Part shown: piece after piece, positions 1 to 64,000 of the stretch
Layout of the letters: each line of letters opens with the position of its first letter
How positions within the stretch are numbered: the stretch's first letter is position 1
NCBI RefSeq assembly: GCF_000010345.1
Contig: NC_009663.1
Span: forward strand, 2,108,001-2,172,000
Origin: Sulfurovum sp. NBC37-1
Lineage (GTDB): Bacteria; Campylobacterota; Campylobacteria; Campylobacterales; Sulfurovaceae
Direction: 5' to 3'
DNA: 64,000 nucleotides
Made by a program: the position numbers and the translations under genes
The notes under the pieces: generated by a model
What the model was told of the DNA's origin: nothing
The model's input: only the letters and a program-made list of their open reading frames with translations
Databases searched by the model: none

Positions 1-1010
1 ATAATCTTCTTCCAGTCACTAAATTGGCTGATTTTTTTTAATTTCAGTGCAGTCTTATATTTACCAAGAGCAAAAGCAGAATCGGGAAAACGCCAAAGCG
101 TACCATCTTTTTTTAATCCGACATCATAAGCACAACAGCCATTTCCCTCATATTTGACAGCAAAATCAGACCAATTATGGGAAGCATCCAGCTTTATAGG
201 CTTCACTCCCAAACCTTCACCCCATCCCCAAAGTGTTCCATCTTTTTTGATAGCATAGAGACGATATCCACCATTGATAATTTTAGCTCCTCTAAAACCA
301 CTCCCTATTTTTTTAGGTTTTAGTGTATAGATATGTTTCTCTTTGTATATTGCCTTACCTGTTTGAGGGTCAAAAGGCGTAATCCCTCCCCAACCACACT
401 CTCCAACTTTTCCAAACTGCCAAAGCGTTCCATCTTTTTTGAGTGCCGTATAGCCCGAACAGGTATGCCATGCCTTTACCCAGTCTGCACTATAAGTCAT
501 CTCCTGTCTGGCATTGTCTTTACATACTGTTCTTTTTTGTTTAGGCGAAAGTGCTGTAACCTTTCTAGTGCAAAGCACATACCCTTTGTACTTTTTGTCT
601 GCCCAACCACTCTTTGCCTTTTTAAAGTTTACAAAGGCACCCAGCTTTCCACGATCTTCTCTCGTCCACATCCATACATCATCATATTTACCGCCCACCT
701 CAGGCATGGAAGAGGCAAATTCAGATTTAACAAACAACCCTTTAGCAGTAGGTTTTTTTGTCATAATAGCTTGAAGCTCTTTTTGACTGGCAACTCTCCA
801 ATTACTATAACCATTGATATTCAACTTCTTGCAATAGTCCTGAGCTTTGTTCCAGCGCCATACACGCAGCCCCTCCCAATCCGTATCAAAGATATGTTTA
901 TCTTTTTTCGTAAATGGCTGATTTTGATACATTGTATTACCAATAACCACTGTATCCTCTGCACTTAAAAACTGTAAAAACAGTGCCATTACTATCAAAA
1001 ACTTGTTCAT
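1..1010 (-). CDS. Secreted Lcl/DUF1566-type protein with RCC1-like repeats (partial, C-terminus outside window)
   Basis: The frame stays open from an ATG at 1010 to the window edge, giving about 336 residues without a stop. Residues 1-17 form a signal peptide (MNKFLIVMALFLQFLSA). Next comes a segment with W..A..YC..L and GYSNWRVAS, the hallmark of the Lcl C-terminal/DUF1566 fold. At least three later copies of 'LKKDGTLW' followed by W/F-G resemble RCC1-type propeller blades. The ATG overlaps the stop of the upstream MORN lipoprotein gene (ATGA), so the two are probably translationally coupled. The role is unknown; an exported sensor or surface protein is only a guess. Confidence 0.75.
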   Translation of the reverse strand, partial: MNKFLIVMALFLQFLSAEDTVVIGNTMYQNQPFTKKDKHIFDTDWEGLRVWRWNKAQDYCKKLNINGYSNWRVASQKELQAIMTKKPTAKGLFVKSEFASSMPEVGGKYDDVWMWTREDRGKLGAFVNFKKAKSGWADKKYKGYVLCTRKVTALSPKQKRTVCKDNARQEMTYSADWVKAWHTCSGYTALKKDGTLWQFGKVGECGWGGITPFDPQTGKAIYKEKHIYTLKPKKIGSGFRGAKIINGGYRLYAIKKDGTLWGWGEGLGVKPIKLDASHNWSDFAVKYEGNGCCAYDVGLKKDGTLWRFPDSAFALGKYKTALKLKKISQFSDWKKI

Positions 1011-1930
1011 TTTGCCCACCACCATTCAGTAAAAACTTCCGGAAATTTATCACAAAAATGAGTGAGCGTATCGTAATCCATTCGCTCTTTACTGCCATCG
1101 GTACCGTAAAAATACCCTTTCTCGTCCACTTTCCCTTGGTGATAGAACACCACATACTTAACCTTCCCATCAGGATAATACTCTTTGGCATACCCATCTT
1201 TTAAACCATTACGATAGCTTACAGCATACTGTAAATGACCCGCATTGTCATATCTCTTTTCAATACCGTTTAATTTACAGTTTCTATAGGGAGATTTACG
1301 CTGGAGGATACCCGTATCACAATACCAACTCTTCTCAGGTCCCACACGACATCCATTTAGTTTCATCTCGAGAGAGAGCTTTCCGTTACTACAGTATGAT
1401 TTTAGATCCTTGACAGTCCCATTAACATAGGTAACCCTACTTTCCAATACACCAGATATATATCCAAAACGCTGCTCTACACCATTTTTTTGATTATTTT
1501 TATAGGGTGTACTGTGTACCATCTGCCCTTTTTGGTTGTACTCTCTGACCTCTACTTTCTTACCATGGCGATAGAGTATCGTTTCATAGAGCCAGCCACC
1601 CTCTGGACTGTATTTTTTCGACAAGCCTTCAAGCAGACCATTTTTGTAGCTAGTCTCAGAGACTATCTTTTTTGTTTTTTTGTCGTAGCGTATCTCAGTA
1701 CCATCCTTCTCGCCATTTTTTTCAGAAGTAATGATATACACTTGGCTATTTTCCTTGCGAATAATACTATGATCACCCTCTTTCTGGGTTTTACCGTTGC
1801 CCCAAGATTCTGAAAAAGAGGGAGGATTTGACTCGATCGTTGGCGCTTTCAGGAGAAGCGGAGGTTGAGCATACCGTGTTGCACATCCACCTATCCATAT
1901 CAGAAACATGGTTACTATTAAAATTTTCAT
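1007..1930 (-). CDS. MORN/YwqK-type repeat lipoprotein
   Basis: 307 residues. The N-terminus MKILIVTMFLIWIGGC has a lipobox, so the protein is probably lipidated at Cys16 and anchored in a membrane. The remainder carries about eight MORN-like units of the form 'Y.NG...G....Y...G....' (for example NGLLEGLSKKYSPEG and YRNGLKDGYAKEYYPDG), as in the YwqK family. YwqK proteins are often labelled antitoxins, but no toxin partner is visible here. The gene starts 15 bp after the preceding ORF and overlaps the next by ATGA, within a run of exported proteins. Function unknown. Confidence 0.75.
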   Translation of the reverse strand: MKILIVTMFLIWIGGCATRYAQPPLLLKAPTIESNPPSFSESWGNGKTQKEGDHSIIRKENSQVYIITSEKNGEKDGTEIRYDKKTKKIVSETSYKNGLLEGLSKKYSPEGGWLYETILYRHGKKVEVREYNQKGQMVHSTPYKNNQKNGVEQRFGYISGVLESRVTYVNGTVKDLKSYCSNGKLSLEMKLNGCRVGPEKSWYCDTGILQRKSPYRNCKLNGIEKRYDNAGHLQYAVSYRNGLKDGYAKEYYPDGKVKYVVFYHQGKVDEKGYFYGTDGSKERMDYDTLTHFCDKFPEVFTEWWWAK

Positions 1931-1945
1931 ATTATTTTCATACTT

Positions 1946-3118
1946 TTAATCATTTCTGTCTATCACTTTTGCCCATACTGTTTTACCTTTGCTATTCAGT
2001 TTTGCTATAAGTGCTCCGTGTACCTCTTCTACATTTCCACACTCACCACTAGGTACATCATCAGGGCTTCCGCTAGGGTAAAACACTTCACTGCCCACTA
2101 TGTATATATTGCCTTTATTATCTTTGGCATAATCACTCAAATAAAAATCAGTAGCCTCTTTTTTGTTTGGCAAACCCTCAGGAGAATATTTTTTTTCATA
2201 AATATTTTTCTCTTTTTGACTTACTGCAACAACCTTTCCAAATGAGCTTTTCTTACCATTTAACCTGTATGTCACTTTCAATTTTTTATCATTAAAGACA
2301 TAAACTAAACTATTTTTTACGACAAGGCTTGTGGGATAACCTTTTAACTTTTTACTCCATACTCTCTTTCCATTATTAGTGTATTTTTCCAATACATAAA
2401 AACTATTATACTCATCACTCAATTTACTTTTTATCACACTTCCTAAAACATAAATATTTCCCTTATCATCTAGTACAATTTTATCATAGGACTGGTAATT
2501 GACTTTTTTATTGTGTATAAATTTAGTATGCTTTCTTTTTTTACACCCTTTTCTCTGAAGGTTGTATCTGAATTCATCAGTATATTTTCCAGACCTGTTA
2601 ACCATCCCCTGACCAACCTTACTGGTACAGCCTTTTAGTTTCTCGACTGTCTTTACCCTGTACCCCTTAGATGTTTTTTTAAAGTAATGCTTGCCCTCCG
2701 CATTGTTCAAATACAAAATAAGCTCTACTTCCGCCGGTTTGTCTATTTTACCCAACAAACTCATGATGTCTTTTCTCATATCCATCTGAAACATCTTACC
2801 TTCAGTATCAATAAAAAAAGCATTTCCCGACCATCCAATATCAGCATTATTTGAATATTTTGGTTTCAACGATCTAAACTTTAGAATAGTATCCTCAGGA
2901 TAACTCTCCAAAGGCTTTCGATATAATTTTAAAGTTTCAGTTATTTTCTTGCCTTTTTTCGTGGCATACCAGCGTATCTCCATATATGCAACATTTTCTT
3001 TGAGATGATAGGCATTTCCCTTATAGGCATTAAGTGGCTTAAGTTTCTGCCATTTTGCACCTTGCGCATTAACACTGATTATCAATAATCCCAATAACAC
3101 TATTTTCAATATTTTCAT
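1946..3118 (-). CDS. Secreted 'IDTPAE' family protein with propeller-like C-terminal half
   Basis: 390 residues. I chose the ATG at 3118 over the upstream GTG because GGGAGAAAA sits just before it and because it gives a clean signal peptide (MKILKIVLLGLLIISVNAQG) like that of its neighbour. The first ~170 residues share 'M.IRWY', 'FFIDTEGKMF' and 'LLGKIDKPAEVELIL' with the next three loci. The second half has repeated 'D.KGNIYVLGS' and 'NGKRVWSKKL' units, like SBBP/beta-propeller repeats, which the paralogues lack. It appears to be a paralogue fused to an extra domain. No function is recognised. Confidence 0.65.
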   Translation of the reverse strand: MKILKIVLLGLLIISVNAQGAKWQKLKPLNAYKGNAYHLKENVAYMEIRWYATKKGKKITETLKLYRKPLESYPEDTILKFRSLKPKYSNNADIGWSGNAFFIDTEGKMFQMDMRKDIMSLLGKIDKPAEVELILYLNNAEGKHYFKKTSKGYRVKTVEKLKGCTSKVGQGMVNRSGKYTDEFRYNLQRKGCKKRKHTKFIHNKKVNYQSYDKIVLDDKGNIYVLGSVIKSKLSDEYNSFYVLEKYTNNGKRVWSKKLKGYPTSLVVKNSLVYVFNDKKLKVTYRLNGKKSSFGKVVAVSQKEKNIYEKKYSPEGLPNKKEATDFYLSDYAKDNKGNIYIVGSEVFYPSGSPDDVPSGECGNVEEVHGALIAKLNSKGKTVWAKVIDRND

Positions 3119-3129
3119 TTTTTCTCCCA

Positions 3130-3858
3130 CTACTTAAATTTTTTAAGTAAATATTTATATCTCTTCCTAGAAGAAGATTGTACAAATTTAACTCTTTCCG
3201 ATTCGACCGAACCCTGTTTATTCATAATTCTATGATAGATTTCATGAGTATAAACTCCATCACTTTCTTCATAAATATCATCTGTACGAATAATATAAAG
3301 ATTATCCTTCTCTTTATATCGATGTATTCCAGGATAAGACAAAAGCATTATCTGCATTTCAGCAGGTGTATCTATCTCACCTAAAAAACCTACAAGTTCA
3401 GATTTAGAAAAGACAGTATGTACCTTGGAGTTCATGTCAATATAGTGTAAGTTATAGACAGATGCTATGCCTGCTGTTCCGTCTATATAATATGTAGTTC
3501 CAAACCCATCTGAAGCCGGATGCAAAGAAGCAATCTCTTTTTTCTCTTTATTTGAGAGCTTTCTATAGGCTTTTATATCGAAAGACCAGGCTGTAGAACC
3601 CCTACTTCTGCTTAACTTTCCCGAATAAGGTTTATCCAAAGAGTAACTTTTAATATCAAAATACTTTACAGGCTTCGCCAAATGGACATCACTAAGCATA
3701 TAATCCGTCAATGACTTCAAAACCTTACCTTCCTTCGCTTTCAACGGCTTATAGTGTTTAAGCTGCTTCTGTGTTAATGTACCTGACTTGGCAAAAGTAA
3801 TTTTGGTGCTTACGCTGACTATTAATAATACTAGTAATACTATTTTAAATATTTTCAT
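3130..3858 (-). CDS. Secreted 'IDTPAE' family paralogue
   Basis: 242 residues with a signal peptide (MKIFKIVLLVLLIVSVSTKITFA) nearly copying that of the adjacent 390-residue protein. It has the family pattern: a YMLSDVHLAKPVKYFDI segment, an 'IDGTAGI' strand, then 'FLGEIDTPAEMQIML' near residue 160 and a final 'IIR' segment. The stop codon lies just before the ribosome-binding site of the downstream paralogue. No enzyme motif is evident. The tandem arrangement points to local duplication and divergence. Confidence 0.65.
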   Translation of the reverse strand: MKIFKIVLLVLLIVSVSTKITFAKSGTLTQKQLKHYKPLKAKEGKVLKSLTDYMLSDVHLAKPVKYFDIKSYSLDKPYSGKLSRSRGSTAWSFDIKAYRKLSNKEKKEIASLHPASDGFGTTYYIDGTAGIASVYNLHYIDMNSKVHTVFSKSELVGFLGEIDTPAEMQIMLLSYPGIHRYKEKDNLYIIRTDDIYEESDGVYTHEIYHRIMNKQGSVESERVKFVQSSSRKRYKYLLKKFK

Positions 3859-3868
3859 TTTATCTCAC

Positions 3869-4528
3869 TTACCTCTTCCCTAAACGAGGGCATTTTTCTG
3901 GTTTTTGACTATCAAATCTTTTAATAACCTTTCCATGAATGTCCACTATGCCTCTGTAACGATACTTTGTACACATTCCTGTATCATTAATCAACTGATA
4001 GTCCCACCTCACAATATAGAAATCATGCTCTTTTTTGTAGCTATAGCCTAATTTTGTTCCGCTCAGATAGAACCACATTTGCAGCTTAGCAGGGGTATCT
4101 ATTAGACCCAGAAAATGTTTGAGTTCACTTATTTGAGTAATGGCAAAGGACTCTCCACGACTATCAATGTATCTCACTGTATAAAAACCGCCAAACATCA
4201 TACCGTATGAATACGCATGTAATTTTTTCATAAGTTTATCCCACGAGGTTTTTCTGATACGCTTATTGCTATAGTTATTTATGGCAGCATCTATAGTGAT
4301 ATCTCCTTTTGTTCCGTATTTAATAACTATCACTGGAGTAGACCCATGTCTTACAATCTCAAAATAGCGTACATTCTTACCCAATCCAAAATCACTTAAA
4401 TGATACTCACTTAACTTTTTAAACTTTGTCTCACCACTGTCAAGCATAGGTTGCTGACACCCTAAAAATATAAAAAGACTCATAAACACCAACAAGCTTC
4501 TATGTAAAATATTCTGATAATTTCTCAT
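3869..4528 (-). CDS. 'IDTPAE' family lipoprotein
   Basis: 219 residues. The N-terminus LLVFMSLFIFLGC ends in a lipobox (Cys24), so unlike its neighbours this paralogue is predicted to be lipidated. Shared features are 'YHLSDFGLGKNVRYFEI', 'YIDSRGESFAI' and 'FLGLIDTPAKLQMWF'. The ATG at 4528 overlaps the TGA of the preceding frame (ATGA), indicating coupling even though that upstream gene is frameshifted. Function unknown. Confidence 0.65.
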   Translation of the reverse strand: MRNYQNILHRSLLVFMSLFIFLGCQQPMLDSGETKFKKLSEYHLSDFGLGKNVRYFEIVRHGSTPVIVIKYGTKGDITIDAAINNYSNKRIRKTSWDKLMKKLHAYSYGMMFGGFYTVRYIDSRGESFAITQISELKHFLGLIDTPAKLQMWFYLSGTKLGYSYKKEHDFYIVRWDYQLINDTGMCTKYRYRGIVDIHGKVIKRFDSQKPEKCPRLGKR

Positions 4529-5180
4529 TGATATACTCCATCTACTATATTTTGCCCAGGATGAATACAGCTTACCTGACCTTTTTTAGCTATACTCACT
4601 TGCTTATAACTGACAATTTTACCTTTTTTATTAACTATAGCTTTATCGATCACTTCTCTATACTCTTCACAAATCTCTGCTATTTTTCCATATCCTTTGG
4701 ATGTTTTACGATACTGTTTTCCCTCATGCTTGCTGTGAAGCCACAAGATCAACTGAGCTTCTGCCGGAGTATCTATCTCTCCCATATAGCCGATCACATC
4801 TACGATCTCGTTCATTCGCAGTATCTTTCCAGTGGTATCAATGATAAAAGCATTGGAAATCTCTACTGAACTTTTGAAGTCCTGTGAATATTACCATTTT
4901 TTGATAGGTTGGGTGCAGCTTTTTGAAACCTTTTGACCAACTTTGAATCCAGGAGATTAAGTGATGTTTTATAAAATTTCATTTCAACAGTTGGTTTATT
5001 GTATTTTTTATAGTTATCATAGGTGTCATAACATCTGATCTCCATCGCTACAATATCATCTCTAAGATGAAAATCACTTGCTGAGTATTTGTAAATATTT
5101 TGTAGACTTTTCCATTGTATCTCTTTGGCATGAAGCTCTGCCATTGCCCATATTAAAAACACTAATCCAATAATTCTCAT
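4525..5180 (-). pseudogene. Frameshifted 'IDTPAE' family gene
   Basis: Two consecutive minus-strand frames make one family member. The first (ATG at 5180, RBS AAGGA, signal peptide MRIIGLVFLIWAMAELHA) runs to a TAG near 4863. Just before that stop, a +1/-1 change of frame near 4870-4890 gives 'SSVEISNAFIIDTTGKILRM' followed by 'YMGEIDTPAEAQLILWL', which aligns with the intact 390-residue paralogue ('GNAFFIDTEGKMF...'). The full product would be about 217 residues. Either a real single-base indel has inactivated it or the base call is wrong; the sequence cannot say which. Confidence 0.7.
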
Positions 5181-5190
5181 AAGAGTATCC

Positions 5191-5598
5191 TTAGTATTCA
5201 CGACGCTTCAGCTCACGACACGTATTATCTATAGCATCACAATTTAATATATTGTATTCATTTCGTAACGGCAATACTCTTTTTGGGTTATAATAATATG
5301 TAGCCTCACCACCACTACCATCAGGCATAGGCAATCCGCCAACCACCTGAACCCAAGTAAATACAGCCACTTCTTTACCCACGTATTTTGCATCCAGATA
5401 ACTCATATTTTTCCCATTAAGCGTAATTGGCTCACCTACGCTCCCATCAGCTTTCTTGTACCCATGTGGTACACCATAATGCACTTCATACTCTCCACAT
5501 TTTTCAGGAAGAGAACTCGTATCGACTCTGCTCTTCATATCTGTATTCACGCATCCACCCAATATAATGAACATCACCCCTAAAATAATATTTTTCAT
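5191..5598 (-). CDS. Small lipoprotein of unknown function
   Basis: 135 residues starting MKNIILGVMFIILGGC, a clear lipobox (Cys16). The mature part is hydrophilic, with a glycine-rich 'GGLPMPDGSGGEATYYYNP' stretch and a C-terminal pair of cysteines (LNCDAIDNTCREL) that may form a disulfide. It lies 4 bp downstream of the 5'-nucleotidase gene, so the two are probably co-transcribed. I do not recognise the family. Confidence 0.6.
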   Translation of the reverse strand: MKNIILGVMFIILGGCVNTDMKSRVDTSSLPEKCGEYEVHYGVPHGYKKADGSVGEPITLNGKNMSYLDAKYVGKEVAVFTWVQVVGGLPMPDGSGGEATYYYNPKRVLPLRNEYNILNCDAIDNTCRELKRREY

Positions 5599-5602
5599 TA
5601 TT

Positions 5603-7159
5603 TTAATGTATAACCATTATTCTGCCATCATTATTGCCTGGCGTTAACTCTTTATGCTCAGATACCTCTTCTGCCATGATAGAATAGAAAGTTGCATAGG
5701 TATTTTGTGCATCGGTGCCATACTTAGTAAACCAGTAATATCCGTCACCGCCTTTGAGTGCGATGAATGAATTGGTCAAGACTGTATACTCTTTTTCAGG
5801 CTCTATATCTACCCATTTTCCATTTTGAAGAACTTTGGCTTCGGCAACACGTTCCCCTTTTTGGATTATTTTTTCATTTTCTATTTTTTGTATTTTGTTA
5901 GGGAGCTTAACTGTATATTTCAATCCGGAAACCTGCATAAAACCACCCAACTTATACTGTGCGGCACTGTGTTCGAGTATCTCTAAAATATATTTCCCTT
6001 TCATCGTCAGCAAATACGCATAATTGCCAAACTCGTCTATCTCTTTGAGCATAGTGTTGCTGATATTTCCTTTTGGATAGATCTTTTTACCCCTGAATGC
6101 CCCTGCATTGTTAAGGACCATGTCTACTTTGTATTTCTTTCGCATAAGATCATTTACCATATCTGCTACCACAGATTCACCTCTGCGTGTCACCTTGGAG
6201 TCCATCACCCACTCTTTTTTGGTCTGACCCAAGACCAGAGTTTTAGGGAGTTTTGATTTAAACTGCAAAAGTTTTTTTTCTACACCAGCATCTGCAATAT
6301 ATTTTGAAGTTACAGGGATCTTGGTCATACGTATATCGTGGCTTAAGACCTTATTGTTCTCATCCAGCGGAATGTCAACTTTGACCACTTGTGAGCCCTG
6401 TTCACCCCCATTGACAATGGCTATTTTGCCTATGTGTCCTATCTTTTTTATATAGGCATGGGAGTGACCACCAAAGATCACATCTATCCCTTTAACCTGT
6501 TTGGCCAATGCCCTGTCCTCCTTGTACCCTATATGAGAAACTAGAACAATAACATCTACACCTTTGTTTCTGAGTACTTTGACCATCTCCTTCGCCATCT
6601 CTACGTTGCTGCCTTTAAAACGAATCCCTTTGGCCGAACTGGCATCGAGCAGACTTTCCGTAATGAGAGAGAAAAATCCAACCTTCACGCCATCGATATC
6701 TTTGATAAGATAGTCTTCACATTTACCCTGTAACTTTGACTCAGACACATCAAGGTCACTGCAAAGTGTACTAAAGCTTGTCCCCTCCAAAGCCTCTGCC
6801 AGGACATCAGTACCTTTGTCAAACTCATGGTTCCCGAGAGCCAGTATTTCATAGCCTGCCGCAGACATCATCCCCAGTATTGCCTTACCTTTATAGACAT
6901 GAAAATAACGGTTCATCAAATCATCACCGGCAGAGACTATTACAGTATTGGGATTGTCCTTTTTAAGTTGCTTATACAAAGTAGCTAAATGACTGATCCC
7001 GCCCATCTCCACCTTCTCACGCTTTCCGTCTCCATCAATATCGACCTTTTGAATGGACGGCTCCAGCATCCCCTGCAAGTCCGCTGTTCCTACAATGCTG
7101 ATGGTTTTTCCATAGAGCAGAGCCAGACATAAAGTTATCAGTAAAAATAGAGTTTTCAT
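5603..7159 (-). CDS. Periplasmic 5'-nucleotidase / 2',3'-cyclic phosphodiesterase (UshA/CpdB type)
   Basis: 518 residues from the ATG at 7159, preferred over an in-frame GTG nine bases upstream because it starts the signal peptide MKTLFLLITLCLALLYG. The N-terminal metallophosphoesterase domain shows the first metal ligand region 'IVGTADLQGML', then 'SAGDDLMN', 'ALGNHEFDKG' and 'VIFGGHSHA'. The C-terminal 5_nucleotid_C domain has 'NNAGAFRG' and 'LKGGDGYYWF'. Such enzymes hydrolyse extracellular nucleotides in the periplasm. The gene heads the minus-strand run of exported proteins. Exact substrate preference cannot be read from sequence. Confidence 0.9.
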   Translation of the reverse strand: MKTLFLLITLCLALLYGKTISIVGTADLQGMLEPSIQKVDIDGDGKREKVEMGGISHLATLYKQLKKDNPNTVIVSAGDDLMNRYFHVYKGKAILGMMSAAGYEILALGNHEFDKGTDVLAEALEGTSFSTLCSDLDVSESKLQGKCEDYLIKDIDGVKVGFFSLITESLLDASSAKGIRFKGSNVEMAKEMVKVLRNKGVDVIVLVSHIGYKEDRALAKQVKGIDVIFGGHSHAYIKKIGHIGKIAIVNGGEQGSQVVKVDIPLDENNKVLSHDIRMTKIPVTSKYIADAGVEKKLLQFKSKLPKTLVLGQTKKEWVMDSKVTRRGESVVADMVNDLMRKKYKVDMVLNNAGAFRGKKIYPKGNISNTMLKEIDEFGNYAYLLTMKGKYILEILEHSAAQYKLGGFMQVSGLKYTVKLPNKIQKIENEKIIQKGERVAEAKVLQNGKWVDIEPEKEYTVLTNSFIALKGGDGYYWFTKYGTDAQNTYATFYSIMAEEVSEHKELTPGNNDGRIMVIH

Positions 7160-7196
7160 ATGATTCACACCTTTTAAATTTGGATTATGAGGACAG

Positions 7197-7246
7197 AAAG
7201 AAAAAAAGAAAATTGTCGCTTCCCAAAAGAGAGGGAAAAGACAATT
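7197..7246 (-). terminator. Rho-independent terminator after the OmpA-family gene
   Basis: On the minus strand AATTGTC...TTCCC pairs with GGGAA...GACAATT (7211-7246) and is followed by a T-rich tract. It starts about 10 bp past the stop of the OmpA-family gene, separating it from the 5'-nucleotidase operon. Confidence 0.7.
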
Positions 7247-7255
7247 AAGGACACC

Positions 7256-7954
7256 TTAACGACAAGGGTCTACACGTACATCGTTATTTGGATAAAGATA
7301 TATCTCAACCCTTCTGTTAAGTGCCATATTGCGTTCCGAATTATTCGGTACCAATGGCTTGTTATAAGAACAACCTGTTACATAACTAGGGTTGTTGATA
7401 CCTTCTCTGTAGAGTCTGTCCGATACGGTCTTCGCTCTATTTCGGGAAAGTCTGTAGTTGTAGTCGTACCCTCCCCTGTCATCCGTAAAACCTGCCACCT
7501 GTACAATCGTCTGCGGGTACTCACGAAGGATCTTGCCTACTTTACCTACTTTATACGATGCACTTGAAGTTAACCTGGATGAACCAGTAGGGAACATCAT
7601 ACGGTCACGGAACATGATCTTCACATATCTGCCGTTATTGGAAACAATAAGATCCTGATTGGGATCAAGATAGGCAAGAGGATCATTGTTGACTCCTGTA
7701 CCGAGTGACCTGGCAATGTCATTGGCCTGCTGATCAAGGCTGTAACCGATCAATCCACCGGCTGCGGTACCAATTGCCGCACCGATCATGGTAGATTTTG
7801 TATCGTGACCTATCGCCTGTCCTGCCAGCGCTCCAAGTGCTGCTCCCCCTATCAGTCCGTCTGTGGTATTGCTCGTTCCTGTGGAAGCACACCCTCCAAG
7901 TAATGCTGTAGCTATCGATACCAAGGTAACTGTTTTTATTTTTTTGATATACAT
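7256..7954 (-). CDS. OmpA-family outer-membrane lipoprotein with glycine zipper
   Basis: 232 residues. A lipobox (LLGGCAST) is followed by a glycine-zipper segment (IGGAALGALAGQAIG, then a second GAAIGTAAGGLIG) and a C-terminal OmpA-like peptidoglycan-binding domain from about residue 115. That domain shows 'VAGFTDDRGGYDYNYRLSRNRA' and 'NRRVEIYLYP'. This architecture matches YiaD-like proteins, which tether the outer membrane to the cell wall. It is transcribed divergently from the histidine kinase, with a good TATAAT at 7990-7985, and ends at a terminator. Confidence 0.88.
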   Translation of the reverse strand: MYIKKIKTVTLVSIATALLGGCASTGTSNTTDGLIGGAALGALAGQAIGHDTKSTMIGAAIGTAAGGLIGYSLDQQANDIARSLGTGVNNDPLAYLDPNQDLIVSNNGRYVKIMFRDRMMFPTGSSRLTSSASYKVGKVGKILREYPQTIVQVAGFTDDRGGYDYNYRLSRNRAKTVSDRLYREGINNPSYVTGCSYNKPLVPNNSERNMALNRRVEIYLYPNNDVRVDPCR

Positions 7955-7984
7955 TTTTACTCCTTAAATTTTATGGATACATCT

Positions 7985-8020
7985 ATTATAATCAATTGTT
8001 GTGACAAAATTGTGACAAAA
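7985..8020. promoter_or_regulatory. Divergent promoter region with perfect 11-bp tandem repeat
   Basis: TTGTGACAAAA occurs twice back to back at 7999-8009 and 8010-8020. A minus-strand -10 box (TATAAT) lies at 7990-7985, so the repeat covers the -35 zone of the OmpA-family gene. It is also about 35 bp upstream of the histidine kinase start. Direct repeats with one-helical-turn (10-11 bp) spacing are the usual binding layout for OmpR/PhoB-type regulators. The adjacent regulator has this kind of DNA-binding domain, so it is the obvious candidate to bind here (inference). Confidence 0.55.
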
Positions 8021-8054
8021 TGAGCTTTTTACATCATTTTGGATAAAATTTTTT

Positions 8055-9908
8055 ATGATTTACAACTATATAAAAAGCATTATCATTCTTTTTATCCTTT
8101 TTGCAGGGTCAATACTACACGCGGACACAGTTGACCTTTCCAAAGACACGAGAATATCACTTTTGGAACACAGCAGTATTTATGTTGCGAACAAAGAGCT
8201 AACAATCCAGCAACTACTGGCAAATAACCTCTTTAAAGACTATAGGGAGCCCTATATCAATCTTGGCGTATCTCAAAAAACGATCTGGATCAAACTGGAA
8301 CTCAATAACCCCACAGAGAAACCCATAAAAAAATCCATGATACTCACCTCTCCGCTTCTTGAACATATAGCACTCTATACAGCAGATACACTGGACAACC
8401 CAATCGAAAAAGGTGTCAACAGCATAGAAACACAGACACGCACCACACTCTTTCCCTACTATGACATTCACGTAGCACCTCATACTTTCCAAACCTACTA
8501 TCTGAAAGTCAACTCCTCTTTCGAACCTGTAGATTTTGGTATTTTTATAGAAGAGTCAGAAGCATATTTTTTGGAAGACAGCCATGAACAGTTTATCAAC
8601 AGTATGCTGATCGGTATGGTTTTTGCCTTGATGCTTTACAGCTTTTTTGTCTCTTTTTATACCAAAGACAGAAGCTACCGTTATTACAGTTTTTATCTAT
8701 TTTTTCTAGTCTATCAGCAGTTGACATATATCGGATTGACCCAGATTTATTTTCCGCCATTTTTTGTACTATGGGACATAGATATGGTTGTACTCAAAAT
8801 AAATCTATTGCTCATTACCTCTGCACTGTTTGCTATGAACTTTCTAAAAACACCTGAAATTCCAGCATTGCACCGAGTATATAAACTCTTCATTTTCCTG
8901 GCACTTATAGAGACCATCATTTTTTCTATACCAGGTATGTATTATTTCAATACTCTCATGGCTACAGGTACTATTTTTATTGTTTTCAACCTTTTTGCAG
9001 GTATCATCTCCTACCTTCGGGGCCAAAAGCAGGCACGACTGTTTATCGTCGGATTCGGGATCGTGTTTGTCTCCTACCTTCTGATGATCCTTGATGCCAT
9101 CGGTCTTACTTCTGTAATGCAACAGTTTCGAAATCTCCTTATGTTCAGTACCGCTTTTGAAGCGATGATACTCTCTTTGGCATTTGCAGACAAATATACT
9201 CTTTTGCATACTGCAAAAGAAAAAGCGGATGCCCGCATACTGCTGGAATCAAAAAACAGAGCCTCGATGATTGAAAAAGAAGTGATCGAAAAGACAAGAG
9301 AGCTCAAGCAGGCAGTCGAGACAAAAGAACTTCTGATCAAGGAGATACACCATCGGGTTAAGAACAATCTGCAGATCATTCTCTCCATGTTACGTTTGCA
9401 AAATGATGAGATCGACAATCCTGAAATCAATGATAAATTGACCAATCTCGAACAGAGAGTCAATGCCATTGCCAAAACATACATGATGCTTCTTTCTACA
9501 GACAACCTTGAAAGGATCAATATGAAACCCTATATCGAAACCCTGCTTTTAGATATCTCTGAAGCTTACAATTTCAGATATCATCATATCTCTACTTCAA
9601 CAGATATCAATGCTGTACTGCCATTGCAAAAAGCCATCTATATAGGCCTGATTATCAATGAATTCGTGACCAATGCCTACAAACACGCTTTTATAGACCA
9701 ACAGGGGCATATCAGCATTAGACTGAACAAAGAAGCAGATCAATATGTGCTTATTGTGGGAGATAGCGGACAAGGTTATATACATGAAAAACAAAAACAG
9801 GGTCTTGGACTGAAGCTAATACATACTTTGATCTATGATCAGCTTGAAGGGACTCTGGAAACAGAAACAAATGAACATACAAAATACACAATAAAGTTTA
9901 CAATATGA
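8055..9908 (+). CDS. 7TMR-DISM sensor histidine kinase (HisKA_2 type)
   Basis: 617 residues. A signal peptide (to about residue 24) leads to an extracytoplasmic 7TMR-DISMED2-like beta domain (~30-160), about seven membrane segments (~185-375), and a helical linker. The HisKA_2 dimerisation domain carries the phospho-acceptor in 'IHHRVKNNLQ' (His near 432), and the HATPase domain shows 'NEFVTNAYKHAF' and 'GLGLKLI'. It senses an unknown, perhaps carbohydrate-like, ligand and phosphorylates the partner encoded 4 bp downstream (ATGA overlap). The kinase-regulator pairing is certain from position; the ligand is not known. Confidence 0.9.
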   Translation: MIYNYIKSIIILFILFAGSILHADTVDLSKDTRISLLEHSSIYVANKELTIQQLLANNLFKDYREPYINLGVSQKTIWIKLELNNPTEKPIKKSMILTSPLLEHIALYTADTLDNPIEKGVNSIETQTRTTLFPYYDIHVAPHTFQTYYLKVNSSFEPVDFGIFIEESEAYFLEDSHEQFINSMLIGMVFALMLYSFFVSFYTKDRSYRYYSFYLFFLVYQQLTYIGLTQIYFPPFFVLWDIDMVVLKINLLLITSALFAMNFLKTPEIPALHRVYKLFIFLALIETIIFSIPGMYYFNTLMATGTIFIVFNLFAGIISYLRGQKQARLFIVGFGIVFVSYLLMILDAIGLTSVMQQFRNLLMFSTAFEAMILSLAFADKYTLLHTAKEKADARILLESKNRASMIEKEVIEKTRELKQAVETKELLIKEIHHRVKNNLQIILSMLRLQNDEIDNPEINDKLTNLEQRVNAIAKTYMMLLSTDNLERINMKPYIETLLLDISEAYNFRYHHISTSTDINAVLPLQKAIYIGLIINEFVTNAYKHAFIDQQGHISIRLNKEADQYVLIVGDSGQGYIHEKQKQGLGLKLIHTLIYDQLEGTLETETNEHTKYTIKFTI

Positions 9909-10618
9909 ATAACATCAACATACTCATTGTCGAAGATGAAAGCATCGTTGCAATGGAAATAGAAAGTTATATCAAAAAACTTGAATATGCAGTAGCCGGC
10001 ATATGCTCCCATGCAGACGATGCACTCGAGGTCGTTTCAGAGAATGATGTCAACATTGTTTTAATGGATATCTGCATTAAAGGAAAGAGGGATGGAGTCG
10101 AAACTGCCACACTAATAAAAGAAAAATATCCTGATACTGAGATCATTTTTTTAACCGCCCATTTAGATGACTACAATGTGGACAGAGCGGTAGAACTCAA
10201 CCCTACCGCCTATCTCTCCAAGCCTTTTAAAAGAGAGGAGTTAAAAGCATTTTTAAAAATCGCTGTCCACAAAATACAGAAAGACAATGAAACCAATACA
10301 AAGCAAAAAGACCGGATCGTACTGGACCGGGAATTCTCCTATGATCTCCCCAGGCAAATACTCTATTGCTGTGATGAAATGATCTTGCTAACCAAAAAAG
10401 AACAGGAACTTTTAAAGCTCTTAATCGACCGGAAAGATCATGTGGTAGATTTCTACAGTATTGAAAGTACCATATGGCCACAGAGAGAAACCAACAACAA
10501 TACCATACGGACACTGGTAAGAAGACTGCGACAGAAACTGAAACACAAGTTTATCCAAACAGTCCCGACACATGGCTACATGCTGGTTCTAAACGGGAAA
10601 CATAACCATGGAAACTAG
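9905..10618 (+). CDS. OmpR-type response regulator
   Basis: 237 residues. The receiver domain (~1-120) has the acidic pair 'VEDE', the phospho-acceptor Asp in 'IVLMDICIKGKRDG', a conserved Thr/Ser in 'FLTAHLDD' and the Lys in 'YLSKPFKREEL'. The C-terminal winged-helix domain (~140-232) shows 'LTKKEQELLKLL' and 'NNTIRTLVRRLRQKL', as in Trans_reg_C proteins. Its start overlaps the kinase stop. The 11-bp tandem repeat upstream of the kinase is a plausible operator, which would imply autoregulation. Confidence 0.92.
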   Translation: MNNINILIVEDESIVAMEIESYIKKLEYAVAGICSHADDALEVVSENDVNIVLMDICIKGKRDGVETATLIKEKYPDTEIIFLTAHLDDYNVDRAVELNPTAYLSKPFKREELKAFLKIAVHKIQKDNETNTKQKDRIVLDREFSYDLPRQILYCCDEMILLTKKEQELLKLLIDRKDHVVDFYSIESTIWPQRETNNNTIRTLVRRLRQKLKHKFIQTVPTHGYMLVLNGKHNHGN

Positions 10619-10673
10619 CAGATTTTATAAATGTCTGATACCTTAAAAGTTCTGAGATGTTTTGAAGTATATC

Positions 10674-11328
10674 TAGTTACCCCTGAAAAACCCAAACACC
10701 TCCTTAAAACAAAGGCAAAGACCATAAGAAATATGAGTATGGCACCAAGGCTTCACTGGTGACCACTATGAAGAGTAACGTGATTATCGGTGCTGTGGTA
10801 CACGAAAAGAATGAACACGATTCCAAAACACTGGAAGCTGCACTATCACACGCAAACAAGCACAGAACCAAACCTATTGTTGAAGCCATCTGTGATAGCG
10901 GATACCGTGGCAAAAAAGAAGTAGGCAGTACAGCTATCTGCATTCCTGATACTCCAAAGAAACGAGATACCAAATACCAGAAAGAACAAAAACGAAAGAA
11001 GTTCAGAAGACGGGCTGCCATTGAACCCATCATTGGTCACATAAAATCAGACCATAGGTTGCAAAGGAACTATTTGAAAGGATTTGTGGAAGATCAGATC
11101 AACCTTTTACTGGCTGCAACGGCATTCAATCTCAAGAAGTGGATGAATAACTTCTCGGTGGTGCTTTTTTTAGTCAAAATTGCATATGTCATTTACTTTA
11201 TGCTGCATATCAGAGCCGAAGAAAGACGAAAATATGCTGATCTTTATCTGATACTTTACAGGTTGTGGTAGAATTGATGGTATAGAATAGTTGGTCTGTC
11301 TGAGAAGTAGGTTTTTCAGGGTTGACTA
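10674..11328 (+). mobile_element. Internally deleted IS (IS5-like) with both terminal inverted repeats
   Basis: The left end TAGTTACCCCTGAAAAACCCA (10674-10694) and the right end, read in reverse (11328-11308), TAGTCAACCCTGAAAAACCTA, match at all but a few positions. The 655 bp between them contain only the C-terminal part of a transposase. No convincing target duplication is visible. The element cannot move on its own, but could be mobilised by a full-length relative elsewhere in the genome. Confidence 0.75.
10708..11271 (+). pseudogene. 5'-truncated IS5-family transposase
   Basis: The reading frame opens after a TAA at 10705 with no proper start; GTG at 10759 is the first initiation codon. 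The translation begins mid-domain with 'KGKDHKKYEYGTKASLVTT' and later has 'IVEAICDSGYRGKK' and 'FRRRAAIEPIIGHIKSDHRL'. These are the DDE transposase second-half signatures of IS5-group elements, including the catalytic Glu in 'AAIEPIIGH'. The N-terminal half with the first catalytic Asp is missing, so the protein cannot be active. The C-terminal ~30 residues past 'NLKKWM' look non-homologous. Confidence 0.8.
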
Positions 11329-14310
11329 AATATTATTTCCCTTTAGATACCCCATCGCTGCAGCAATGATATCATCATCGTCTTTTGAGTTTGATTTCAA
11401 CACCACACGTTCTTTCCCCTCTTCTCTGAATTCGATGAACACATTTTCACCATAAGAAGAAACTTTGGAGATTTCTTGCTGTTTTGCCAGTACCTTCATC
11501 ACCATGACATCGATGAACTGTCTTGTAATAGTATCCGGTTTACCAAATCTGTCTGCGATCTCGGCTTCTATCTCATAAACTTCTCCCGTCGTTTCGCAAA
11601 GCGAAAGTCTCCGATAGAGCTCCAAACGCAGCCTGTCCTCCTCGATGAGCTCTTCGTTCAGGTAGGCATCAATCGAAAGTTTCATATCGATATTGTGCGC
11701 CACCTCTTTGTCCTGTCCGCTCAATTCTTTGATGGCATCTTCAAGCATACGCAGGTAGAGCGAATAACCGATCTGCTTGATGTGTCCGCTCTGTGCTTCC
11801 CCGATAATGTTACCACCACCACGAATCTCGAGGTCATGGAAAGCCAGCACGGCACCCGAACCGAGATCGGAGTGCGATTCCAGCGCAATGAGGCGCTTTT
11901 TGGCATTCTCGGTCAATCTGTCCTTGTCCGTTACCATGAAGTAGCAGTACCCTTCCCTTCCGCCCCGTCCGACACGGCCTCTGAGCTGATGCAGGTCGGC
12001 GATACCGAAATTGTCCGCCCCTTCGACGATCATCGTGTTGGCATGTGGCATATGGATGCCTGACTCGACGATGGAGGTGGAGAGCAGTACATCATACTCT
12101 CCATCCTCGAACTTCAGCATCTCATCTTCCGTCTCTTTGGCGGAGATCTTTGAGTGCAGTACGGCAACACGAAGCTTAGGCAGAATTTCAAGCAACTGTT
12201 TCTTTTTCTCGTCTATCCCGGCAATGGAGTTGAAGACATAGAAGATCTGCCCACCGCGCCGCATCTCCCTCAGAATGGCCTCTTTGATCACTTTGTCGTC
12301 ATAACTCTTCACAAAAGTACGGACGCCCTGGCGTTCTGTCGGAGGTGTAAGTATTTCAGAAAAGCTCTTGACCTCTGAAAGCGCCATGTTCAACGAGCGC
12401 GGTATAGGTGTGGCAGACATCGAGAGCAGATGCACATCGATACTCATCTCTTTGAGTGCCTCTTTCTGTTTTACACCGAACTTGTGCTCTTCGTCTATGA
12501 TTACCAGAGCAAGGTTCTTGAACTTTGCCTTGAGTAGTGCATGGGTACCCACTACCACATCGATAGTCCCTTCCGCCAGTCCCTTCAGGATGGCATTTTT
12601 CTCTTTGGTCGTAGAAAAACGGTCCAGTTTGGCCACTTTGAAGCCGTAATCGTAAAAACGTTCCTTGAGGCTTTTGTAGTGTTGGGAACTCAGCAGTGTG
12701 GTCGGTGCGATCATCATGGCCTGATAACCGTTCCTGACGGCAACGAACATCCCGTTCATCGCCACTTCGGTCTTTCCAAAGCCCACATCGGCAGAGAGCA
12801 GACGGTCCATCATCCGGCCCGAACTCATATCATCGAGCATATCGTTGATCGCCCTTTCCTGATCTTCGGTATGCAGGAACCCGGCTTTGGACATGAAAAG
12901 CGTATGCTCCTCTCTGTCGATCTTCATCCTGATACCTTTTTTCAGGTGCCTCTGGGCAGAGAGATTGATGATCTGGGAAGCGATGGCAAAAAGTTTCTCC
13001 CTGACCTTGCCTTTGAGCTTTTTAAAACTTGCCTTGCCGAGCCTGTCCAGAACAGGCAGAGCCCCGCCCTCTGCCACATAGCGGTCGATCACTTCAAGAG
13101 AGGAGACCGGGATGAGCAGAGAATCCTCGTTCTGATAAAAGATCACCACAAATTCACTGGTCGCCCCAAGAACATCACGCTTTTCTATCCCTTTGAAGAT
13201 ACCCACACCGTGGTTCTCATGTACCACATAGTCACCGGGCTTGAGTTCATCAAGGATGATCGTCGCTTTCTTGACCCGTTTCTTCTTGAGCGGTTTGTTC
13301 AGGGAGAGGATGAGCCTGTCATCCCCCATGATATTGACAATACCGTCCTGGTAGACAAACTCGATATTCTCAAAAGTGCTCAGCTCAGAGCCTCGGACGA
13401 TACTCTCGTTACGGGCGATGACGGTGATCTTTTTGTCTTTGTGGGCCTCAAGCAGTTTGTTAGGATCGACGACTTCAAGGTCACGGTAGCGGCTGCCTTC
13501 GGGAATGGCAGGGAGCAGGAATTCCTTTCTTGGTACCAGCGGTTCACCCAGTTCGTAGATCTCTTTAAGTTCCTCATCCAGATTGCTTGCCCAAACGGCA
13601 GGGAACTGTTCGAGTGCACTTTGACCGAGATCTTCAAGATGCCACAATCCAAGAGAATCTATATCTTTGACGAAAGTATCATAACGGCTTCGCTCTACTC
13701 TTTTTCTAAGGGCCTCATACTGCTTCTTGTCAAGCGCAAGGAAAGCCGGCGTAAATTCTACACTGTCCAACTCCTCTTCGAAACGCTTCTGTGTCGCTTC
13801 GTCATAATGCTGTATTGACTCTATTTCATCATCAAAAAGGGAAATACGGTAGGGTTTTTCAGCATCGATGGGAAAGATATCGATGATGTCCCCCCGAAAA
13901 GAAACCTCACCTCTGCTTGCAGCAATATCTGTAAAGTGGTATCCCCACTGATACAGAGTATCTTTCAGTTCATTCAGGTCGACCGTGTCGCCGAATTCCA
14001 GGACTTTATTCCTGAAAAATTCAGGTTTTGGAAATGGCAGCAGTACAGTCCGGACTGGCGAGATGAGAATCTTTTTTCTGTCGGAAGCATGATAGGCGGA
14101 AAGCTGTGCAAAAAAGAGCTGAAGGTCCTCCACATAGGCACGAAGGTCTTCACCCATATTGACCCTGATATCGGGTAGAACAAAGGTATCGAACCCTAGC
14201 AGTTGTGCTACATCTCTTATTTGCAAGGCTTCCTTATCGTCTTTGCACAAAAGAAGCTTTTCTTCTTTTACGTTCTCCAAATATTCATAGATATTACTTT
14301 GATACACCAT
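11326..14310 (-). CDS. mfd: Transcription-repair coupling factor Mfd
   Basis: 994 residues. The order is the UvrB-like/UvrA-binding N-terminus, an RNA-polymerase-interacting CarD-like domain ('LKPGDYVVHENHGVGIFKGI', ~350), then an SF2 translocase. The translocase has Walker A 'ADVGFGKTEVAM', 'IIDEEHKFGVKQ', motif III 'LSMSATPIPRSLNMAL' and 'QLRGRVGRGG', followed by the C-terminal TRCF domain. Mfd removes stalled RNA polymerase and recruits UvrA. It is next to folC with only an AT-rich repeat between. Its TAG stop lies inside the terminal repeat of the adjacent IS, so the last residues may differ from the ancestral protein. Confidence 0.95.
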   Translation of the reverse strand: MVYQSNIYEYLENVKEEKLLLCKDDKEALQIRDVAQLLGFDTFVLPDIRVNMGEDLRAYVEDLQLFFAQLSAYHASDRKKILISPVRTVLLPFPKPEFFRNKVLEFGDTVDLNELKDTLYQWGYHFTDIAASRGEVSFRGDIIDIFPIDAEKPYRISLFDDEIESIQHYDEATQKRFEEELDSVEFTPAFLALDKKQYEALRKRVERSRYDTFVKDIDSLGLWHLEDLGQSALEQFPAVWASNLDEELKEIYELGEPLVPRKEFLLPAIPEGSRYRDLEVVDPNKLLEAHKDKKITVIARNESIVRGSELSTFENIEFVYQDGIVNIMGDDRLILSLNKPLKKKRVKKATIILDELKPGDYVVHENHGVGIFKGIEKRDVLGATSEFVVIFYQNEDSLLIPVSSLEVIDRYVAEGGALPVLDRLGKASFKKLKGKVREKLFAIASQIINLSAQRHLKKGIRMKIDREEHTLFMSKAGFLHTEDQERAINDMLDDMSSGRMMDRLLSADVGFGKTEVAMNGMFVAVRNGYQAMMIAPTTLLSSQHYKSLKERFYDYGFKVAKLDRFSTTKEKNAILKGLAEGTIDVVVGTHALLKAKFKNLALVIIDEEHKFGVKQKEALKEMSIDVHLLSMSATPIPRSLNMALSEVKSFSEILTPPTERQGVRTFVKSYDDKVIKEAILREMRRGGQIFYVFNSIAGIDEKKKQLLEILPKLRVAVLHSKISAKETEDEMLKFEDGEYDVLLSTSIVESGIHMPHANTMIVEGADNFGIADLHQLRGRVGRGGREGYCYFMVTDKDRLTENAKKRLIALESHSDLGSGAVLAFHDLEIRGGGNIIGEAQSGHIKQIGYSLYLRMLEDAIKELSGQDKEVAHNIDMKLSIDAYLNEELIEEDRLRLELYRRLSLCETTGEVYEIEAEIADRFGKPDTITRQFIDVMVMKVLAKQQEISKVSSYGENVFIEFREEGKERVVLKSNSKDDDDIIAAAMGYLKGNNI

Positions 14311-14312
14311 TT

Positions 14313-14347
14313 TAATTTCTAACTTTTAATTTTTAATTTTTAATTTT
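14313..14347. repeat. 7-bp tandem repeat (TAATTTT type) between mfd and folC
   Basis: Five consecutive heptamers (TAATTTC, TAACTTT, then TAATTTT three times). The stop codon and last codons of folC lie in it (KLKIKN end), and it ends 3 bp from the mfd start codon. It belongs to the AT-rich heptamer family seen again at 15966 and 61144. Confidence 0.75.
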
Positions 14348-15492
14348 TTCAAGAATGCTTCCACCGTATAAAAAGAACCAAACACCAGATAATGCTGATC
14401 ATCCTCCATGCTATTTTGAAAATCACTGTACGGTAAACCAACTTTCTCCAATGCAGCTTCAATATCCTTTACGGTTGTCGCTCTTTGGGAATCGATCCTG
14501 ATAATCTCTACCCGTTTAACCTTGGGTTTCAATGTTCTCAAAACCTCTTCATAGTCCTTATCATCCAAAGAGTTGTAGATAAGCACCGTATCCGGCTCCA
14601 TCGCTCCGACGATCGCCTTTGCCGCCAAAGGATTATGTCCAACATCGATACGGATATTCTTCGTTAAAGGATAGAAACGCCCGAAAAGTTCCAATGTTCC
14701 AAGCGCTTCTATATCATATGGAATATTCAGAATATCCAGTGCTTGCAACGCCACCATTGCATTATCCACAAGATAACTGCCCCAAGATTTTTCCAAGGCA
14801 ACATACTCTAACTGCTCCCTGGTCTCTGCTTTCTGCTCACTAAGAAAAAACTCCACTCCTTTCTTCTCTGCGATCTGTGCTGCCACCTCCACTACCTCTT
14901 CATAAGGCTGTGGAGCGATCAGTACTTTAGCACCGGACTGGATACTGCGTATTTTAGTTGCAGCAATCTCTTCTATGGAATCTCCCAAAAAAACCTGATG
15001 ATCGATCCCAATTGGAGTAATGACACTCAGCTCCTTGTCACAGACGTTAGTCGCATCAAATTCTCCGCCAAGACCCGCTTCCAATACCATCAGGTCACAA
15101 TTCTCAAATACAACGAATGCCAACAGAGTGGTATACTCGAAATAACTCAGTGCATGACTCATCTTTTCACCCAAAATAGCAAAAAGCTTTTGATGCGCCG
15201 CTTCCAGAACCTCATCAGAGGCATCACTGCCATTCATCCAGATACGCTCATTGAATTTCAGAATATGCGGAGAGGAGAAATGGCCAACAGACAAACCTGC
15301 TCCCTGGTAAGCGAGGTGACTGATCATGCGTCCCGTCGATCCTTTGCCATTCGTTCCGACAACATGCACTGTCTTTGGTCGGTCGATATGCGGCTTGAGC
15401 ATCCTATAGGCGACATGTACCCGCTCATGGTCAATCTCTTTGTAATAAAGCGGCTTTTTGTCTAAAAATTCCGCAAATGTCAAATCCTTCAC
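14326..15492 (-). CDS. folC: Folylpolyglutamate synthase / dihydrofolate synthase
   Basis: 388 residues of the Mur-ligase fold. The P-loop 'VVGTNGKGSTGRM' is near residue 45, 'GHFSSPHILKFNERI' near 70, the Mg-site 'LEAGLGGEFDATNV' near 140, and 'ITPIGIDHQVFLG' beyond. The enzyme adds glutamate to dihydropteroate and to folates. It lies between lptE and mfd in a leuS-lptE-folC-mfd run. The C-terminal residues are written by an AT-rich heptamer repeat, so that tail is probably unconstrained. Confidence 0.92.
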   Translation of the reverse strand: MKDLTFAEFLDKKPLYYKEIDHERVHVAYRMLKPHIDRPKTVHVVGTNGKGSTGRMISHLAYQGAGLSVGHFSSPHILKFNERIWMNGSDASDEVLEAAHQKLFAILGEKMSHALSYFEYTTLLAFVVFENCDLMVLEAGLGGEFDATNVCDKELSVITPIGIDHQVFLGDSIEEIAATKIRSIQSGAKVLIAPQPYEEVVEVAAQIAEKKGVEFFLSEQKAETREQLEYVALEKSWGSYLVDNAMVALQALDILNIPYDIEALGTLELFGRFYPLTKNIRIDVGHNPLAAKAIVGAMEPDTVLIYNSLDDKDYEEVLRTLKPKVKRVEIIRIDSQRATTVKDIEAALEKVGLPYSDFQNSMEDDQHYLVFGSFYTVEAFLKKLKIKN

Positions 15493-15494
15493 TG

Positions 15495-16031
15495 TTACCT
15501 ACTACTTTCTATCAACATTCCCTTCGCACTGGCATAGGCAAGGAACTCATTGAGTGATTTCTCCAGTCCTTTACGGATCGCTTCCGTTCTGAGGGCTGAA
15601 GAGCTAAGGGAACTCTTTTCGATATCAGATTCAAATACCGAAACGATCGTTTTGGAGAGCTTGCCCTTCTTGGTCACCATATCGAACTTCACTCTGATGT
15701 TGGCACGGTAGCGGACAACATATCCGTCTTCATAAGTCAAAGGGGTAAAGGTACTGCCTTTATAATCGATGCGTATCTGGCTCTCTGCCTGATCTTTTGG
15801 AACGATATGTCCTTTAAAACGCGTATAGACCAGACGGTTCATCTCATCTTTGACATACGGCGCATTTTCCGGTTCCACCCTGTCAATGACTACTTCGACA
15901 TAAACCGAATCGGAAAAAATATTACTGATAAGATGTGAAGAAGGCTTGTAGCCGCAACTCACAAGAATTAATAATGAAAAATTAAAAATTAAAAATTTCA
16001 GTATGTTTTTTTTCAAAAAACTTTTATGCAT
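15495..16031 (-). CDS. lptE: LPS-assembly lipoprotein LptE
   Basis: 178 residues. The N-terminus is a lipoprotein signal ending 'LLILVSCGYKP'. The mature protein has the LptE-like beta/alpha composition, with 'YVEVVIDRVEPENAPYVKDEMNRLVYTRF' strand-helix spacing and a C-terminal helix. LptE plugs LptD in the outer membrane. The call rests on length, lipobox, Cys-Gly-Tyr start and position next to leuS, because the family is poorly conserved. Part of the hydrophobic signal sequence (KFLIFNFSLLIL) is encoded by a 7-bp tandem repeat. Confidence 0.75.
   Translation of the reverse strand: MHKSFLKKNILKFLIFNFSLLILVSCGYKPSSHLISNIFSDSVYVEVVIDRVEPENAPYVKDEMNRLVYTRFKGHIVPKDQAESQIRIDYKGSTFTPLTYEDGYVVRYRANIRVKFDMVTKKGKLSKTIVSVFESDIEKSSLSSSALRTEAIRKGLEKSLNEFLAYASAKGMLIESSR
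15966..16000. repeat. 7-bp tandem repeat encoding the LptE signal peptide core
   Basis: Five heptamers on the plus strand (AATTAAT, AATGAAA, AATTAAA, AATTAAA, AATTTCA) lie inside lptE. Read on the minus strand they give the hydrophobic stretch of the signal peptide. Confidence 0.75.
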
Positions 16032-16052
16032 GCCAAGACCTTCATTTATTAT

Positions 16053-18494
16053 TTACGCTGGCTTAACTGCCAAATTCACCAATTTATTGGGTACGACGAT
16101 CTCTTTTACGACCTGCATACCCTGTAGCCACTTGTCTCCAGCCTCTTTGGCAGCAGCCAGTATCTCCTCGTTTGATGCACCTGGGCTGACCTCTATTTCG
16201 GTCCGTTTCTTGCCACCGATCATAACAACGTAAAGAATACTGTCCTGTATAAAGACCTCCTCTTTGACTTCGAGTACGGCAGCAAGATTCTCTCTGTTGA
16301 AAAGTTGTTCACTCAATTCTGCAGTCACATGCGGGATGATCGGTTCGAGCAGATTGAGCATGATGTACATTCCCTCTGCCCAGACATCGCCGTTGTCCTG
16401 CTTGTCCAAAGCATTGAGTGCTTCCATACAGGCTGCGATCAGGGTATTGAACGCAAAGGTACTCTCATAGACATCCGTTGATTTCTGCAGAGCCTCATAG
16501 ACTTTGACACGTGCCAGTTTACTCTCTTTGGATAGCCCGCTGTGGTCGATGTCTATCAGCATGTTGCCTGTTACTTTGCTTTTTCTGTCATAAAGCTTCT
16601 TGATGAACCTGAACGCACCTTCTACTGCGGAGTCATTCCACTCCAGCTCTTTTTGCGGCGGTGCGGCAAAGAGGATGAAGAGTCTTGCCGTATCGGCACC
16701 GTACTTCTCTACAAGGGCATCCGGGTCAACCGTATTGCCTTTGGACTTGCTCATCTTCGCACCATCCATCAGTACCATCCCCTGCGTCAGGAGTCTTGTG
16801 AACGGCTCATCAATGTCATGATGGCCGAGATCACGAAGTACTTTGGTAAAGAAACGTGCATAGAGCAGGTGCAGGATCGCATGTTCGATACCCCCGATGT
16901 ACTGGTCCACTCCCAGCCAATAGTTTGCATCGTCTTTGTCTATGCCTACCTCTTCCCACTTCTTCGGGTTGGTCGCATAACGGAACTGATACCAGCTTGA
17001 TTGTACGAAAGTGTCAAGCGTATCGGTCTCGCGTATCGCATCGGCACCGCATTTCGGACAGGAGCAGTGTTTCCATGTCGGATGGTTCTCCAGCGGGTTC
17101 CCTTCTCCGGTGATCTCTACATCGTCAGGCAGGGCGACAGGAAGGTTCTCTTTCTTTTCGGGTACCAGTCCGCAGTTGGGACAATGCACGAAAGGAATAG
17201 GCGCACCCCAGTAGCGCTGTCGGCTCACACCCCAGTTCCTGAGTTTGTAGTTGGTCGTACCCTTTCCTTTGCCTTCCTCTTCCATGATATTGGTGATCGC
17301 AATCTTCGCTTCTTCACTGCCAACACAGGAGAAACGGCCACTGTCCATCAGGTTACCTGTTCCAGTATATGGCAATTCATCACCCCCCTGAATAACACGC
17401 TTGATGGGAAGATCATATTTGGTAGCGAATTCGAAGTCACGCTCGTCATGCGCCGGAACGGCCATGACCGCTCCACCGCCGTAGGAGGCCAGTACAAAGT
17501 TCGCTGTCCATACCGGTATCTCTTCTCCCGTCAGGGGATGGATCACACTAATCCCCAAAGGATAGCCTTCTTTGCCCTCCTGCGCACGCTCCACTTCGGT
17601 CATATTGCTGATTGCCGTAATCTTCTCCGCTACCTCGGCATCCAGCAAACCATGTTCCACCAGGTATTTGGTAATGGGATGCTCTGCTGCCAATGCCGAA
17701 TAGGTCACACCGTAGATCGTATCGGGACGTGTAGTGAACACTTTGTATCCGTCGAATTTGCCTCCGAGTTTGGCTTTGCTTTCTTTGCTCAGTTTAAACG
17801 TGAATTCCAGTCCCTGTGACTTCCCTATCCAGTTACGCTGCATCGCGATGACCTGTGAAGGCCATTTGCCTTCAAGCTGTGCGAGATCATCCAGCAGCTC
17901 ATCGGCATACTTGATGATGTCCAGATAATACCCCGGCATCTCTTTAAGCTCTACTTCATTGTCGCAGCGCCAGCAGCACCCCTCTTCGACCTGCTCGTTC
18001 GCCAGGACCGTATGACAGCTTTCACACCAGTTCACCGTGGTCGATTCGCGGTAAAGCAGCCCCTTCTCGAACATTTCGATAATGAACTTCTGCTCATGTT
18101 TGGTATAGAGCGGATCACAGGTAGCGAACTCACGTGTTTTGGAGAAAGAGAGTCCCAGGGTATTCAGCTCTTTGCGCATATAGTCGATATTGCTGTAGGT
18201 CCATTCTTTGGGATGGCGTCCATGCTTGATCGCCGCATTCTCGGCAGGCATACCGAAGGCATCCCAGCCAATGGGATGCAGGACATTGAAGTTCTGTTTT
18301 CTGTAATAGCGTGCAAAGGCATCGCCAATGGCATAGTTTCTCACATGCCCCATATGCAGACGGCCGCTGGGGAACGGGAACATACTCAGGATATACTTTT
18401 TCTTCTGCTCATGCGAATCCGACGGCTCGAAGGCCTGTTCCTCATCCCATTTTTTCTGCCATTTGGCTTCAATCTCATTTGGATTGTAACTCAT
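16053..18494 (-). CDS. leuS: Leucyl-tRNA synthetase
   Basis: 813 residues, typical length for bacterial LeuRS. The class I signatures are '[15 protein letters not shown]' (HIGH equivalent, ~45) and 'KMSKSKGN' (~575). The CP1 editing domain contains '[12 protein letters not shown]', and zinc-binding cysteine pairs appear as 'CESCHTV...CCWRC' and 'HCPNCG...CSCPKCG'. The anticodon-binding and C-terminal domains follow. The gene heads the leuS-lptE-folC-mfd block and is followed by lptE after about 20 bp. Confidence 0.97.
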
Positions 18495-18686
18495 TGTTTT
18501 CTCGCTTCTTGTATGATTATTTAATTGAAAGGATTATATCGAAGATGGGGTTAATGGTTGCTATATTGTCTCTTGCTCCTGGTGTTGTGAGGGCACAACA
18601 CCCTACGGCAGCAATTTGTAATTGATTGTACTTTTATTATAAAACTGTAGGGTGTTGTCCCCCGACAACACCAATTCATTTAATAT
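18495..18686. repeat. Intergenic stretch with two facing palindromes of the TAGG-edge family
   Basis: Two related palindromes lie in opposite orientation between leuS and the metallopeptidase gene. One is GGTGTTGTG-AGGG-CACAACACC followed by CTACG (18581-18607). The other is TGTAG followed by GGTGTTGTC-CCCC-GACAACACC (18646-18672). Together they can form one large cruciform or two separate hairpins. Nothing else is visible in the interval. Confidence 0.6.
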
Positions 18687-19568
18687 TTATCGAAACGTAT
18701 CACACTGTCGAAGATCACCGGATTCAAATCCACGCTTGAACCACTCTACCCTCTGTTTCGAAGAACCATGGGTAAAGGCATCGGGGCGCACACGCCCGGT
18801 CGCTTCTCTCTGCAACCTGTCATCACCTATGGCACTTGCCGCATTGAGGGCTTCATCTATATCTCCAGGCTCAAGCATATGGAATTTTTTCTGGGCGTAG
18901 TGCCCCCAGATACCGGCATAGCAGTCCGCCTGCAGTTCCACCCGTACCTGCAGCGCATTGGCTTTTTTGCTGTTGCCGCCCCAACTCTGTTTCATACGCT
19001 GTACCTTGTCAAGTGTACCCTGAAGGTCCTGTACATGGTGGCCTATCTCATGTGCCAGTACATAAGCCTGTGCAAAATCTCCCGGTGCATTGTGCCGTTT
19101 CGCCAACTCATCGAAAAAACCGAGGTCCAGATAGACCTTCTTGTCTCTTGGACAATAGAAAGGACCCATCTGTGACTGTGCCCCGCCGCAGCCACTTTGC
19201 GTATAGCCGCGATACAGGACCATCACCGGTTCTGTGTAGCGCAGTCCGTATTTTGGCAGGATCTGACTCCAGACATCTTCCGTACTTTTCAGCACTTTTT
19301 TGATGAACACTGCCCGTTTTTCATCCTCGGCCTTGTTGACCGGCTGGGCAGAATGGCCGCCTATGCCTACCAGCGCCAGCGGATTATAGCCCATCAGATA
19401 GGCCGCCACACCCACTCCGATGATCAACAGTCCCAGCTTCGAACGCAGCAACGGCCGGATAAGCGGCCAGAGCATCAGCATCGTACGCATGTCCATCCGT
19501 CCACCCCTACCGGTACTGGCACGCCTGTCGTCTACATTACGGCTCTCTTGCTCATCATCCATTCTCAT
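18687..19568 (-). CDS. YpfJ-family neutral zinc metallopeptidase
   Basis: 293 residues. An N-terminal basic segment and one membrane helix (~40-60, 'LGLLIIGVGVAAYLMG') lead to a zinc peptidase domain. It has 'YCPRDKKVYLDLGFF', the zinc motif HEIGHH (~175) and a downstream 'VELQADCYAGIWG' supplying the third ligand. This is the KPN_02809/YpfJ family of membrane-anchored neutral zinc metallopeptidases, whose substrates are not defined. The gene is divergent from dnaX. Confidence 0.88.
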   Translation of the reverse strand: MRMDDEQESRNVDDRRASTGRGGRMDMRTMLMLWPLIRPLLRSKLGLLIIGVGVAAYLMGYNPLALVGIGGHSAQPVNKAEDEKRAVFIKKVLKSTEDVWSQILPKYGLRYTEPVMVLYRGYTQSGCGGAQSQMGPFYCPRDKKVYLDLGFFDELAKRHNAPGDFAQAYVLAHEIGHHVQDLQGTLDKVQRMKQSWGGNSKKANALQVRVELQADCYAGIWGHYAQKKFHMLEPGDIDEALNAASAIGDDRLQREATGRVRPDAFTHGSSKQRVEWFKRGFESGDLRQCDTFR

Positions 19569-19659
19569 GAAAGACCCTTTATTATTATTTCTTATCTGAT
19601 TATACCAATCAAAAGTAAAATTTAACTACAATATATGCATTGAAAAATGAGGAGTGTCC

Positions 19660-21660
19660 GTGTCATTAGCCTTAGCAAGAAAATACCGTCCTGCCACTTT
19701 CGATGACCTTATCGGGCAGGATTCCGTCTCGCAGACACTCTCTCTTGCGCTTGACGGGAACAGACTCTCCCATGCCTACCTCTTCTCCGGTCTCAGAGGA
19801 AGCGGCAAGACTTCCACGGCCCGTATTTTTGCAAAAGCGCTGCTTTGCGAACAGGGAACGACCTCCCACCCCTGCGGTACCTGCACCCACTGTGTCATGG
19901 CAGCGGAGAACCGCCATATGGATATTATAGAAATGGATGCCGCATCCAACAGGGGGATCGACGACATCAAAGATCTCATCGAGCATACCAAGTACAAACC
20001 GAGTTCGGCACGATACAAGATCTTCATTATCGATGAAGTCCATATGCTGACCACACAGGCCTTTAACGCTTTGCTCAAAACACTGGAAGAACCACCCGAT
20101 TTCGTCAAGTTCATTCTGGCAACGACCGATCCGCTGAAACTGCCTGCGACCATTCTTTCACGTACACAGCATTTCAGATTCAAAAAGATCCCGCAGAACC
20201 TTGTGCTGAGCCATCTTGAGCACATTATGAACCTTGAAAAGATAGAGTATGAGAAAGAGGCACTTGAGATCATTGCCCGTTCGGGTGCGGGAAGCCTGAG
20301 AGACTCCCTTACCCTGCTTGACCAGGCCATCGTCTACTCCAAAAATTTTGTGGATGTCGGTACGGTCACCGGTATGCTCGGGATCATCGAACCCAGCCTG
20401 CTTGAGGCACTTCTTGGTAATATTGTAAAAAAGGATACTACGAAGATACTCGAGTTTATTAAGCTAGCATCGGACTATGAAGCGGAGATGATCCTCGATG
20501 AACTGACCCTCTATCTCAAGGAACTCCTGCTTACGGGAAGCGGCAAGCTAAATCCAATGATCATTGAGCGTTTTTTCCGTGTCATTGCCGAGTCAAAAAG
20601 CCTGCTCGCGTTGGGAAGTGACGGAGAGTTCGTACTCTCACTGGCGCTCTTTAAAATGATGGAAGCCCTTGAGATCAAAGATATCGACACGATGATCCGC
20701 GGTCTCGAGAAAGAGCTTAAAGGTGTTGAAGTAAGCGAAATCATGGTCTCCACACCGGTTCCGGACCTTTCCACACCCTCAGAAGTCATTACCATCACCG
20801 AAGAGGATATATTAACTCCGTCACAGACGGAGAGCGTTCAGCGTTCAGCGTTCAGCGCTGAAAAGGAAGAAGAAACAACTGAACCATTACCAAAAACTTC
20901 TCCTGAAAATACAATAAAAGAACAAAACAGACCGGAAGAAACCGTAGGTCGGGGTGCCCCCACTCCTACGATGAAACCAGATAAACAAACAGTATCTGAA
21001 GAAACTACTGAACAGGAACAAAAATCTCCGGAGACACCAGTCACGGAAGCACCAAAGGCAAAAGAAGAAACCCAAATAACAGCTGCACCCTCCCTCAACG
21101 CTCAACGCTCAACGCTAAACACTGACAAGTTCAAAGAACTTGTTTCAAAGATCTATGATAGAAACTATGAACTGGGAAGCTGCTTTGAGCGAAACATCGA
21201 ATTTGAAAGTTTTTCCGACAATAAACTAACATGGAACTCCACCGCAGAAGGTGACGACAAAAAGATGCTCATCAACAACTGGGGCCTCATCAACATGTTC
21301 GTCAAAGACCTTTTCGGCTTTGAGACCAAAATAGTCAATATCGCTAAAAAAAAAACGATAACAACGAGCAATGAAGAGGTAGCAGATAGCAACGAAAGGC
21401 CTGATTCACAAAAAATTTCTTCCCTAAGCGCTCAACACTCAACACTCAATGCCGAATCACCTAAACAGATCCATAACGATGCAAACAGCGGTTCCATGAT
21501 CGAAGAGTTGGAGATGAAAAGTTCCTGTATCGCTCCCGATGCCGGGGAAACGGAAGCAGCCAAAGAGAAAGATCCTTCAACACTGCTGGAAGAACCTATG
21601 GTCAAGGCAGCCATGGAACTTTTGAACCCCAAGAAGGTCAGAATAAAGAAAAATGTATAA
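19660..21660 (+). CDS. dnaX: DNA polymerase III subunits gamma/tau
   Basis: 666 residues from GTG 19660, which has AGGAG at proper spacing; an in-frame GTG six bases upstream is too close to that site. The AAA+ clamp-loader core has 'LFSGLRGSGKTSTARI' (~40), a zinc-binding cysteine cluster 'CEQGTTSHPCGTCTHC', 'IIDEVHML' and sensor 'ILATTDPLKLPATILSRT'. The ~200-residue linker after domain III is low-complexity and is interrupted by three heptamer-repeat insertions. A conserved C-terminal segment ('FKELVSKIYDRNYELGSCFE') follows. It builds the clamp loader and links polymerase to helicase. Confidence 0.93.
   Translation: MSLALARKYRPATFDDLIGQDSVSQTLSLALDGNRLSHAYLFSGLRGSGKTSTARIFAKALLCEQGTTSHPCGTCTHCVMAAENRHMDIIEMDAASNRGIDDIKDLIEHTKYKPSSARYKIFIIDEVHMLTTQAFNALLKTLEEPPDFVKFILATTDPLKLPATILSRTQHFRFKKIPQNLVLSHLEHIMNLEKIEYEKEALEIIARSGAGSLRDSLTLLDQAIVYSKNFVDVGTVTGMLGIIEPSLLEALLGNIVKKDTTKILEFIKLASDYEAEMILDELTLYLKELLLTGSGKLNPMIIERFFRVIAESKSLLALGSDGEFVLSLALFKMMEALEIKDIDTMIRGLEKELKGVEVSEIMVSTPVPDLSTPSEVITITEEDILTPSQTESVQRSAFSAEKEEETTEPLPKTSPENTIKEQNRPEETVGRGAPTPTMKPDKQTVSEETTEQEQKSPETPVTEAPKAKEETQITAAPSLNAQRSTLNTDKFKELVSKIYDRNYELGSCFERNIEFESFSDNKLTWNSTAEGDDKKMLINNWGLINMFVKDLFGFETKIVNIAKKKTITTSNEEVADSNERPDSQKISSLSAQHSTLNAESPKQIHNDANSGSMIEELEMKSSCIAPDAGETEAAKEKDPSTLLEEPMVKAAMELLNPKKVRIKKNV
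20834..20861. repeat. 7-bp repeat (GCGTTCA x3 + GCGCTGA) inside dnaX
   Basis: Four consecutive heptamers in the coding sequence of the dnaX linker, read as SVQRSAFSAE. The same heptamer composes the end of fabH at 22681-22708. Confidence 0.85.
20943..20970. repeat. TAGG-edge palindrome inside dnaX
   Basis: CGTAGGTCGGGGTG-CCC-CCACTCCTACG forms an imperfect stem within the dnaX linker. It resembles the intergenic palindrome at 62196 (TCGGGGTG-CCCT-CACCCCGA). Confidence 0.6.
21094..21121. repeat. 7-bp repeat (CTCAACG x3 + CTAAACA) inside dnaX
   Basis: Four heptamers in the dnaX linker, read as LNAQRSTLNT. This is the same family as the repeat 260 bp upstream but on the opposite strand and in a different reading register. 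Confidence 0.85.
21424..21451. repeat. Degenerate 7-bp repeat (CTAAGCG, CTCAACA x2, CTCAATG) inside dnaX
   Basis: Third heptamer tract in dnaX, read as LSAQHSTLNAE, close in sequence to the second tract. It lies past the conserved C-terminal segment. Confidence 0.75.
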
Positions 21661-21662
21661 AT

Positions 21663-21680
21663 GGTGCGTGTTTACGCACC
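21663..21680. repeat. GGTGCGT palindrome between convergent dnaX and ymdB
   Basis: GGTGCGT-GTTT-ACGCACC sits in the 20 bp between the two convergent stop codons and could end both transcripts. A nearly identical element is at 27718-27734. Confidence 0.6.
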
Positions 21681-22493
21681 CTAAGATTCCTGCCAGGCCT
21701 TGGTCACGATCTTGGGTCTGTCGTCATAGATCTTGATCTTCTCCGCATCAATACACCTGCCATTCTCATCCAACTCAAAAACGACCATCTGAAAGATCGC
21801 TTTACACTTGTCCGGTACATCAAAATGTCCGCCAAGACCGGTTAAAAAGCGTTTTATAGGAACTTCTGTATCCATACCAATCACCCCATCCCTACAACCT
21901 GTCAGGCCTACATCAGTCACATAACAGCAGCCTTCCGCAATATGCAGATCATCCGTCGCCACATGGGTATGTGTCCCCAAGATGGCAGAAACATCCTCTT
22001 TAAGCATATGAAGCAGTGCCTGTTTTTCACTGGAAGCTTCGGCATGCATATCGATAATGATATGCCGGGCACCCTCTGCCTTCAGTTCTTCAACGATACC
22101 TTTGATCATCGTAAAAGGATTGTCCACCATAGGCATCGTATAATATCCCATCAGGTTGATCACGGCCAATTCCCTACCCAACAGTGTTGTTCTAAAAAGA
22201 CCTTCACCCGGTGTCTCTCTGGGATAGTTCACGGGACGGATAAGCGGATAGTCCCCAAAAAGATTCAGGATCTCTTTTTTATCAAAACTGTGATTCCCCC
22301 CGCTCATCATATCGATACCGTATCCCAGCAGTTCATCACAGTTCTTCTGCGTCAGCCCGAAACCGTGCGAAGCGTTCTCATAATTGGCGATGGTAAAATC
22401 GATGAAGTGTTCCTGCTGCAGACGCCTGAGATGCCGCTTGATCATTAACCGACCGGGCTTACCGACCACATCCCCTATAAATCCGATTTTCAA
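21681..22493 (-). CDS. YmdB-family metallophosphoesterase
   Basis: 270 residues of the TIGR00282/YmdB family. Metal-site motifs are 'GFIGDVVGKPGR' at the start, 'ANYENASHGFGLT' (~38), 'SGGNHSFDKKE' (~65), 'IIDMHAEASSEK' (~150) and 'LGTHTHVATDD' (~178). Relatives hydrolyse 2',3'- or 3',5'-cyclic nucleotides and affect RNA turnover and biofilm decisions in Bacillus; the role here is not established. The gene is convergent with dnaX. Confidence 0.9.
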   Translation of the reverse strand: MKIGFIGDVVGKPGRLMIKRHLRRLQQEHFIDFTIANYENASHGFGLTQKNCDELLGYGIDMMSGGNHSFDKKEILNLFGDYPLIRPVNYPRETPGEGLFRTTLLGRELAVINLMGYYTMPMVDNPFTMIKGIVEELKAEGARHIIIDMHAEASSEKQALLHMLKEDVSAILGTHTHVATDDLHIAEGCCYVTDVGLTGCRDGVIGMDTEVPIKRFLTGLGGHFDVPDKCKAIFQMVVFELDENGRCIDAEKIKIYDDRPKIVTKAWQES

Positions 22494-22693
22494 ATATAAG
22501 CCTTTTTACTGAAAAACATGCTGTATCTTTTGTAAGGTCTTTCTACCTACTTTTTTTATAAAAAGTAGACAAAAAAGCGTCACTTCGCAAGTGTGCTTCG
22601 CTGCTCTCGGCGTGTTGCTACGCAATATTGCACGCCTTCGCATCGGCACACCAAATGCTCAGTGACAAAGAATAAATACTGAACGCTAAGCGC
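22494..22693. other. Intergenic region with hairpin and heptamer repeat, no gene seen
   Basis: The interval between fabH and ymdB holds an imperfect inverted repeat (CTACTTTTTTTATAAAAAGTAG, near 22550). A stretch of short G/C-rich inverted pieces follows (22580-22665), and then the heptamer tract into which fabH ends. No open frame of note on either strand. Confidence 0.6.
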
Positions 22694-22708
22694 TTAACGC
22701 TGAACGCT
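22681..22708. repeat. 7-bp repeat overlapping the 3' end of fabH
   Basis: Heptamers GAACGCT, AAGCGCT, TAACGCT, GAACGCT. The TAA stop of fabH (22694-22696 on the minus strand) and its last codons (ESVQR) lie inside the repeat. Confidence 0.85.
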
Positions 22709-23716
22709 CTCCCCGGCAAACGGCAACAATGCGCTTGCCCAGGTGAGCCCACCGCCAAAAGTATCGAGCAACATCAGATCACCGGTCTTCAGTCTGCCCG
22801 ATTCCCAGATCTCATTAATAGCCATAGGAATGGATGCTGCAGATGTATTTCCATATTTCCCAACTGTCAGTACCACCTGGTCTTCACGCATCTTCAAAGC
22901 ATCGCCTACCGCTTTGATAATACGGTAATTTGCCTGATGCGGAATGAAATGAGGGATATCACCTGAATCGATCTTGTTTTTTGCCAGGATCTCTTTGACA
23001 TCTTTCGTCAGGGTCTTGACTGCCAGTTTAAAAGTCTCATTCCCCTTCATCTGTACAAAATTCAGTCCCTCATCGATCACTTTCTGGCTTGCAGGGTTGA
23101 TCGCTCCCGGAGCCGGTGTTACCAGGAAATCCGCATACGATCCATCCGCAGAGGCATGAACATCAATGAAACCTTCTTCTTTCTTATCTGTTGCCGAGAT
23201 TATTGCTGCACCGGCACCGTCTCCGAAAAGGATACAGGTGCTTCTGTCCGTATAATCCACCACTGAGGAGAATTTCTCCGCTCCGATGATCAGTACATTC
23301 TTCTTCATGCCCGATTCAATGAAAGCCTTCGCAACAGTAAGCAGATAGACAAAGCCGCTGCATGCCGCAGAAATATCAAAGGCCTGAACATTTCTGATTC
23401 CCAGTTTATCAGAAATGATACAGGCGGTTGAAGGCATATTGAAATAGTCTGGTGTCACTGTTGCACAGAGTACAAGATCAATATCTTCTTTCTCTATCCC
23501 TGCACGTTCGATCGCCAGTTTCGCTGCTTTGGCACCCATGTCACTGGTATACTCATCGTCAGCTGCAATATGTCTCTCTTTGATACCTGTACGTTTTACG
23601 ATCCACTCATCAGTAGTATCTACCATTTTTTCAAGATCTGCATTACTTAAGATCTTTGAGGGGACATAGGCACCGATCGAACGGAAGGAAGCATAGACTG
23701 GCTTAGTTTGTGACAT
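22694..23716 (-). CDS. fabH: 3-oxoacyl-ACP synthase III
   Basis: 340 residues from ATG 23716, which has TAAGGATAACT in front; the longer frame's start lacks this. The catalytic triad is visible: Cys in '[14 protein letters not shown]' (~112), His in '[11 protein letters not shown]' (~250) and Asn in '[12 protein letters not shown]' (~280). FabH condenses acetyl-CoA with malonyl-ACP to start fatty-acid synthesis. It follows plsX in a fatty-acid/ribosomal-protein run. The last five residues are written by the heptamer repeat, beyond the normal 'LLPFAG' end. Confidence 0.95.
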
Positions 23717-23865
23717 AGTTATCCTTAGCAAAATAATAGCTGTATTTTACCATAATATTCTAAGGGCACCACTAAGGAGGGTTCTAAAAAAGGGGTTTGG
23801 GAAAGCAAAAAGAGCTACACTCCTGCTACAAAGAGTAAGAGTATAACGTCAAAAATCGTCTCTGA

Positions 23866-24855
23866 TTATTCTTTTTCGCTGAGCAGTTCTTCAATCTGGG
23901 AGTTGACACCTGACTCTGTAAAGAGGATCGCCTGGAAGATGGCATTTTTGATCGCTTTGGCATTGGAAGCTCCGTGCGATACGATGGCACAGCCATCCAC
24001 TCCAAGCAGTGGTGCACCACCGTATTCGTCTTTATCAACCTGTCTTTTCATATTGGCAAAAACTTTTTTTCGCATCATCAGCGCACCGATCTTTGCCGGC
24101 AGTGACTTACGGATATACTGTTTCATCAGTTCGAAAACAGTCGTGACAACACCTTCACTGGCTTTAAGCATGATATTTCCCGTGAAACCGTCACAGACAA
24201 CCACATCCACCTTGCCGTTAAAAATATCTTTCCCTTCAACATTCCCGACAAATCCTCGGAGGTTCTTGAGAAGGACAAACGCTTCTTTTGTCAGGGCATT
24301 CCCCTTGCTGTCCTCTGAACCGTTCGAAAGCAGGCCGACACGGGGATTTCTAATATTGAGTATCTTTTCCACATAGGCTTCACCCATGGCACCGAACTCA
24401 TACAGGTTCTGCGGCGTACAGTCTGTCACCGCACCTACATCCAACACAAGGGTTTTATTCTTCCCCAGACTTGGCATCAAAGTTGCCAAAGCCGGCTTGG
24501 AAATATGTGGCAGACGCCCCATACGCAATGTCGCCAGTGTCATCGTCGCACCGCTATGTCCGGCGGAAAGTACAGCATCGGCTTCCTTGTTGCGCACCAG
24601 TTCTACCGCTTTGTAAATGGAAGAATCTTTGCGTTTAAGCGCATTGGTTGCCTGATCGCTCATATCGATCACATCCGTTGCTTCTACGATCTCTACTTTG
24701 TCTATGTAATATTGGGGGAGTAGTGAGAGGATCTCTTCTTTATCGCCTACAAGAATAGGCTGGAATGTTTTCTCTTCAAGTGCCTGAACGACACCTTCAA
24801 TGATAGGTTCGGGACCGAAATCCCCACCCATTGCATCAATTGCAATTCTAATCAT
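23866..24855 (-). CDS. plsX: Phosphate acyltransferase PlsX
   Basis: 329 residues. It starts '[21 protein letters not shown]', the PlsX signature, and contains 'SAGHSGATM', 'LDVGAVTDC', '[12 protein letters not shown]' and '[14 protein letters not shown]'. PlsX makes acyl-phosphate from acyl-ACP for phospholipid synthesis. It follows rpmF by 5 bp and precedes fabH, the common bacterial order. Confidence 0.96.
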
Positions 24856-24860
24856 TGCTA

Positions 24861-25022
24861 TTATGCTTTGGTCGTTTTGTACTCACCGGTTGTCATGTTC
24901 ATGTGGTGAGGCATTCTCCATGTTCCGTCTGCATCTTTTACAGGCATAGGAAGTGTCAACTTGTAGTGTGTTCTTCTTTTCGCTGCTCTTGTATGACTCA
25001 CTCGTCTCTTAGGTACTGCCAT
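24861..25022 (-). CDS. rpmF: 50S ribosomal protein L32
   Basis: 53 residues, starting [20 protein letters not shown] and continuing with '[19 protein letters not shown]'. This is the L32 pattern. The gene is small but unmistakable in sequence and position (between yceD and plsX). There are no zinc-binding cysteines, so this is a zinc-independent form. It is co-transcribed with plsX (5 bp gap). Confidence 0.95.
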
Positions 25023-25043
25023 GGTATATCCTTTATGTAAATT

Positions 25044-25418
25044 TTAGTATTCTATCTCAAAGTCTTCATCGCTGTCATCGCATTTACTGCAGTAGTGATA
25101 ACTCTCTTTGAGTGCATTAATTTCACTTTCAAGAATGTACGTAAGGTCTATTACGCCATCTAAAAACTCAATTATATCCAAATCATCTTTATCTTCTGAG
25201 AACATATCGCTCAACGTGAGCTTGAGTGCATAGTCTGCCGGGGAGGTATATGTCACCCCGCATCTGTCGCAATCAAGCTCTAATTGTCCATATACGTTCG
25301 CATCCAGAAGTACACGATGATAACCGCTTTTTTGTAAGATTCCTGCCATTTGGATCCCTCGAACCTCAAGTTCAAAAGGTTTGGCTGTGGAACCGATCTT
25401 GTCAAAAACTATTTTCAA
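25044..25418 (-). CDS. YceD/DUF177 family protein
   Basis: 124 residues. It has 'LDCDRCGVTYTSPA' in the middle, an acidic stretch, and a C-terminal 'YHYCSKCDD' with a second Cys pair; the two CxxC sites could bind zinc. YceD proteins are needed for normal 23S rRNA accumulation and are nearly always next to rpmF, as here (21 bp). It precedes rpmF and follows ndk by 8 bp, suggesting one operon. Confidence 0.85.
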   Translation of the reverse strand: MKIVFDKIGSTAKPFELEVRGIQMAGILQKSGYHRVLLDANVYGQLELDCDRCGVTYTSPADYALKLTLSDMFSEDKDDLDIIEFLDGVIDLTYILESEINALKESYHYCSKCDDSDEDFEIEY

Positions 25419-25426
25419 GTTTTTGC

Positions 25427-25840
25427 TTAGTGAATTTCTCTTTTTGCAAAGAAGAAGTTGATCTCAATCTCTGCATTCTCAACAGAGTCACTTCCGTGAA
25501 CCGCATTGGCATCGATGCTGTCAGCAAAATCTGCTCTGATCGTACCAGGTTCAGCTTCTGCTGGGTTTGTTGCTCCCATCAGCTCTCTGTTCTTTGCCAT
25601 AGCATTTTCACCTTCGAGTACTGTTACAACAACAGGCCCTGAGATCATAAAGTCTACGAGATCCTTAAAGAAAGGTCTTTCAGCGTGGATCGCATAAAAT
25701 GCTTCAGCGTCAACTCTTGAAAGTCTTGTTTTCTTTGTTGCTGCGATTCTTAGTCCAGCTGCTTCAAATCTTGCAAGGATCTGTCCTATAACATTCTTTG
25801 CTACTGCATCCGGTTTAATGATCGATAATGTCTGTTCCAT
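25427..25840 (-). CDS. ndk: Nucleoside diphosphate kinase
   Basis: 137 residues of standard length. It begins '[19 protein letters not shown]' and carries the active-site phospho-histidine in '[15 protein letters not shown]' (~115). It balances NTP and dNTP pools. It is first in the ndk-yceD-rpmF-plsX-fabH series on the minus strand. Confidence 0.97.
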
Positions 25841-26005
25841 ACTTCATTCCTAAGCGATAATTTACTTTATAGACCTGCTACTAAAGTATTAGGGCGGGAT
25901 TATACTGAAATATGTTTTAAAGATTTATTAAAATAAGTTAAATTTGGATAAGCTTGAAATTCTTCTGAAAAAAAGTTTCATATAATATGCCAAGTGACAC
26001 ATATA

Positions 26006-26032
26006 TTTTCGACGGAGAAAATCCGTCGAAAA
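26006..26032. repeat. Perfect 11-bp inverted repeat after the ferredoxin gene
   Basis: TTTTCGACGGA-GAAAA-TCCGTCGAAAA begins 13 bp past the ferredoxin stop. The stem is perfect but no clear U-run follows on the minus strand, so it is a non-canonical terminator candidate or an mRNA 3'-end stabiliser. Confidence 0.6.
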
Positions 26033-26045
26033 AGGGAAGAGCAAA

Positions 26046-26321
26046 TTAGTCTTCGATGACTGGCTCGCCTTTTGCCCCTCTGTTCTCTGCTGTTGGCATA
26101 CCTTCAACTGGATCATCCCACTGGATACAACCCTCCGTTGGACATGCTTCTGCACATGCAGGAACATCATGGTATCCTACACACTCAACACATTTATCAG
26201 GATATACATAATAGATCTCTTCTCCCGTTGGGTTATCATCCTCATCTACAATTGCTTCTACCGGACATTCGTCAATACAAGCTGCACAGTTGATACAAAT
26301 ATCTGTAATAATTACTGCCAT
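26046..26321 (-). CDS. 2[4Fe-4S] ferredoxin (Alvin/YfhL type)
   Basis: 91 residues. The first cluster motif is 'CINCAACIDECP'. The second, 'CVECVGYHDVPACAEACP', has the loop insertion between its second and third Cys that marks the Allochromatium-type ferredoxins with low, split redox potentials. It carries electrons in the cytoplasm; the partner is not evident from neighbours (metK upstream, ndk downstream). The tail is acidic. Confidence 0.92.
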   Translation of the reverse strand: MAVIITDICINCAACIDECPVEAIVDEDDNPTGEEIYYVYPDKCVECVGYHDVPACAEACPTEGCIQWDDPVEGMPTAENRGAKGEPVIED

Positions 26322-26464
26322 CTATTTCTCCTTTAATTGAATATGCTCAAACTATATCAAAAGATTTTTAAGAAATCCTTTAATATTTTAATAATTTTCA
26401 TAATTCCGGCATTTCTTGGAATATCCCCGCACACCGGGACTTTCCTAATTGATAATGACTATAT

Positions 26465-27625
26465 TTATAGTCCCAGGAATGCCTTGATCTCATCGACTTT
26501 ATCGATCTTTTCCCAGGAAAACCCCATATCTTCCCTTCCAAAGTGTCCATAGGCTGCTGTCTTCTTATAGATTGGCTTCAAAAGGTCCAGGGAATCAATG
26601 ATACCTTTTGGAGTCAGATCAAAAAGGGATTCCACACAGGATACGATCTTCTCTTCATCTATATGTGCTGTTCCATGTGTATCAACATAGATCGAAACCG
26701 GCTTTGCCACACCGATGGCGTATGCTACCTGAAGCGTCGCCTTATCGCAGGCGCCGGCCGCTACCAGGTTCTTTGCCACATAGCGTGCAGCATAGGCAGC
26801 GGAACGGTCCACTTTCGTAGGGTCTTTCCCCGAGAACGCTCCACCGCCGTGAGGGCAGCTCCCCCCATAGGTATCTACGATGATCTTACGTCCTGTTAGA
26901 CCAGCATCTCCCTGAGGCCCTCCGATCACAAAACGTCCGGTCGGGTTGATATGGTAGGTGATATCCGAAATATCGATATCGTATGTTGCCAATACAGGAT
27001 CGATCACCTCTTCTTTGACCGCTTTTTGCACCTGCTCAAGTGAAACAGTCTCATGGTGCTGTGTTGATACGACGATGGTATCTACCGCCACGGGTTTTCC
27101 GTCAACATATTTGACAGAAACCTGTGCCTTGCCGTCGGGGCGAAGGAACGGGACCGTCCCATTCTTGCGGACAGCGGCCAGCTTACGTGTAATATGGTGT
27201 GCCAGCGAGATAGGAAGTGGCATCAGCTCTTTTGTCTCTTTACAGGCATATCCGAACATCAAGCCCTGATCACCTGCACCGATCTCCCCGCCCTTCTGGT
27301 CTACCCCAACATTGATATCGGGTGACTGTTCACCGATACCGTTGAGCACACCGGCACTTCTATAGTCAAATCCGTATGCTGCATCGGTATATCCGATCTC
27401 ACGTACGACCTCTCTCGCAATTTCTTGCATCGGTGCATAGGCAGCTGTTTTCAACTCGCCTGCAATAACACAAAAACCATTACTCAACAACGTCTCGCAG
27501 GCGACTCTTGCCTGCGGATCTCTTTCAATGATGTAATCCAGGATCGCATCAGAGATCTGGTCAGCCATTTTATCCGGGTGACCTTCGGTTACCGATTCAC
27601 TTGTAAAAATGTATTCGTTAGCCAT
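26465..27625 (-). CDS. metK: S-adenosylmethionine synthetase
   Basis: 386 residues, full length. It opens '[26 protein letters not shown]', with the methionine/ATP-binding loop '[12 protein letters not shown]' (~117) and the P-loop-like '[19 protein letters not shown]' (~255). It makes SAM from methionine and ATP. It stands alone, with an 11-bp perfect hairpin about 50 bp upstream in its probable leader. Confidence 0.97.
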
Positions 27626-27676
27626 TTTTTATTTCCTTTAGATAATAAGTAAGTTCGTCCACTGTCACTGAACTTA

Positions 27677-27704
27677 AATAAATATCTAGGTAGAGATATT
27701 TATT
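27677..27704. promoter_or_regulatory. 11-bp perfect hairpin in the metK leader / dxs tail
   Basis: AATAAATATCT-AGGTAG-AGATATTTATT lies between the dxs stop and the metK start, 52 bp from the latter. It could end dxs transcripts or act as a leader structure for metK. It does not look like any known SAM riboswitch. Confidence 0.4.
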
Positions 27705-27717
27705 CAAATCCAGAATC

Positions 27718-27734
27718 GGTGCGTGTTACGCACC
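27718..27734. repeat. GGTGCGT palindrome downstream of dxs
   Basis: GGTGCGT-GTT-ACGCACC, 6 bp past the dxs stop, is the same element as at 21663-21680. There is no U-run. Confidence 0.6.
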
Positions 27735-27740
27735 TTACGA

Positions 27741-29567
27741 TCATTTCTGGTTTTTAATTTTTTCATTCACCCTTGCAGCAAGCTGCTCAGGCAGAAGCCC
27801 CAGGCTCTCTTCCACCAGTTTCGTATTACCATGCGTAATGAATGCATCATCATACTCAAAAGAAGTTAACGCTATATCCAATATCTTTTTTTGGCTCAGG
27901 AGTTCGAGTATTGCCGAACCCACACCGCCCATCTTGGCAGAGTCGGAGAAGACGAACCAATTTTTATAGTTCTGTGCCAGTGTTACCAGCATCTCCTCAT
28001 CGAGCGGTTTGACGAAGCGAAGATCGAGTATCGTAGGCTTTTTTCCCATCAGTTCCGCCACCTTCTGTGCACGTCCGACACCGTTTCCATACCCGATGAA
28101 AAGAATCTCTTCTTCCCCTTCCTGCAAGAGATCAGCTTTCCCCAGTTCAAATGGCGGTGCGCTGCAGTCATCGGCGATGAAGGCTCCCCTTGGGTACCTG
28201 AAAGCACAGGGGCGATCGTATGTTTTAGCAAACTGCATCGTCAGTTTCATAGTCGTTTCATTATAAGGTGCCAACAGTGTCATATTGGGTATCGCTCTAA
28301 GATAGGAGATATCGAATGCTCCCTGATGTGTCTCACCATCCTCGCCGACGATTCCTGCGCGGTCCAGTGCAAACACAACTCCGAGATCCATCAAAGCGAT
28401 ATCGTGGATAACCTGGTCATATCCTCTTTGTAAAAATGTGGAATAGATCGTACAGAAAGGCTTGAACCCCTCTTTTGCCAACGGCCCCATGGAAGTGACC
28501 GCATGCTGTTCCGCAATGGCGACATCCCAGAAACGTTCAGGGTATTTTTCCATTACCGCGCTCATACCTGTACCACTTGGCATTGCAGCCGTCACCCCTA
28601 CGACCTTCTCATCTTCATCGGCAAAAGAGAGAAGAGTTTCGGAGAAAATCGCCGTAGCCGATTTCGAGCCGCTCTTTTTTGCAGATTCACCTGTTTTAAG
28701 ATCGAAGGCACCGACACCATGCCAATGTTCCTTCGTTCCCTCTGCTAACTCGTACCCTTTGCCTTTGGTAGTCTGGGCATGGATGATCACAGGTTTACCA
28801 AAAGCCTTGGCCACTTCCATCGTTTCGATCAGTGTTTCTATATCATGTCCATCCACCGGTCCGATATACTCGATACCCATTTCTTCAAAAAGGATACCAG
28901 GCGTGATAAGTTTGAACGATTCTTCAAAACGTTTTGCCATATAGGCTGCACCATCGGGAAAATGGTCGAGTACTTTTTCTACTTTGCCTTTGAATTTCTG
29001 GTAGAACGAGCCCGCCATCGTTTGGGAAAGGAGCTTTGAGATCGCTCCGATCGGTTTGGCGATACTCATCTCGTTATCGTTCAAAATGATCACCACAGGA
29101 TATTTTCTGTCCCCGAGTTCATTGAGTGCTTCATAGACCATTCCTGCACTCATACTGCCGTCACCGATGAACGCTACCGGAATACGGTCTTCGCCTTTAA
29201 GCGCGATCGCTTTGGCTGCACCCACTGACAGAGAGATGGAAGTTGAACTGTGTCCTGCCACATAATAGTCATAGGGTGATTCGCTCGGTTTGGTATAGCC
29301 CGAAAGTCCACCGAATTGTCGCAGGGTATCAAAGCGGTCCCATCTGTCCGTAAGCAGTTTGTGCGCATAAGCCTGGTGGCTTACATCGAAGATAAACGGG
29401 TCTTTTTTAACATCAAAGACTTTGTGCATAGCAACGATCAGGTCCACTGCACCCATCGTCGAGCTTAGATGTCCACCATTCTGACTCACAGTCGTCAGTA
29501 TTTTCTCCCTGATCTTTTCTGACAGGGTATTGAGTTCTTCTATGCTGTATGCGCTGATATCTGTCAT
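27741..29567 (-). CDS. dxs: 1-deoxy-D-xylulose-5-phosphate synthase
   Basis: 608 residues. The N-terminal TPP domain has 'FDVSHQAYAHKLLTDR', 'GHSSTSISLSVG' and the cofactor motif 'GDGSMSAGMVYEALN...NDNEMSI'. The transketolase-like middle domain has 'EQHAVTSMGPLA' and 'DRAGIVGEDGETHQGAFD', and a C-terminal domain follows. It catalyses the first step of the MEP isoprenoid pathway and also feeds thiamine and pyridoxal. Its start overlaps the preceding small gene by 4 bp. Confidence 0.96.
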   Translation of the reverse strand: MTDISAYSIEELNTLSEKIREKILTTVSQNGGHLSSTMGAVDLIVAMHKVFDVKKDPFIFDVSHQAYAHKLLTDRWDRFDTLRQFGGLSGYTKPSESPYDYYVAGHSSTSISLSVGAAKAIALKGEDRIPVAFIGDGSMSAGMVYEALNELGDRKYPVVIILNDNEMSIAKPIGAISKLLSQTMAGSFYQKFKGKVEKVLDHFPDGAAYMAKRFEESFKLITPGILFEEMGIEYIGPVDGHDIETLIETMEVAKAFGKPVIIHAQTTKGKGYELAEGTKEHWHGVGAFDLKTGESAKKSGSKSATAIFSETLLSFADEDEKVVGVTAAMPSGTGMSAVMEKYPERFWDVAIAEQHAVTSMGPLAKEGFKPFCTIYSTFLQRGYDQVIHDIALMDLGVVFALDRAGIVGEDGETHQGAFDISYLRAIPNMTLLAPYNETTMKLTMQFAKTYDRPCAFRYPRGAFIADDCSAPPFELGKADLLQEGEEEILFIGYGNGVGRAQKVAELMGKKPTILDLRFVKPLDEEMLVTLAQNYKNWFVFSDSAKMGGVGSAILELLSQKKILDIALTSFEYDDAFITHGNTKLVEESLGLLPEQLAARVNEKIKNQK

Positions 29568-29782
29568 TTTATCTCTTTTTCCATATAGGCGTTCATCAGT
29601 TTTTTGGCAAAGCTTATCTGGATATCATCATAGGATAATCCCAGGTTCTCCGCGATCTCTTTCAATTCTTTTTTACTGACCCTCTTACACAGTTTCTTCT
29701 CTACACCCTGTACGGTAAAAAGGTGCAGGTCAATCGGCTTCACTTCCACCTCTTCCGCCCGTACCACTGTTACTTTTTTCAA
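29564..29782 (-). CDS. Small hypothetical protein between hisC and dxs
   Basis: 72 residues, highly charged: '[63 protein letters not shown]', with '[14 protein letters not shown]' and '[19 protein letters not shown]' segments likely helical. It overlaps hisC upstream and dxs downstream by 4 bp each (ATGA), so it is certainly translated as part of this operon. I do not recognise the family. Confidence 0.65.
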
Positions 29783-30873
29783 GAGATGACCTCAGCAAAA
29801 TGTCTGAAGAAAACATCATTCTGCACTTCAGTACCGATCGTGATACGTACACCGTTCATCCCATAGGAAGCAAGATTTCGGATGATCACTCCTCTTTTGA
29901 GCAACGCATCAGATATCTGAGTCGAATCAAGATTCTCGTCAAACAGATAGGTAATAAAATTCGTATAACTCTCTATGTAACTTATACCATTTTCTTTGGC
30001 AAACGTTTCATACCGTTTGATCTGCTCCTGATGCAATGCGATAGATGCTTCAACAAATGAATCATCCTTGCAGGCTTCAATAGCAACCAAAAGGGAGAGT
30101 GTCGTGATATTGAAAGGCGGCCGCATCTTATACAACTCTTTAATAAGCTTTGCCTGCGCAATACCATAGCCTACACGCATGCCGCCAAGACCATGTGCTT
30201 TTGAAAATGTACCCAGATAGATCACATTTTCATACTTTAAAAGATCGGTTGGTGCTATGGCATGTTTTTGATCCTTCGCAGCAGCATATTCCATATAAGC
30301 CCCATCCACAACAACCAAAGTATCTTTGTCGACACCCTCTATGATCTTCAGTACTTCTTCTCTGCTTGTCGCATCACCTGTCGGGTTGTTTGGTGTACAG
30401 ATATAGATGATTTTCGGCTTATAGGTATGATATGCTTCTATAAATTCATCATATTTATGTTCATAACTCTCTGTTCTTATTATTTTGGCACCCATCTGTT
30501 TTGCATAGATCTCATACATGGCAAAGGTCACTGCAGACATCAGTACAGAAGACGCTTCATTCAAAAGAGCTCTGGAAATGAACTCCAACACCTGGTCCGA
30601 TCCCGCACCGATAATAATATTCTCATCTTCAACATCAAATTTCCGGCTGAGTGCCTCCTTGAGCTCGAACATGCTGTCATCCGGATAAAGATGTGCTATA
30701 TCTGCATTAGATCTTATTACCTTTGTTATTGCAGGGTTTGTTCCAATAGGATTTTCATTCGAAGCAAGTTTGACTACGTCTTTCGGAGCAATACCAAATT
30801 CACGCACTACCAGTTCTATCGGCTTACCTGCTTCATAGGTCTGAATGTTCTCCAGCACTTTATTAAATTTCAT
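29779..30873 (-). CDS. hisC: Histidinol-phosphate aminotransferase
   Basis: 364 residues of a class I/II aminotransferase. It shows '[14 protein letters not shown]', '[13 protein letters not shown]', '[14 protein letters not shown]', and the PLP lysine in '[19 protein letters not shown]' (~225). It acts in histidine synthesis and in many Campylobacterota may also serve aromatic transamination, which fits its place next to pheA. It lies in the pheA-hisC-(small ORF)-dxs run. Confidence 0.92.
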
Positions 30874-30890
30874 CTCTTCACCTTTTATCC

Positions 30891-30911
30891 GGTGGATAAA
30901 TCCACCCTACA
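30891..30911. repeat. Short TAGG-edge palindrome between pheA and hisC
   Basis: GGTGGA-TAAA-TCCACC followed by CTAC. This is a small member of the same palindrome family, 17 bp upstream of the hisC start. Confidence 0.5.
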
Positions 30912-30948
30912 TTATTCACTTCTGATATGTGTATGTACATTGCACCTA

Positions 30949-32007
30949 TCAGATATCGTCCCGCTCTTTCACGTAAGAGCCCAGTACTTTTATCTCATCT
31001 TTGTGTTTTGCCAGTATCTCTGCGATATCTTTATCATCTTTATGTCCGTTGAATTCCAGGAAAAAGACGGACTGTCCTCCTACGATATGCGACTTGATCT
31101 TTGTCAGGTTCACTTTGGCTTTTTCAAAATCGTTCAGGAAATCGACCAAAGCACCCGGTTTGTTCGCAAGCCTCACCAGGATCGATGTCTTATCTTCTCC
31201 CGAAGGCTGATTCTCGAAGTTCGATATGACAAAGAAACGTGTCCTGTTATTCATATCGTCCTCCACATTCTCAAAGAGGATCGGCAAATTGTACATCTTT
31301 GCCGCGATGGAAGGGCAGAGTGCTGCCGCATTCTTCTCCTGGGCCGCGAGCTTGGCTGCTTTTGCAGTTGACTCAACCGGTATATGCTCCACTTCATCCA
31401 GTCCCAGATCCTCCAGGAATTTCCTGCATTGTCCGAAAGCGATATCTTTGGAATAGATCTTCGTGATCTTTTTGATATCCTGGCACATCGTGGCAAAACA
31501 GAGATGTATATCAATCACTACTTCGGCAATGATCTTGAGGTCATACTTATCCAGACAGTTGATCGTATCGGTTACAATTCCGTTGGAACTGTTCTCTATT
31601 GGGACGACACCGAACTTGGCTGTTCCCTTCGCCACTTCCCTGAAGACACCCGGGATGGAACTGATAGGGATGTAGGTACTCAGCGCACCGAACTTGCTCT
31701 CAGCTGCCTGATGGGTGAAGCTCGCTTCAGGCCCGAGAAAGGCGACCGCTTCAGGCAGTTCAAGGTTTCTTGCTACCGCGAACATTTCCAAAAACAATGC
31801 ATCGATCGCTTCATCTGTCAGCTTGCCGTCATTCTGTGCTTTGAGCCTGTTCAGGATCGCCTGTTCGCGTTCAGGCCGATAGATGGGAGCACCCGTAGTG
31901 TTCTTCAGTTCACCAACCTGATGCACGAGTTCCATACGCTCATTATAAAGCTTCAGAAGCGTATCGTCGACTTTGTCTATCTTTTCTCTGAGTTCATCTA
32001 ATGTCAT
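30949..32007 (-). CDS. pheA: Bifunctional chorismate mutase / prephenate dehydratase
   Basis: 352 residues. The AroQ-type mutase (~1-85) begins 'TLDELREKIDKVDDTLLKLYNERMEL'. The dehydratase domain (~90-270) has 'VAFLGPEASFTHQAA', 'VVPIENSSNGIVTDT' and the catalytic 'NRTRFFVI'. A C-terminal ACT domain follows ('LVRLANKPGALVDFLNDF'), which gives feedback inhibition by phenylalanine. It is downstream of lysA, separated by a hairpin terminator. Confidence 0.95.
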   Translation of the reverse strand: MTLDELREKIDKVDDTLLKLYNERMELVHQVGELKNTTGAPIYRPEREQAILNRLKAQNDGKLTDEAIDALFLEMFAVARNLELPEAVAFLGPEASFTHQAAESKFGALSTYIPISSIPGVFREVAKGTAKFGVVPIENSSNGIVTDTINCLDKYDLKIIAEVVIDIHLCFATMCQDIKKITKIYSKDIAFGQCRKFLEDLGLDEVEHIPVESTAKAAKLAAQEKNAAALCPSIAAKMYNLPILFENVEDDMNNRTRFFVISNFENQPSGEDKTSILVRLANKPGALVDFLNDFEKAKVNLTKIKSHIVGGQSVFFLEFNGHKDDKDIAEILAKHKDEIKVLGSYVKERDDI

Positions 32008-32021
32008 TGGTTTTCCCTTTC

Positions 32022-32051
32022 ATAAAACGCAAAAGAGGCAAAGCCTCTTTT
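32022..32051 (-). terminator. Rho-independent terminator after lysA
   Basis: On the minus strand AAAAGAGGC-TTT-GCCTCTTTT is followed by GCGTTTTATG. It lies between the lysA stop and the pheA start and would separate the two transcripts. Confidence 0.65.
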
Positions 32052-32105
32052 GCTACGCTGACACTGGGTCCTCTTCGGCAGAGTGCCCACACGACTTGTC
32101 GCTTA

Positions 32106-33335
32106 TCAACCCTCTGCATTCCCATCTACCCTTAAAAATTCTTTTTCCAAACGTACCTGGTCCTCATAACTCTCGCGTCTTCGGATCAGCCTGTCCTTTC
32201 CCGCCTCAAGCGCTACTTCCGCAGGTTTGGGACGAGTATTGTAATTGCTTGCCATCGTAAAACCGTAGGCACCTGCCGAATGTACCACAATGAGGTCATT
32301 ATGCTTCAGCGGAGGAAGCGGCACGTTCTTTCCGAAGAAATCCCCGCTTTCGCATACCGGGCCAACTACATCCGCAAATGTTCTCTCTCCTTCAACCATC
32401 ACTGCATCGATCTTGTGATAGGCATTGTAAAGACTTGGTCTAATCAGGTCGTTCATCCCGCCATCAACGATGACAAAACGTTTACCATCATTCACTTTTT
32501 CATACAACACACTGGTAAAGAAAGCACCTGCATTGGCGACCATATAGCGTCCAGGCTCACAGAGCAGTGTCACATCCAGCCCCTTGGTCGCTTCGAAAAT
32601 CGCTTCGGTGTAGTCACGTACGGGGATCGTCGTCTCATCGCTGTAAACGACACCGATCCCACCGCCCACATCGAAGAACTTGATATCGATCTTGATCACT
32701 TTGAGAGAACGTACCAGGTCGGCTACGATCACTGCGGATTCTTTGATAGGATCGAGCTTGGTCAACTGTGAACCGATATGGAAATGGATCCCGACGGGAT
32801 TGAGATATTCTGATTTATTTGCGTAGATATACATACGCTTCGCCATATCGATCTCAACACCGAACTTATTCTCATGCAGCCCGGTCGAGATATACGGATG
32901 GGTCTGAGGATCGATGTTCGGATTGACACGGATGGAGATACGCGCTTCTTTCCCAAGTTCTTTGGCGACCATCTCTACACGTTTCATCTCTGCTTCACTC
33001 TCGAGGTTCAGCATCAGGATATCTTTTTCCAGTGCCTCACGGATCTCATCATCGCGTTTACCTACACCGGAAAAAATGATCTTATACCTGTCCACCCCTG
33101 CATCCAGTGCACGTCTGACCTCACCGATACTGACACAGTCCGCTCCCGTACCCAGCTTGGCAAGATGTGCAATGACAGAGAGATTTGAATTGGCTTTGAC
33201 CGCATAGTTAATCAGAGATTTCTTACCGGCAAAAGCTTCCTTGAGGTCATTGTACCGACGCTCCATATAATCAAAATCGTACATGTAGAGCGGCGTACCA
33301 TATTTTTGGGCCAATGCTTTATAGTCAATATTCAT
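32106..33335 (-). CDS. lysA: Diaminopimelate decarboxylase
   Basis: 409 residues of a fold-III PLP enzyme. The PLP lysine is in 'LINYAVKANSNLSV' (~45), with 'GVEIDMAKR', 'GIHFHIGSQLTKLD' (~190), 'VGGGIGVVYSDE', 'LCEPGRYMVANAG' and 'VGPVCESGDFFG' (active-site Cys). It makes lysine from meso-diaminopimelate. It follows lptG after about 100 bp that include a short inverted repeat (33377-33399). Confidence 0.95.
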   Translation of the reverse strand: MNIDYKALAQKYGTPLYMYDFDYMERRYNDLKEAFAGKKSLINYAVKANSNLSVIAHLAKLGTGADCVSIGEVRRALDAGVDRYKIIFSGVGKRDDEIREALEKDILMLNLESEAEMKRVEMVAKELGKEARISIRVNPNIDPQTHPYISTGLHENKFGVEIDMAKRMYIYANKSEYLNPVGIHFHIGSQLTKLDPIKESAVIVADLVRSLKVIKIDIKFFDVGGGIGVVYSDETTIPVRDYTEAIFEATKGLDVTLLCEPGRYMVANAGAFFTSVLYEKVNDGKRFVIVDGGMNDLIRPSLYNAYHKIDAVMVEGERTFADVVGPVCESGDFFGKNVPLPPLKHNDLIVVHSAGAYGFTMASNYNTRPKPAEVALEAGKDRLIRRRESYEDQVRLEKEFLRVDGNAEG

Positions 33336-33442
33336 CTATTCTGTTCCTGTTTTTATTCATGAATTGAAGATTTTAGAGTGATTTTATCCAAAAATCACTA
33401 AGAGAGATATGAAGGGAAGCAAAGCACTGTTCTATCATTGTT

Positions 33443-34528
33443 TCAAGCTATTCTTCTTTCATCTGTAAAGTACACATAGATAGCATAGAGCCATAAAAGT
33501 ACGATAGGCATCACTGCAGTAAACTCCGGTTTGAGTACACCATTCAAGCCTATCTGTTCCAAACCAAAAAGAACTCCCCAAATGAGGAAGGTCACTCCCA
33601 GAGAGAATGCAACCACTACTCCAAAATTCATCATTCTGGCATGGAAAGGAAGCTTAAAAAAAAGTATGAGCAGGAGAGCGAGAGCAAAAAGCGGGACAAT
33701 AACTTTGTTATATATTGTTGCCCGGATCTTATCCGAATCAAGATGTTGTATTTCAAGCAGCTTCCAAGTGTTATAAGCATCAATAATATTAAGTGCTTTC
33801 CCCTCATACAGCGATTCGATGATCTTTGGTTTATAGCCATGCAGGGTAGCAATACTTTCCTTCTGATCCATACTGTATCGGACCAACTCACCATTTTGAT
33901 AAATATGCGTTTTTACAGTAGCGTTCTGGGCGATCCACTCTTCGCCGTTAAAAACAGCTACCGGTGCCTTTATCGTGTACCGTACCTGGTATCCAGCCAC
34001 TTTGAAGATCGTGATCCCCTTGATCTTTTTCACAATGGGGTTAAGTTTTTTGATATACACAAAGGTATCATTGTATTTAAAAAACATATCATTGACATTG
34101 TAGGCATGCACTTGATTTTTTAACAACATATTTGCCTTATCTTTTGCATAAGAAAATTCTGTTGTATGCAAGTAGATAAAAACGGCATACGTTAGAGAAG
34201 CTATCACGAATACAGGAGAAAAGAGTCTCTTTTTCGTATATCCAAAAGCATGAAGTGCACCCATCGTATTTTGCTTGACAAAAGTGAGTTTAGTCATGAT
34301 CACCGCAAACACGATCGCCAGAGGATAGAGTAAGCCCAGGGCTTCCTGCCACATATAGAAGATATACAGAATTTTATAGTTCCAGGAACCCTGTAGTTCC
34401 TCTGTATATTGAAAATAATCAATCGCCGCAAATGCGAAAGAGAGCCCGAAAAGGATCGCCAGAAGATTTTTGATGTAATGTTTTGCCAGATAACGAAAAT
34501 GCAGAGAGGGATAGAAAAACTGACTCAT
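33443..34528 (-). CDS. LptF/LptG-family LPS export permease
   Basis: 361 residues. It has three N-terminal membrane helices (~20-110), a periplasmic beta-jellyroll of about 150 residues ('FVYIKKLNPIVKKIKGITIF'), and three C-terminal helices (~265-355). This is the LptF/G layout. With the LptB2C ATPase, the protein extracts LPS from the inner membrane. Its ATG overlaps pth by 4 bp. LptG is slightly more likely than LptF from its lone position and size, but I cannot decide. Confidence 0.85.
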   Translation of the reverse strand: MSQFFYPSLHFRYLAKHYIKNLLAILFGLSFAFAAIDYFQYTEELQGSWNYKILYIFYMWQEALGLLYPLAIVFAVIMTKLTFVKQNTMGALHAFGYTKKRLFSPVFVIASLTYAVFIYLHTTEFSYAKDKANMLLKNQVHAYNVNDMFFKYNDTFVYIKKLNPIVKKIKGITIFKVAGYQVRYTIKAPVAVFNGEEWIAQNATVKTHIYQNGELVRYSMDQKESIATLHGYKPKIIESLYEGKALNIIDAYNTWKLLEIQHLDSDKIRATIYNKVIVPLFALALLLILFFKLPFHARMMNFGVVVAFSLGVTFLIWGVLFGLEQIGLNGVLKPEFTAVMPIVLLWLYAIYVYFTDERRIA

Positions 34529-35094
34529 TCAAGGCCTTCTATGGACTTGAGACTGTAGTAAGACTTAACCTTATTGAGGTCTTCACATAGTAAGGCTTTA
34601 CATGCATTGGAGACATGCTTGACAAGTCTCTCTATCTCTTTTTCTTCTTCCTCACTAAAACGGTGGAGTACATAGTCCGCTACCTGTGATTTATGTTCCG
34701 GTTTTCCCACACCTATGCGAACACGGATATATTCCTTTCCGATATGTGCATCGAGGGAACGCAAACCGTTATGTCCCCCATGCCCGCCACCTCTTTTAAA
34801 ACGTACCGCGCCAAAAGGCAGGTCGATGTCATCATGTATCACGATAATATCTTCCAGTTCAATTTTAAAGAACTGCTTGACCGTCTCAATAGATTTTCCC
34901 GAGAGGTTCATGAATGTGGTAGGTTTTAAAAAAAGTGTATTTGCGATACGGTAGAGTTCGCCCTGAAAGGCATTTTTGGAGATATTTCTGGCCCCAAGAT
35001 CATCGACGAGGCTGTCGATGACTTTAAAGCCAATGTTATGTCGTGTATCTTCGTATTTTGATCCCGGATTTCCCAGACCTACGAAGAGTGTCAC
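34525..35094 (-). CDS. pth: Peptidyl-tRNA hydrolase
   Basis: 189 residues. It starts 'MTLFVGLGNPGSKYEDTRHNIGF' with the catalytic His, followed by 'FLKPTTFMNLSG', 'VIHDDIDLPFG' and 'GGHGGHNGLRSLD'. It frees tRNA from aborted peptidyl-tRNA. It is coupled to lptG (ATGA) and lies 13 bp behind rplY, the usual rplY-pth pair. Confidence 0.96.
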   Translation of the reverse strand: MTLFVGLGNPGSKYEDTRHNIGFKVIDSLVDDLGARNISKNAFQGELYRIANTLFLKPTTFMNLSGKSIETVKQFFKIELEDIIVIHDDIDLPFGAVRFKRGGGHGGHNGLRSLDAHIGKEYIRVRIGVGKPEHKSQVADYVLHRFSEEEEKEIERLVKHVSNACKALLCEDLNKVKSYYSLKSIEGLE

Positions 35095-35107
35095 GACGAT
35101 ACTTTCA

Positions 35108-35644
35108 TTACTTGGATTTAATTACACCACAGACAGCAACATCTGGTCTATCCATCATTTTACAGTTTGCAGGCACTTCTATATCCCTGATGAGAAGAGA
35201 GTCATCTCTGTTAAGCGGTTCAACATTAAGGTCGAATTTCGCTGGCATATTTTCGATAGCCCCTCTGACCTTGACTCTTCTTTTGGACATAACAAGTACA
35301 CCTTTGTTCTTAAGACCGACCGGTGTTCCGTGTGTGACAACCGGTACAAGGAAGTCTGTTACCTGACCTGGAACCGTGATTCTAAGGTCAACATGCACAA
35401 CTTCTCCGTGAACCGGGTGTAGTTGATACTCCTGGATCACTACATTCAACTCTTTGTCACCCACTTTTACTGGAAAAGCAAGGCTATCCTTATTTCTGAC
35501 TGCTCTCATAAACTCACCGCGTTTGAACGCAGCTTGAATATTCTCTACGCCGTTTGCGTAAAGGTTTGCAGTCAGATAACCATCTCTTCTAAGCTTCTTT
35601 GCAGTAGTCTTTCCGATACTCTCTCTAACGATACCTTCTAACAT
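35108..35644 (-). CDS. rplY: 50S ribosomal protein L25 (TL5/CTC type)
   Basis: 178 residues: the L25 5S-rRNA-binding domain ('GKTTAKKLRRDGYLTANLYANG', ~1-90) plus the C-terminal TL5 beta domain ('VPVVTHGTPVGLKNKGVLVMS'). It is followed by pth. The longer CTC form is usual in this phylum. Confidence 0.94.
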   Translation of the reverse strand: MLEGIVRESIGKTTAKKLRRDGYLTANLYANGVENIQAAFKRGEFMRAVRNKDSLAFPVKVGDKELNVVIQEYQLHPVHGEVVHVDLRITVPGQVTDFLVPVVTHGTPVGLKNKGVLVMSKRRVKVRGAIENMPAKFDLNVEPLNRDDSLLIRDIEVPANCKMMDRPDVAVCGVIKSK

Positions 35645-35768
35645 ATTTTTTGTCCTTAAATTAAAATAGAAGAGGATTATATCGAAATAGTTTTAAGGAG
35701 AGTTGAAGTTACTCATTCTCTTGCCTCCGTAGCTCCGCCAAGCTACGACCACTCCGGTTCCGTAACTA

Positions 35769-35792
35769 AAATCGTGAAGCAGTTCACGATTT
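35769..35792 (-). terminator. Hairpin terminator after pilT
   Basis: AAATCGTGAA-CTGC-TTCACGATTT on the minus strand, a perfect 10-bp stem followed by TAGTT, starting 7 bp past the pilT stop. A second hairpin (GTAGCTCCGCCAAGCTAC) is near 35730. Confidence 0.6.
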
Positions 35793-35799
35793 CTTAATG

Positions 35800-36939
35800 T
35801 TATTCATCCTCAGATTTGAATTCGAAGAAATCCTCGTTGCCTCTGATCGTCTCCTCATCCACAATGGAACCTTTACCGACACCCTGCATTTTCAGTTTTA
35901 GGTCGGCAGGATTCGTTGCATATTCCAGTGCCACTTCTTTGGATATTTCTCCTTTTTTGATGAGATCAAGCAATGCCTGGTCAAAGGTCTGTGTCCCATA
36001 GATCTCTTTACCGTCAAAAAGGGCATCCGGGATCTCTGAATCCCTGCTCTCTGCGATCAATTGTTCGATTCTTGCAGTCTTCTTCAATATCTCGATCCCT
36101 GCGATCCTTCCACCACGCTTGGTTGGGATAAGCCTCTGTGAAATGACCCCCTCAAGTACCGATGCCAATGACATACGGATACGGTTCTGCTCCTCGTTGC
36201 TGAACATACCGACGATCCTGTCAATGGTCTCTTTGGCATCAAGGGTATGCAGTGTTGAAAATACCAGGTGCCCGGTATTGGCTGCATGCAGCGCAATATC
36301 TATGGTTTCAAGGTCCCTCATCTCACCCACCAGGATAATGTCAGGGTCTTCCCTCAGGGCAGCCCTCAACGCATCGGAAAAAGAGTGCGTATCCTGTCCC
36401 ACTGCTCTTTGGTTGATAAGGCATCCCTTGTCTTTATGAACAAATTCTATCGGATCCTCAATCGTGATAATATGTTTTTTTGCCTCATTGTTGATCTTGT
36501 CCAGGATCGCAGCAAGTGTGGTTGATTTACCTGAACCCGTTACCCCGGTCACCAGTACCAATCCACGCTGTATCTCCGTAAACGTTTTGATCACTTCAGG
36601 GAGTTTGAGTTCATCCAGGGAGAGTATTTTGACCGGGATTAGACGGAACACGGCAGAAAGGCCATCCATCTGATAAAAGACATTCACACGGAAACGATAC
36701 TCATCACCCAGTCTGTAACTGAAATCGAGTGTTCTGTCATTAATGAGCTTTTCATATTGCGCCTCTGTTGTGATCTCACGGACCATCTGTTCGACCATTT
36801 CAGGCGTCAGCATATCCTTTCCCAGTACCTTCATTGTACCGTGAATACGTACCCGTACCAGGGAGGCGGATTTGATATGAAGGTCACTCCCCTCATTGTT
36901 TACAAGTGTTCGCAGATACAGTTTAAGTTTCTCGTCCAT
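35800..36939 (-). CDS. PilT-like type IV pilus retraction ATPase
   Basis: 379 residues. A PAS-like N-domain leads to the RecA-like ATPase with Walker A 'GVTGSGKSTTLA' (~134), the Asp box, Walker B 'DPDIILVGEMRDLET' (~205) and the His box 'HLVFSTLHTLDAKETIDR'. The C-terminal tail is acidic and longer than usual ('IVDEETIRGNEDFFEF'). It should power pilus retraction at the inner membrane. No other pilus gene is in the window, so its machinery lies elsewhere. Confidence 0.88.
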   Translation of the reverse strand: MDEKLKLYLRTLVNNEGSDLHIKSASLVRVRIHGTMKVLGKDMLTPEMVEQMVREITTEAQYEKLINDRTLDFSYRLGDEYRFRVNVFYQMDGLSAVFRLIPVKILSLDELKLPEVIKTFTEIQRGLVLVTGVTGSGKSTTLAAILDKINNEAKKHIITIEDPIEFVHKDKGCLINQRAVGQDTHSFSDALRAALREDPDIILVGEMRDLETIDIALHAANTGHLVFSTLHTLDAKETIDRIVGMFSNEEQNRIRMSLASVLEGVISQRLIPTKRGGRIAGIEILKKTARIEQLIAESRDSEIPDALFDGKEIYGTQTFDQALLDLIKKGEISKEVALEYATNPADLKLKMQGVGKGSIVDEETIRGNEDFFEFKSEDE

Positions 36940-36962
36940 CTTTTTCTCCCTGATCTTTATTT

Positions 36963-37958
36963 TTATTCTAAACTGTCCAGCATATCCTGAAAGGCTTTTT
37001 CAAAGGCTTCAAGCCCATCTTTAAGCAGGGAAGCATATACTTCATCCATATCAAACCCGCAGTCTTTAAGCTTGGTGAAATACCCATTGATCTCACTCTC
37101 TTCGATCGGCAGCTTCGGTGCTGTCGCCTTTTTGGCGATATAGGCTTCAATAGTCGCCAGAGGTGCCGTGTTCACTGAGTGTGGTGCCAGAAGTTCCCGA
37201 AGATAATAATCTGCCGGAAGATCATCACCCTTGACACCTGTACTGGCAAACAGTGTTCGGATGCTTGGTGTATGATTCTTCTCAATGATATTGTAAATCT
37301 TTGCAGCATTATAGATACCCGTTTTTGATACATCCATACCCTCGGCAGCAAGGTCAGCATCAAGCAGACGGTCAAAACGGCTGACAAAAACGGAAATGAC
37401 CGCATTGACCTTTCCTCCACCATACACCTCATAGTTATGGAGGCCGGCGGTCATTGCTTTAAGACAGCGCCGTGCCTGCTCCGGGGAAAAGATCAGTGTT
37501 GCATTGACGGAGATCCCCATGGAGAGCAACTCTTTCATCGCTTCATATCCCGCATTAGTAGCAGGGACCTTTACCATCACATTGGGTTCGCCGATCGCTT
37601 CAAAAAGTCTTTTACCTTCTTCGATGGTCCCCTGGGTATCATTGGAGAGGAAAGGATCTACTTCAATGGAGATATACCCGTCATTGCCGCTTTTATAAGC
37701 ACTTTGCAGCGCCTGTGCCGCAGTACGGATATCTTCGATCGCCATTGCTTCATATTTCTCTTTGGCACTTTTGCCTGCAAGACTTTCAAGCTGCTCTTTA
37801 TAGGCCGGAGAAGTTGTGATCGCGGAGGCAAAAATGGAAGGATTGCTCGTCGCTCCATTGATGACCCCTGCCTCGATCAGCTTTGAAAATTCATTTTTAA
37901 GATAGTCTCTCTCCACAAAATCCAACCATAACGAGAATTTCAATTCTCTATCTACCAT
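36963..37958 (-). CDS. tal: Transaldolase
   Basis: 331 residues from ATG 37958 (the upstream frame start runs into aat). Motifs: 'GVINGATSNPSIFASAI' (~30), 'YISIEVDPFLSNDTQGT' (~100) and the Schiff-base lysine in 'NVMVKVPATNAGYEAM' (~135). It transfers a three-carbon unit in the non-oxidative pentose phosphate pathway. It overlaps the end of aat by 7 bp, so the two are coupled. Confidence 0.93.
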   Translation of the reverse strand: MVDRELKFSLWLDFVERDYLKNEFSKLIEAGVINGATSNPSIFASAITTSPAYKEQLESLAGKSAKEKYEAMAIEDIRTAAQALQSAYKSGNDGYISIEVDPFLSNDTQGTIEEGKRLFEAIGEPNVMVKVPATNAGYEAMKELLSMGISVNATLIFSPEQARRCLKAMTAGLHNYEVYGGGKVNAVISVFVSRFDRLLDADLAAEGMDVSKTGIYNAAKIYNIIEKNHTPSIRTLFASTGVKGDDLPADYYLRELLAPHSVNTAPLATIEAYIAKKATAPKLPIEESEINGYFTKLKDCGFDMDEVYASLLKDGLEAFEKAFQDMLDSLE

Positions 37959-38698
37959 TCCTCTTCCTTGTATGGATAAGTCCATCTAAAATGCTGCCAG
38001 CTTCCCAGATCACTTGGCTTTTCGAGTGCCGATTCGAGTTCATCGAGATACCTGTTCCTCTCGACAACCTCGGCACCCAGTCCGACCATATGGTCCGTTT
38101 TCATCTGGCAGTCTATAAAATCATAACCTTTAGCGCCTAAAACATCACTTAGTGCTTTGAAAGCGACCTTGGAAGCATCGGATGCCAGAGAGAACATCGA
38201 TTCCCCGAAAAAAGCCTTTCCCATAGCCAGCCCATAGAGACCTCCGACGAGTTCTCCCTCTCTGTAAACCTCCACACTGTGGGCAAAACCCTCTTCATGT
38301 AGCCTGATGTAAGCCTCCTGCATCTCCGGTATGATCCAGGTATGGTCCTGTCCTTGACGATATACGGTGGCGCAGTGGCGTATCACATCGGAGAACGCTT
38401 TGTCGAACGTTACCGTATACCTACTGCTCCGCAGCACTCTTCGAAATGATTTTCTTACTTTGAATTTTCCGGGGTAAAGCAACAGTCGTGGATCGGGAGA
38501 CCACCAGAGAATAGGATCGCCTTCGTTGTACCAGGGGAAAATACCCTTTCTGTACGCTGTCAAAAGACGGGAAGAAGAGAGATCTCCGCCATAGGCCAGA
38601 AGCCCCTCATCCGATGCAAAACGGGGGTTGGGAAAATTGTAAGAGTAGCTACTCAGTGGGGGAATCAGGTATTCCCCCTCATCAAACATAGAAGCCAT
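37952..38698 (-). CDS. aat: Leucyl/phenylalanyl-tRNA-protein transferase
   Basis: 248 residues from ATG 38698, chosen because AAAGGAG lies 8 bp upstream; the longer frame has no such site. Family motifs: 'PNPRFASDEGLLAYGGDLS', 'AYRKGIFPWYNEGDPILWWSPDPRLLLYP' (read as two motifs) and 'VEVYREGELVGGLYGLAMG'. It attaches Leu or Phe to N-degron proteins for ClpS/ClpA delivery. It sits directly behind clpS-clpA, a meaningful functional grouping. Confidence 0.95.
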   Translation of the reverse strand: MASMFDEGEYLIPPLSSYSYNFPNPRFASDEGLLAYGGDLSSSRLLTAYRKGIFPWYNEGDPILWWSPDPRLLLYPGKFKVRKSFRRVLRSSRYTVTFDKAFSDVIRHCATVYRQGQDHTWIIPEMQEAYIRLHEEGFAHSVEVYREGELVGGLYGLAMGKAFFGESMFSLASDASKVAFKALSDVLGAKGYDFIDCQMKTDHMVGLGAEVVERNRYLDELESALEKPSDLGSWQHFRWTYPYKEEEW

Positions 38699-38760
38699 AT
38701 CAAAAGCTCCTTTGGAGCTTTTGAATGTTGTATGGGTATGCACATTGAGATACAATAATC

Positions 38761-38839
38761 ACGTAGGGTGCTGTGCCCCCACAGCACCATTTCTTGTAAT
38801 CAATATATTTTGGCGCCATCGGGAGACAGCACCCTACAT
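38761..38839. repeat. Paired TAGG-edge palindromes between aat and clpA
   Basis: GTAGGGTGCTGTG-CCCC-CACAGCACC (38763-38788) and, inverted 40 bp later, a half-element ACAGCACCCTACA (38826-38838). The layout mirrors the pair at 18581-18672. Confidence 0.65.
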
Positions 38840-38841
38840 TT

Positions 38842-41031
38842 TTATTTGGAAAATTCAAATGTAAGTTTTCCATTTTTAAGACCAACCTTGACCAAGCCGC
38901 CTTTTTTCAGTCTCCCGAACAGTATCTCTTCTGTCAATGCCTCTTTGATCTTCTCGTCGATCACACGGGCGATGTGTCTTGCACCGTAACGTTCATCATA
39001 TCCTTCATTTGCCAGATACTCTTTGGCTTTTTTGCTTACTTTCACTTTGATATTCTTCGGTTTGAGCATAAGGTTGAGCTTATCAAGCTCCACATCCACA
39101 ATGGAGACCAGTGTCTCAAGATCAAGCGTATTGAACTCCACCACAGCACTCAAACGGTTCATGAACTCAGGAGCGAAAAAGGCTTTGAGTGCTTTGTCCG
39201 TTTTCATCGAATTGTCTTTGTTGAAGCCCATCACATTGGCTTCTTTGGTACCGATATTGGAAGTCATGATGAGAATGACATTCTTGAAGTCACTCACCAC
39301 ACCGTTGTTGTCCGTCAGTTTGGCACCATCCATCACCTGAAGCAGAATGTTCATAATATCCGGATGTGCTTTTTCTATCTCATCAAGCAGCAGTACGGTA
39401 TGAGGATGTTTCTTGATCATCTCTGTAAGCAGTCCGCCCTGTTCATACCCGACATAGCCCGGAGGTGCACCGACCAGGCGGCTGATGGTATGCGCTTCCA
39501 TATATTCACTCATATCGATACGCTCAAAATGCACATGCATTGTCTCGGCCAACTGTGTCGCCAGCGCGGTCTTTCCAACACCAGTAGGGCCTACAAAAAG
39601 AAACGATCCGATAGGACGATTGGGCGCATTCAACCCCGCATAGGATCGTTTGATCGCCGTTGCCAGCTCTTCAATCGCCTCATTCTGCCCGATGATATGC
39701 GCAGAAAGGTCTTTTTCAAGGGTCTTGAGCTTCTTCGTATCATCCGTGCCGATAACCGTGGAGGGCAGCTTCATCATCTTGGCGACACTCTCTTCTATGT
39801 CTTTGGGCTTGACAATAACACCCTCCGCACCTTTGAGCATGAAATGCGCCCCCACCTCATCAATGATATCCATTGCTTTGTCCGGGAGGAATCTGTCATG
39901 CAGATATTTCACGGAAAGATCGATCGCCGACTGTAGCGCTTCGTCGGTGAACTTGATATTGTGATGATCCTCATATTTATGCTGTACTCCTTTGAGGATG
40001 GTAAAGGTATCTTCCACGCTTGGCTCCTCCACATCTATCTTGGCAAATCTTCGGCTGAGTGCCTTGTCTTTGTCGAAAAAATTCCTGTACTCCGCATAAG
40101 TCGTTGCGCCGATACACTTGAGGTCCCCTCTTGCCAATGCCGGCTTAAGCAGGTTGCTTGCATCCATACTGCCTCCACTTGTCGCTCCTGCACCAACCAT
40201 GGTATGGATCTCATCGATGAAGAGAATGGCATCATCCATCTGACTCAACTCATTGATGATCCCTTTGAGGCGTTTCTCGAAATCACCCCGGTATTTGGTC
40301 CCGGCGATCAGGGCACCCATATCCAAGGCGTAGACCTTTGCATCCTTGATGACATCAGGAACATCTCCCTCGGAGATTTTCAGTGCCAGGCCTTCCGCAA
40401 TGGCCGTTTTACCCACTCCCGGTTCCCCGACGAGCAGCGGGTTGTTCTTCTTGCGGCGGCAAAGGGTCTGCATCACACGGTTTATTTCATCCACGCGTCC
40501 GACCACAGGGTCTATCTTCCCGGTTTTTGCCAGAGCCACAAGCTCCATTGTAAACTGCTCCAGAACAGTTTCTTCTTTGGCAGATTTGTCCGTTTCAGTC
40601 TGGGCATGATCTTCTCTGTTGTGGGAGATCACCTCCAGTATATCCACACGGGCGATCCCTTCTTTTTTCATCAGATAGACCGCATAGGAGTGCTCCTGCA
40701 TGAAGATCGCCGCAAGCATATCCCCTATGCTTGCTTCCGTCCTCCCCGCAGAGTGGATATGTGTCATCATATCGTTGATCGCCCTTGAAAGCGCCACGGT
40801 CTCAAAAGGCTCCACCGCCTCTTTCAGTGAAGGAATGGTCTTGTGGATATGTTCCACGATCCCTTCTTCGAGTATTTCAAGATTTGCATCGAGTGTAGAA
40901 AGTATCTCTATCCCCTCTTCGCTTCTGACCACAGAGAGGAAGACATGCTCCACTGTCAGGTACTCATGTCTGTTCTCTTTGGCATATTTTACGGCATTTT
41001 TAAATACATCATTGAGTGCTATACTAATCAT
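38842..41031 (-). CDS. clpA: ATP-dependent Clp protease ATP-binding subunit ClpA
   Basis: 729 residues: the N-domain ('[24 protein letters not shown]'), AAA-1 with Walker A '[11 protein letters not shown]' (~205) and '[14 protein letters not shown]', and AAA-2 with '[13 protein letters not shown]' (~478) and '[13 protein letters not shown]', then the C-terminal D2-small domain. It unfolds substrates for ClpP. It is coupled to clpS (10 bp) and precedes aat, together forming the N-end-rule module. Confidence 0.96.
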
Positions 41032-41041
41032 TTTTTATTCC

Positions 41042-41341
41042 TTATGCATCTTCTTCTATTGTAGCCAATAGCGGAAACTCATTCTTCTTCGCGAGCTGCT
41101 TGACCTGTTCCGCTTTGGTCTGGGCGATCTCAAAGCTGTACACACCGCAGATCGCTTTTCCTTTTTCATGTATCTGCAGCATGATCTGTACCGCCTGCTC
41201 CTGGGTCTTATGGAAGATCGAAGTCAATACTTCCACCACAAAATCCATACTGGTATAATCATCGTTGTGCAGCAGTACCTTGTACATCTGCGGTTCCCAT
41301 AGTTCCAACTCTACATCCGACTCAACTTCAAACTTTGGCAT
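41042..41341 (-). CDS. clpS: ClpS adaptor
   Basis: 99 residues. It shows 'YKVLLHNDDYTSMDFVVEVL' (substrate-pocket Asn-Asp pair), 'MLQIHEKGKAICGVYSFEIAQTKAEQV'-type helices and the C-terminal edge strand. It delivers N-degron substrates to ClpA. It is divergent from bioD across 65 bp with overlapping promoter boxes. Confidence 0.95.
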   Translation of the reverse strand: MPKFEVESDVELELWEPQMYKVLLHNDDYTSMDFVVEVLTSIFHKTQEQAVQIMLQIHEKGKAICGVYSFEIAQTKAEQVKQLAKKNEFPLLATIEEDA

Positions 41342-41406
41342 ATTGTGTTAATATTCCTTATAATTAATGGTTTATACTATTATACATAAAATTCGGAGAT
41401 TTTCAA

Positions 41407-42039
41407 GTGTCATCCCTTTTTATCACTGCAACCGGTACCAATGTGGGCAAAACACACACCACACTCAAGCTCCTTGATGCACTAGCGGCCAAAGGCCGGT
41501 CAGTCGGTGTCTTCAAGCCTATCGAAACAGGTGTGTTAGACAGTGCTCCTGACGCCACTATACTACTTGAATCTTGCCGAAAGGTTAACAGGAATTTCGA
41601 AGGTCTTAAAACAGAAGATATCACAGCCTATACCTTCCCACTTCCCGCTGCACCGTTCTGCGCCGATACCAACCATAAGATACGTATAGACCGTATCCTC
41701 GAAAAATATCATCAACTTTCACAGCTTTGCGACATCCTGCTTGTCGAGGGAGCCGGTGGGCTGATGGTCCCAGTCACAAGAGACTTTTTTATGATAGATC
41801 TCATCAAAGAACTGCAAACCAGAGTACTTCTTGTCACTCCCGGCAGACTGGGATGTATCAATGATACCCTTCTCTCCATGGAAGCATTAAAGTCCCGTAA
41901 TATAGCATTTGACTGGTGTATAAACCTCTATGAGGATGCAGAAAGTTTTACAGAAGTCACACAACCCTTTTATGATGCGGTTTTTCCAGCGTGGTGGAGT
42001 GACAAAGAAGGGATGGAGAAGTTTGCCAGATCCCTATAG
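41407..42039 (+). CDS. bioD: Dethiobiotin synthetase
   Basis: 210 residues from a GTG start (CGGAG 8 bp upstream). The P-loop 'ITATGTNVGKTHTTLKLL' is at the N-terminus, then 'GVFKPIETG' and 'DILLVEGAGGLMVPV'. It carboxylates 7,8-diaminopelargonate to dethiobiotin. The gene stands alone, with other bio genes elsewhere. Confidence 0.93.
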   Translation: MSSLFITATGTNVGKTHTTLKLLDALAAKGRSVGVFKPIETGVLDSAPDATILLESCRKVNRNFEGLKTEDITAYTFPLPAAPFCADTNHKIRIDRILEKYHQLSQLCDILLVEGAGGLMVPVTRDFFMIDLIKELQTRVLLVTPGRLGCINDTLLSMEALKSRNIAFDWCINLYEDAESFTEVTQPFYDAVFPAWWSDKEGMEKFARSL

Positions 42040-42128
42040 GCTACACTCCCTTTTTACCACAGCTTTGATATAATCACAGCATAATTATTTACTGCACCAA
42101 GTAAATACTTCATTCATTAAGGATGCGC

Positions 42129-43013
42129 ATGCAACATCTTGTCGATACCAGCAATTTTTCCGACGCCCAGATAGTCCAACTGCTTCATGATGCCAAAACC
42201 TTTAAAGCACAACGTCCTCCCCAACTGCTCAGGGACAAACTGATCATCACCCTCTTTTTCGAAGCTTCGACACGTACCAGGAGCTCTTTTGAAGTCGCCG
42301 CAAAACGTCTGGGTGCTGCTGTGGTGCATCTTGACCCCAGCAGAAGCTCAACCAAAAAAGGGGAATCTCTCGAAGACACCTTTGCAAACCTTTGCGCAAT
42401 GGATCCTGATGGGGTCATCATCCGCCATGAGGAGAATGAGGCACCGGGCATTCTTGCCGATATGCAAATGACTTCAGTCATCAATGCCGGTGCGGGGAAT
42501 TATGCCCATCCTACCCAGGCACTGCTCGACCTTTTCACACTGATGGAACACTTTGAAGGAAACATAGAAGGAAAGACCATCGCCATTGTCGGAGATATCA
42601 TCAGTTCCAGGGTGGCAAGTTCAGGTATCCGTCTGCTGAGACGTATGGGAATGAACGTCATCCTCGTCGCACCTGAACCTTTCATGCCGCAAAGCGACCT
42701 GCCACAGTATGAGAATCTTGAAGATGTCCTTGACAAAGTCGATGTCATCATGAGCCTGCGAGCCCAGCTTGAAAGGCATGCTTCCCCGATCTTCGACGAC
42801 TATAACGAATATGCAAGACATTACTGCATCACAGAAGAACGCCTCGGTGACCGCAATATTCTGATCCTCCACCCGGGACCCGTTATGCGGAACATCGACA
42901 TTTCCGACGAAATACTCGAAGACCCCAGATGCAAAGTGCTCACACAGGTAAAAAACGGTGTCTACATGAGAATGGCAATCCTGAAATTATTGCTGTTGGA
43001 CAGCAATAATTAG
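42129..43013 (+). CDS. pyrB: Aspartate carbamoyltransferase catalytic chain
   Basis: 294 residues from the ATG at 42129, preferred over ATG 42123 because AAGG then lies 6 bp upstream. Motifs: 'FFEASTRTRSSFEVAAKRLGA' in two pieces (EASTRTRSSFE and AKRLGA), 'HPTQALLDLFTL' and 'HPGPVMRNIDI'. It is the committed step of pyrimidine synthesis. A TATAAT-like box (42070) and a small hairpin TATTTACT/AGTAAATA lie upstream. Its TAG stop opens a degenerate heptamer tract. Confidence 0.96.
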   Translation: MQHLVDTSNFSDAQIVQLLHDAKTFKAQRPPQLLRDKLIITLFFEASTRTRSSFEVAAKRLGAAVVHLDPSRSSTKKGESLEDTFANLCAMDPDGVIIRHEENEAPGILADMQMTSVINAGAGNYAHPTQALLDLFTLMEHFEGNIEGKTIAIVGDIISSRVASSGIRLLRRMGMNVILVAPEPFMPQSDLPQYENLEDVLDKVDVIMSLRAQLERHASPIFDDYNEYARHYCITEERLGDRNILILHPGPVMRNIDISDEILEDPRCKVLTQVKNGVYMRMAILKLLLLDSNN

Positions 43014-43038
43014 CGTTGAATGTTAAGCGTAGCGTTTA
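43012..43038. repeat. Degenerate 7-bp repeat after pyrB
   Basis: AGCGTTG, AATGTTA, AGCGTAG, CGTTTA: a worn member of the GCGTT/AACGC heptamer family, starting in the pyrB stop codon. Confidence 0.6.
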
Positions 43039-43071
43039 AAAAATAGAGAACAACAATAGGGGAACGAGGAA

Positions 43072-44040
43072 GTGTGGCTGAATTCAAAAGACGGTTTTTC
43101 CCGAATCAATCAATTAGGCCAAAACCGCATCCCCTTCCTTTTCATCATCTCCTACGATAAAACAAAGATCTTCACCCAGCCTCTCGAAACACTTGACAGC
43201 GATATATTCTACAAACTGCAGGACTGGAGAAACTACCCGGTTAAAAAAAGAGTTAGAGAGTTTACTTTCTCCAAAACACCTGTAGATTTCCCCACCTACA
43301 GGAACAGTATGGAAAAAATACTTGAAGAGATACGTTCGGGCAATACCTATCTGCTGAACCTTACCTTCAGAACACCCATAGAGAGCAGCTTCACCCTCAA
43401 AGAGATCTTTACCTATGCCAGAGCAAAATTCAAGCTCTACTTCAAAGATAAGTTTATCTGCTTCTCTCCCGAAATGTTCGTAGAAATAGAAGGAAACACC
43501 ATCGCCACTTACCCGATGAAAGGAACAATAGATACCGATATACCCGATGCGGAACACCGTATCCTGAACGATGAGAAAGAGATGGCGGAGCATATCATGA
43601 TCGTCGATCTGATGCGTAACGACCTCGGGATTATCGGAACTAATGTCAAGGTAGAGAAGTTCCGTTATGTCGACAAGATCAAAGCAGGAGAGAAGGAACT
43701 GTTCCAGGTCAGCTCAAAAATCACCGCAACACTTCCTGAAGGATGGAAAAACAATTTGGGTACTCTACTTTCAGGTATCCTTCCAGCCGGCTCTATTACC
43801 GGTACCCCGAAAAAATCCACGGTTGGGATTATTAATGATATTGAAAATTATGAACGCGGATTCTATACCGGAGTCTTTGGTATTTTTGACGGTGAATCCC
43901 TGCGTTCAGGGGTCATGATACGTTTCATCGAAAAAGAGGACAACAGACTCTTCTACAAAAGCGGCGGCGGTATTACTCTGGATTCCGATGCCAAAAGAGA
44001 GTATGAGGAGCTGATAGACAAAGTCTATCTTCCCCTGTAG
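43072..44040 (+). CDS. pabB: Aminodeoxychorismate synthase component I
   Basis: 322 residues from GTG. Only the chorismate-binding catalytic domain is present: 'GNTYLLNLTFRTPI', 'PMKGTIDTDIPDAE', 'HIMIVDLMRNDLG' and 'LPAGSITGTPKKST'. It converts chorismate to aminodeoxychorismate for folate. The short length matches stand-alone PabB rather than TrpE. No fused PabC lyase is seen. Confidence 0.88.
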   Translation: MWLNSKDGFSRINQLGQNRIPFLFIISYDKTKIFTQPLETLDSDIFYKLQDWRNYPVKKRVREFTFSKTPVDFPTYRNSMEKILEEIRSGNTYLLNLTFRTPIESSFTLKEIFTYARAKFKLYFKDKFICFSPEMFVEIEGNTIATYPMKGTIDTDIPDAEHRILNDEKEMAEHIMIVDLMRNDLGIIGTNVKVEKFRYVDKIKAGEKELFQVSSKITATLPEGWKNNLGTLLSGILPAGSITGTPKKSTVGIINDIENYERGFYTGVFGIFDGESLRSGVMIRFIEKEDNRLFYKSGGGITLDSDAKREYEELIDKVYLPL

Positions 44041-44041
44041 A

Positions 44042-44485
44042 TCATTCTAAAAATTCCGAAGAAAAACTCACCGCTTTTGGTGTGAAGAGTTTGGCTTTAA
44101 TCTCTTCCGTACCGGCCAGTCTTTGCAGCTGATAGGGCACATAAATGTAACGCCCCGCTATTTTCTTGTACTGCTGGGAACGCTCCTCGAGATGCACACG
44201 TATCGCACTGCCGACATTGTCTTCCGCAAGGTTCTCCGGGAGATTCGTATCCGACAGCAGCACGACGATATCCATTGGTTTCTCTTCTATACACAACTTT
44301 ATCTCTTCATACAGCGCCATATAGGAGTCCTGGACATTTTCAACACTGTTCTCCACTCTTTCTATCTCTCCATTCCCATCCAGAAGCAGGGCAAAAGGCC
44401 GAAATGTCTGCTCTTTTTCAAGCATCTCCTGCGCTTCGTAAATGGACTTTTCAAGCATCATCAATGCACGTTCGTCATCAGTCAT
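44042..44485 (-). CDS. Conserved hypothetical protein
   Basis: 147 residues from ATG 44485 (AAGGAG 7 bp upstream; the longer frame has no site). A helical, acidic N-terminus ('MTDDERALMMLEKSIYEAQEML') leads into a beta-alpha segment 'FALLLDGNGEIERVE' and 'PMDIVVLLSDTNLPENLAEDNVG'. It overlaps the upstream lipoprotein gene by 8 bp and is last in the long minus-strand run. Not recognised. Confidence 0.6.
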   Translation of the reverse strand: MTDDERALMMLEKSIYEAQEMLEKEQTFRPFALLLDGNGEIERVENSVENVQDSYMALYEEIKLCIEEKPMDIVVLLSDTNLPENLAEDNVGSAIRVHLEERSQQYKKIAGRYIYVPYQLQRLAGTEEIKAKLFTPKAVSFSSEFLE

Positions 44486-45020
44486 GTTTTCTCCTTTTTG
44501 ATATACATCTGTCTCTACGCTCTTTCCATTTATATTGTACATCATCTTTTACTTTGGCAAAGTAAAGCTCCCCCGAATCCCTCCAAGGATCTATGACGAT
44601 CCCCGTATCGAACGGTTTGCCTTTAGCCGTAATGACCAGAACATTGTGTTCATTCCAGTACCGGCCTATATTGGCACCGCCAAGATGAAAGCTGAAGTCG
44701 GGATACGCCTGTTTGACCATATAAATATAGAGTGCATCGCTCCAGTCGTAACACAGACCCTTTTGACGAAAACCTGTATTTACCAGTGTATTATGCAGCC
44801 ATGGCGGTGAGGTAAGATCAAATTCTCTGGTGAGCTGTGCCGTTTGAACAAAGAGATCTTTCGAGAGCCGATCTGCCGTTTTTGCTTCAATGCTCCCATC
44901 CATTTGCTGAAGCATTATGGAAAGTCTTTTGACTTCGGCATCTTTTAGGGGTACCGGTTTGACCGCACATCCTGTCAAAAGAAAGAGGAAGAGAAAAAAC
45001 TTAAGTAAATGTCTGTACAT
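44478..45020 (-). CDS. Lipoprotein with Cys-His-Asp (papain/transglutaminase-like) motifs
   Basis: 180 residues from ATG 45020. The signal 'LLKFFLFLFLLTGC' has a lipobox. The mature part shows 'GLCYDWSDALYIYM' (candidate nucleophile Cys), 'RYWNEHNVLVITAKG' (His) and 'IVIDPWRDSGELYF' (Asp), in the order and spacing of a transglutaminase-like triad. It may act on cell-wall or periplasmic protein. It overlaps the rhomboid gene upstream and the hypothetical gene downstream. The substrate is unknown. Confidence 0.6.
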   Translation of the reverse strand: MYRHLLKFFLFLFLLTGCAVKPVPLKDAEVKRLSIMLQQMDGSIEAKTADRLSKDLFVQTAQLTREFDLTSPPWLHNTLVNTGFRQKGLCYDWSDALYIYMVKQAYPDFSFHLGGANIGRYWNEHNVLVITAKGKPFDTGIVIDPWRDSGELYFAKVKDDVQYKWKERRDRCISKRRKHD

Positions 45021-45678
45021 ACATTGTCGGCAGGTACGCCATGATCGCAAGCATGAGCAAAACCATCAACCCGCTGTATATCCCAATGAACTTCGGATCT
45101 TTGGAGAGCAGATAGCCGCCTATGAACCCTACGACCGTACCAGCTACGTGAGCACTTACATCCACGTTCGGAATGGAAAAGCCTATCACCAGATTAATCA
45201 CGATGATCACAGTGAACTCTTTCATAAATGCTTTTGTATGTTTCCCGAGATGTTTTCTATGTGCGATGAAAAAACCGGCCAGCGCACCGAACACACCGAA
45301 AATAGCACCCGATGCCCCGATCCCCACACTCGCAGGATGGATATAAAGAGATACCAGCCCACCAAGAAGCCCGGAAAAAAGATAGATACTCAGGTAGGAT
45401 TTCGTATCGAAGTACATCTCCATACCCCGTCCTATGATGTAAAGTGAGACCATATTCATCAGAATATGTGTCATGCCGCCATGCAGGAACATCGCGGTAA
45501 AAAGGCGCCACCATTCTCCTTTAAGCACGGTCAACGGGCCATAGAGCGCACCCATATCGACCAAGACCTGCATGTCCATATCGGTAATACTACCGCTAAA
45601 GAACGCAGAAAAAAGATAAACAACACTGTTAATGGCAATAATGCTATAGGTAACCTTATAGCGTAAAAATTCTTTCAT
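45001..45678 (-). CDS. Rhomboid intramembrane serine protease
   Basis: 225 residues from ATG 45678 (the 5'-extended TTG start lacks any better site). Six membrane helices are visible, with 'FLHGGMTHILMNMVSLY' (oxyanion residues), the nucleophile in 'GASGAIFGVFGA' (~120) and His in 'SAHVAGTVVGFIGGYL' (~180). It cleaves membrane proteins within the bilayer. Its 3' end overlaps the following lipoprotein gene. Confidence 0.9.
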   Translation of the reverse strand: MKEFLRYKVTYSIIAINSVVYLFSAFFSGSITDMDMQVLVDMGALYGPLTVLKGEWWRLFTAMFLHGGMTHILMNMVSLYIIGRGMEMYFDTKSYLSIYLFSGLLGGLVSLYIHPASVGIGASGAIFGVFGALAGFFIAHRKHLGKHTKAFMKEFTVIIVINLVIGFSIPNVDVSAHVAGTVVGFIGGYLLSKDPKFIGIYSGLMVLLMLAIMAYLPTMYVQTFT

Positions 45679-45692
45679 ACGATTCAAAGGGA

Positions 45693-46073
45693 TCAGCAAA
45701 TAGCTTCAACGAAAAGTACACCGTCAATCCCCGAGCGGGCTATCTTGACGATCTCTTTTTCTTCATGGATGAGTACCAGTACTTTGGTATCGAAAAGGTA
45801 CTGCTCCGCAATCGGCTGTATCAGCAGGGCATCCTCCTCTTTGCATATCATGAAGCTCGCATCCAACGCATTGGCAAACAGCGCTTCATTCAGACTGTTC
45901 ACAGTGATCGCATAGGGGATGTCATTGTTCTGGCAATACCTGGCAAGTTCTACCGAATCGACCAGTGGTTCAAGTAGAACGATATCTTCTGACTTACTTT
46001 GCTCTATATCATCTTTGGAAAAGACTTTTCGAAAACGACCACTCTCTATCCACGGATGTCCTATAATGATCAT
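45693..46073 (-). CDS. Conserved hypothetical cytoplasmic protein
   Basis: 126 residues from ATG 46073, which overlaps the stop of the PP0621-like gene (ATGA) and has GGAGG upstream. Alternating beta and alpha segments ('EDIVLLEPLVDSVELARYC', 'IPYAITVNSLNEALFANAL', 'TKVLVLIHEEKEI') suggest a TIM-barrel-like or Rossmann-like fragment. I do not recognise a family. Confidence 0.6.
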   Translation of the reverse strand: MIIIGHPWIESGRFRKVFSKDDIEQSKSEDIVLLEPLVDSVELARYCQNNDIPYAITVNSLNEALFANALDASFMICKEEDALLIQPIAEQYLFDTKVLVLIHEEKEIVKIARSGIDGVLFVEAIC

Positions 46074-46297
46074 TTCATTTCCTCCTTTGCACACTCATCG
46101 CAATAATATTTGCCATGTATCATAATGCACTCCTTCATTGTCACATAGGTATCGCATTTGCTGCACTCCACCAGTGTATCCTCATCGAGTTTTTTCTGTT
46201 CCTTACTCTTCGGCTTTGGTACTGTCGGCAGTTTTCCGCCCAAAAGTTTATAGATAAATATACCGGCGATCGCAAAAATGATCAGTTTCAATATCAT
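46070..46297 (-). CDS. PP0621-family small membrane protein with zinc-type cysteines
   Basis: 75 residues: one N-terminal membrane helix ('[19 protein letters not shown]'), a basic linker, then '[27 protein letters not shown]', a treble-clef-like zinc site with two CxxC pairs. It overlaps rsmG by ATGA. Function unknown. Confidence 0.75.
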
Positions 46298-46884
46298 GTT
46301 TCATTCTTTATATAGAGATAGTTTCTCTGGTTTTTTTGTATTATATCATAACTCATTTGACCTTCCACCTGCGCTATTTCGTCAAACACACGGCTTCCTT
46401 TGTAAAAAAGATATTCTGTATGTTCATCACTGATGCGAGACGTAAGGTCAAGCAGAAGCTTTGTATTGGTCACTGCCCTCGAGCTGATCATGTCGAAGGC
46501 TTCATATACTACGTTCTCGACCCGTTTGGCCTCCACCGTCACATTCTTCAACCCCAAATCGATGGCAGCATACTTCAAAAAAGAGACGCGTTTTTTCAAC
46601 GGTTCCGCCAACACCACTTCGGTTTCCGGCAGTGCAATGGCAAGCACCAGTCCGGGAAAACCCGCGCCCGTCCCAACATCCAGCAGTGTTTTGGGTATTC
46701 TGATGAAAGTCAGAGGGTAAAGCGAATCGACAATGTTGTCGTAGATCGCCACTACCGATCTCGCGCCGGTAAGATTATGCACCTGGTTCCATTCATGCAG
46801 CAGTACGGCAAAGCCTTCAAGTTTACCGATGATGCCATCATCCAGAACGATACCTTCGGCATTCAGATACTGCAACAGCTCCAC
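46294..46884 (-). CDS. rsmG: 16S rRNA m7G527 methyltransferase
   Basis: 196 residues from GTG 46884. The SAM-binding site is '[21 protein letters not shown]' in two parts ([12 protein letters not shown] and LVLAIALPE). 'NLTGARSV' and '[15 protein letters not shown]' also match RsmG. It methylates G527 of 16S rRNA. Its start shares a base with the stop of the lasso B1 gene, so the lasso operon flows straight into it. Confidence 0.92.
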
Positions 46885-47159
46885 TACGCTACCACCTCTA
46901 CCAGTCCGCTCTCCACCAGCTTGTGCACAAAGGCTTCAAGGTCTTGTTTAATGACCTCTTCTTCCACATCATACTGCTCCAGCAGTGACTCGAGTACTTC
47001 CTGAAGGTTCTTTTTCTGCTGCATTGCCACCCATATGTCCGTGCCCACGGCATCCAGACCAAAGTAGTTTTCTGAGTTCATATCGAGCAGTACCATTTCT
47101 CCGTCCACTTCCTGGGCAAACACCATATCTGCAAATTTTACTTTTTTATTTAGATCCAT
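46884..47159 (-). CDS. Lasso-peptide B1 protein: PqqD-like RiPP recognition element
   Basis: 91 residues of the PqqD fold: '[33 protein letters not shown]' (beta strands, split here as [21 protein letters not shown]) then '[23 protein letters not shown]'. In lasso systems this B1/RRE protein binds the precursor leader and presents it to the B2 peptidase. It is preceded immediately by a 48-codon ORF (TAA-ATG contact) and followed by rsmG. A PqqD-like chaperone is also known in HPr-rel-A systems, but the B2 and cyclase genes nearby support lasso. Confidence 0.88.
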
Positions 47160-47306
47160 TTATTTACTCTTTTGGGTAGCATTATACCATTCTATAAATT
47201 TAGCTTGGGATTTTATGTAATACCCAAAAAATTTAAATGAAATCCTCGAAGATTTATCATATTCATGGAGATACTCAATCTGCATTTTTTTATCTGATCT
47301 AACCAT
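47160..47306 (-). CDS. 48-codon ORF between lasso B2 and B1
   Basis: ATG at 47306, four bases after the B2 stop, and TAA directly touching the B1 start. It encodes 48 residues that are basic and aromatic ('MVRSDKKMQIEYLHEYDKSS', 'ISFKFFGYYIKS', 'IEWYNATQKSK'). The exact fit between two genes and the GGTGGTGAAAA upstream suggest it is translated. It does not look like a lasso precursor (no YxxP leader or Gly-Asp core). Unknown function; it might be chance read-through space. Confidence 0.5.
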   Translation of the reverse strand: MVRSDKKMQIEYLHEYDKSSRISFKFFGYYIKSQAKFIEWYNATQKSK

Positions 47307-47309
47307 TTT

Positions 47310-47759
47310 TCACCACCCAAACACCGACAACACGGTAAACGCTTCATGTCCTCTTCCTCCGGTAACAATGGCATCTCCGCACTGTGCCCAAGCATGGGCT
47401 TTCATTTTAGCTTCATTCTCTTCGTCTTTGGCTACCCCAAGGTAGAACACTCCGGATATCCCACGTTTTTGCAGCATTTTCTGGGCCGTGAGTGACTGTG
47501 TCAGGCAGGCACTTTCCCAGGGGGTGTAGGCTGAAGCCCTGACGATAGCTTGGCCTACCAGACGGGCCGTATGCACTTCCTCTTCACTTAAGGGTGTAAG
47601 CTTTTCCACTGTTGTTTTATGTTCCAAAGAACAGGTCAACCGTTTAAACGAGACAGTCAGGATCGCCGCTCGTATCTTCCCCAGTGTCACACAGGCTTCG
47701 ATAAAAAGCTTTTTCTCTTCTGACGGCAACTGCGTGAATTTTTTAAATTTTCGGATCAT
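47310..47759 (-). CDS. Lasso-peptide B2 protein: leader peptidase
   Basis: 149 residues. The conserved transglutaminase-like core has Cys in 'TPWESACLTQSLTAQKML' (~93) and His in 'MKAHAWAQCGDAIVTGG' (~125), as in lasso B2 proteins (McjB C-terminal domain). It should cut the precursor two residues past a conserved Thr, before the ring Gly. The B1 and B2 domains are separate here, as in non-proteobacterial-type clusters. It follows the HepT gene by 12 bp; no strong ribosome site is seen before its ATG. Confidence 0.88.
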   Translation of the reverse strand: MIRKFKKFTQLPSEEKKLFIEACVTLGKIRAAILTVSFKRLTCSLEHKTTVEKLTPLSEEEVHTARLVGQAIVRASAYTPWESACLTQSLTAQKMLQKRGISGVFYLGVAKDEENEAKMKAHAWAQCGDAIVTGGRGHEAFTVLSVFGW

Positions 47760-47771
47760 TAAAAAAGTGCG

Positions 47772-48209
47772 CTATTTTTGGTATTGCTCAGTGTATTTCA
47801 AAGTGATTTTAGCCAATTCGATTAAATCTGGTGTCAGTTTCATGATATCTTCAAACAGTTCCTGAAGATAATCATCTATATATTCGTGTGCAATGGCGTT
47901 GCGTAGATCCTTGATCTCTCTGATCGTTTCAATGTTCTCAAAAAGTCCGCGCTTGTGGGCATTATTGACCGTATCTATCAGTGTGCCCTGATTTTCAAAC
48001 TCAACAGCATCGATAGCACGGAACATCTTTCGTACCAAAAAATCGATCATTCTGCCAAAGCGACTGCATAAGTTCTCATAACTGTCAAACTCGTCAACTT
48101 CATAACTTGGTTTCAGTCCGATTTTAGTAGTTTCTTCAAAAGAGTGCTCCAGCCAAAACAGCTGTTTTTCCAGCAACACTCTGTTCACAAGCAGGTTTTC
48201 TATACTCAT
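47772..48209 (-). CDS. HepT-like HEPN toxin
   Basis: 145 residues, all helical. The 'RNAIAHEY' motif matches RX4HXY, the active site of HEPN ribonuclease toxins and the Tyr that MntA modifies. In type VII systems HepT is an RNase silenced by polyAMPylation by its partner. Its start overlaps the partner gene by 4 bp. The pair is inserted between the lasso exporter and B2 genes, on the same strand. Confidence 0.82.
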   Translation of the reverse strand: MSIENLLVNRVLLEKQLFWLEHSFEETTKIGLKPSYEVDEFDSYENLCSRFGRMIDFLVRKMFRAIDAVEFENQGTLIDTVNNAHKRGLFENIETIREIKDLRNAIAHEYIDDYLQELFEDIMKLTPDLIELAKITLKYTEQYQK

Positions 48210-48523
48210 AGCTCTACCGCCTGAGGAAAGATCATTTGTAAAAAAGCTGTTTGCATTGTACCACTATCTACAATAATATCCATTTTCTGTTCTCCAAACA
48301 TTTCAAAAAAATGCCAGCGTATCTTGCTAAGATCTTTACGGGTAATATTTTTAGAAATAATGAGAATATCAATGTCGCCACCCTTTTTCACCATATCCGT
48401 TCTCGAACCAAAAAGATATAGCTTTGCATTTGGGTCCATAGACAATACAGAGGCTTTAAAATTATCCACCTCTTTTTGTGTCAAACGAATCTGCTTGCGA
48501 TCTTTATTATTTATTCTTTTCAT
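48206..48523 (-). CDS. MntA-like nucleotidyltransferase antitoxin
   Basis: 105 residues of a minimal nucleotidyltransferase: 'YLFGSRTDMVKKGGDIDILII' contains GSX10DXD (Gly-Ser, then Asp-Ile-Asp). MntA enzymes add AMP to the HepT Tyr and so neutralise it. It overlaps hepT and lies 25 bp behind the lasso ABC gene. The presence of both motifs supports an active type VII toxin-antitoxin module. Confidence 0.85.
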   Translation of the reverse strand: MKRINNKDRKQIRLTQKEVDNFKASVLSMDPNAKLYLFGSRTDMVKKGGDIDILIISKNITRKDLSKIRWHFFEMFGEQKMDIIVDSGTMQTAFLQMIFPQAVEL

Positions 48524-48548
48524 GCAAAAATTATACCATAATGGAAAA

Positions 48549-50315
48549 CTATCTTAGATCAAAATCCTCTTTGATCAAACCTTTGTCTTGAAGCGATCTA
48601 TAGGACCCTTCAAACTTCACCTTGCCTTCTTCAATCAGGTAAATATGCTCCGCCTGCCTGATGGTCGTTGTCCTGTGGGCAATAATGATGGTCGTTCTGC
48701 CCTCAAGAAACGGTGCCAGTGTTTCGTAAAGATGGAACTCGGTCGCATTGTCCAGTGCGGAGGTTGCTTCATCAAAAATGACGATCTTCGGGTCGGAAAG
48801 TATAAGTCTGGCAATTGCAAGTCGCTGACGCTGCCCGCCGGAGAGACGGATACCATTCTTGCCTATACGTGTCTCCAGGCAGTCTTCGAGATGACGTACA
48901 AATGTTTCGAGCTGTGCCGCCCTGAGTGCCTCATAAATTTCTTCATCGCTCTTTTCACTCGAAAGCGTAAGGTTCATCCGAATGGTATCGTTGAAAAAGA
49001 GTGCCTGCTGCAGCATCAGCGCCACATTTTCACGCACTACAGGTAGGCCTATCTGCTCTATGGGGACATTGTCGTAAAGTATCTCACCTTTGTGCGAAGG
49101 GTAGAGCCCCACCATGATCTGCGCAATAGTCGTTTTTCCGCTGCTGCTGGGACCTATGATTGCAATCTTCTGCCCCGCTTCCACTTTCATCGAAACATCG
49201 TACAGTACCTGCCTGCCGTTCCCGTAGGAAAAACTGATGTTCTTCAACGCAACGGATGTCGTTTCCCTGCCCTCAAAAGGATCCACCTCATGCGGATAGT
49301 AAGGTTCCTGCGAGAGGGCAAGCAGGGTATTGATACGCTCAAGCACCGGTTTGCTACTCCGGTAGGAGATCATCAGTCCCATCAGCTGCTGTACCGGCTG
49401 CACCAGTATAGCGAGGTAAAAAAGGAAAGCGATCATCATTCCAATGCTCAAGTCCGAATAGGCTACGGCGGCGATGCCTAATGCTCGGAAAATGTCCACT
49501 ACAGTATTGGTCAAAAGTGTGGACGAACTGTGTGCAACTGCTGCCTTGTACCCATAGTCAAGCGATGCTTTTTTTATCTTTTTCGCGCGATTTTGCAGCA
49601 GGTCAAAAAAACTTCGCTCCTGATTACTCGTACGCACCTGAATGAAAAGTTCAAGAGTCTCGTTGAGCAGCTCATGGTAGAGCTCATACGCTTCATGCTG
49701 ACGGCGCAACAGTTCTCCCGTTTTACGCCCGAGCAGTCTTGAAAACCCCAGGAAAAGAGGGTTGAGCAGGAAGACCAGCAGCGCCAGCACCCAGTTCATC
49801 CAGAGCATCACTGCAGCAATGCCTGCCAGCATGAGTGAAGCACTCAGAACCGTCGTCACCATCTGTCCTGCAAAGCCACTGACCTTCTCCACATCCTGTA
49901 CCGTTTTGGAAGCGATGCCTCCCGACTTGAGCGCTTCGTACTCGGAAAGCGAGACACGTTCCAAATGGTGCAAAATGCGGTGTCTCAGCAGATAACTTAT
50001 CTTTTGGGTGATCCTGGTAGCAAAAAAGGTTTTTTTGTTGTTGAAGAAAAAAGCAGAAAACCGCAGGAGCAGCACCGTTGCAAGTATAACAGCTATGTAA
50101 ACCCATGTTTCATGCGTACCAAAGAGCGCGGAGATCGTCTCCGTCATTTTACCCGGGTGCTCCAGCAACACTTCATCGATGAGGAGCGGGATGAGCATGG
50201 GGATAGGCAGTAAAAGCAATGTCGCCAGAATGCCGTACACATTGGTACGCCAGAAGTCACCCTTTTGCGTTTTGATCTGGCGATAGAGTGTTTTGAAACT
50301 GTATGGGCCTGTCAT
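48549..50315 (-). CDS. Lasso-peptide D protein: ABC exporter (fused permease-ATPase)
   Basis: 588 residues: about six membrane helices (~20-310), then the ATPase with Walker A 'IIGPSSSGKTTIAQ' (~375), signature 'LSGGQRQRLAIARLIL' (~480) and 'KIVIFDEATSALDNAT'. There is no N-terminal C39 peptidase domain, which fits lasso export, where B2 has already cut the leader. It likely exports and gives immunity to the mature lasso peptide. It lies 55 bp behind the kinase gene. Confidence 0.88.
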   Translation of the reverse strand: MTGPYSFKTLYRQIKTQKGDFWRTNVYGILATLLLLPIPMLIPLLIDEVLLEHPGKMTETISALFGTHETWVYIAVILATVLLLRFSAFFFNNKKTFFATRITQKISYLLRHRILHHLERVSLSEYEALKSGGIASKTVQDVEKVSGFAGQMVTTVLSASLMLAGIAAVMLWMNWVLALLVFLLNPLFLGFSRLLGRKTGELLRRQHEAYELYHELLNETLELFIQVRTSNQERSFFDLLQNRAKKIKKASLDYGYKAAVAHSSSTLLTNTVVDIFRALGIAAVAYSDLSIGMMIAFLFYLAILVQPVQQLMGLMISYRSSKPVLERINTLLALSQEPYYPHEVDPFEGRETTSVALKNISFSYGNGRQVLYDVSMKVEAGQKIAIIGPSSSGKTTIAQIMVGLYPSHKGEILYDNVPIEQIGLPVVRENVALMLQQALFFNDTIRMNLTLSSEKSDEEIYEALRAAQLETFVRHLEDCLETRIGKNGIRLSGGQRQRLAIARLILSDPKIVIFDEATSALDNATEFHLYETLAPFLEGRTTIIIAHRTTTIRQAEHIYLIEEGKVKFEGSYRSLQDKGLIKEDFDLR

Positions 50316-50355
50316 CCGTTTGCTTCACCTTTTTTAACGTATTTTAGCGAAAAAT

Positions 50356-50374
50356 CAAGTAGGTTAAAACCTAC
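50356..50374. repeat. Short TAGG palindrome at the end of the kinase gene
   Basis: GTAGGTT-TTAA-AACCTAC-like palindrome covering the stop codon of the HprK-like gene. It is a small member of the TAGG-edge family. Confidence 0.5.
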
Positions 50375-51264
50375 AGTTCCCGGCTTTTCTTTACGATGGC
50401 TTCATAGACTTCAGGCAGGCGTTCCTTGTCCCACGGTACCAAAACACGGTAAACGGGCACCTGCATTGCCATCTGTGTAAAAAAATTGAAACGCTCTTTT
50501 TTCATAAATGTAAACTTGAGGAAGCTGCTGTAAAGAAAGGCTTTGAACCTTCCGATGCCTTTGGGAACGGTTATTTCAACTGGGGCATCCGGTTCAGCCG
50601 GCTCTAGCTCGAAGAGCGCTTTTATGGGAGCGGGTTTCCTAGCGAAGTTCTCTGCACGATGGCCAAGAGTCTCAGGTTGACGGTAGGGGCGGTGGTAGGG
50701 AAATGAAGGGTAAGCGATATACTTTCCGTTCTCTTCTCTGACCGGCAGCGTATCATCCGCATAAAGGGTATGCCCCTGCCTGATGAAATAGTCCGTAAGT
50801 ATCGATTTCCCGCCAAAGGAGGGTGCGGAAAAAAAGACTGGCCCTCCGCCTATCTCCACGGCGCCTACATGCAGCATTTTATAACTTCTCTCCAGCTCGA
50901 GTACTATCGGGAAAAAGGTATGATAGATCCAGAACTGCAGCAGTTTGGGGGTGAACGCCTTCCCCTTCCCATACAGAATCCGTCTGTGTTCACTCTCCCA
51001 TACCAGGCTCAAAACATTCTCTACCTCCAGCCCCCAGTCATCATCTTTTCCTATCTTCTCAGGCGGCGTATTACTCAAATAGTAGCATCCCCGTTCTGAC
51101 AGATATACCAGTGCACTTCTCCTCTTAAACCCTTCATAAGTGCCGATCTCTCTTACTTCGACCCTATTGCCACTGCCGTTCTCCGGAGAGGGAAAATCAA
51201 AAGAATCATACACTTTCTGCAACTGCGGCTGGTCAGAAAAGAAGAAACGGTGCGCATGTATCAT
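50371..51264 (-). CDS. HPr-kinase-like protein of the lasso cluster
   Basis: 297 residues from ATG 51264, which overlaps the cyclase stop (ATGA). A P-loop variant 'FFSAPSFGGKSILTDYF' (~145) and 'YADDTLPV' (~170) match HprK/PqqD-associated kinases, though the first Gly of the loop is Ala. Homologues in lasso clusters (paeninodin type) phosphorylate a Ser at the peptide C-terminus. The core here ends in Trp, so any phosphorylation must be at another Ser/Thr, or the activity differs. Confidence 0.8.
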   Translation of the reverse strand: MIHAHRFFFSDQPQLQKVYDSFDFPSPENGSGNRVEVREIGTYEGFKRRSALVYLSERGCYYLSNTPPEKIGKDDDWGLEVENVLSLVWESEHRRILYGKGKAFTPKLLQFWIYHTFFPIVLELERSYKMLHVGAVEIGGGPVFFSAPSFGGKSILTDYFIRQGHTLYADDTLPVREENGKYIAYPSFPYHRPYRQPETLGHRAENFARKPAPIKALFELEPAEPDAPVEITVPKGIGRFKAFLYSSFLKFTFMKKERFNFFTQMAMQVPVYRVLVPWDKERLPEVYEAIVKKSREL

Positions 51265-52880
51265 AAGCTCTCTTCTCCCTTTGCCTCTTCCCTCCCGAAC
51301 CGATGATACCTGTACCAATACTCGACATTGACAATGATCCACAAACGGGAAACATATCGCAGGTTCCCGTTTCGGTACTTTTCAAGGCACCACTCGATGT
51401 CGGCCCGGCTGATCAGCCCGAGCCTGACAATGTGAGGCTCTCCAAGCAACGCGTTAAGGTCTATCGCCTCCATCTGCTGGGAGAGGAGTTCCGAAAATTC
51501 CGCTTTGTCTCTGCGCTGGTTGATCTTTTCGGGCAATATGCCTTTCATCGCCTTTCTCAATATCCGCTTGATCGTCCGGTTGGCGTATTTCATCTCCGGC
51601 GGAAGCGAGACCGCAAACTCCACCAACTCTTTGTCAAAGAAAGGGTGACGGTACTCAATGCCAAAATGACGCTCGGCACAGTGGAAAATATTGCCATCCA
51701 TAACAGTGCTGTGGTATGGAGAGGAAACCATATCGACCGCATCTTTGAATGCAGGGTTTGTGATGCCCGCTTCTTCTGGCAGGCCATCCATTTCACACTG
51801 CTCCCAAAAACGGTTTTTTCTTTCATTTCTTCCCAGAAGTGTTTTGAACCGATGCACGTTCTTCTGCCCTAGAAGCGGTGCAAGCACATAAGATTTAAAT
51901 GCACTCCCGGGACGGCGGTGCGTTCTCATTTCACTGAAGGCTGCGGAAAGTTTTCCTCTTGCGAACAGGTCATACAGCACATAGGGAGTGCCGGTAAACA
52001 GGTGGTCGCCCCCCTGGCCGCTGACCACAACTTTTTTTCCGTCTTCTCTCATTTTTTCAAGCATGGGAAGCAGCATAGCAAAGGTCAGGCCTATGGGCCA
52101 GTGGGGGCTTAAAGCATAAAGCGACTCCAAAGAATACTTTTGACGATAATCCAAACTGTCCACAGGGATCTTTTGATGGTTTACAGGGTACTCTGCCAGC
52201 ACGGCATCCACATACGCACCCTCATCGCAGGCAAGCAGTCCGAAATCCATCGAATAACTGTCGATCTGCCCGGAGCCTTTCTTCAGCGCCAGCAGGGAAA
52301 CGACCGAAGCGGAATCAAGTCCTCCGCTCAGTTCAAAGGCAGTCTCTTCCGGCGAAGAGGTTGACCTCTCGACTGCCTGTTCAAACAGTGCTTCTAATCT
52401 TTGTGCCGCCACCTTTTCATCGATGCCGTAGTCTATCTCGATTTTTTCGGGAAACCAGTAGCGTTCTATCTGCTTTTCCCCGTTCTCGATGGTCATACTG
52501 TGCCCGGAAGGCAAACGGTAAATCCCTTCATACATCGTCTCATGATAGTCTACTGCAAAACATTGCATCATGGTTTGCATGGAACGGAGATTCGGTTTTT
52601 TGGAAACGGAAGGGAGGGAGAGAAGTTCTCCTATATCCGAGGCGAAACGGTACCCCTCCGGGGTTTTCGTATAGTACAGCGGCGCTATCCCGAGTGGGTC
52701 GCGCGCGCAGAATGTCTGTTTGCTTTCAGTGTCGTAAAAGGCGAAAGCGAATGCTCCTTTTAATTTGGCCGGTAATCTTTTGCCATAGCGATAGTAGCTT
52801 TCTTTAATAGTCCTTTCCTGATCGGAATGGCTTTTTTCACCATTCCCATTCACTAAATAAGCAATAAAAATACTATTCAA
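51261..52880 (-). CDS. Lasso-peptide C protein: asparagine-synthetase-like macrolactam cyclase
   Basis: 539 residues. A shortened glutaminase-like region ('LKGAFAFAFYD', 'FCARDPLGIAPLYY' near 57) leads to the ATP-pyrophosphatase domain with 'FELSGGLDSASVVSL' (~195) and 'VSGQGGDHLFTG' (~290). The cyclase adenylates the ring Asp side chain and joins it to the N-terminal Gly. The frame starts at TTG 52880 right after an in-frame TAG, so the first ~55 residues normal for AsnB-like proteins, including the Cys nucleophile, are absent. It is 34 bp behind the precursor gene. Confidence 0.88.
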   Translation of the reverse strand: MNSIFIAYLVNGNGEKSHSDQERTIKESYYRYGKRLPAKLKGAFAFAFYDTESKQTFCARDPLGIAPLYYTKTPEGYRFASDIGELLSLPSVSKKPNLRSMQTMMQCFAVDYHETMYEGIYRLPSGHSMTIENGEKQIERYWFPEKIEIDYGIDEKVAAQRLEALFEQAVERSTSSPEETAFELSGGLDSASVVSLLALKKGSGQIDSYSMDFGLLACDEGAYVDAVLAEYPVNHQKIPVDSLDYRQKYSLESLYALSPHWPIGLTFAMLLPMLEKMREDGKKVVVSGQGGDHLFTGTPYVLYDLFARGKLSAAFSEMRTHRRPGSAFKSYVLAPLLGQKNVHRFKTLLGRNERKNRFWEQCEMDGLPEEAGITNPAFKDAVDMVSSPYHSTVMDGNIFHCAERHFGIEYRHPFFDKELVEFAVSLPPEMKYANRTIKRILRKAMKGILPEKINQRRDKAEFSELLSQQMEAIDLNALLGEPHIVRLGLISRADIEWCLEKYRNGNLRYVSRLWIIVNVEYWYRYHRFGREEAKGEESL

Positions 52881-52914
52881 CTATATCACATTATCTTACT
52901 GTTTTTTTTACGAA

Positions 52915-53094
52915 TTACCAGCCACCTGGATCTGACGGAACATTGGCACTTTGCCCACCACTATCAGTACCGCCTATTGTGGATCCTTTTGTTGCCATTC
53001 TCACATTCGCTATTATTTCTATTTTCGGAGAAGAATACGGTTTCTTTTGTCTCTCTGTTTCTCCTGAGAAATCCGAATGGTTTTTTTCTATCAT
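52915..53094 (-). CDS. Lasso-peptide precursor (A protein)
   Basis: 59 residues. The leader has 'YSSPKIEIIANVRMAT', matching the lasso rule Y-x2-P-x-L-x3-G-x5-T with Ile for Leu and Ala for Gly. Thr35 is at -2 to a cut after Lys36. The 23-residue core starts 'GSTIGGTD', so Gly1 and Asp8 can form an 8-residue ring, and ends 'SDPGGW'. AGGAAAA lies ~7 bp before the ATG. The cyclase, kinase, exporter, B2 and B1 genes follow on the same strand. I see no second precursor gene. The core is Gly/Ser-rich with no bulky residue except Trp at the end, so the steric plug is uncertain. Confidence 0.9.
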   Translation of the reverse strand: MIEKNHSDFSGETERQKKPYSSPKIEIIANVRMATKGSTIGGTDSGGQSANVPSDPGGW

Positions 53095-53137
53095 TTTATA
53101 TTTTCCTGTTTTTTCATAATAAGACTGTTACCGTAGA

Positions 53138-54579
53138 ACCTACTCCGGCAACACAACCGGCTTAAAGTCTTTTTTCCTAACATCACCCCTGACCCATCTG
53201 AAGGTCCTGGTATGGTTGCCGTCCATTGAGAGGTTGGCGTATTCGAGTTCATCCACACTGTAGGTCTGGTGGTTGTCCACATCGACTAGGATAAATCTCT
53301 TCTTCATCTTTTTGTCTGTTCCGATCTCTATGTATCTTACGTTTCCGTTCTCTTTGATATAGTTCACTTTTATGGCATCATCAAGCTTGATGTGGATCTC
53401 TGCGTTTGAGAGATCGACTGTTTTCTGGTTTTTGACCTGGAAGGTCCAGACGGCTCTTTTGTCTGCTCTTGCCTTTTTGTATTTTCGGTAGTCACTCCAG
53501 TAGTCACCGGCATCACCCTCTTCCCAGTCGTAATGGGGGAAGACCACCTGAAGTACTGCAGGACCGTATGCAGCGACATCATGTCTGTCTTTTTTGGCTT
53601 TACTTTGTTTAAGCTCGCCGAAGACACCTGCACTGTTATGTTCATAGACGCTACCGTCCTCTGCGGTGGCGGATACTCTCGTACGCATGTACCATCCTGC
53701 TTTTTTGGCTTTTTGTGTTTTTTGTACGCTTTTACCACTTCCTGCCTGGAGCATGGTACCGCCTATCATCAGCAGCATTGCGAGGACAAGAAGTATCTTT
53801 GTTTTTTTGTTTTGCATTGTTTGCTCCTTTACTTGTTCATCAGCGGGTAAGCGAAATGGTTGACATAATTATCGGTCTGGTTCTTCTCTATCTTGATGAA
53901 GAATCCTTCCATTGGTTGAATGGAACCATCAAAGCCCGGGGTTGCAGGGTCTACTGCCATGTAACCGCTCACAGGGCCTGTTTTATTACTGTCATGTTTA
54001 TAGACGATCTTGTTGATATAGTTGTCATTGGCTGTATTGCCCATCTCATTGTAAGACGTTCCACCCGCATTGTGCTTGAAATAGAGATCAGAGAGCTGAA
54101 ATGCGTACGGGAAGGGGTTGCCTGCCATATATTTCTTGTAATCGACCGTATTAGGGTCACTGACTTCATTTTTGGGCAGCAGGTATTCGTGTACTTCTGT
54201 AAAGTCGGGATTAGTGATACCTACTGATGAAGAAGTAACCGTTGAAGCGGGACTCAGGTTCGAAAGTGTTTTATCGATCGTGATGTTTTTTTCATTTCCT
54301 GCCCCTCCGAGGTCTGCAATGATCCAGTAGCCTTTTCCTGGCACTACCGTGTCTGTGGCAGCAAGCTGTGCTTTGGTAGTATTTTTATGGCCGCTGTTGA
54401 TCTCATACTGGTCTGTTCCGCTCTGCTTGAACACGACCCAGTCGGTACCGTAGGCACCCAAGTCGCCGCCAAGAAGGTCTTCGATATGGTTCGAACCCGT
54501 GGCGCAACAGAAGCTGACGATCTTCCATTGGAAGTGTGTGAGTGTGGTTCGGTTTTTCCCGCAGAGGAATTCGCGGTAG
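53138..54579. repeat. 1442-bp direct repeat, copy 1
   Basis: Matches 57238-58679 at a constant 4100-bp offset with one mismatch that I can see (54058 G versus 58158 A, changing Thr to Met). It covers the whole 225-residue gene and the C-terminal ~250 residues of the surface protein. Homology stops sharply at both ends. Confidence 0.95.
53140..53817 (-). CDS. Secreted protein of unknown function, copy 1
   Basis: 225 residues identical to the copy at 57240-57917. Signal peptide 'ILLVLAMLLMIGGTMLQAGS', then a basic region and a beta-rich domain with 'YGPAVLQVVFPHYDWEEGDAGDYWSDYRKYKK' (read in pieces: VVFPHYDWEEGDAG, DYWSDYRKYKK) and 'TFRWVRGDVRKKDFKPVVLPE'. It lies 11 bp downstream of the large surface protein and ends 45 bp before the lasso precursor. 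It is probably a partner or processing factor of the surface protein, inferred only from the conserved pairing. Family not recognised. Confidence 0.7.
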   Translation of the reverse strand: MQNKKTKILLVLAMLLMIGGTMLQAGSGKSVQKTQKAKKAGWYMRTRVSATAEDGSVYEHNSAGVFGELKQSKAKKDRHDVAAYGPAVLQVVFPHYDWEEGDAGDYWSDYRKYKKARADKRAVWTFQVKNQKTVDLSNAEIHIKLDDAIKVNYIKENGNVRYIEIGTDKKMKKRFILVDVDNHQTYSVDELEYANLSMDGNHTRTFRWVRGDVRKKDFKPVVLPE

Positions 54580-56528
54580 GCGGCTTCGTGGTTGCCCGTG
54601 ACTTCGTCCTGAATATTTCCGCCATCGTCTGGGTCAGGATCTGTTATGTAACCATTTACGTGATTATAATCATCATCGTTATAGTACCATGTTGGCATAC
54701 CGTTATCTCGTACAGTCGGGTTGGGCGTACAAACAGGCTGATTTCTACCTTCTTCGCAGTCGGTGTAGCCGTCGTTGTCGCTGTCGCTGTCGAGGAAGTC
54801 GGCAGTATTGTCTCCATCTTTATCCGGTGGGATCAGGCCGTTACTGCCCACGACGCCTGCAGTATTATGATCATATTGATCTGCCAAGCCGTCACCATCG
54901 TCATCTGTCCAAGTAGAATCAGGTGCATCGTAGCCTGAAGTTGGCTGCGCTTCTACATTGTCCGGAATACCGTCGTTATCACTGTCGAGGTCGAGATAGT
55001 CATCGATTCCATCACCGTCACTGTCTACAGCATACTGGTTGGCATCAGGACAACTTGCACCATCATTATTACCGGTTGGAACCGAACGATAGAGAAATGT
55101 TGCGGTCGGAGTAGCAGTATCATAATCGACAATCTCATAAATGTATCCATTATTATTGGCTGCAAACAATTTACTGTTGTCTGCTATAAATGTTGCACCC
55201 CATCCTTTACTCAAATCAGCCCCATCCGGCGTTGTAACAGTTAGCTTAACATTGGTACTGGTATTGTTGCTAAGATTTATTTTATATAGTCTTGTATTAT
55301 CTGCACTTCCTGATGTCTGACTAGTTGATCGTAACCCGTATGCCATAACTGTACCGCTTGAATCATCTATGGCAAAGTCAGCAGCATTTTCCGATCCAGA
55401 AGTAAATGTTATCTCACTCAGTATGTCACCACTTTTTATCCACTTGTATAACTTAGTTGTACTTTTGCGTGCATAAAGTGCTCCATTATAAAAATCTGCC
55501 GCATAGCTGTCGATTTTGCTGTTATTGATCGTATTGGCTTTTTTAATCTTGCCACTGTAACGATCTATCTCTATCACATCATTTTTTACAAGTGAAGTAC
55601 CATAATCATCGGTCGTAGCTGCACGCACCGATGCGTAGAGTTTACCGCTTTGATCATCAAAGCCCATCGCATTGATACTTGCTTTCTGCCCTCCTATAGG
55701 TAAATAAACCTCATTTTCAGGATCAAACACATTTAATACACCATCGATCATATGGAAGAAACCATAAGCACAGTTACCAGCACCCTGTATCTCCACGGCA
55801 TCCAAGATTCCGTCATTGTCATCGTCGATGTCCCAAAAATCCGCTACGCCATCACCGTCGGTATCTTTCGCATGAAAATCTATATTGTCCAAAAGGACAT
55901 GCTGCTCTGTCGGATTATTCCGCGGTACATTAGTTCCTGAAGTATATGTAACATTGAGTTCAGTGATATACTCATTGCTAAACTGCATCGTGACATATCC
56001 ATCTGGATCATCATCATCAAGAGGCCCTGACTGGTCACTTTCATAGTCTCCTGCACTGTTTTCATCAATATGCGAACCTTTTGCCACATTGTCAGGCTCA
56101 TATACATTCCCATCATCATCTGCCGCTTTGATAATAACGCGATCCTCAAATTTAGCACCCAAAAACTGGTCCGCATAATCAATATCTCGAATTCGCAGTT
56201 TGGTAATCTGTATAGGCTGGGAAAAATACAATGTCGTCGTTACGCTTTCCGTTTTGGTGTTAAAATTCACATCAAGATCCAGCGATGTATCGACACTGTC
56301 AGTTATATCATTAGGCTCATTATTTTCGAACCTACCCGTGTTTCCGGTAATATCAACATCCACATCGATGTGACTACCATCCACATTGGTATAATTTTTT
56401 GAAAGATCGCCGGCATCCCATCCTCCCTGGCTACTCCAATCCAGTGTCGCGGCAAATACCGAGCTTCCAGCCAGTGTCATTCCCATAACTAATAATCGTT
56501 TCAGTATTGTTTTGTATGTATTTTTCAT
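53829..56528 (-). CDS. Large TSP3-repeat surface protein (copy 1)
   Basis: 899 residues from ATG 56528 (AGAGG upstream). A signal peptide (to ~28, SSVFA) leads to an N-terminal beta domain with 'FEDRVIIKAADDDGNVY', a DUF6923-like propeller segment (~265-495), and calcium-binding thrombospondin type-3 repeats ('DSDGDGIDDYLDLDSDNDGIPDNVE', seen in pieces such as DSDNDGIPDNVEAQP). The C-terminal domain carries 'FLCGKNRTTLTHFQWKIVSFCC' (Cys-rich, in pieces) and is shared with the other copy. It is likely an extracellular adhesin. A candidate c-di-GMP riboswitch lies 60 bp upstream. Confidence 0.8.
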   Translation of the reverse strand: MKNTYKTILKRLLVMGMTLAGSSVFAATLDWSSQGGWDAGDLSKNYTNVDGSHIDVDVDITGNTGRFENNEPNDITDSVDTSLDLDVNFNTKTESVTTTLYFSQPIQITKLRIRDIDYADQFLGAKFEDRVIIKAADDDGNVYEPDNVAKGSHIDENSAGDYESDQSGPLDDDDPDGYVTMQFSNEYITELNVTYTSGTNVPRNNPTEQHVLLDNIDFHAKDTDGDGVADFWDIDDDNDGILDAVEIQGAGNCAYGFFHMIDGVLNVFDPENEVYLPIGGQKASINAMGFDDQSGKLYASVRAATTDDYGTSLVKNDVIEIDRYSGKIKKANTINNSKIDSYAADFYNGALYARKSTTKLYKWIKSGDILSEITFTSGSENAADFAIDDSSGTVMAYGLRSTSQTSGSADNTRLYKINLSNNTSTNVKLTVTTPDGADLSKGWGATFIADNSKLFAANNNGYIYEIVDYDTATPTATFLYRSVPTGNNDGASCPDANQYAVDSDGDGIDDYLDLDSDNDGIPDNVEAQPTSGYDAPDSTWTDDDGDGLADQYDHNTAGVVGSNGLIPPDKDGDNTADFLDSDSDNDGYTDCEEGRNQPVCTPNPTVRDNGMPTWYYNDDDYNHVNGYITDPDPDDGGNIQDEVTGNHEAAYREFLCGKNRTTLTHFQWKIVSFCCATGSNHIEDLLGGDLGAYGTDWVVFKQSGTDQYEINSGHKNTTKAQLAATDTVVPGKGYWIIADLGGAGNEKNITIDKTLSNLSPASTVTSSSVGITNPDFTEVHEYLLPKNEVSDPNTVDYKKYMAGNPFPYAFQLSDLYFKHNAGGTSYNEMGNTANDNYINKIVYKHDSNKTGPVSGYMAVDPATPGFDGSIQPMEGFFIKIEKNQTDNYVNHFAYPLMNK

Positions 56529-56589
56529 TAATTGCCTCTTCTCTGCAAGCAAATTATACTTAATACAGCGTATAAATTTTTTCTATTTA

Positions 56590-56682
56590 GGCAACCTGGC
56601 GATCTTCTCGTCTGCTGCCAGGCGACAGCATCAAAGACCCATAGCTTTCCGAACCTGCTTCGCAACAGGGGTGGCGTTTTCT
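56590..56682 (-). promoter_or_regulatory. Candidate c-di-GMP-I (GEMM) riboswitch, copy 1
   Basis: On the minus strand a CCTG...CAGG hairpin is followed by GGAAAGCTATGGGTCT, a variable GCTGTC...GGCAGC hairpin, and the closing GATCGCCAGGTTGCC. This order and these conserved strings fit the GEMM-I aptamer. The copy at 60369 has the same conserved blocks with compensatory changes in the variable hairpin. The start codon is about 60 nt downstream. A cGAMP-binding GEMM variant cannot be excluded by eye. Confidence 0.75.
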
Positions 56683-56728
56683 TTCATTCTTTAAATTCCT
56701 ACTATTTTATCTAATTTAGGTTGAATTT

Positions 56729-56764
56729 AATATAAAATGTAGGTTTGGCCGTGCCAAACCTACA
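56729..56764 (-). terminator. Terminator after the 127-residue gene
   Basis: Perfect 12-bp stem TGTAGGTTTGGC-ACG-GCCAAACCTACA followed by TTTTATATT on the minus strand, 4 bp past the stop. It also has the TAGG edges of the dispersed palindrome family, so that element may serve as a terminator here. Confidence 0.7.
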
Positions 56765-56768
56765 ACTT

Positions 56769-57152
56769 TTACAAAGGAGGTTCACCAAATTTGTTGTCCG
56801 GGTCTTTTGGCTTGGGTTCTATCCACTCCACATCCGCACCGCCTATAAGCTGGCTTCGTTTGACCGAAGGGGTTTCATCTTCCGCTTCCTCCTCATCATT
56901 TGCATCAGACATCTTCGGATTCTCAGCAGAAACACTCTTTTCTTTAGTCTCAGATACAACATCCTCTACAGGCTCTGACCTTTCATCTGCTTTTGCAGTA
57001 TTTACCTTGGCGGCAGATACTTTTCGTTCTTGTTTTACCGTTTTATGCGTTACAGCATGTTTTTCACTCTCTGCGCCACTGTACTTAAAGTAACCGATCA
57101 CAGCCAACACAAGGAGAATCACTCCATAGATCAGCATTCTTTCTTTTGGCAT
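56769..57152 (-). CDS. Membrane-anchored low-complexity protein
   Basis: 127 residues: one N-terminal helix ('MLIYGVILLVLAVIGYF'), then a hydrophilic Lys/Glu-rich extracytoplasmic tail ('DANDEEEAEDETPSVKRSQ', 'IEPKPKDPDNKFGEPPL'). It lies between the two surface-protein units and is not part of the direct repeat. Not recognised. Confidence 0.55.
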   Translation of the reverse strand: MPKERMLIYGVILLVLAVIGYFKYSGAESEKHAVTHKTVKQERKVSAAKVNTAKADERSEPVEDVVSETKEKSVSAENPKMSDANDEEEAEDETPSVKRSQLIGGADVEWIEPKPKDPDNKFGEPPL

Positions 57153-57237
57153 ACTATACTTCCTTTCCAGTTCAATTTACTTATGTCACCTTCTAACATT
57201 GCCATCCAAGTTGGACTTTAATCTTTGGTGGGACAAG

Positions 57238-58679
57238 ACCTACTCCGGCAACACAACCGGCTTAAAGTCTTTTTTCCTAACATCACCCCTGACCCATCTG
57301 AAGGTCCTGGTATGGTTGCCGTCCATTGAGAGGTTGGCGTATTCGAGTTCATCCACACTGTAGGTCTGGTGGTTGTCCACATCGACTAGGATAAATCTCT
57401 TCTTCATCTTTTTGTCTGTTCCGATCTCTATGTATCTTACGTTTCCGTTCTCTTTGATATAGTTCACTTTTATGGCATCATCAAGCTTGATGTGGATCTC
57501 TGCGTTTGAGAGATCGACTGTTTTCTGGTTTTTGACCTGGAAGGTCCAGACGGCTCTTTTGTCTGCTCTTGCCTTTTTGTATTTTCGGTAGTCACTCCAG
57601 TAGTCACCGGCATCACCCTCTTCCCAGTCGTAATGGGGGAAGACCACCTGAAGTACTGCAGGACCGTATGCAGCGACATCATGTCTGTCTTTTTTGGCTT
57701 TACTTTGTTTAAGCTCGCCGAAGACACCTGCACTGTTATGTTCATAGACGCTACCGTCCTCTGCGGTGGCGGATACTCTCGTACGCATGTACCATCCTGC
57801 TTTTTTGGCTTTTTGTGTTTTTTGTACGCTTTTACCACTTCCTGCCTGGAGCATGGTACCGCCTATCATCAGCAGCATTGCGAGGACAAGAAGTATCTTT
57901 GTTTTTTTGTTTTGCATTGTTTGCTCCTTTACTTGTTCATCAGCGGGTAAGCGAAATGGTTGACATAATTATCGGTCTGGTTCTTCTCTATCTTGATGAA
58001 GAATCCTTCCATTGGTTGAATGGAACCATCAAAGCCCGGGGTTGCAGGGTCTACTGCCATGTAACCGCTCACAGGGCCTGTTTTATTACTGTCATGTTTA
58101 TAGACGATCTTGTTGATATAGTTGTCATTGGCTGTATTGCCCATCTCATTGTAAGACATTCCACCCGCATTGTGCTTGAAATAGAGATCAGAGAGCTGAA
58201 ATGCGTACGGGAAGGGGTTGCCTGCCATATATTTCTTGTAATCGACCGTATTAGGGTCACTGACTTCATTTTTGGGCAGCAGGTATTCGTGTACTTCTGT
58301 AAAGTCGGGATTAGTGATACCTACTGATGAAGAAGTAACCGTTGAAGCGGGACTCAGGTTCGAAAGTGTTTTATCGATCGTGATGTTTTTTTCATTTCCT
58401 GCCCCTCCGAGGTCTGCAATGATCCAGTAGCCTTTTCCTGGCACTACCGTGTCTGTGGCAGCAAGCTGTGCTTTGGTAGTATTTTTATGGCCGCTGTTGA
58501 TCTCATACTGGTCTGTTCCGCTCTGCTTGAACACGACCCAGTCGGTACCGTAGGCACCCAAGTCGCCGCCAAGAAGGTCTTCGATATGGTTCGAACCCGT
58601 GGCGCAACAGAAGCTGACGATCTTCCATTGGAAGTGTGTGAGTGTGGTTCGGTTTTTCCCGCAGAGGAATTCGCGGTAG
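57238..58679. repeat. 1442-bp direct repeat, copy 2
   Basis: Second copy of the repeat described at 53138-54579. The left edge is in the space before the 127-residue gene. The right edge falls within the 'RGKNR/FLCGKNR' region, where the two surface proteins diverge at once (…AAYREFLCG versus …VGYREFLCG). Confidence 0.95.
57240..57917 (-). CDS. Secreted protein of unknown function, copy 2
   Basis: Identical in all 225 residues to the protein at 53140-53817, and likewise 11 bp downstream of a TSP3 surface protein. The perfect DNA identity shows recent duplication or ongoing gene conversion rather than selection on protein alone. Downstream it is followed by the 127-residue gene instead of lasso genes. 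Confidence 0.7.
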   Translation of the reverse strand: MQNKKTKILLVLAMLLMIGGTMLQAGSGKSVQKTQKAKKAGWYMRTRVSATAEDGSVYEHNSAGVFGELKQSKAKKDRHDVAAYGPAVLQVVFPHYDWEEGDAGDYWSDYRKYKKARADKRAVWTFQVKNQKTVDLSNAEIHIKLDDAIKVNYIKENGNVRYIEIGTDKKMKKRFILVDVDNHQTYSVDELEYANLSMDGNHTRTFRWVRGDVRKKDFKPVVLPE

Positions 58680-60313
58680 CCTACTTCAGATGTGTCTCCT
58701 GTTTCATTGAAGAGATCATTTGATGGGTCATCGACATTGCCGTTTGATACTGAGGCACTGTTGGTTGTATCCCAGTAGACATCACCCAGGCTTCCCTGTG
58801 CCCAGCTGACAAGGCCTGTCTTTGTCGAAGCGGTATCGCCCGGGGTGATCGGACAGCCCGTGGCAACACTGTTACCCTCTTCACAGTCGGTGTAGCCGTC
58901 GTTGTCGCTGTCGCTGTCGAGATAATCGGGGATACCGTCCCCATCAGTATCCGAAGGTGTCACTGCTGTGCCTCCGCTGTCGGTGTCGTACTGGTCCGCC
59001 AGCCCGTCACCGTCGGCATCAGCCCAGGCAGAATCCGGTTCGTCATAGGTGGCAGTCGGCTGTGCTTCCACGTTATCCGGGATGCCGTCGTTGTCGCTGT
59101 CGAGGTCGAGGCAGTCAATAATACCATCGTTATCGCTATCCAGTTCATTTACATAGTTGATGGTAAGATTCGCCTCATTAAAAGTTCCCGTATCTTGACT
59201 TGCGTCATCACACATATGCAGCGTCCAAGTACCCTGCGGATCCTCTCCATTGAACGCACTTAACGCCTGCTCGGGTTGTCTGGGCAAAAAAGAGCCCAAT
59301 GTAAAATCCGTCGTATCCCCTACAATGGAGGTTGTCGCCGCATCGAAAAAGGTTGCACTCAAATTATTGTGACTACCACCTTCATTTCGTATCAGATCAA
59401 CCGCTGTACCAAAGGGAGAAATCAACTGAACGATCAGATCATTTCTCCACGTGTGCGCAATATCTACTTTGATCGTTACATCATTAACTATACCGCTATC
59501 TTGTATATCGAACGTTCTATCCAGACAGGTATTAGGATACCCATTATCAGGGATCGTTCCCGATGCTGTATTTGATTCCGTTACAGCAGGTGTACTCTCA
59601 TCCACATCCAAAATCCCGTCGTTGTCATCGTCGATATCTTTGACATCTGCAATACCATCACCATCTGAATCAAGTGCATCAAAAGTGATATTGGCCAAAT
59701 AAATACCCTGATTATTAGGATCACTTTGAGCATTGCTACCATTCGTATAATCAAAAGAGACCTCGGTTACATAAACATCTTCAAATGCCACCGTTACGTA
59801 ACCATCTGGATCATCATCATTAAGAGTAGTACCGTCTGATTCATAATCTCCGGGACCATTTTTATCAATATGATCACCCAGAGTTTCACTACTTGGATAA
59901 ACCGTTGCCCCGGAAGTATCTTTTGCAGTAACGATCACTCTATCGTCAAAGTCAGTAGAAGGATTTCCTGAATCTATATCTATCCAGCGCAAAAAGCTGA
60001 TTTTTACAGGAGAAGAAAAAGTGATTGTTGTTTTAATTTTTTGTGTATTAGAACTATAATTTACGTAGTAGTCCAATCCATAGGTACTATTAACTGAAGG
60101 AACACCACTGTTATATCTATCTGTGTCCTCTGTCATCGTAACATCAATATTGACCTTTGAACTATCAACATCCGTGTAAGATTGGGTCAAGGAACCTGCC
60201 GGAGACCATCCCACTGTATTCCAGTCCAGTGTCGCAGCAGATACCGAGCTTCCAGCCAGCATCATTCCCAGAAACAAAAACTGTTTCAGTATTATTTTGT
60301 ATGTTTTTTTCAT
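57929..60313 (-). CDS. Large TSP3-repeat surface protein with P-domain (copy 2)
   Basis: 794 residues. A signal peptide (SSVSA, to ~28) leads to an N-terminal beta domain similar to copy 1 ('FDDRVIVTAKDTSG'), then a proprotein-convertase P-like domain (~250-390: 'TFDIQDSGIVNDVTIKVDI', 'HTWRNDLIVQLISPFGTAVDL', 'NGEDPQGTWTLHMCDDA'). TSP3 calcium repeats follow ('LDSDNDGIPDNVEAQP'), then the shared C-terminal domain. Copy 1 has a DUF6923-like segment where this one has the P-domain. A c-di-GMP-type riboswitch precedes it. Confidence 0.8.
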   Translation of the reverse strand: MKKTYKIILKQFLFLGMMLAGSSVSAATLDWNTVGWSPAGSLTQSYTDVDSSKVNIDVTMTEDTDRYNSGVPSVNSTYGLDYYVNYSSNTQKIKTTITFSSPVKISFLRWIDIDSGNPSTDFDDRVIVTAKDTSGATVYPSSETLGDHIDKNGPGDYESDGTTLNDDDPDGYVTVAFEDVYVTEVSFDYTNGSNAQSDPNNQGIYLANITFDALDSDGDGIADVKDIDDDNDGILDVDESTPAVTESNTASGTIPDNGYPNTCLDRTFDIQDSGIVNDVTIKVDIAHTWRNDLIVQLISPFGTAVDLIRNEGGSHNNLSATFFDAATTSIVGDTTDFTLGSFLPRQPEQALSAFNGEDPQGTWTLHMCDDASQDTGTFNEANLTINYVNELDSDNDGIIDCLDLDSDNDGIPDNVEAQPTATYDEPDSAWADADGDGLADQYDTDSGGTAVTPSDTDGDGIPDYLDSDSDNDGYTDCEEGNSVATGCPITPGDTASTKTGLVSWAQGSLGDVYWDTTNSASVSNGNVDDPSNDLFNETGDTSEVGYREFLCGKNRTTLTHFQWKIVSFCCATGSNHIEDLLGGDLGAYGTDWVVFKQSGTDQYEINSGHKNTTKAQLAATDTVVPGKGYWIIADLGGAGNEKNITIDKTLSNLSPASTVTSSSVGITNPDFTEVHEYLLPKNEVSDPNTVDYKKYMAGNPFPYAFQLSDLYFKHNAGGMSYNEMGNTANDNYINKIVYKHDSNKTGPVSGYMAVDPATPGFDGSIQPMEGFFIKIEKNQTDNYVNHFAYPLMNK

Positions 60314-60368
60314 TATTACCCCTTATCTGTAAGTGAATTACACTCACACTATTTAAACTTTTTTATTA

Positions 60369-60460
60369 GGCAACCTGGCGATCTTTTTATCTGCTGTCAC
60401 ATGACAGCTCACAGACCCATAGCTTTCCGGACCTGCTCCGCAACAGGGAGGCTTTCTCTT
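60369..60460 (-). promoter_or_regulatory. Candidate c-di-GMP-I (GEMM) riboswitch, copy 2
   Basis: Same conserved blocks as at 56590: a CCTG...CAGG hairpin, GGAAAGCTATGGGTCT, a GCTGTC-ATGT-GACAGC hairpin, then GATCGCCAGGTTGCC. The variable hairpin differs in sequence but keeps pairing. It lies 55 nt upstream of the second surface-protein start. Confidence 0.75.
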
Positions 60461-60542
60461 TTAGTATATATTATTAATTATATCTCTTTGGTTATTAATC
60501 AATTATTAAACGTGGGGAGCGTAAATTGACTGTCTCGTATGC

Positions 60543-61124
60543 TTAAAGCAGATGCCCCAGCTCATCTTTTTTCGTTTTGAGATACTTCTCATTGTACGGG
60601 TTGGGTTCGATCTGTATGGGGATGCGTTCAACTATGTCTATGCGGGGAAGGCTTTCTATTTTCTTTGGGTTGTTAGTCAGAAGCCTGAGCTTTTTGATGC
60701 CAAAATGGTTCAGAATGTATTCGACGATCTCATACGTCCTCTCATCGGCGGAAAAGCCCAGCTGATGGTTGGCTTCGACTGTATTGTAGCCTTTATCCTG
60801 CAGGGCATAGGCATTGACTTTGTTAAGCAGGCCGATATTCCTGCCTTCCTGGCGGTGGTAGATGAGCATGCCGCCTTCTTTTGCGATGAGCTCCAGGGCA
60901 AAATGCAGCTGTTCTCCGCAGTCACACTTGGCAGACCCAAGCGCATCACCCGTCAAGCATTCCGAATGAACACGTACAATGGGAGTTTCTGCAAGATCCT
61001 CGGTAAAGACGGCCAAATGTTCTTTGCCATCGTCACAGTCGGTTATCTCTTTGAATGCCTGTATTTTAAAGGTGCCGTATTTGGTCGGTAAAGTAGCGAT
61101 TTGTGATATCTCTATGTTTTTCAT
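60543..61124 (-). CDS. ribA: GTP cyclohydrolase II
   Basis: 193 residues from ATG 61124. Zinc ligands appear in 'SECLTGDALGSAKCDCGEQL' (three Cys), with 'YHRQEGRNIGLLNKVNAYALQDKG' (in pieces: HRQEGRNIGL) and 'LLTNNPKKIESL'. It makes the pyrimidinone precursor of riboflavin from GTP. It is the single-domain form without RibB, divergent from hemB. Confidence 0.93.
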   Translation of the reverse strand: MKNIEISQIATLPTKYGTFKIQAFKEITDCDDGKEHLAVFTEDLAETPIVRVHSECLTGDALGSAKCDCGEQLHFALELIAKEGGMLIYHRQEGRNIGLLNKVNAYALQDKGYNTVEANHQLGFSADERTYEIVEYILNHFGIKKLRLLTNNPKKIESLPRIDIVERIPIQIEPNPYNEKYLKTKKDELGHLL

Positions 61125-61143
61125 GCCGGAATTATACAGAAAC

Positions 61144-61178
61144 AATTAACAATTAATAATTAACAATTCATAATTAGT
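61144..61178. repeat. 7-bp tandem repeat (AATTAAC type) between ribA and hemB
   Basis: AATTAAC, AATTAAT, AATTAAC, AATTCAT, AATTAGT, in the 90-bp divergent promoter space. Variation in copy number here could shift promoter spacing. Confidence 0.75.
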
Positions 61179-61216
61179 GTAAAATACCCCAATTTATTTC
61201 AAAGGTGAGTAAGATT

Positions 61217-62188
61217 ATGTTCGCACGTTTTAGAAGAAAAAGAATCAACCCTGTCCTCAGAGACCTTTTGCAGGAGACACATTTGAGTGTCAATGACTTT
61301 ATGTATCCACTCTTTGCCAGAAGCGGCGAAGGCATCAAAGACGAAGTGGCTTCCATGCCGGGAGTTTACCAGATGAGCATTGATGAGATCGTCAAAGAGT
61401 GTGACGTACTCAAGAAACTCGGCATTAGGGCCATCATTCTTTTTGGTATTCCTGATGTGAAAGATTCTGTAGGGTCAGATGCCATGTGCGAGCATGGGAT
61501 CATTGCCGAAACGGTCAGAGCGGTCAAAGCGGCACATCCCGACATATTCGTTGTCACCGATCTCTGTTTCTGCGAATATACGGACCATGGACACTGCGGT
61601 GTACTCGACCCTGTTCTGGAAACGGTTGACAATGACATTACACTTGACAACCTGGCCAAGCAGGCCGTGGTACACGCCAAAGCAGGTGTTGACATGATCG
61701 CACCAAGTGGCATGATGGACGGAATGATACAGGCGATAAGAAAAGGGCTTGATGGCGCAGGTTTTGTCAACCTGCCTGTCATGAGCTACTCGACCAAATT
61801 CGCTTCAGCCTACTACGGACCGTTCAGGGATGTCGCGGAAAGCTCGCCTTCTTTCGGAGACCGAAGAAGCTACCAGATGAATCCGGCCAACCGCAGGGAA
61901 GCCATCGCGGAGAGTGTCGCCGACGAACAGGAAGGCGCGGACATACTCATGGTCAAACCGGCCCTGGCCTACATGGATGTCATACGCGATGTCAAGAACA
62001 ACGTCAGCCTGCCTCTAGCGGTCTACAACGTCAGCGGCGAATACTCCATGCTCAAAATGGCGGCCAAAGCCGGTGTCATTGACTACGACAAGGTCATGAT
62101 GGAGACACTGCTCGGTTTCAAGCGTGCGGGTGCGGATATCATCATCACCTATCATGCCAAAGAGGCGGCGATTTTACTGCAGAAATAA
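61217..62188 (+). CDS. hemB: Delta-aminolevulinic acid dehydratase (porphobilinogen synthase)
   Basis: 323 residues from ATG 61217. Metal-site cysteines lie in 'DLCFCEYTDHGHCGVL' (~115), the Schiff-base lysines in 'VMSYSTKFASAYYGPF' (~190) and 'DILMVKPALAYMDVIRD' (~245). It makes porphobilinogen for haem. The three Cys suggest a zinc-type enzyme. Confidence 0.96.
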   Translation: MFARFRRKRINPVLRDLLQETHLSVNDFMYPLFARSGEGIKDEVASMPGVYQMSIDEIVKECDVLKKLGIRAIILFGIPDVKDSVGSDAMCEHGIIAETVRAVKAAHPDIFVVTDLCFCEYTDHGHCGVLDPVLETVDNDITLDNLAKQAVVHAKAGVDMIAPSGMMDGMIQAIRKGLDGAGFVNLPVMSYSTKFASAYYGPFRDVAESSPSFGDRRSYQMNPANRREAIAESVADEQEGADILMVKPALAYMDVIRDVKNNVSLPLAVYNVSGEYSMLKMAAKAGVIDYDKVMMETLLGFKRAGADIIITYHAKEAAILLQK

Positions 62189-62195
62189 CTGTAGA

Positions 62196-62215
62196 TCGGG
62201 GTGCCCTCACCCCGA
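62196..62215. repeat. TCGGGGTG palindrome after hemB
   Basis: TCGGGGTG-CCCT-CACCCCGA, 8 bp past the hemB stop, followed by a weak A/T tract. It may act as a terminator; its loop and edges match the palindrome inside dnaX. Confidence 0.6.
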
Positions 62216-62310
62216 CAATAATTAATTTCATAACTTTCAAGCCATTTATGGTAAAATAATCTCTTTTAAATTTTACTATCCATACGTGAGTAGGATAAGA
62301 AGGCAGTCCA

Positions 62311-63231
62311 ATGAGACACTTTTTAACGCTTAAAGACTTCAACAAAGAAGAACTTTTGGAAATGATCGCTTTGGCACAGAAGATCAAGGCACAGACCAAG
62401 CAGAAGCAATTCGTTCCCTACCTGGAGAGACAGACGCTCGGAATGATCTTCGAGAAGAGTTCCACACGTACACGTGTGAGTTTCGAGACCGGGATCTACC
62501 AGCTTGGCGGTATCGGGCTTTTCCTCTCCGCCAATGACATACAGCTGGGACGGGGTGAGCCGATGAAAGATACTTCAAGGGTTATCAGCCGCATGGTCGA
62601 TATGGTAATGATACGTACGTTCGAACAGTCAAAGCTCGAAGAGTTCGCTGCCTACTCCAAAGTACCGGTCATCAACGGATTGACGGATTCCTACCATCCT
62701 GTACAGTTGATGACGGACTACCTGACGATGATAGAGTTCGGCAAAGCGGACGATCCTATCTGTGCCTATGTCGGTGACGGGAACAACATGACCCACTCCT
62801 GGTTGATGCTGGCGGCGAAACTCGGTTTTGAGCTGAGGGTGGCCACACCGAAAGGCTACGAATGCGACCCTGACATCGTTGCAGATGCGATGGAGATCGC
62901 CAAAGAGAGCGGCGCGAAGATCACCTTCGGAAATGATCCAAAAGAAGCGGTGAAAGGGTGCGATGTCGTCACCACCGATACCTGGGTCTCCATGGGACAG
63001 GAAGATGAAAAAGAGATCCGTCTCAAAGCATTCGAAGGTTATATGGTGGATGAAGCTATGATGTCACTGGCCAAATCCGATGCCATCTTCCTCCACTGCC
63101 TGCCGGCATACCGTGGCTATGAAGTGAGCGAAGAGACCTTTGAAAAACATGCAGAGGTCATCTTTACCGAAGCAGAGAACAGACTCCATGCCCAGAAGGG
63201 GATCATGGTGTGGCTGGATCAGCACTGCTGA
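62311..63231 (+). CDS. argF: Ornithine carbamoyltransferase
   Basis: 306 residues. It has '[21 protein letters not shown]' in pieces ([10 protein letters not shown]), '[10 protein letters not shown]', '[17 protein letters not shown]', and the citrulline-site '[16 protein letters not shown]'. It joins carbamoyl phosphate and ornithine in arginine synthesis. Confidence 0.96.
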
Positions 63232-63242
63232 TCCAGCCAAGT

Positions 63243-63270
63243 GTTTAGCGCTAAGCGCTGAGCGTTAAGA
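63243..63270. repeat. 7-bp repeat after argF
   Basis: GTTTAGC, GCTAAGC, GCTGAGC, GTTAAGA: a degenerate GC-type heptamer tract starting about 11 bp past the argF stop. Confidence 0.7.
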
Positions 63271-63340
63271 AAAAATGAAACAATTAATACAGAGCGTATC
63301 AGGTTTGTTGAGTGAAAAAAGCATACAGAATAATTTTCTC

Positions 63341-63368
63341 TAAATGCTAAACGCTAAACGCTAAACGC
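63341..63368. repeat. 7-bp repeat upstream of hemN
   Basis: TAAATGC then TAAACGC three times, ending 18 bp before the hemN start and just upstream of its AAAGG site. Confidence 0.85.
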
Positions 63369-63386
63369 TTTTTCCAAAGGAAACAA

Positions 63387-64000
63387 ATGAGCAACATCGA
63401 TTTCGAAAAATTCAGCAAATACTCCAAACCGGGGCCGAGATATACCTCTTACCCTACCGCACTGGAGTTCAATGATGATTTCACCTATGATAGATACCTG
63501 AAATACCTCGATGAGGGTACGGACAAGCTTTCACTCTACATACACCTGCCGTTCTGCCGAAGTGCGTGTTACTTTTGCGGATGCAACGTGGTCTTTACTT
63601 CCAAGGAAGAGAAACTCAGCCAATACATTGAGTATCTCAAAAAAGAGATAGACATCCTTGCAGAGCATCTCGATACGAACCGCAAAGTCATCCAGTTTCA
63701 CTTTGGCGGAGGTACACCGACCTTTTACAAAGCATTCGAGCTTGACGAGATCGTCACTTATGTGAAGAAGACTTTCCCTAACTGGAGTGAAGATGCAGAG
63801 ATCAGCTGTGAGATCGACCCGAGGTTCTTTAACGAGGAGCAGATGAAAGTCTTTCAGAAACACGGTTTTAACCGTATCTCTTTCGGTGTACAGGACTTCG
63901 ACCCAAAGGTGCAGCAGGAGATCCACCGTATCCAACCCTATGAGATCACCAAGGCAGCCGTGGACCTTGCCAGGAAATACGGTATCAATTCCATCAATGT
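63387..64000 (+). CDS. hemN: Oxygen-independent coproporphyrinogen III oxidase HemN (partial)
   Basis: The frame is open from ATG 63387 (AAAGG 6 bp upstream) to the window end, 204 codons. It begins 'SKYSKPGPRYTSYPTALEF' and carries the radical-SAM cluster 'LPFCRSACYFCGCNVVF' (CX3CX2CXC), then 'FHFGGGTPTFY' and 'ISFGVQDFDPKVQQEI'. It oxidises coproporphyrinogen III in haem synthesis and lies near hemB. The C-terminus is beyond the window. Confidence 0.95.
   Translation, partial: MSNIDFEKFSKYSKPGPRYTSYPTALEFNDDFTYDRYLKYLDEGTDKLSLYIHLPFCRSACYFCGCNVVFTSKEEKLSQYIEYLKKEIDILAEHLDTNRKVIQFHFGGGTPTFYKAFELDEIVTYVKKTFPNWSEDAEISCEIDPRFFNEEQMKVFQKHGFNRISFGVQDFDPKVQQEIHRIQPYEITKAAVDLARKYGINSIN

Follow-up and report, generated by a model that had tools for sequence, protein, structure and literature searches.

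Two kinds of described peptide systems come closest to the locus analysed here. In the paeninodin type (PadeK, ThcoK, SyanK), a precursor, B1, B2, a cyclase, a transporter and an HprK-like kinase are encoded in one operon, the core ends in Ser, and the H-K-D-D residues are essential in the kinase (PMC9266682). The LPP kind (linear polyphosphorylated peptides; LppA, LppK, LppB), described as restricted to Bacillota, has the leader YxxPxVLxHQxIxFETxxS, a separate PqqD-type protein, an SpI-like leader peptidase and an HprK-like kinase, yields a linear product without a cyclase, and is frequently found in the company of lasso clusters. Phosphorylation of an internal Ser by LppK was shown in 2026, and the enzyme accepted only Ser (PMC13381572).

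We analysed a 64,000-nucleotide stretch (hereafter the window; G000:C1:2108001-2172000) of the 2.56 Mb, single-contig genome of Sulfurovum sp. NBC37-1, in which an HprK-like kinase, a lasso cyclase and a lasso-type precursor are encoded in one minus-strand operon. The operon shares with the paeninodin type its gene content and the H-K-D-D residues of its kinase, but its core ends in PGGW instead of Ser, its kinase falls outside the clade of the neighbouring lasso-operon kinases, and its precursor combines a YxxP leader with a Pro-rich/Trp tail. With the LPP kind it has in common the YxxP leader, the separate PqqD-type protein, the HprK-like kinase and, if our reading is correct, an internal phospho-Ser; it differs in that the leaders read YxxPKI.. 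(window) or YxAPxLxxLG (related Sulfurovum peptides, whose leaders are twin-arginine-like and whose tails are rich in Pro and Trp), and in that a cyclase is present. HprK-related kinase A (TIGR04352) and ScmC (TIGR04249) show weak profile similarity near the P-loop, far below curated cutoffs. No lasso or kinase-PqqD peptide system described in Sulfurovum was found in the open-access papers searched. Judged from its sequence, the window operon is a variant of the phosphorylated lasso kind that lacks the paeninodin-type terminal Ser, and this lack probably reflects a change of kinase and tail, not a decaying gene.

A lasso peptide operon that includes an HprK-like kinase

The minus-strand genes follow each other in the order precursor, cyclase, kinase, ABC transporter, MNT/HEPN pair, B2 and PqqD-like B1:

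53094-52915, minus strand: lasso-type precursor A, 59 aa (MIEKNHSDFSGETERQKKPYSSPKIEIIANVRMATKGSTIGGTDSGGQSANVPSDPGGW), with AGGAAAA ~10 nt upstream of its ATG
51261-52880, minus strand: lasso cyclase C, asparagine-synthase like, short type, TTG start (NF033535 1.4e-68, Asn_synthase 4.7e-45)
50371-51264, minus strand: HprK-like kinase of the clade called K1 below, 297 aa from its ATG (homologue alignment, tree, PDB profile matches)
48549-50315, minus strand: ABC exporter D (Pfam ABC_tran 1.4e-29, ABC_membrane 3.9e-26)
48206-48523, minus strand: MNT nucleotidyltransferase, within the operon (Pfam NTP_transf_2 1e-5; also in L042)
47772-48209, minus strand: HEPN/HepT-like protein, partner of the MNT protein (Pfam HepT-like 2.2e-4, just under cutoff; also in L042)
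47310-47759, minus strand: leader peptidase B2 (NF033537, lasso_biosyn_B2, 1.8e-29, above cutoff)
46884-47159, minus strand: PqqD-type recognition protein B1, adjoining rsmG (Pfam PqqD 1.6e-18, above cutoff)

The cyclase match to NF033535 lies below that model's cutoff and the match to Pfam Asn_synthase above its own, and the SGGLDS motif is kept. N-terminal truncation of this protein was considered and ruled out, as the short N-terminus is common to its nearest homologues. The cyclase stop overlaps the ATG start of the kinase (ATGA; TTATGATAC); the kinase open reading frame itself begins upstream at a GTG, giving 323 aa. Both B2 and the PqqD-like B1 that a lasso operon calls for are thus present, and B1 is 80% identical to the rsmG-adjacent PqqD-type protein of L036, a locus at which C and B2 were not found. 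Because the genes are long, syntenic with those of relatives and under purifying selection, chance can be excluded as their origin; a phage origin was also rejected, as viral contigs contain no relative. The MNT/HEPN pair, possibly a toxin-antitoxin system, separates the exporter from B2 in two genomes (window 47772-48523; L042 8718-9505).

The precursor has the sequence features of a lasso precursor (YxxP leader, Thr at -2, Gly1 and an Asp/Glu at 7-9) and can be divided as follows, the ring segment being assigned by the position rule for lasso peptides:

52987-53094, minus strand: leader, with a YSSPKI motif and Thr at -2, homologous to the leader in L033/L094
52918-52986, minus strand: core (GSTIGGTDSGGQSANVPSDPGGW), without a terminal Ser
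52963-52986, minus strand: predicted ring segment G1-D8 (GSTIGGTD)
52918-52941, minus strand: tail VPSDPGGW, of K1 type, containing S18, the likeliest target

The core ends in Pro-Gly-Gly-Trp, as the preliminary description had reported, and its Ser residues (S2, S9, S13 and S18) are all internal. The same description had placed one of them four residues before the Pro, which fits S13 and P17 but not S18, as the last Pro (P20) is two positions further on.

The kinase is intact and belongs to a separate clade

Among 175 genomes of the family, 57 carry a homologue of the kinase; ~60 kinase neighbourhoods were retrieved, and trees were built from the kinases. In a careful tree the window kinase lies within a clade of 31 kinase rows (K1; support 100/99), where it groups with those of L031, L032 and L033 (100/98). 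Apart from those of the window and L032, kinases immediately next to a lasso cyclase are placed outside K1. The window kinase therefore does not share a clade with the kinases of Ser-ending lasso operons (100/99, PadeK being outside the sampling of the tree), and the paeninodin-type kinase assumed in the preliminary description gives way to one whose clade neighbours are not in lasso operons.

The P-loop of the kinase (50803-50826, minus strand; APSFGGKS in the homologue alignment) does begin with Ala, and this had been taken as an oddity and a possible sign of decay. The general P-loop pattern, [AG]x4GK[ST], permits Ala at the first position, and an alignment of homologues has Ala first in 67 of 67 rows, making it a family feature. 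H132, K153, D170 and D171 are invariant in the aligned kinases, the frame is intact, and pN is 0.20 against L032 and 0.17 against L031, its two nearest relatives, whereas pS is saturated at 0.78-0.81. With the catalytic residues kept, Ala present family-wide and pN low against a saturated pS, decay is unlikely; by these measures of conservation the window kinase is not a decaying gene. Pfam Hpr_kinase_C matches the kinase weakly (0.017, under its cutoff); a profile built from relatives of the kinase matches the PDB HPr kinases 2qmh, 1jb1, 3tqf and 1ko7 over the P-loop region.

K1 kinases typically occur with a PqqD protein, a pair of surface proteins and a small peptide whose leader contains YxAPxLxxLG. 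Beside most of them the peptide leader reads RRxFLKKAxYxAPxLxxLGxLxKPT; of four such peptides, two score at or above the threshold of the twin-arginine signal model. Within this Tat-like leader there is also YxxPxL, the motif by which lasso leaders are recognised. Genes for WYMR and repeat proteins, whose products are apparently secreted, are present at most K1 loci, and the window has the following:

53140-53817, minus strand: secreted "WYMR" protein, linked to K1 kinases (no Pfam/NCBIfam match)
53829-56552, minus strand: large secreted protein with DSDxDGxxD repeats and a K1-linked C-terminal domain (neighbourhood linkage)
56769-57152, minus strand: small "GEPP" protein ending in KFGEPPL, present in the K1 subgroup of the window

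The window precursor directly follows the WYMR gene, the slot that the Tat-like peptide occupies in K1 loci. A near-identical direct duplication of ~1.45 kb (53140-54590 and 57240-58690, offset 4100 bases) covers the WYMR gene and the end of the gene for the repeat protein. In relatives (L034, L045, L048, L049, L059), WYMR proteins often have an F(G/D)xxPP-like tail at their C-terminus; in the window subgroup this tail is found on the separate small GEPP protein, and it resembles the FGxPP of peptide cores.

The tail of the precursor goes with the kinase

We compared 28 K1-linked peptides, chosen by leader motif and not by tail (except that of L033, which came to light through its resemblance to the window precursor), with 24 lasso cores. 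Most of these cores come from operons that encode a kinase of the other type; for three of them no kinase of that type is clearly adjacent. None of the K1-linked peptides ends in Ser/Thr, Trp occurs among the final six residues of 22, and PP is present in 24, whereas 14 of the lasso cores end in Ser/Thr, two have Trp in that stretch and one contains PP (Fisher tests: Trp, 3e-7; Ser/Thr, 1e-6; these values count related sequences, ignore kinship and overstate the strength of the difference). Ser is missing from two of the 28 K1-linked cores, which do contain Thr.

The tail VPSDPGGW is identical at 6 of 8 positions to PPSDPSGW, the tail at L031, a locus with a sister kinase; 6e-5 of window-core shuffles (6 in 100,000) reached this match, and the other lasso cores reach at most 2 of 8, the C-terminal 8-mer and motif tests having been devised partly after the fact. 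They were used in place of a whole-core local alignment because shared composition made the latter marginal (3-5% of composition-matched shuffles were as good). There was no sign of recent transfer of tail DNA, the window and L031 tails being alike at 18 of the last 27 bases. Upstream of a further sister K1 kinase (L033; G038, a Nitratifractor MAG) is a peptide (YHPPKLKTIADVRKHTKDFGGSPSDPQGGAWGQ / MKKRVESKKKIYHPPKLKTIADVRKHTKDFGGSPSDPQGGAWGQ) that matches the window precursor in leader (Y..PK..IA.VR..TK) and tail (PSDP..G.W); it has no ring segment, and no cyclase lies between it and the kinase. The nearest relatives of the window cyclase with a precursor in view (L069, L071 and L072; 51-55% identity) act on Ser-ending cores, so the tail appears to go with the kinase and not with the cyclase, an argument that turns on one lasso precursor. 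In the second operon joining a cyclase to a K1 kinase (L032/G103), the contig ends inside the cyclase, with the precursor beyond its end. Two lasso cyclases of different length types occur per cluster in L064, L069, L071 and L072, the first three of which also have two precursors.

Proposed role of the kinase and alternatives

The reading that we favour, and hold slightly more likely than not, is that a lasso operon recruited a K1-clade HprK-like kinase along with the tail motif of that kinase, which would read the tail and phosphorylate an internal Ser. In this scheme B1 would bind the YxxP leader of the precursor, and the kinase would bind the Pro-rich/Trp tail of the linear precursor and phosphorylate an internal Ser before lasso closure, most likely S18 in P-S-D-P, which is the best candidate because it lies inside the part common to K1 peptides. 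B2 would then cleave off the leader, C would close the G1-D8 ring, and D would export the phosphorylated lasso. That the kinase acts on the linear precursor is suggested by analogy with paeninodin (PMC9266682), and that it targets an internal Ser by analogy with LppK (PMC13381572). Of the three options in the preliminary description (an internal Ser/Thr target, another chemistry, or decay), the first appears to fit these comparisons best. Counting against the proposed scheme are the dependence of the tail match on one lasso precursor, the marginal whole-core alignment, the two Thr-only cores, since LppK accepted only Ser, and G085, which has a K1 kinase and WYMR and in which a peptide was not detected.

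The case of G085 would suit a kinase that serves the neighbouring surface proteins (WYMR, GEPP, the repeat protein) and lies among the lasso genes incidentally. At most K1 loci, WYMR and the C-terminal domain of the repeat protein are close by, other-type kinases lack them unless a K1 kinase, its remains or a Tat-like peptide is at the locus, and an FGxPP-like motif is common to WYMR/GEPP C-termini and several peptide cores. We nevertheless find this role doubtful: many FGxPP-type tails contain no Ser/Thr (FGLPPE, FGEPPL), the WYMR and GEPP proteins look secreted and thus away from a cytosolic kinase, the overlap of cyclase and kinase genes couples the latter to the lasso genes, and a peptide-kinase-PqqD cassette occurs without WYMR elsewhere (L168-L170), though with another kinase lineage. 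A paeninodin-type logic with a relaxed site, in which another core Ser/Thr such as S2 or T3 is phosphorylated and the likeness of the tails is coincidental, would accord with the target of LppK, core residue 3, near the leader (PMC13381572). It is nonetheless improbable, as S2 and T3 lie within the ring and the tail resembles those of sister K1 loci specifically, with no such match in the other lasso cores.

That the kinase gene is decaying or inactive would fit the missing C-terminal Ser and the weak Pfam score, and a relative (L175/G136) does contain a broken K1 kinase and cyclase fragments; the intact frame, retained catalytic residues and low pN described above make this very unlikely for the window. 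Hardly more credible is a chemistry other than phosphorylation performed on the tail, which the distant relationship of the family to tested kinases might allow, but against which stand H-K-D-D residues and a P-loop as in those kinases and PDB profile matches that are HPr kinases. Recruitment of a K1 kinase with its tail motif would suggest a division of lasso-tailoring kinases into types that differ in the peptide tails they read, so that clade membership could predict the target of a kinase. It would also suggest that one precursor can unite a lasso ring with a kinase tail.

K1 cassettes and related loci outside the window

Across the 175 genomes, true Tat-like peptides (50 bits or more) were found in 34, all 34 of which have a kinase homologue, compared with 23 of the remaining 141. 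In this survey four genomes with a K1 kinase (the window genome, G103, G038 and G085) yielded no Tat-like peptide. Three of them have other components: a lasso precursor in the window genome, a linear YxxP peptide in G038 and a cyclase in G103. The lack of a Tat-like peptide in the window genome is consistent with precursor A taking its place.

These data point to a cassette of kinase, PqqD protein and peptide in Campylobacterota that has apparently not been described before; for its K1 form this seems to hold in the open-access literature searched. A broader proposal, which we hold tentatively, at a little short of even chances, is that Campylobacterota have an undescribed group of peptides with a Tat-like YxAPxLxxLG leader, an HprK-like kinase, a PqqD protein and Pro-rich/Trp tails read by the kinase, and that the window shows such a tail fused to a lasso ring; the ring, paired with the cyclase, and the tail, paired with the kinase, would then be exchangeable modules of a single precursor.

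At L175 (G136; 4092-6920), WYMR and a Tat-like peptide are followed by a frame-broken K1 kinase and cyclase fragments, and from this arrangement the locus is read as a decayed relative of the hybrid operon. A compact peptide-kinase-PqqD cassette, without WYMR, is present in other families of Campylobacterales (L168, L169 and L170), where the peptides are Tat-like with tails EGGFKG(A/S/V)F and the kinases form a separate lineage in the tree.
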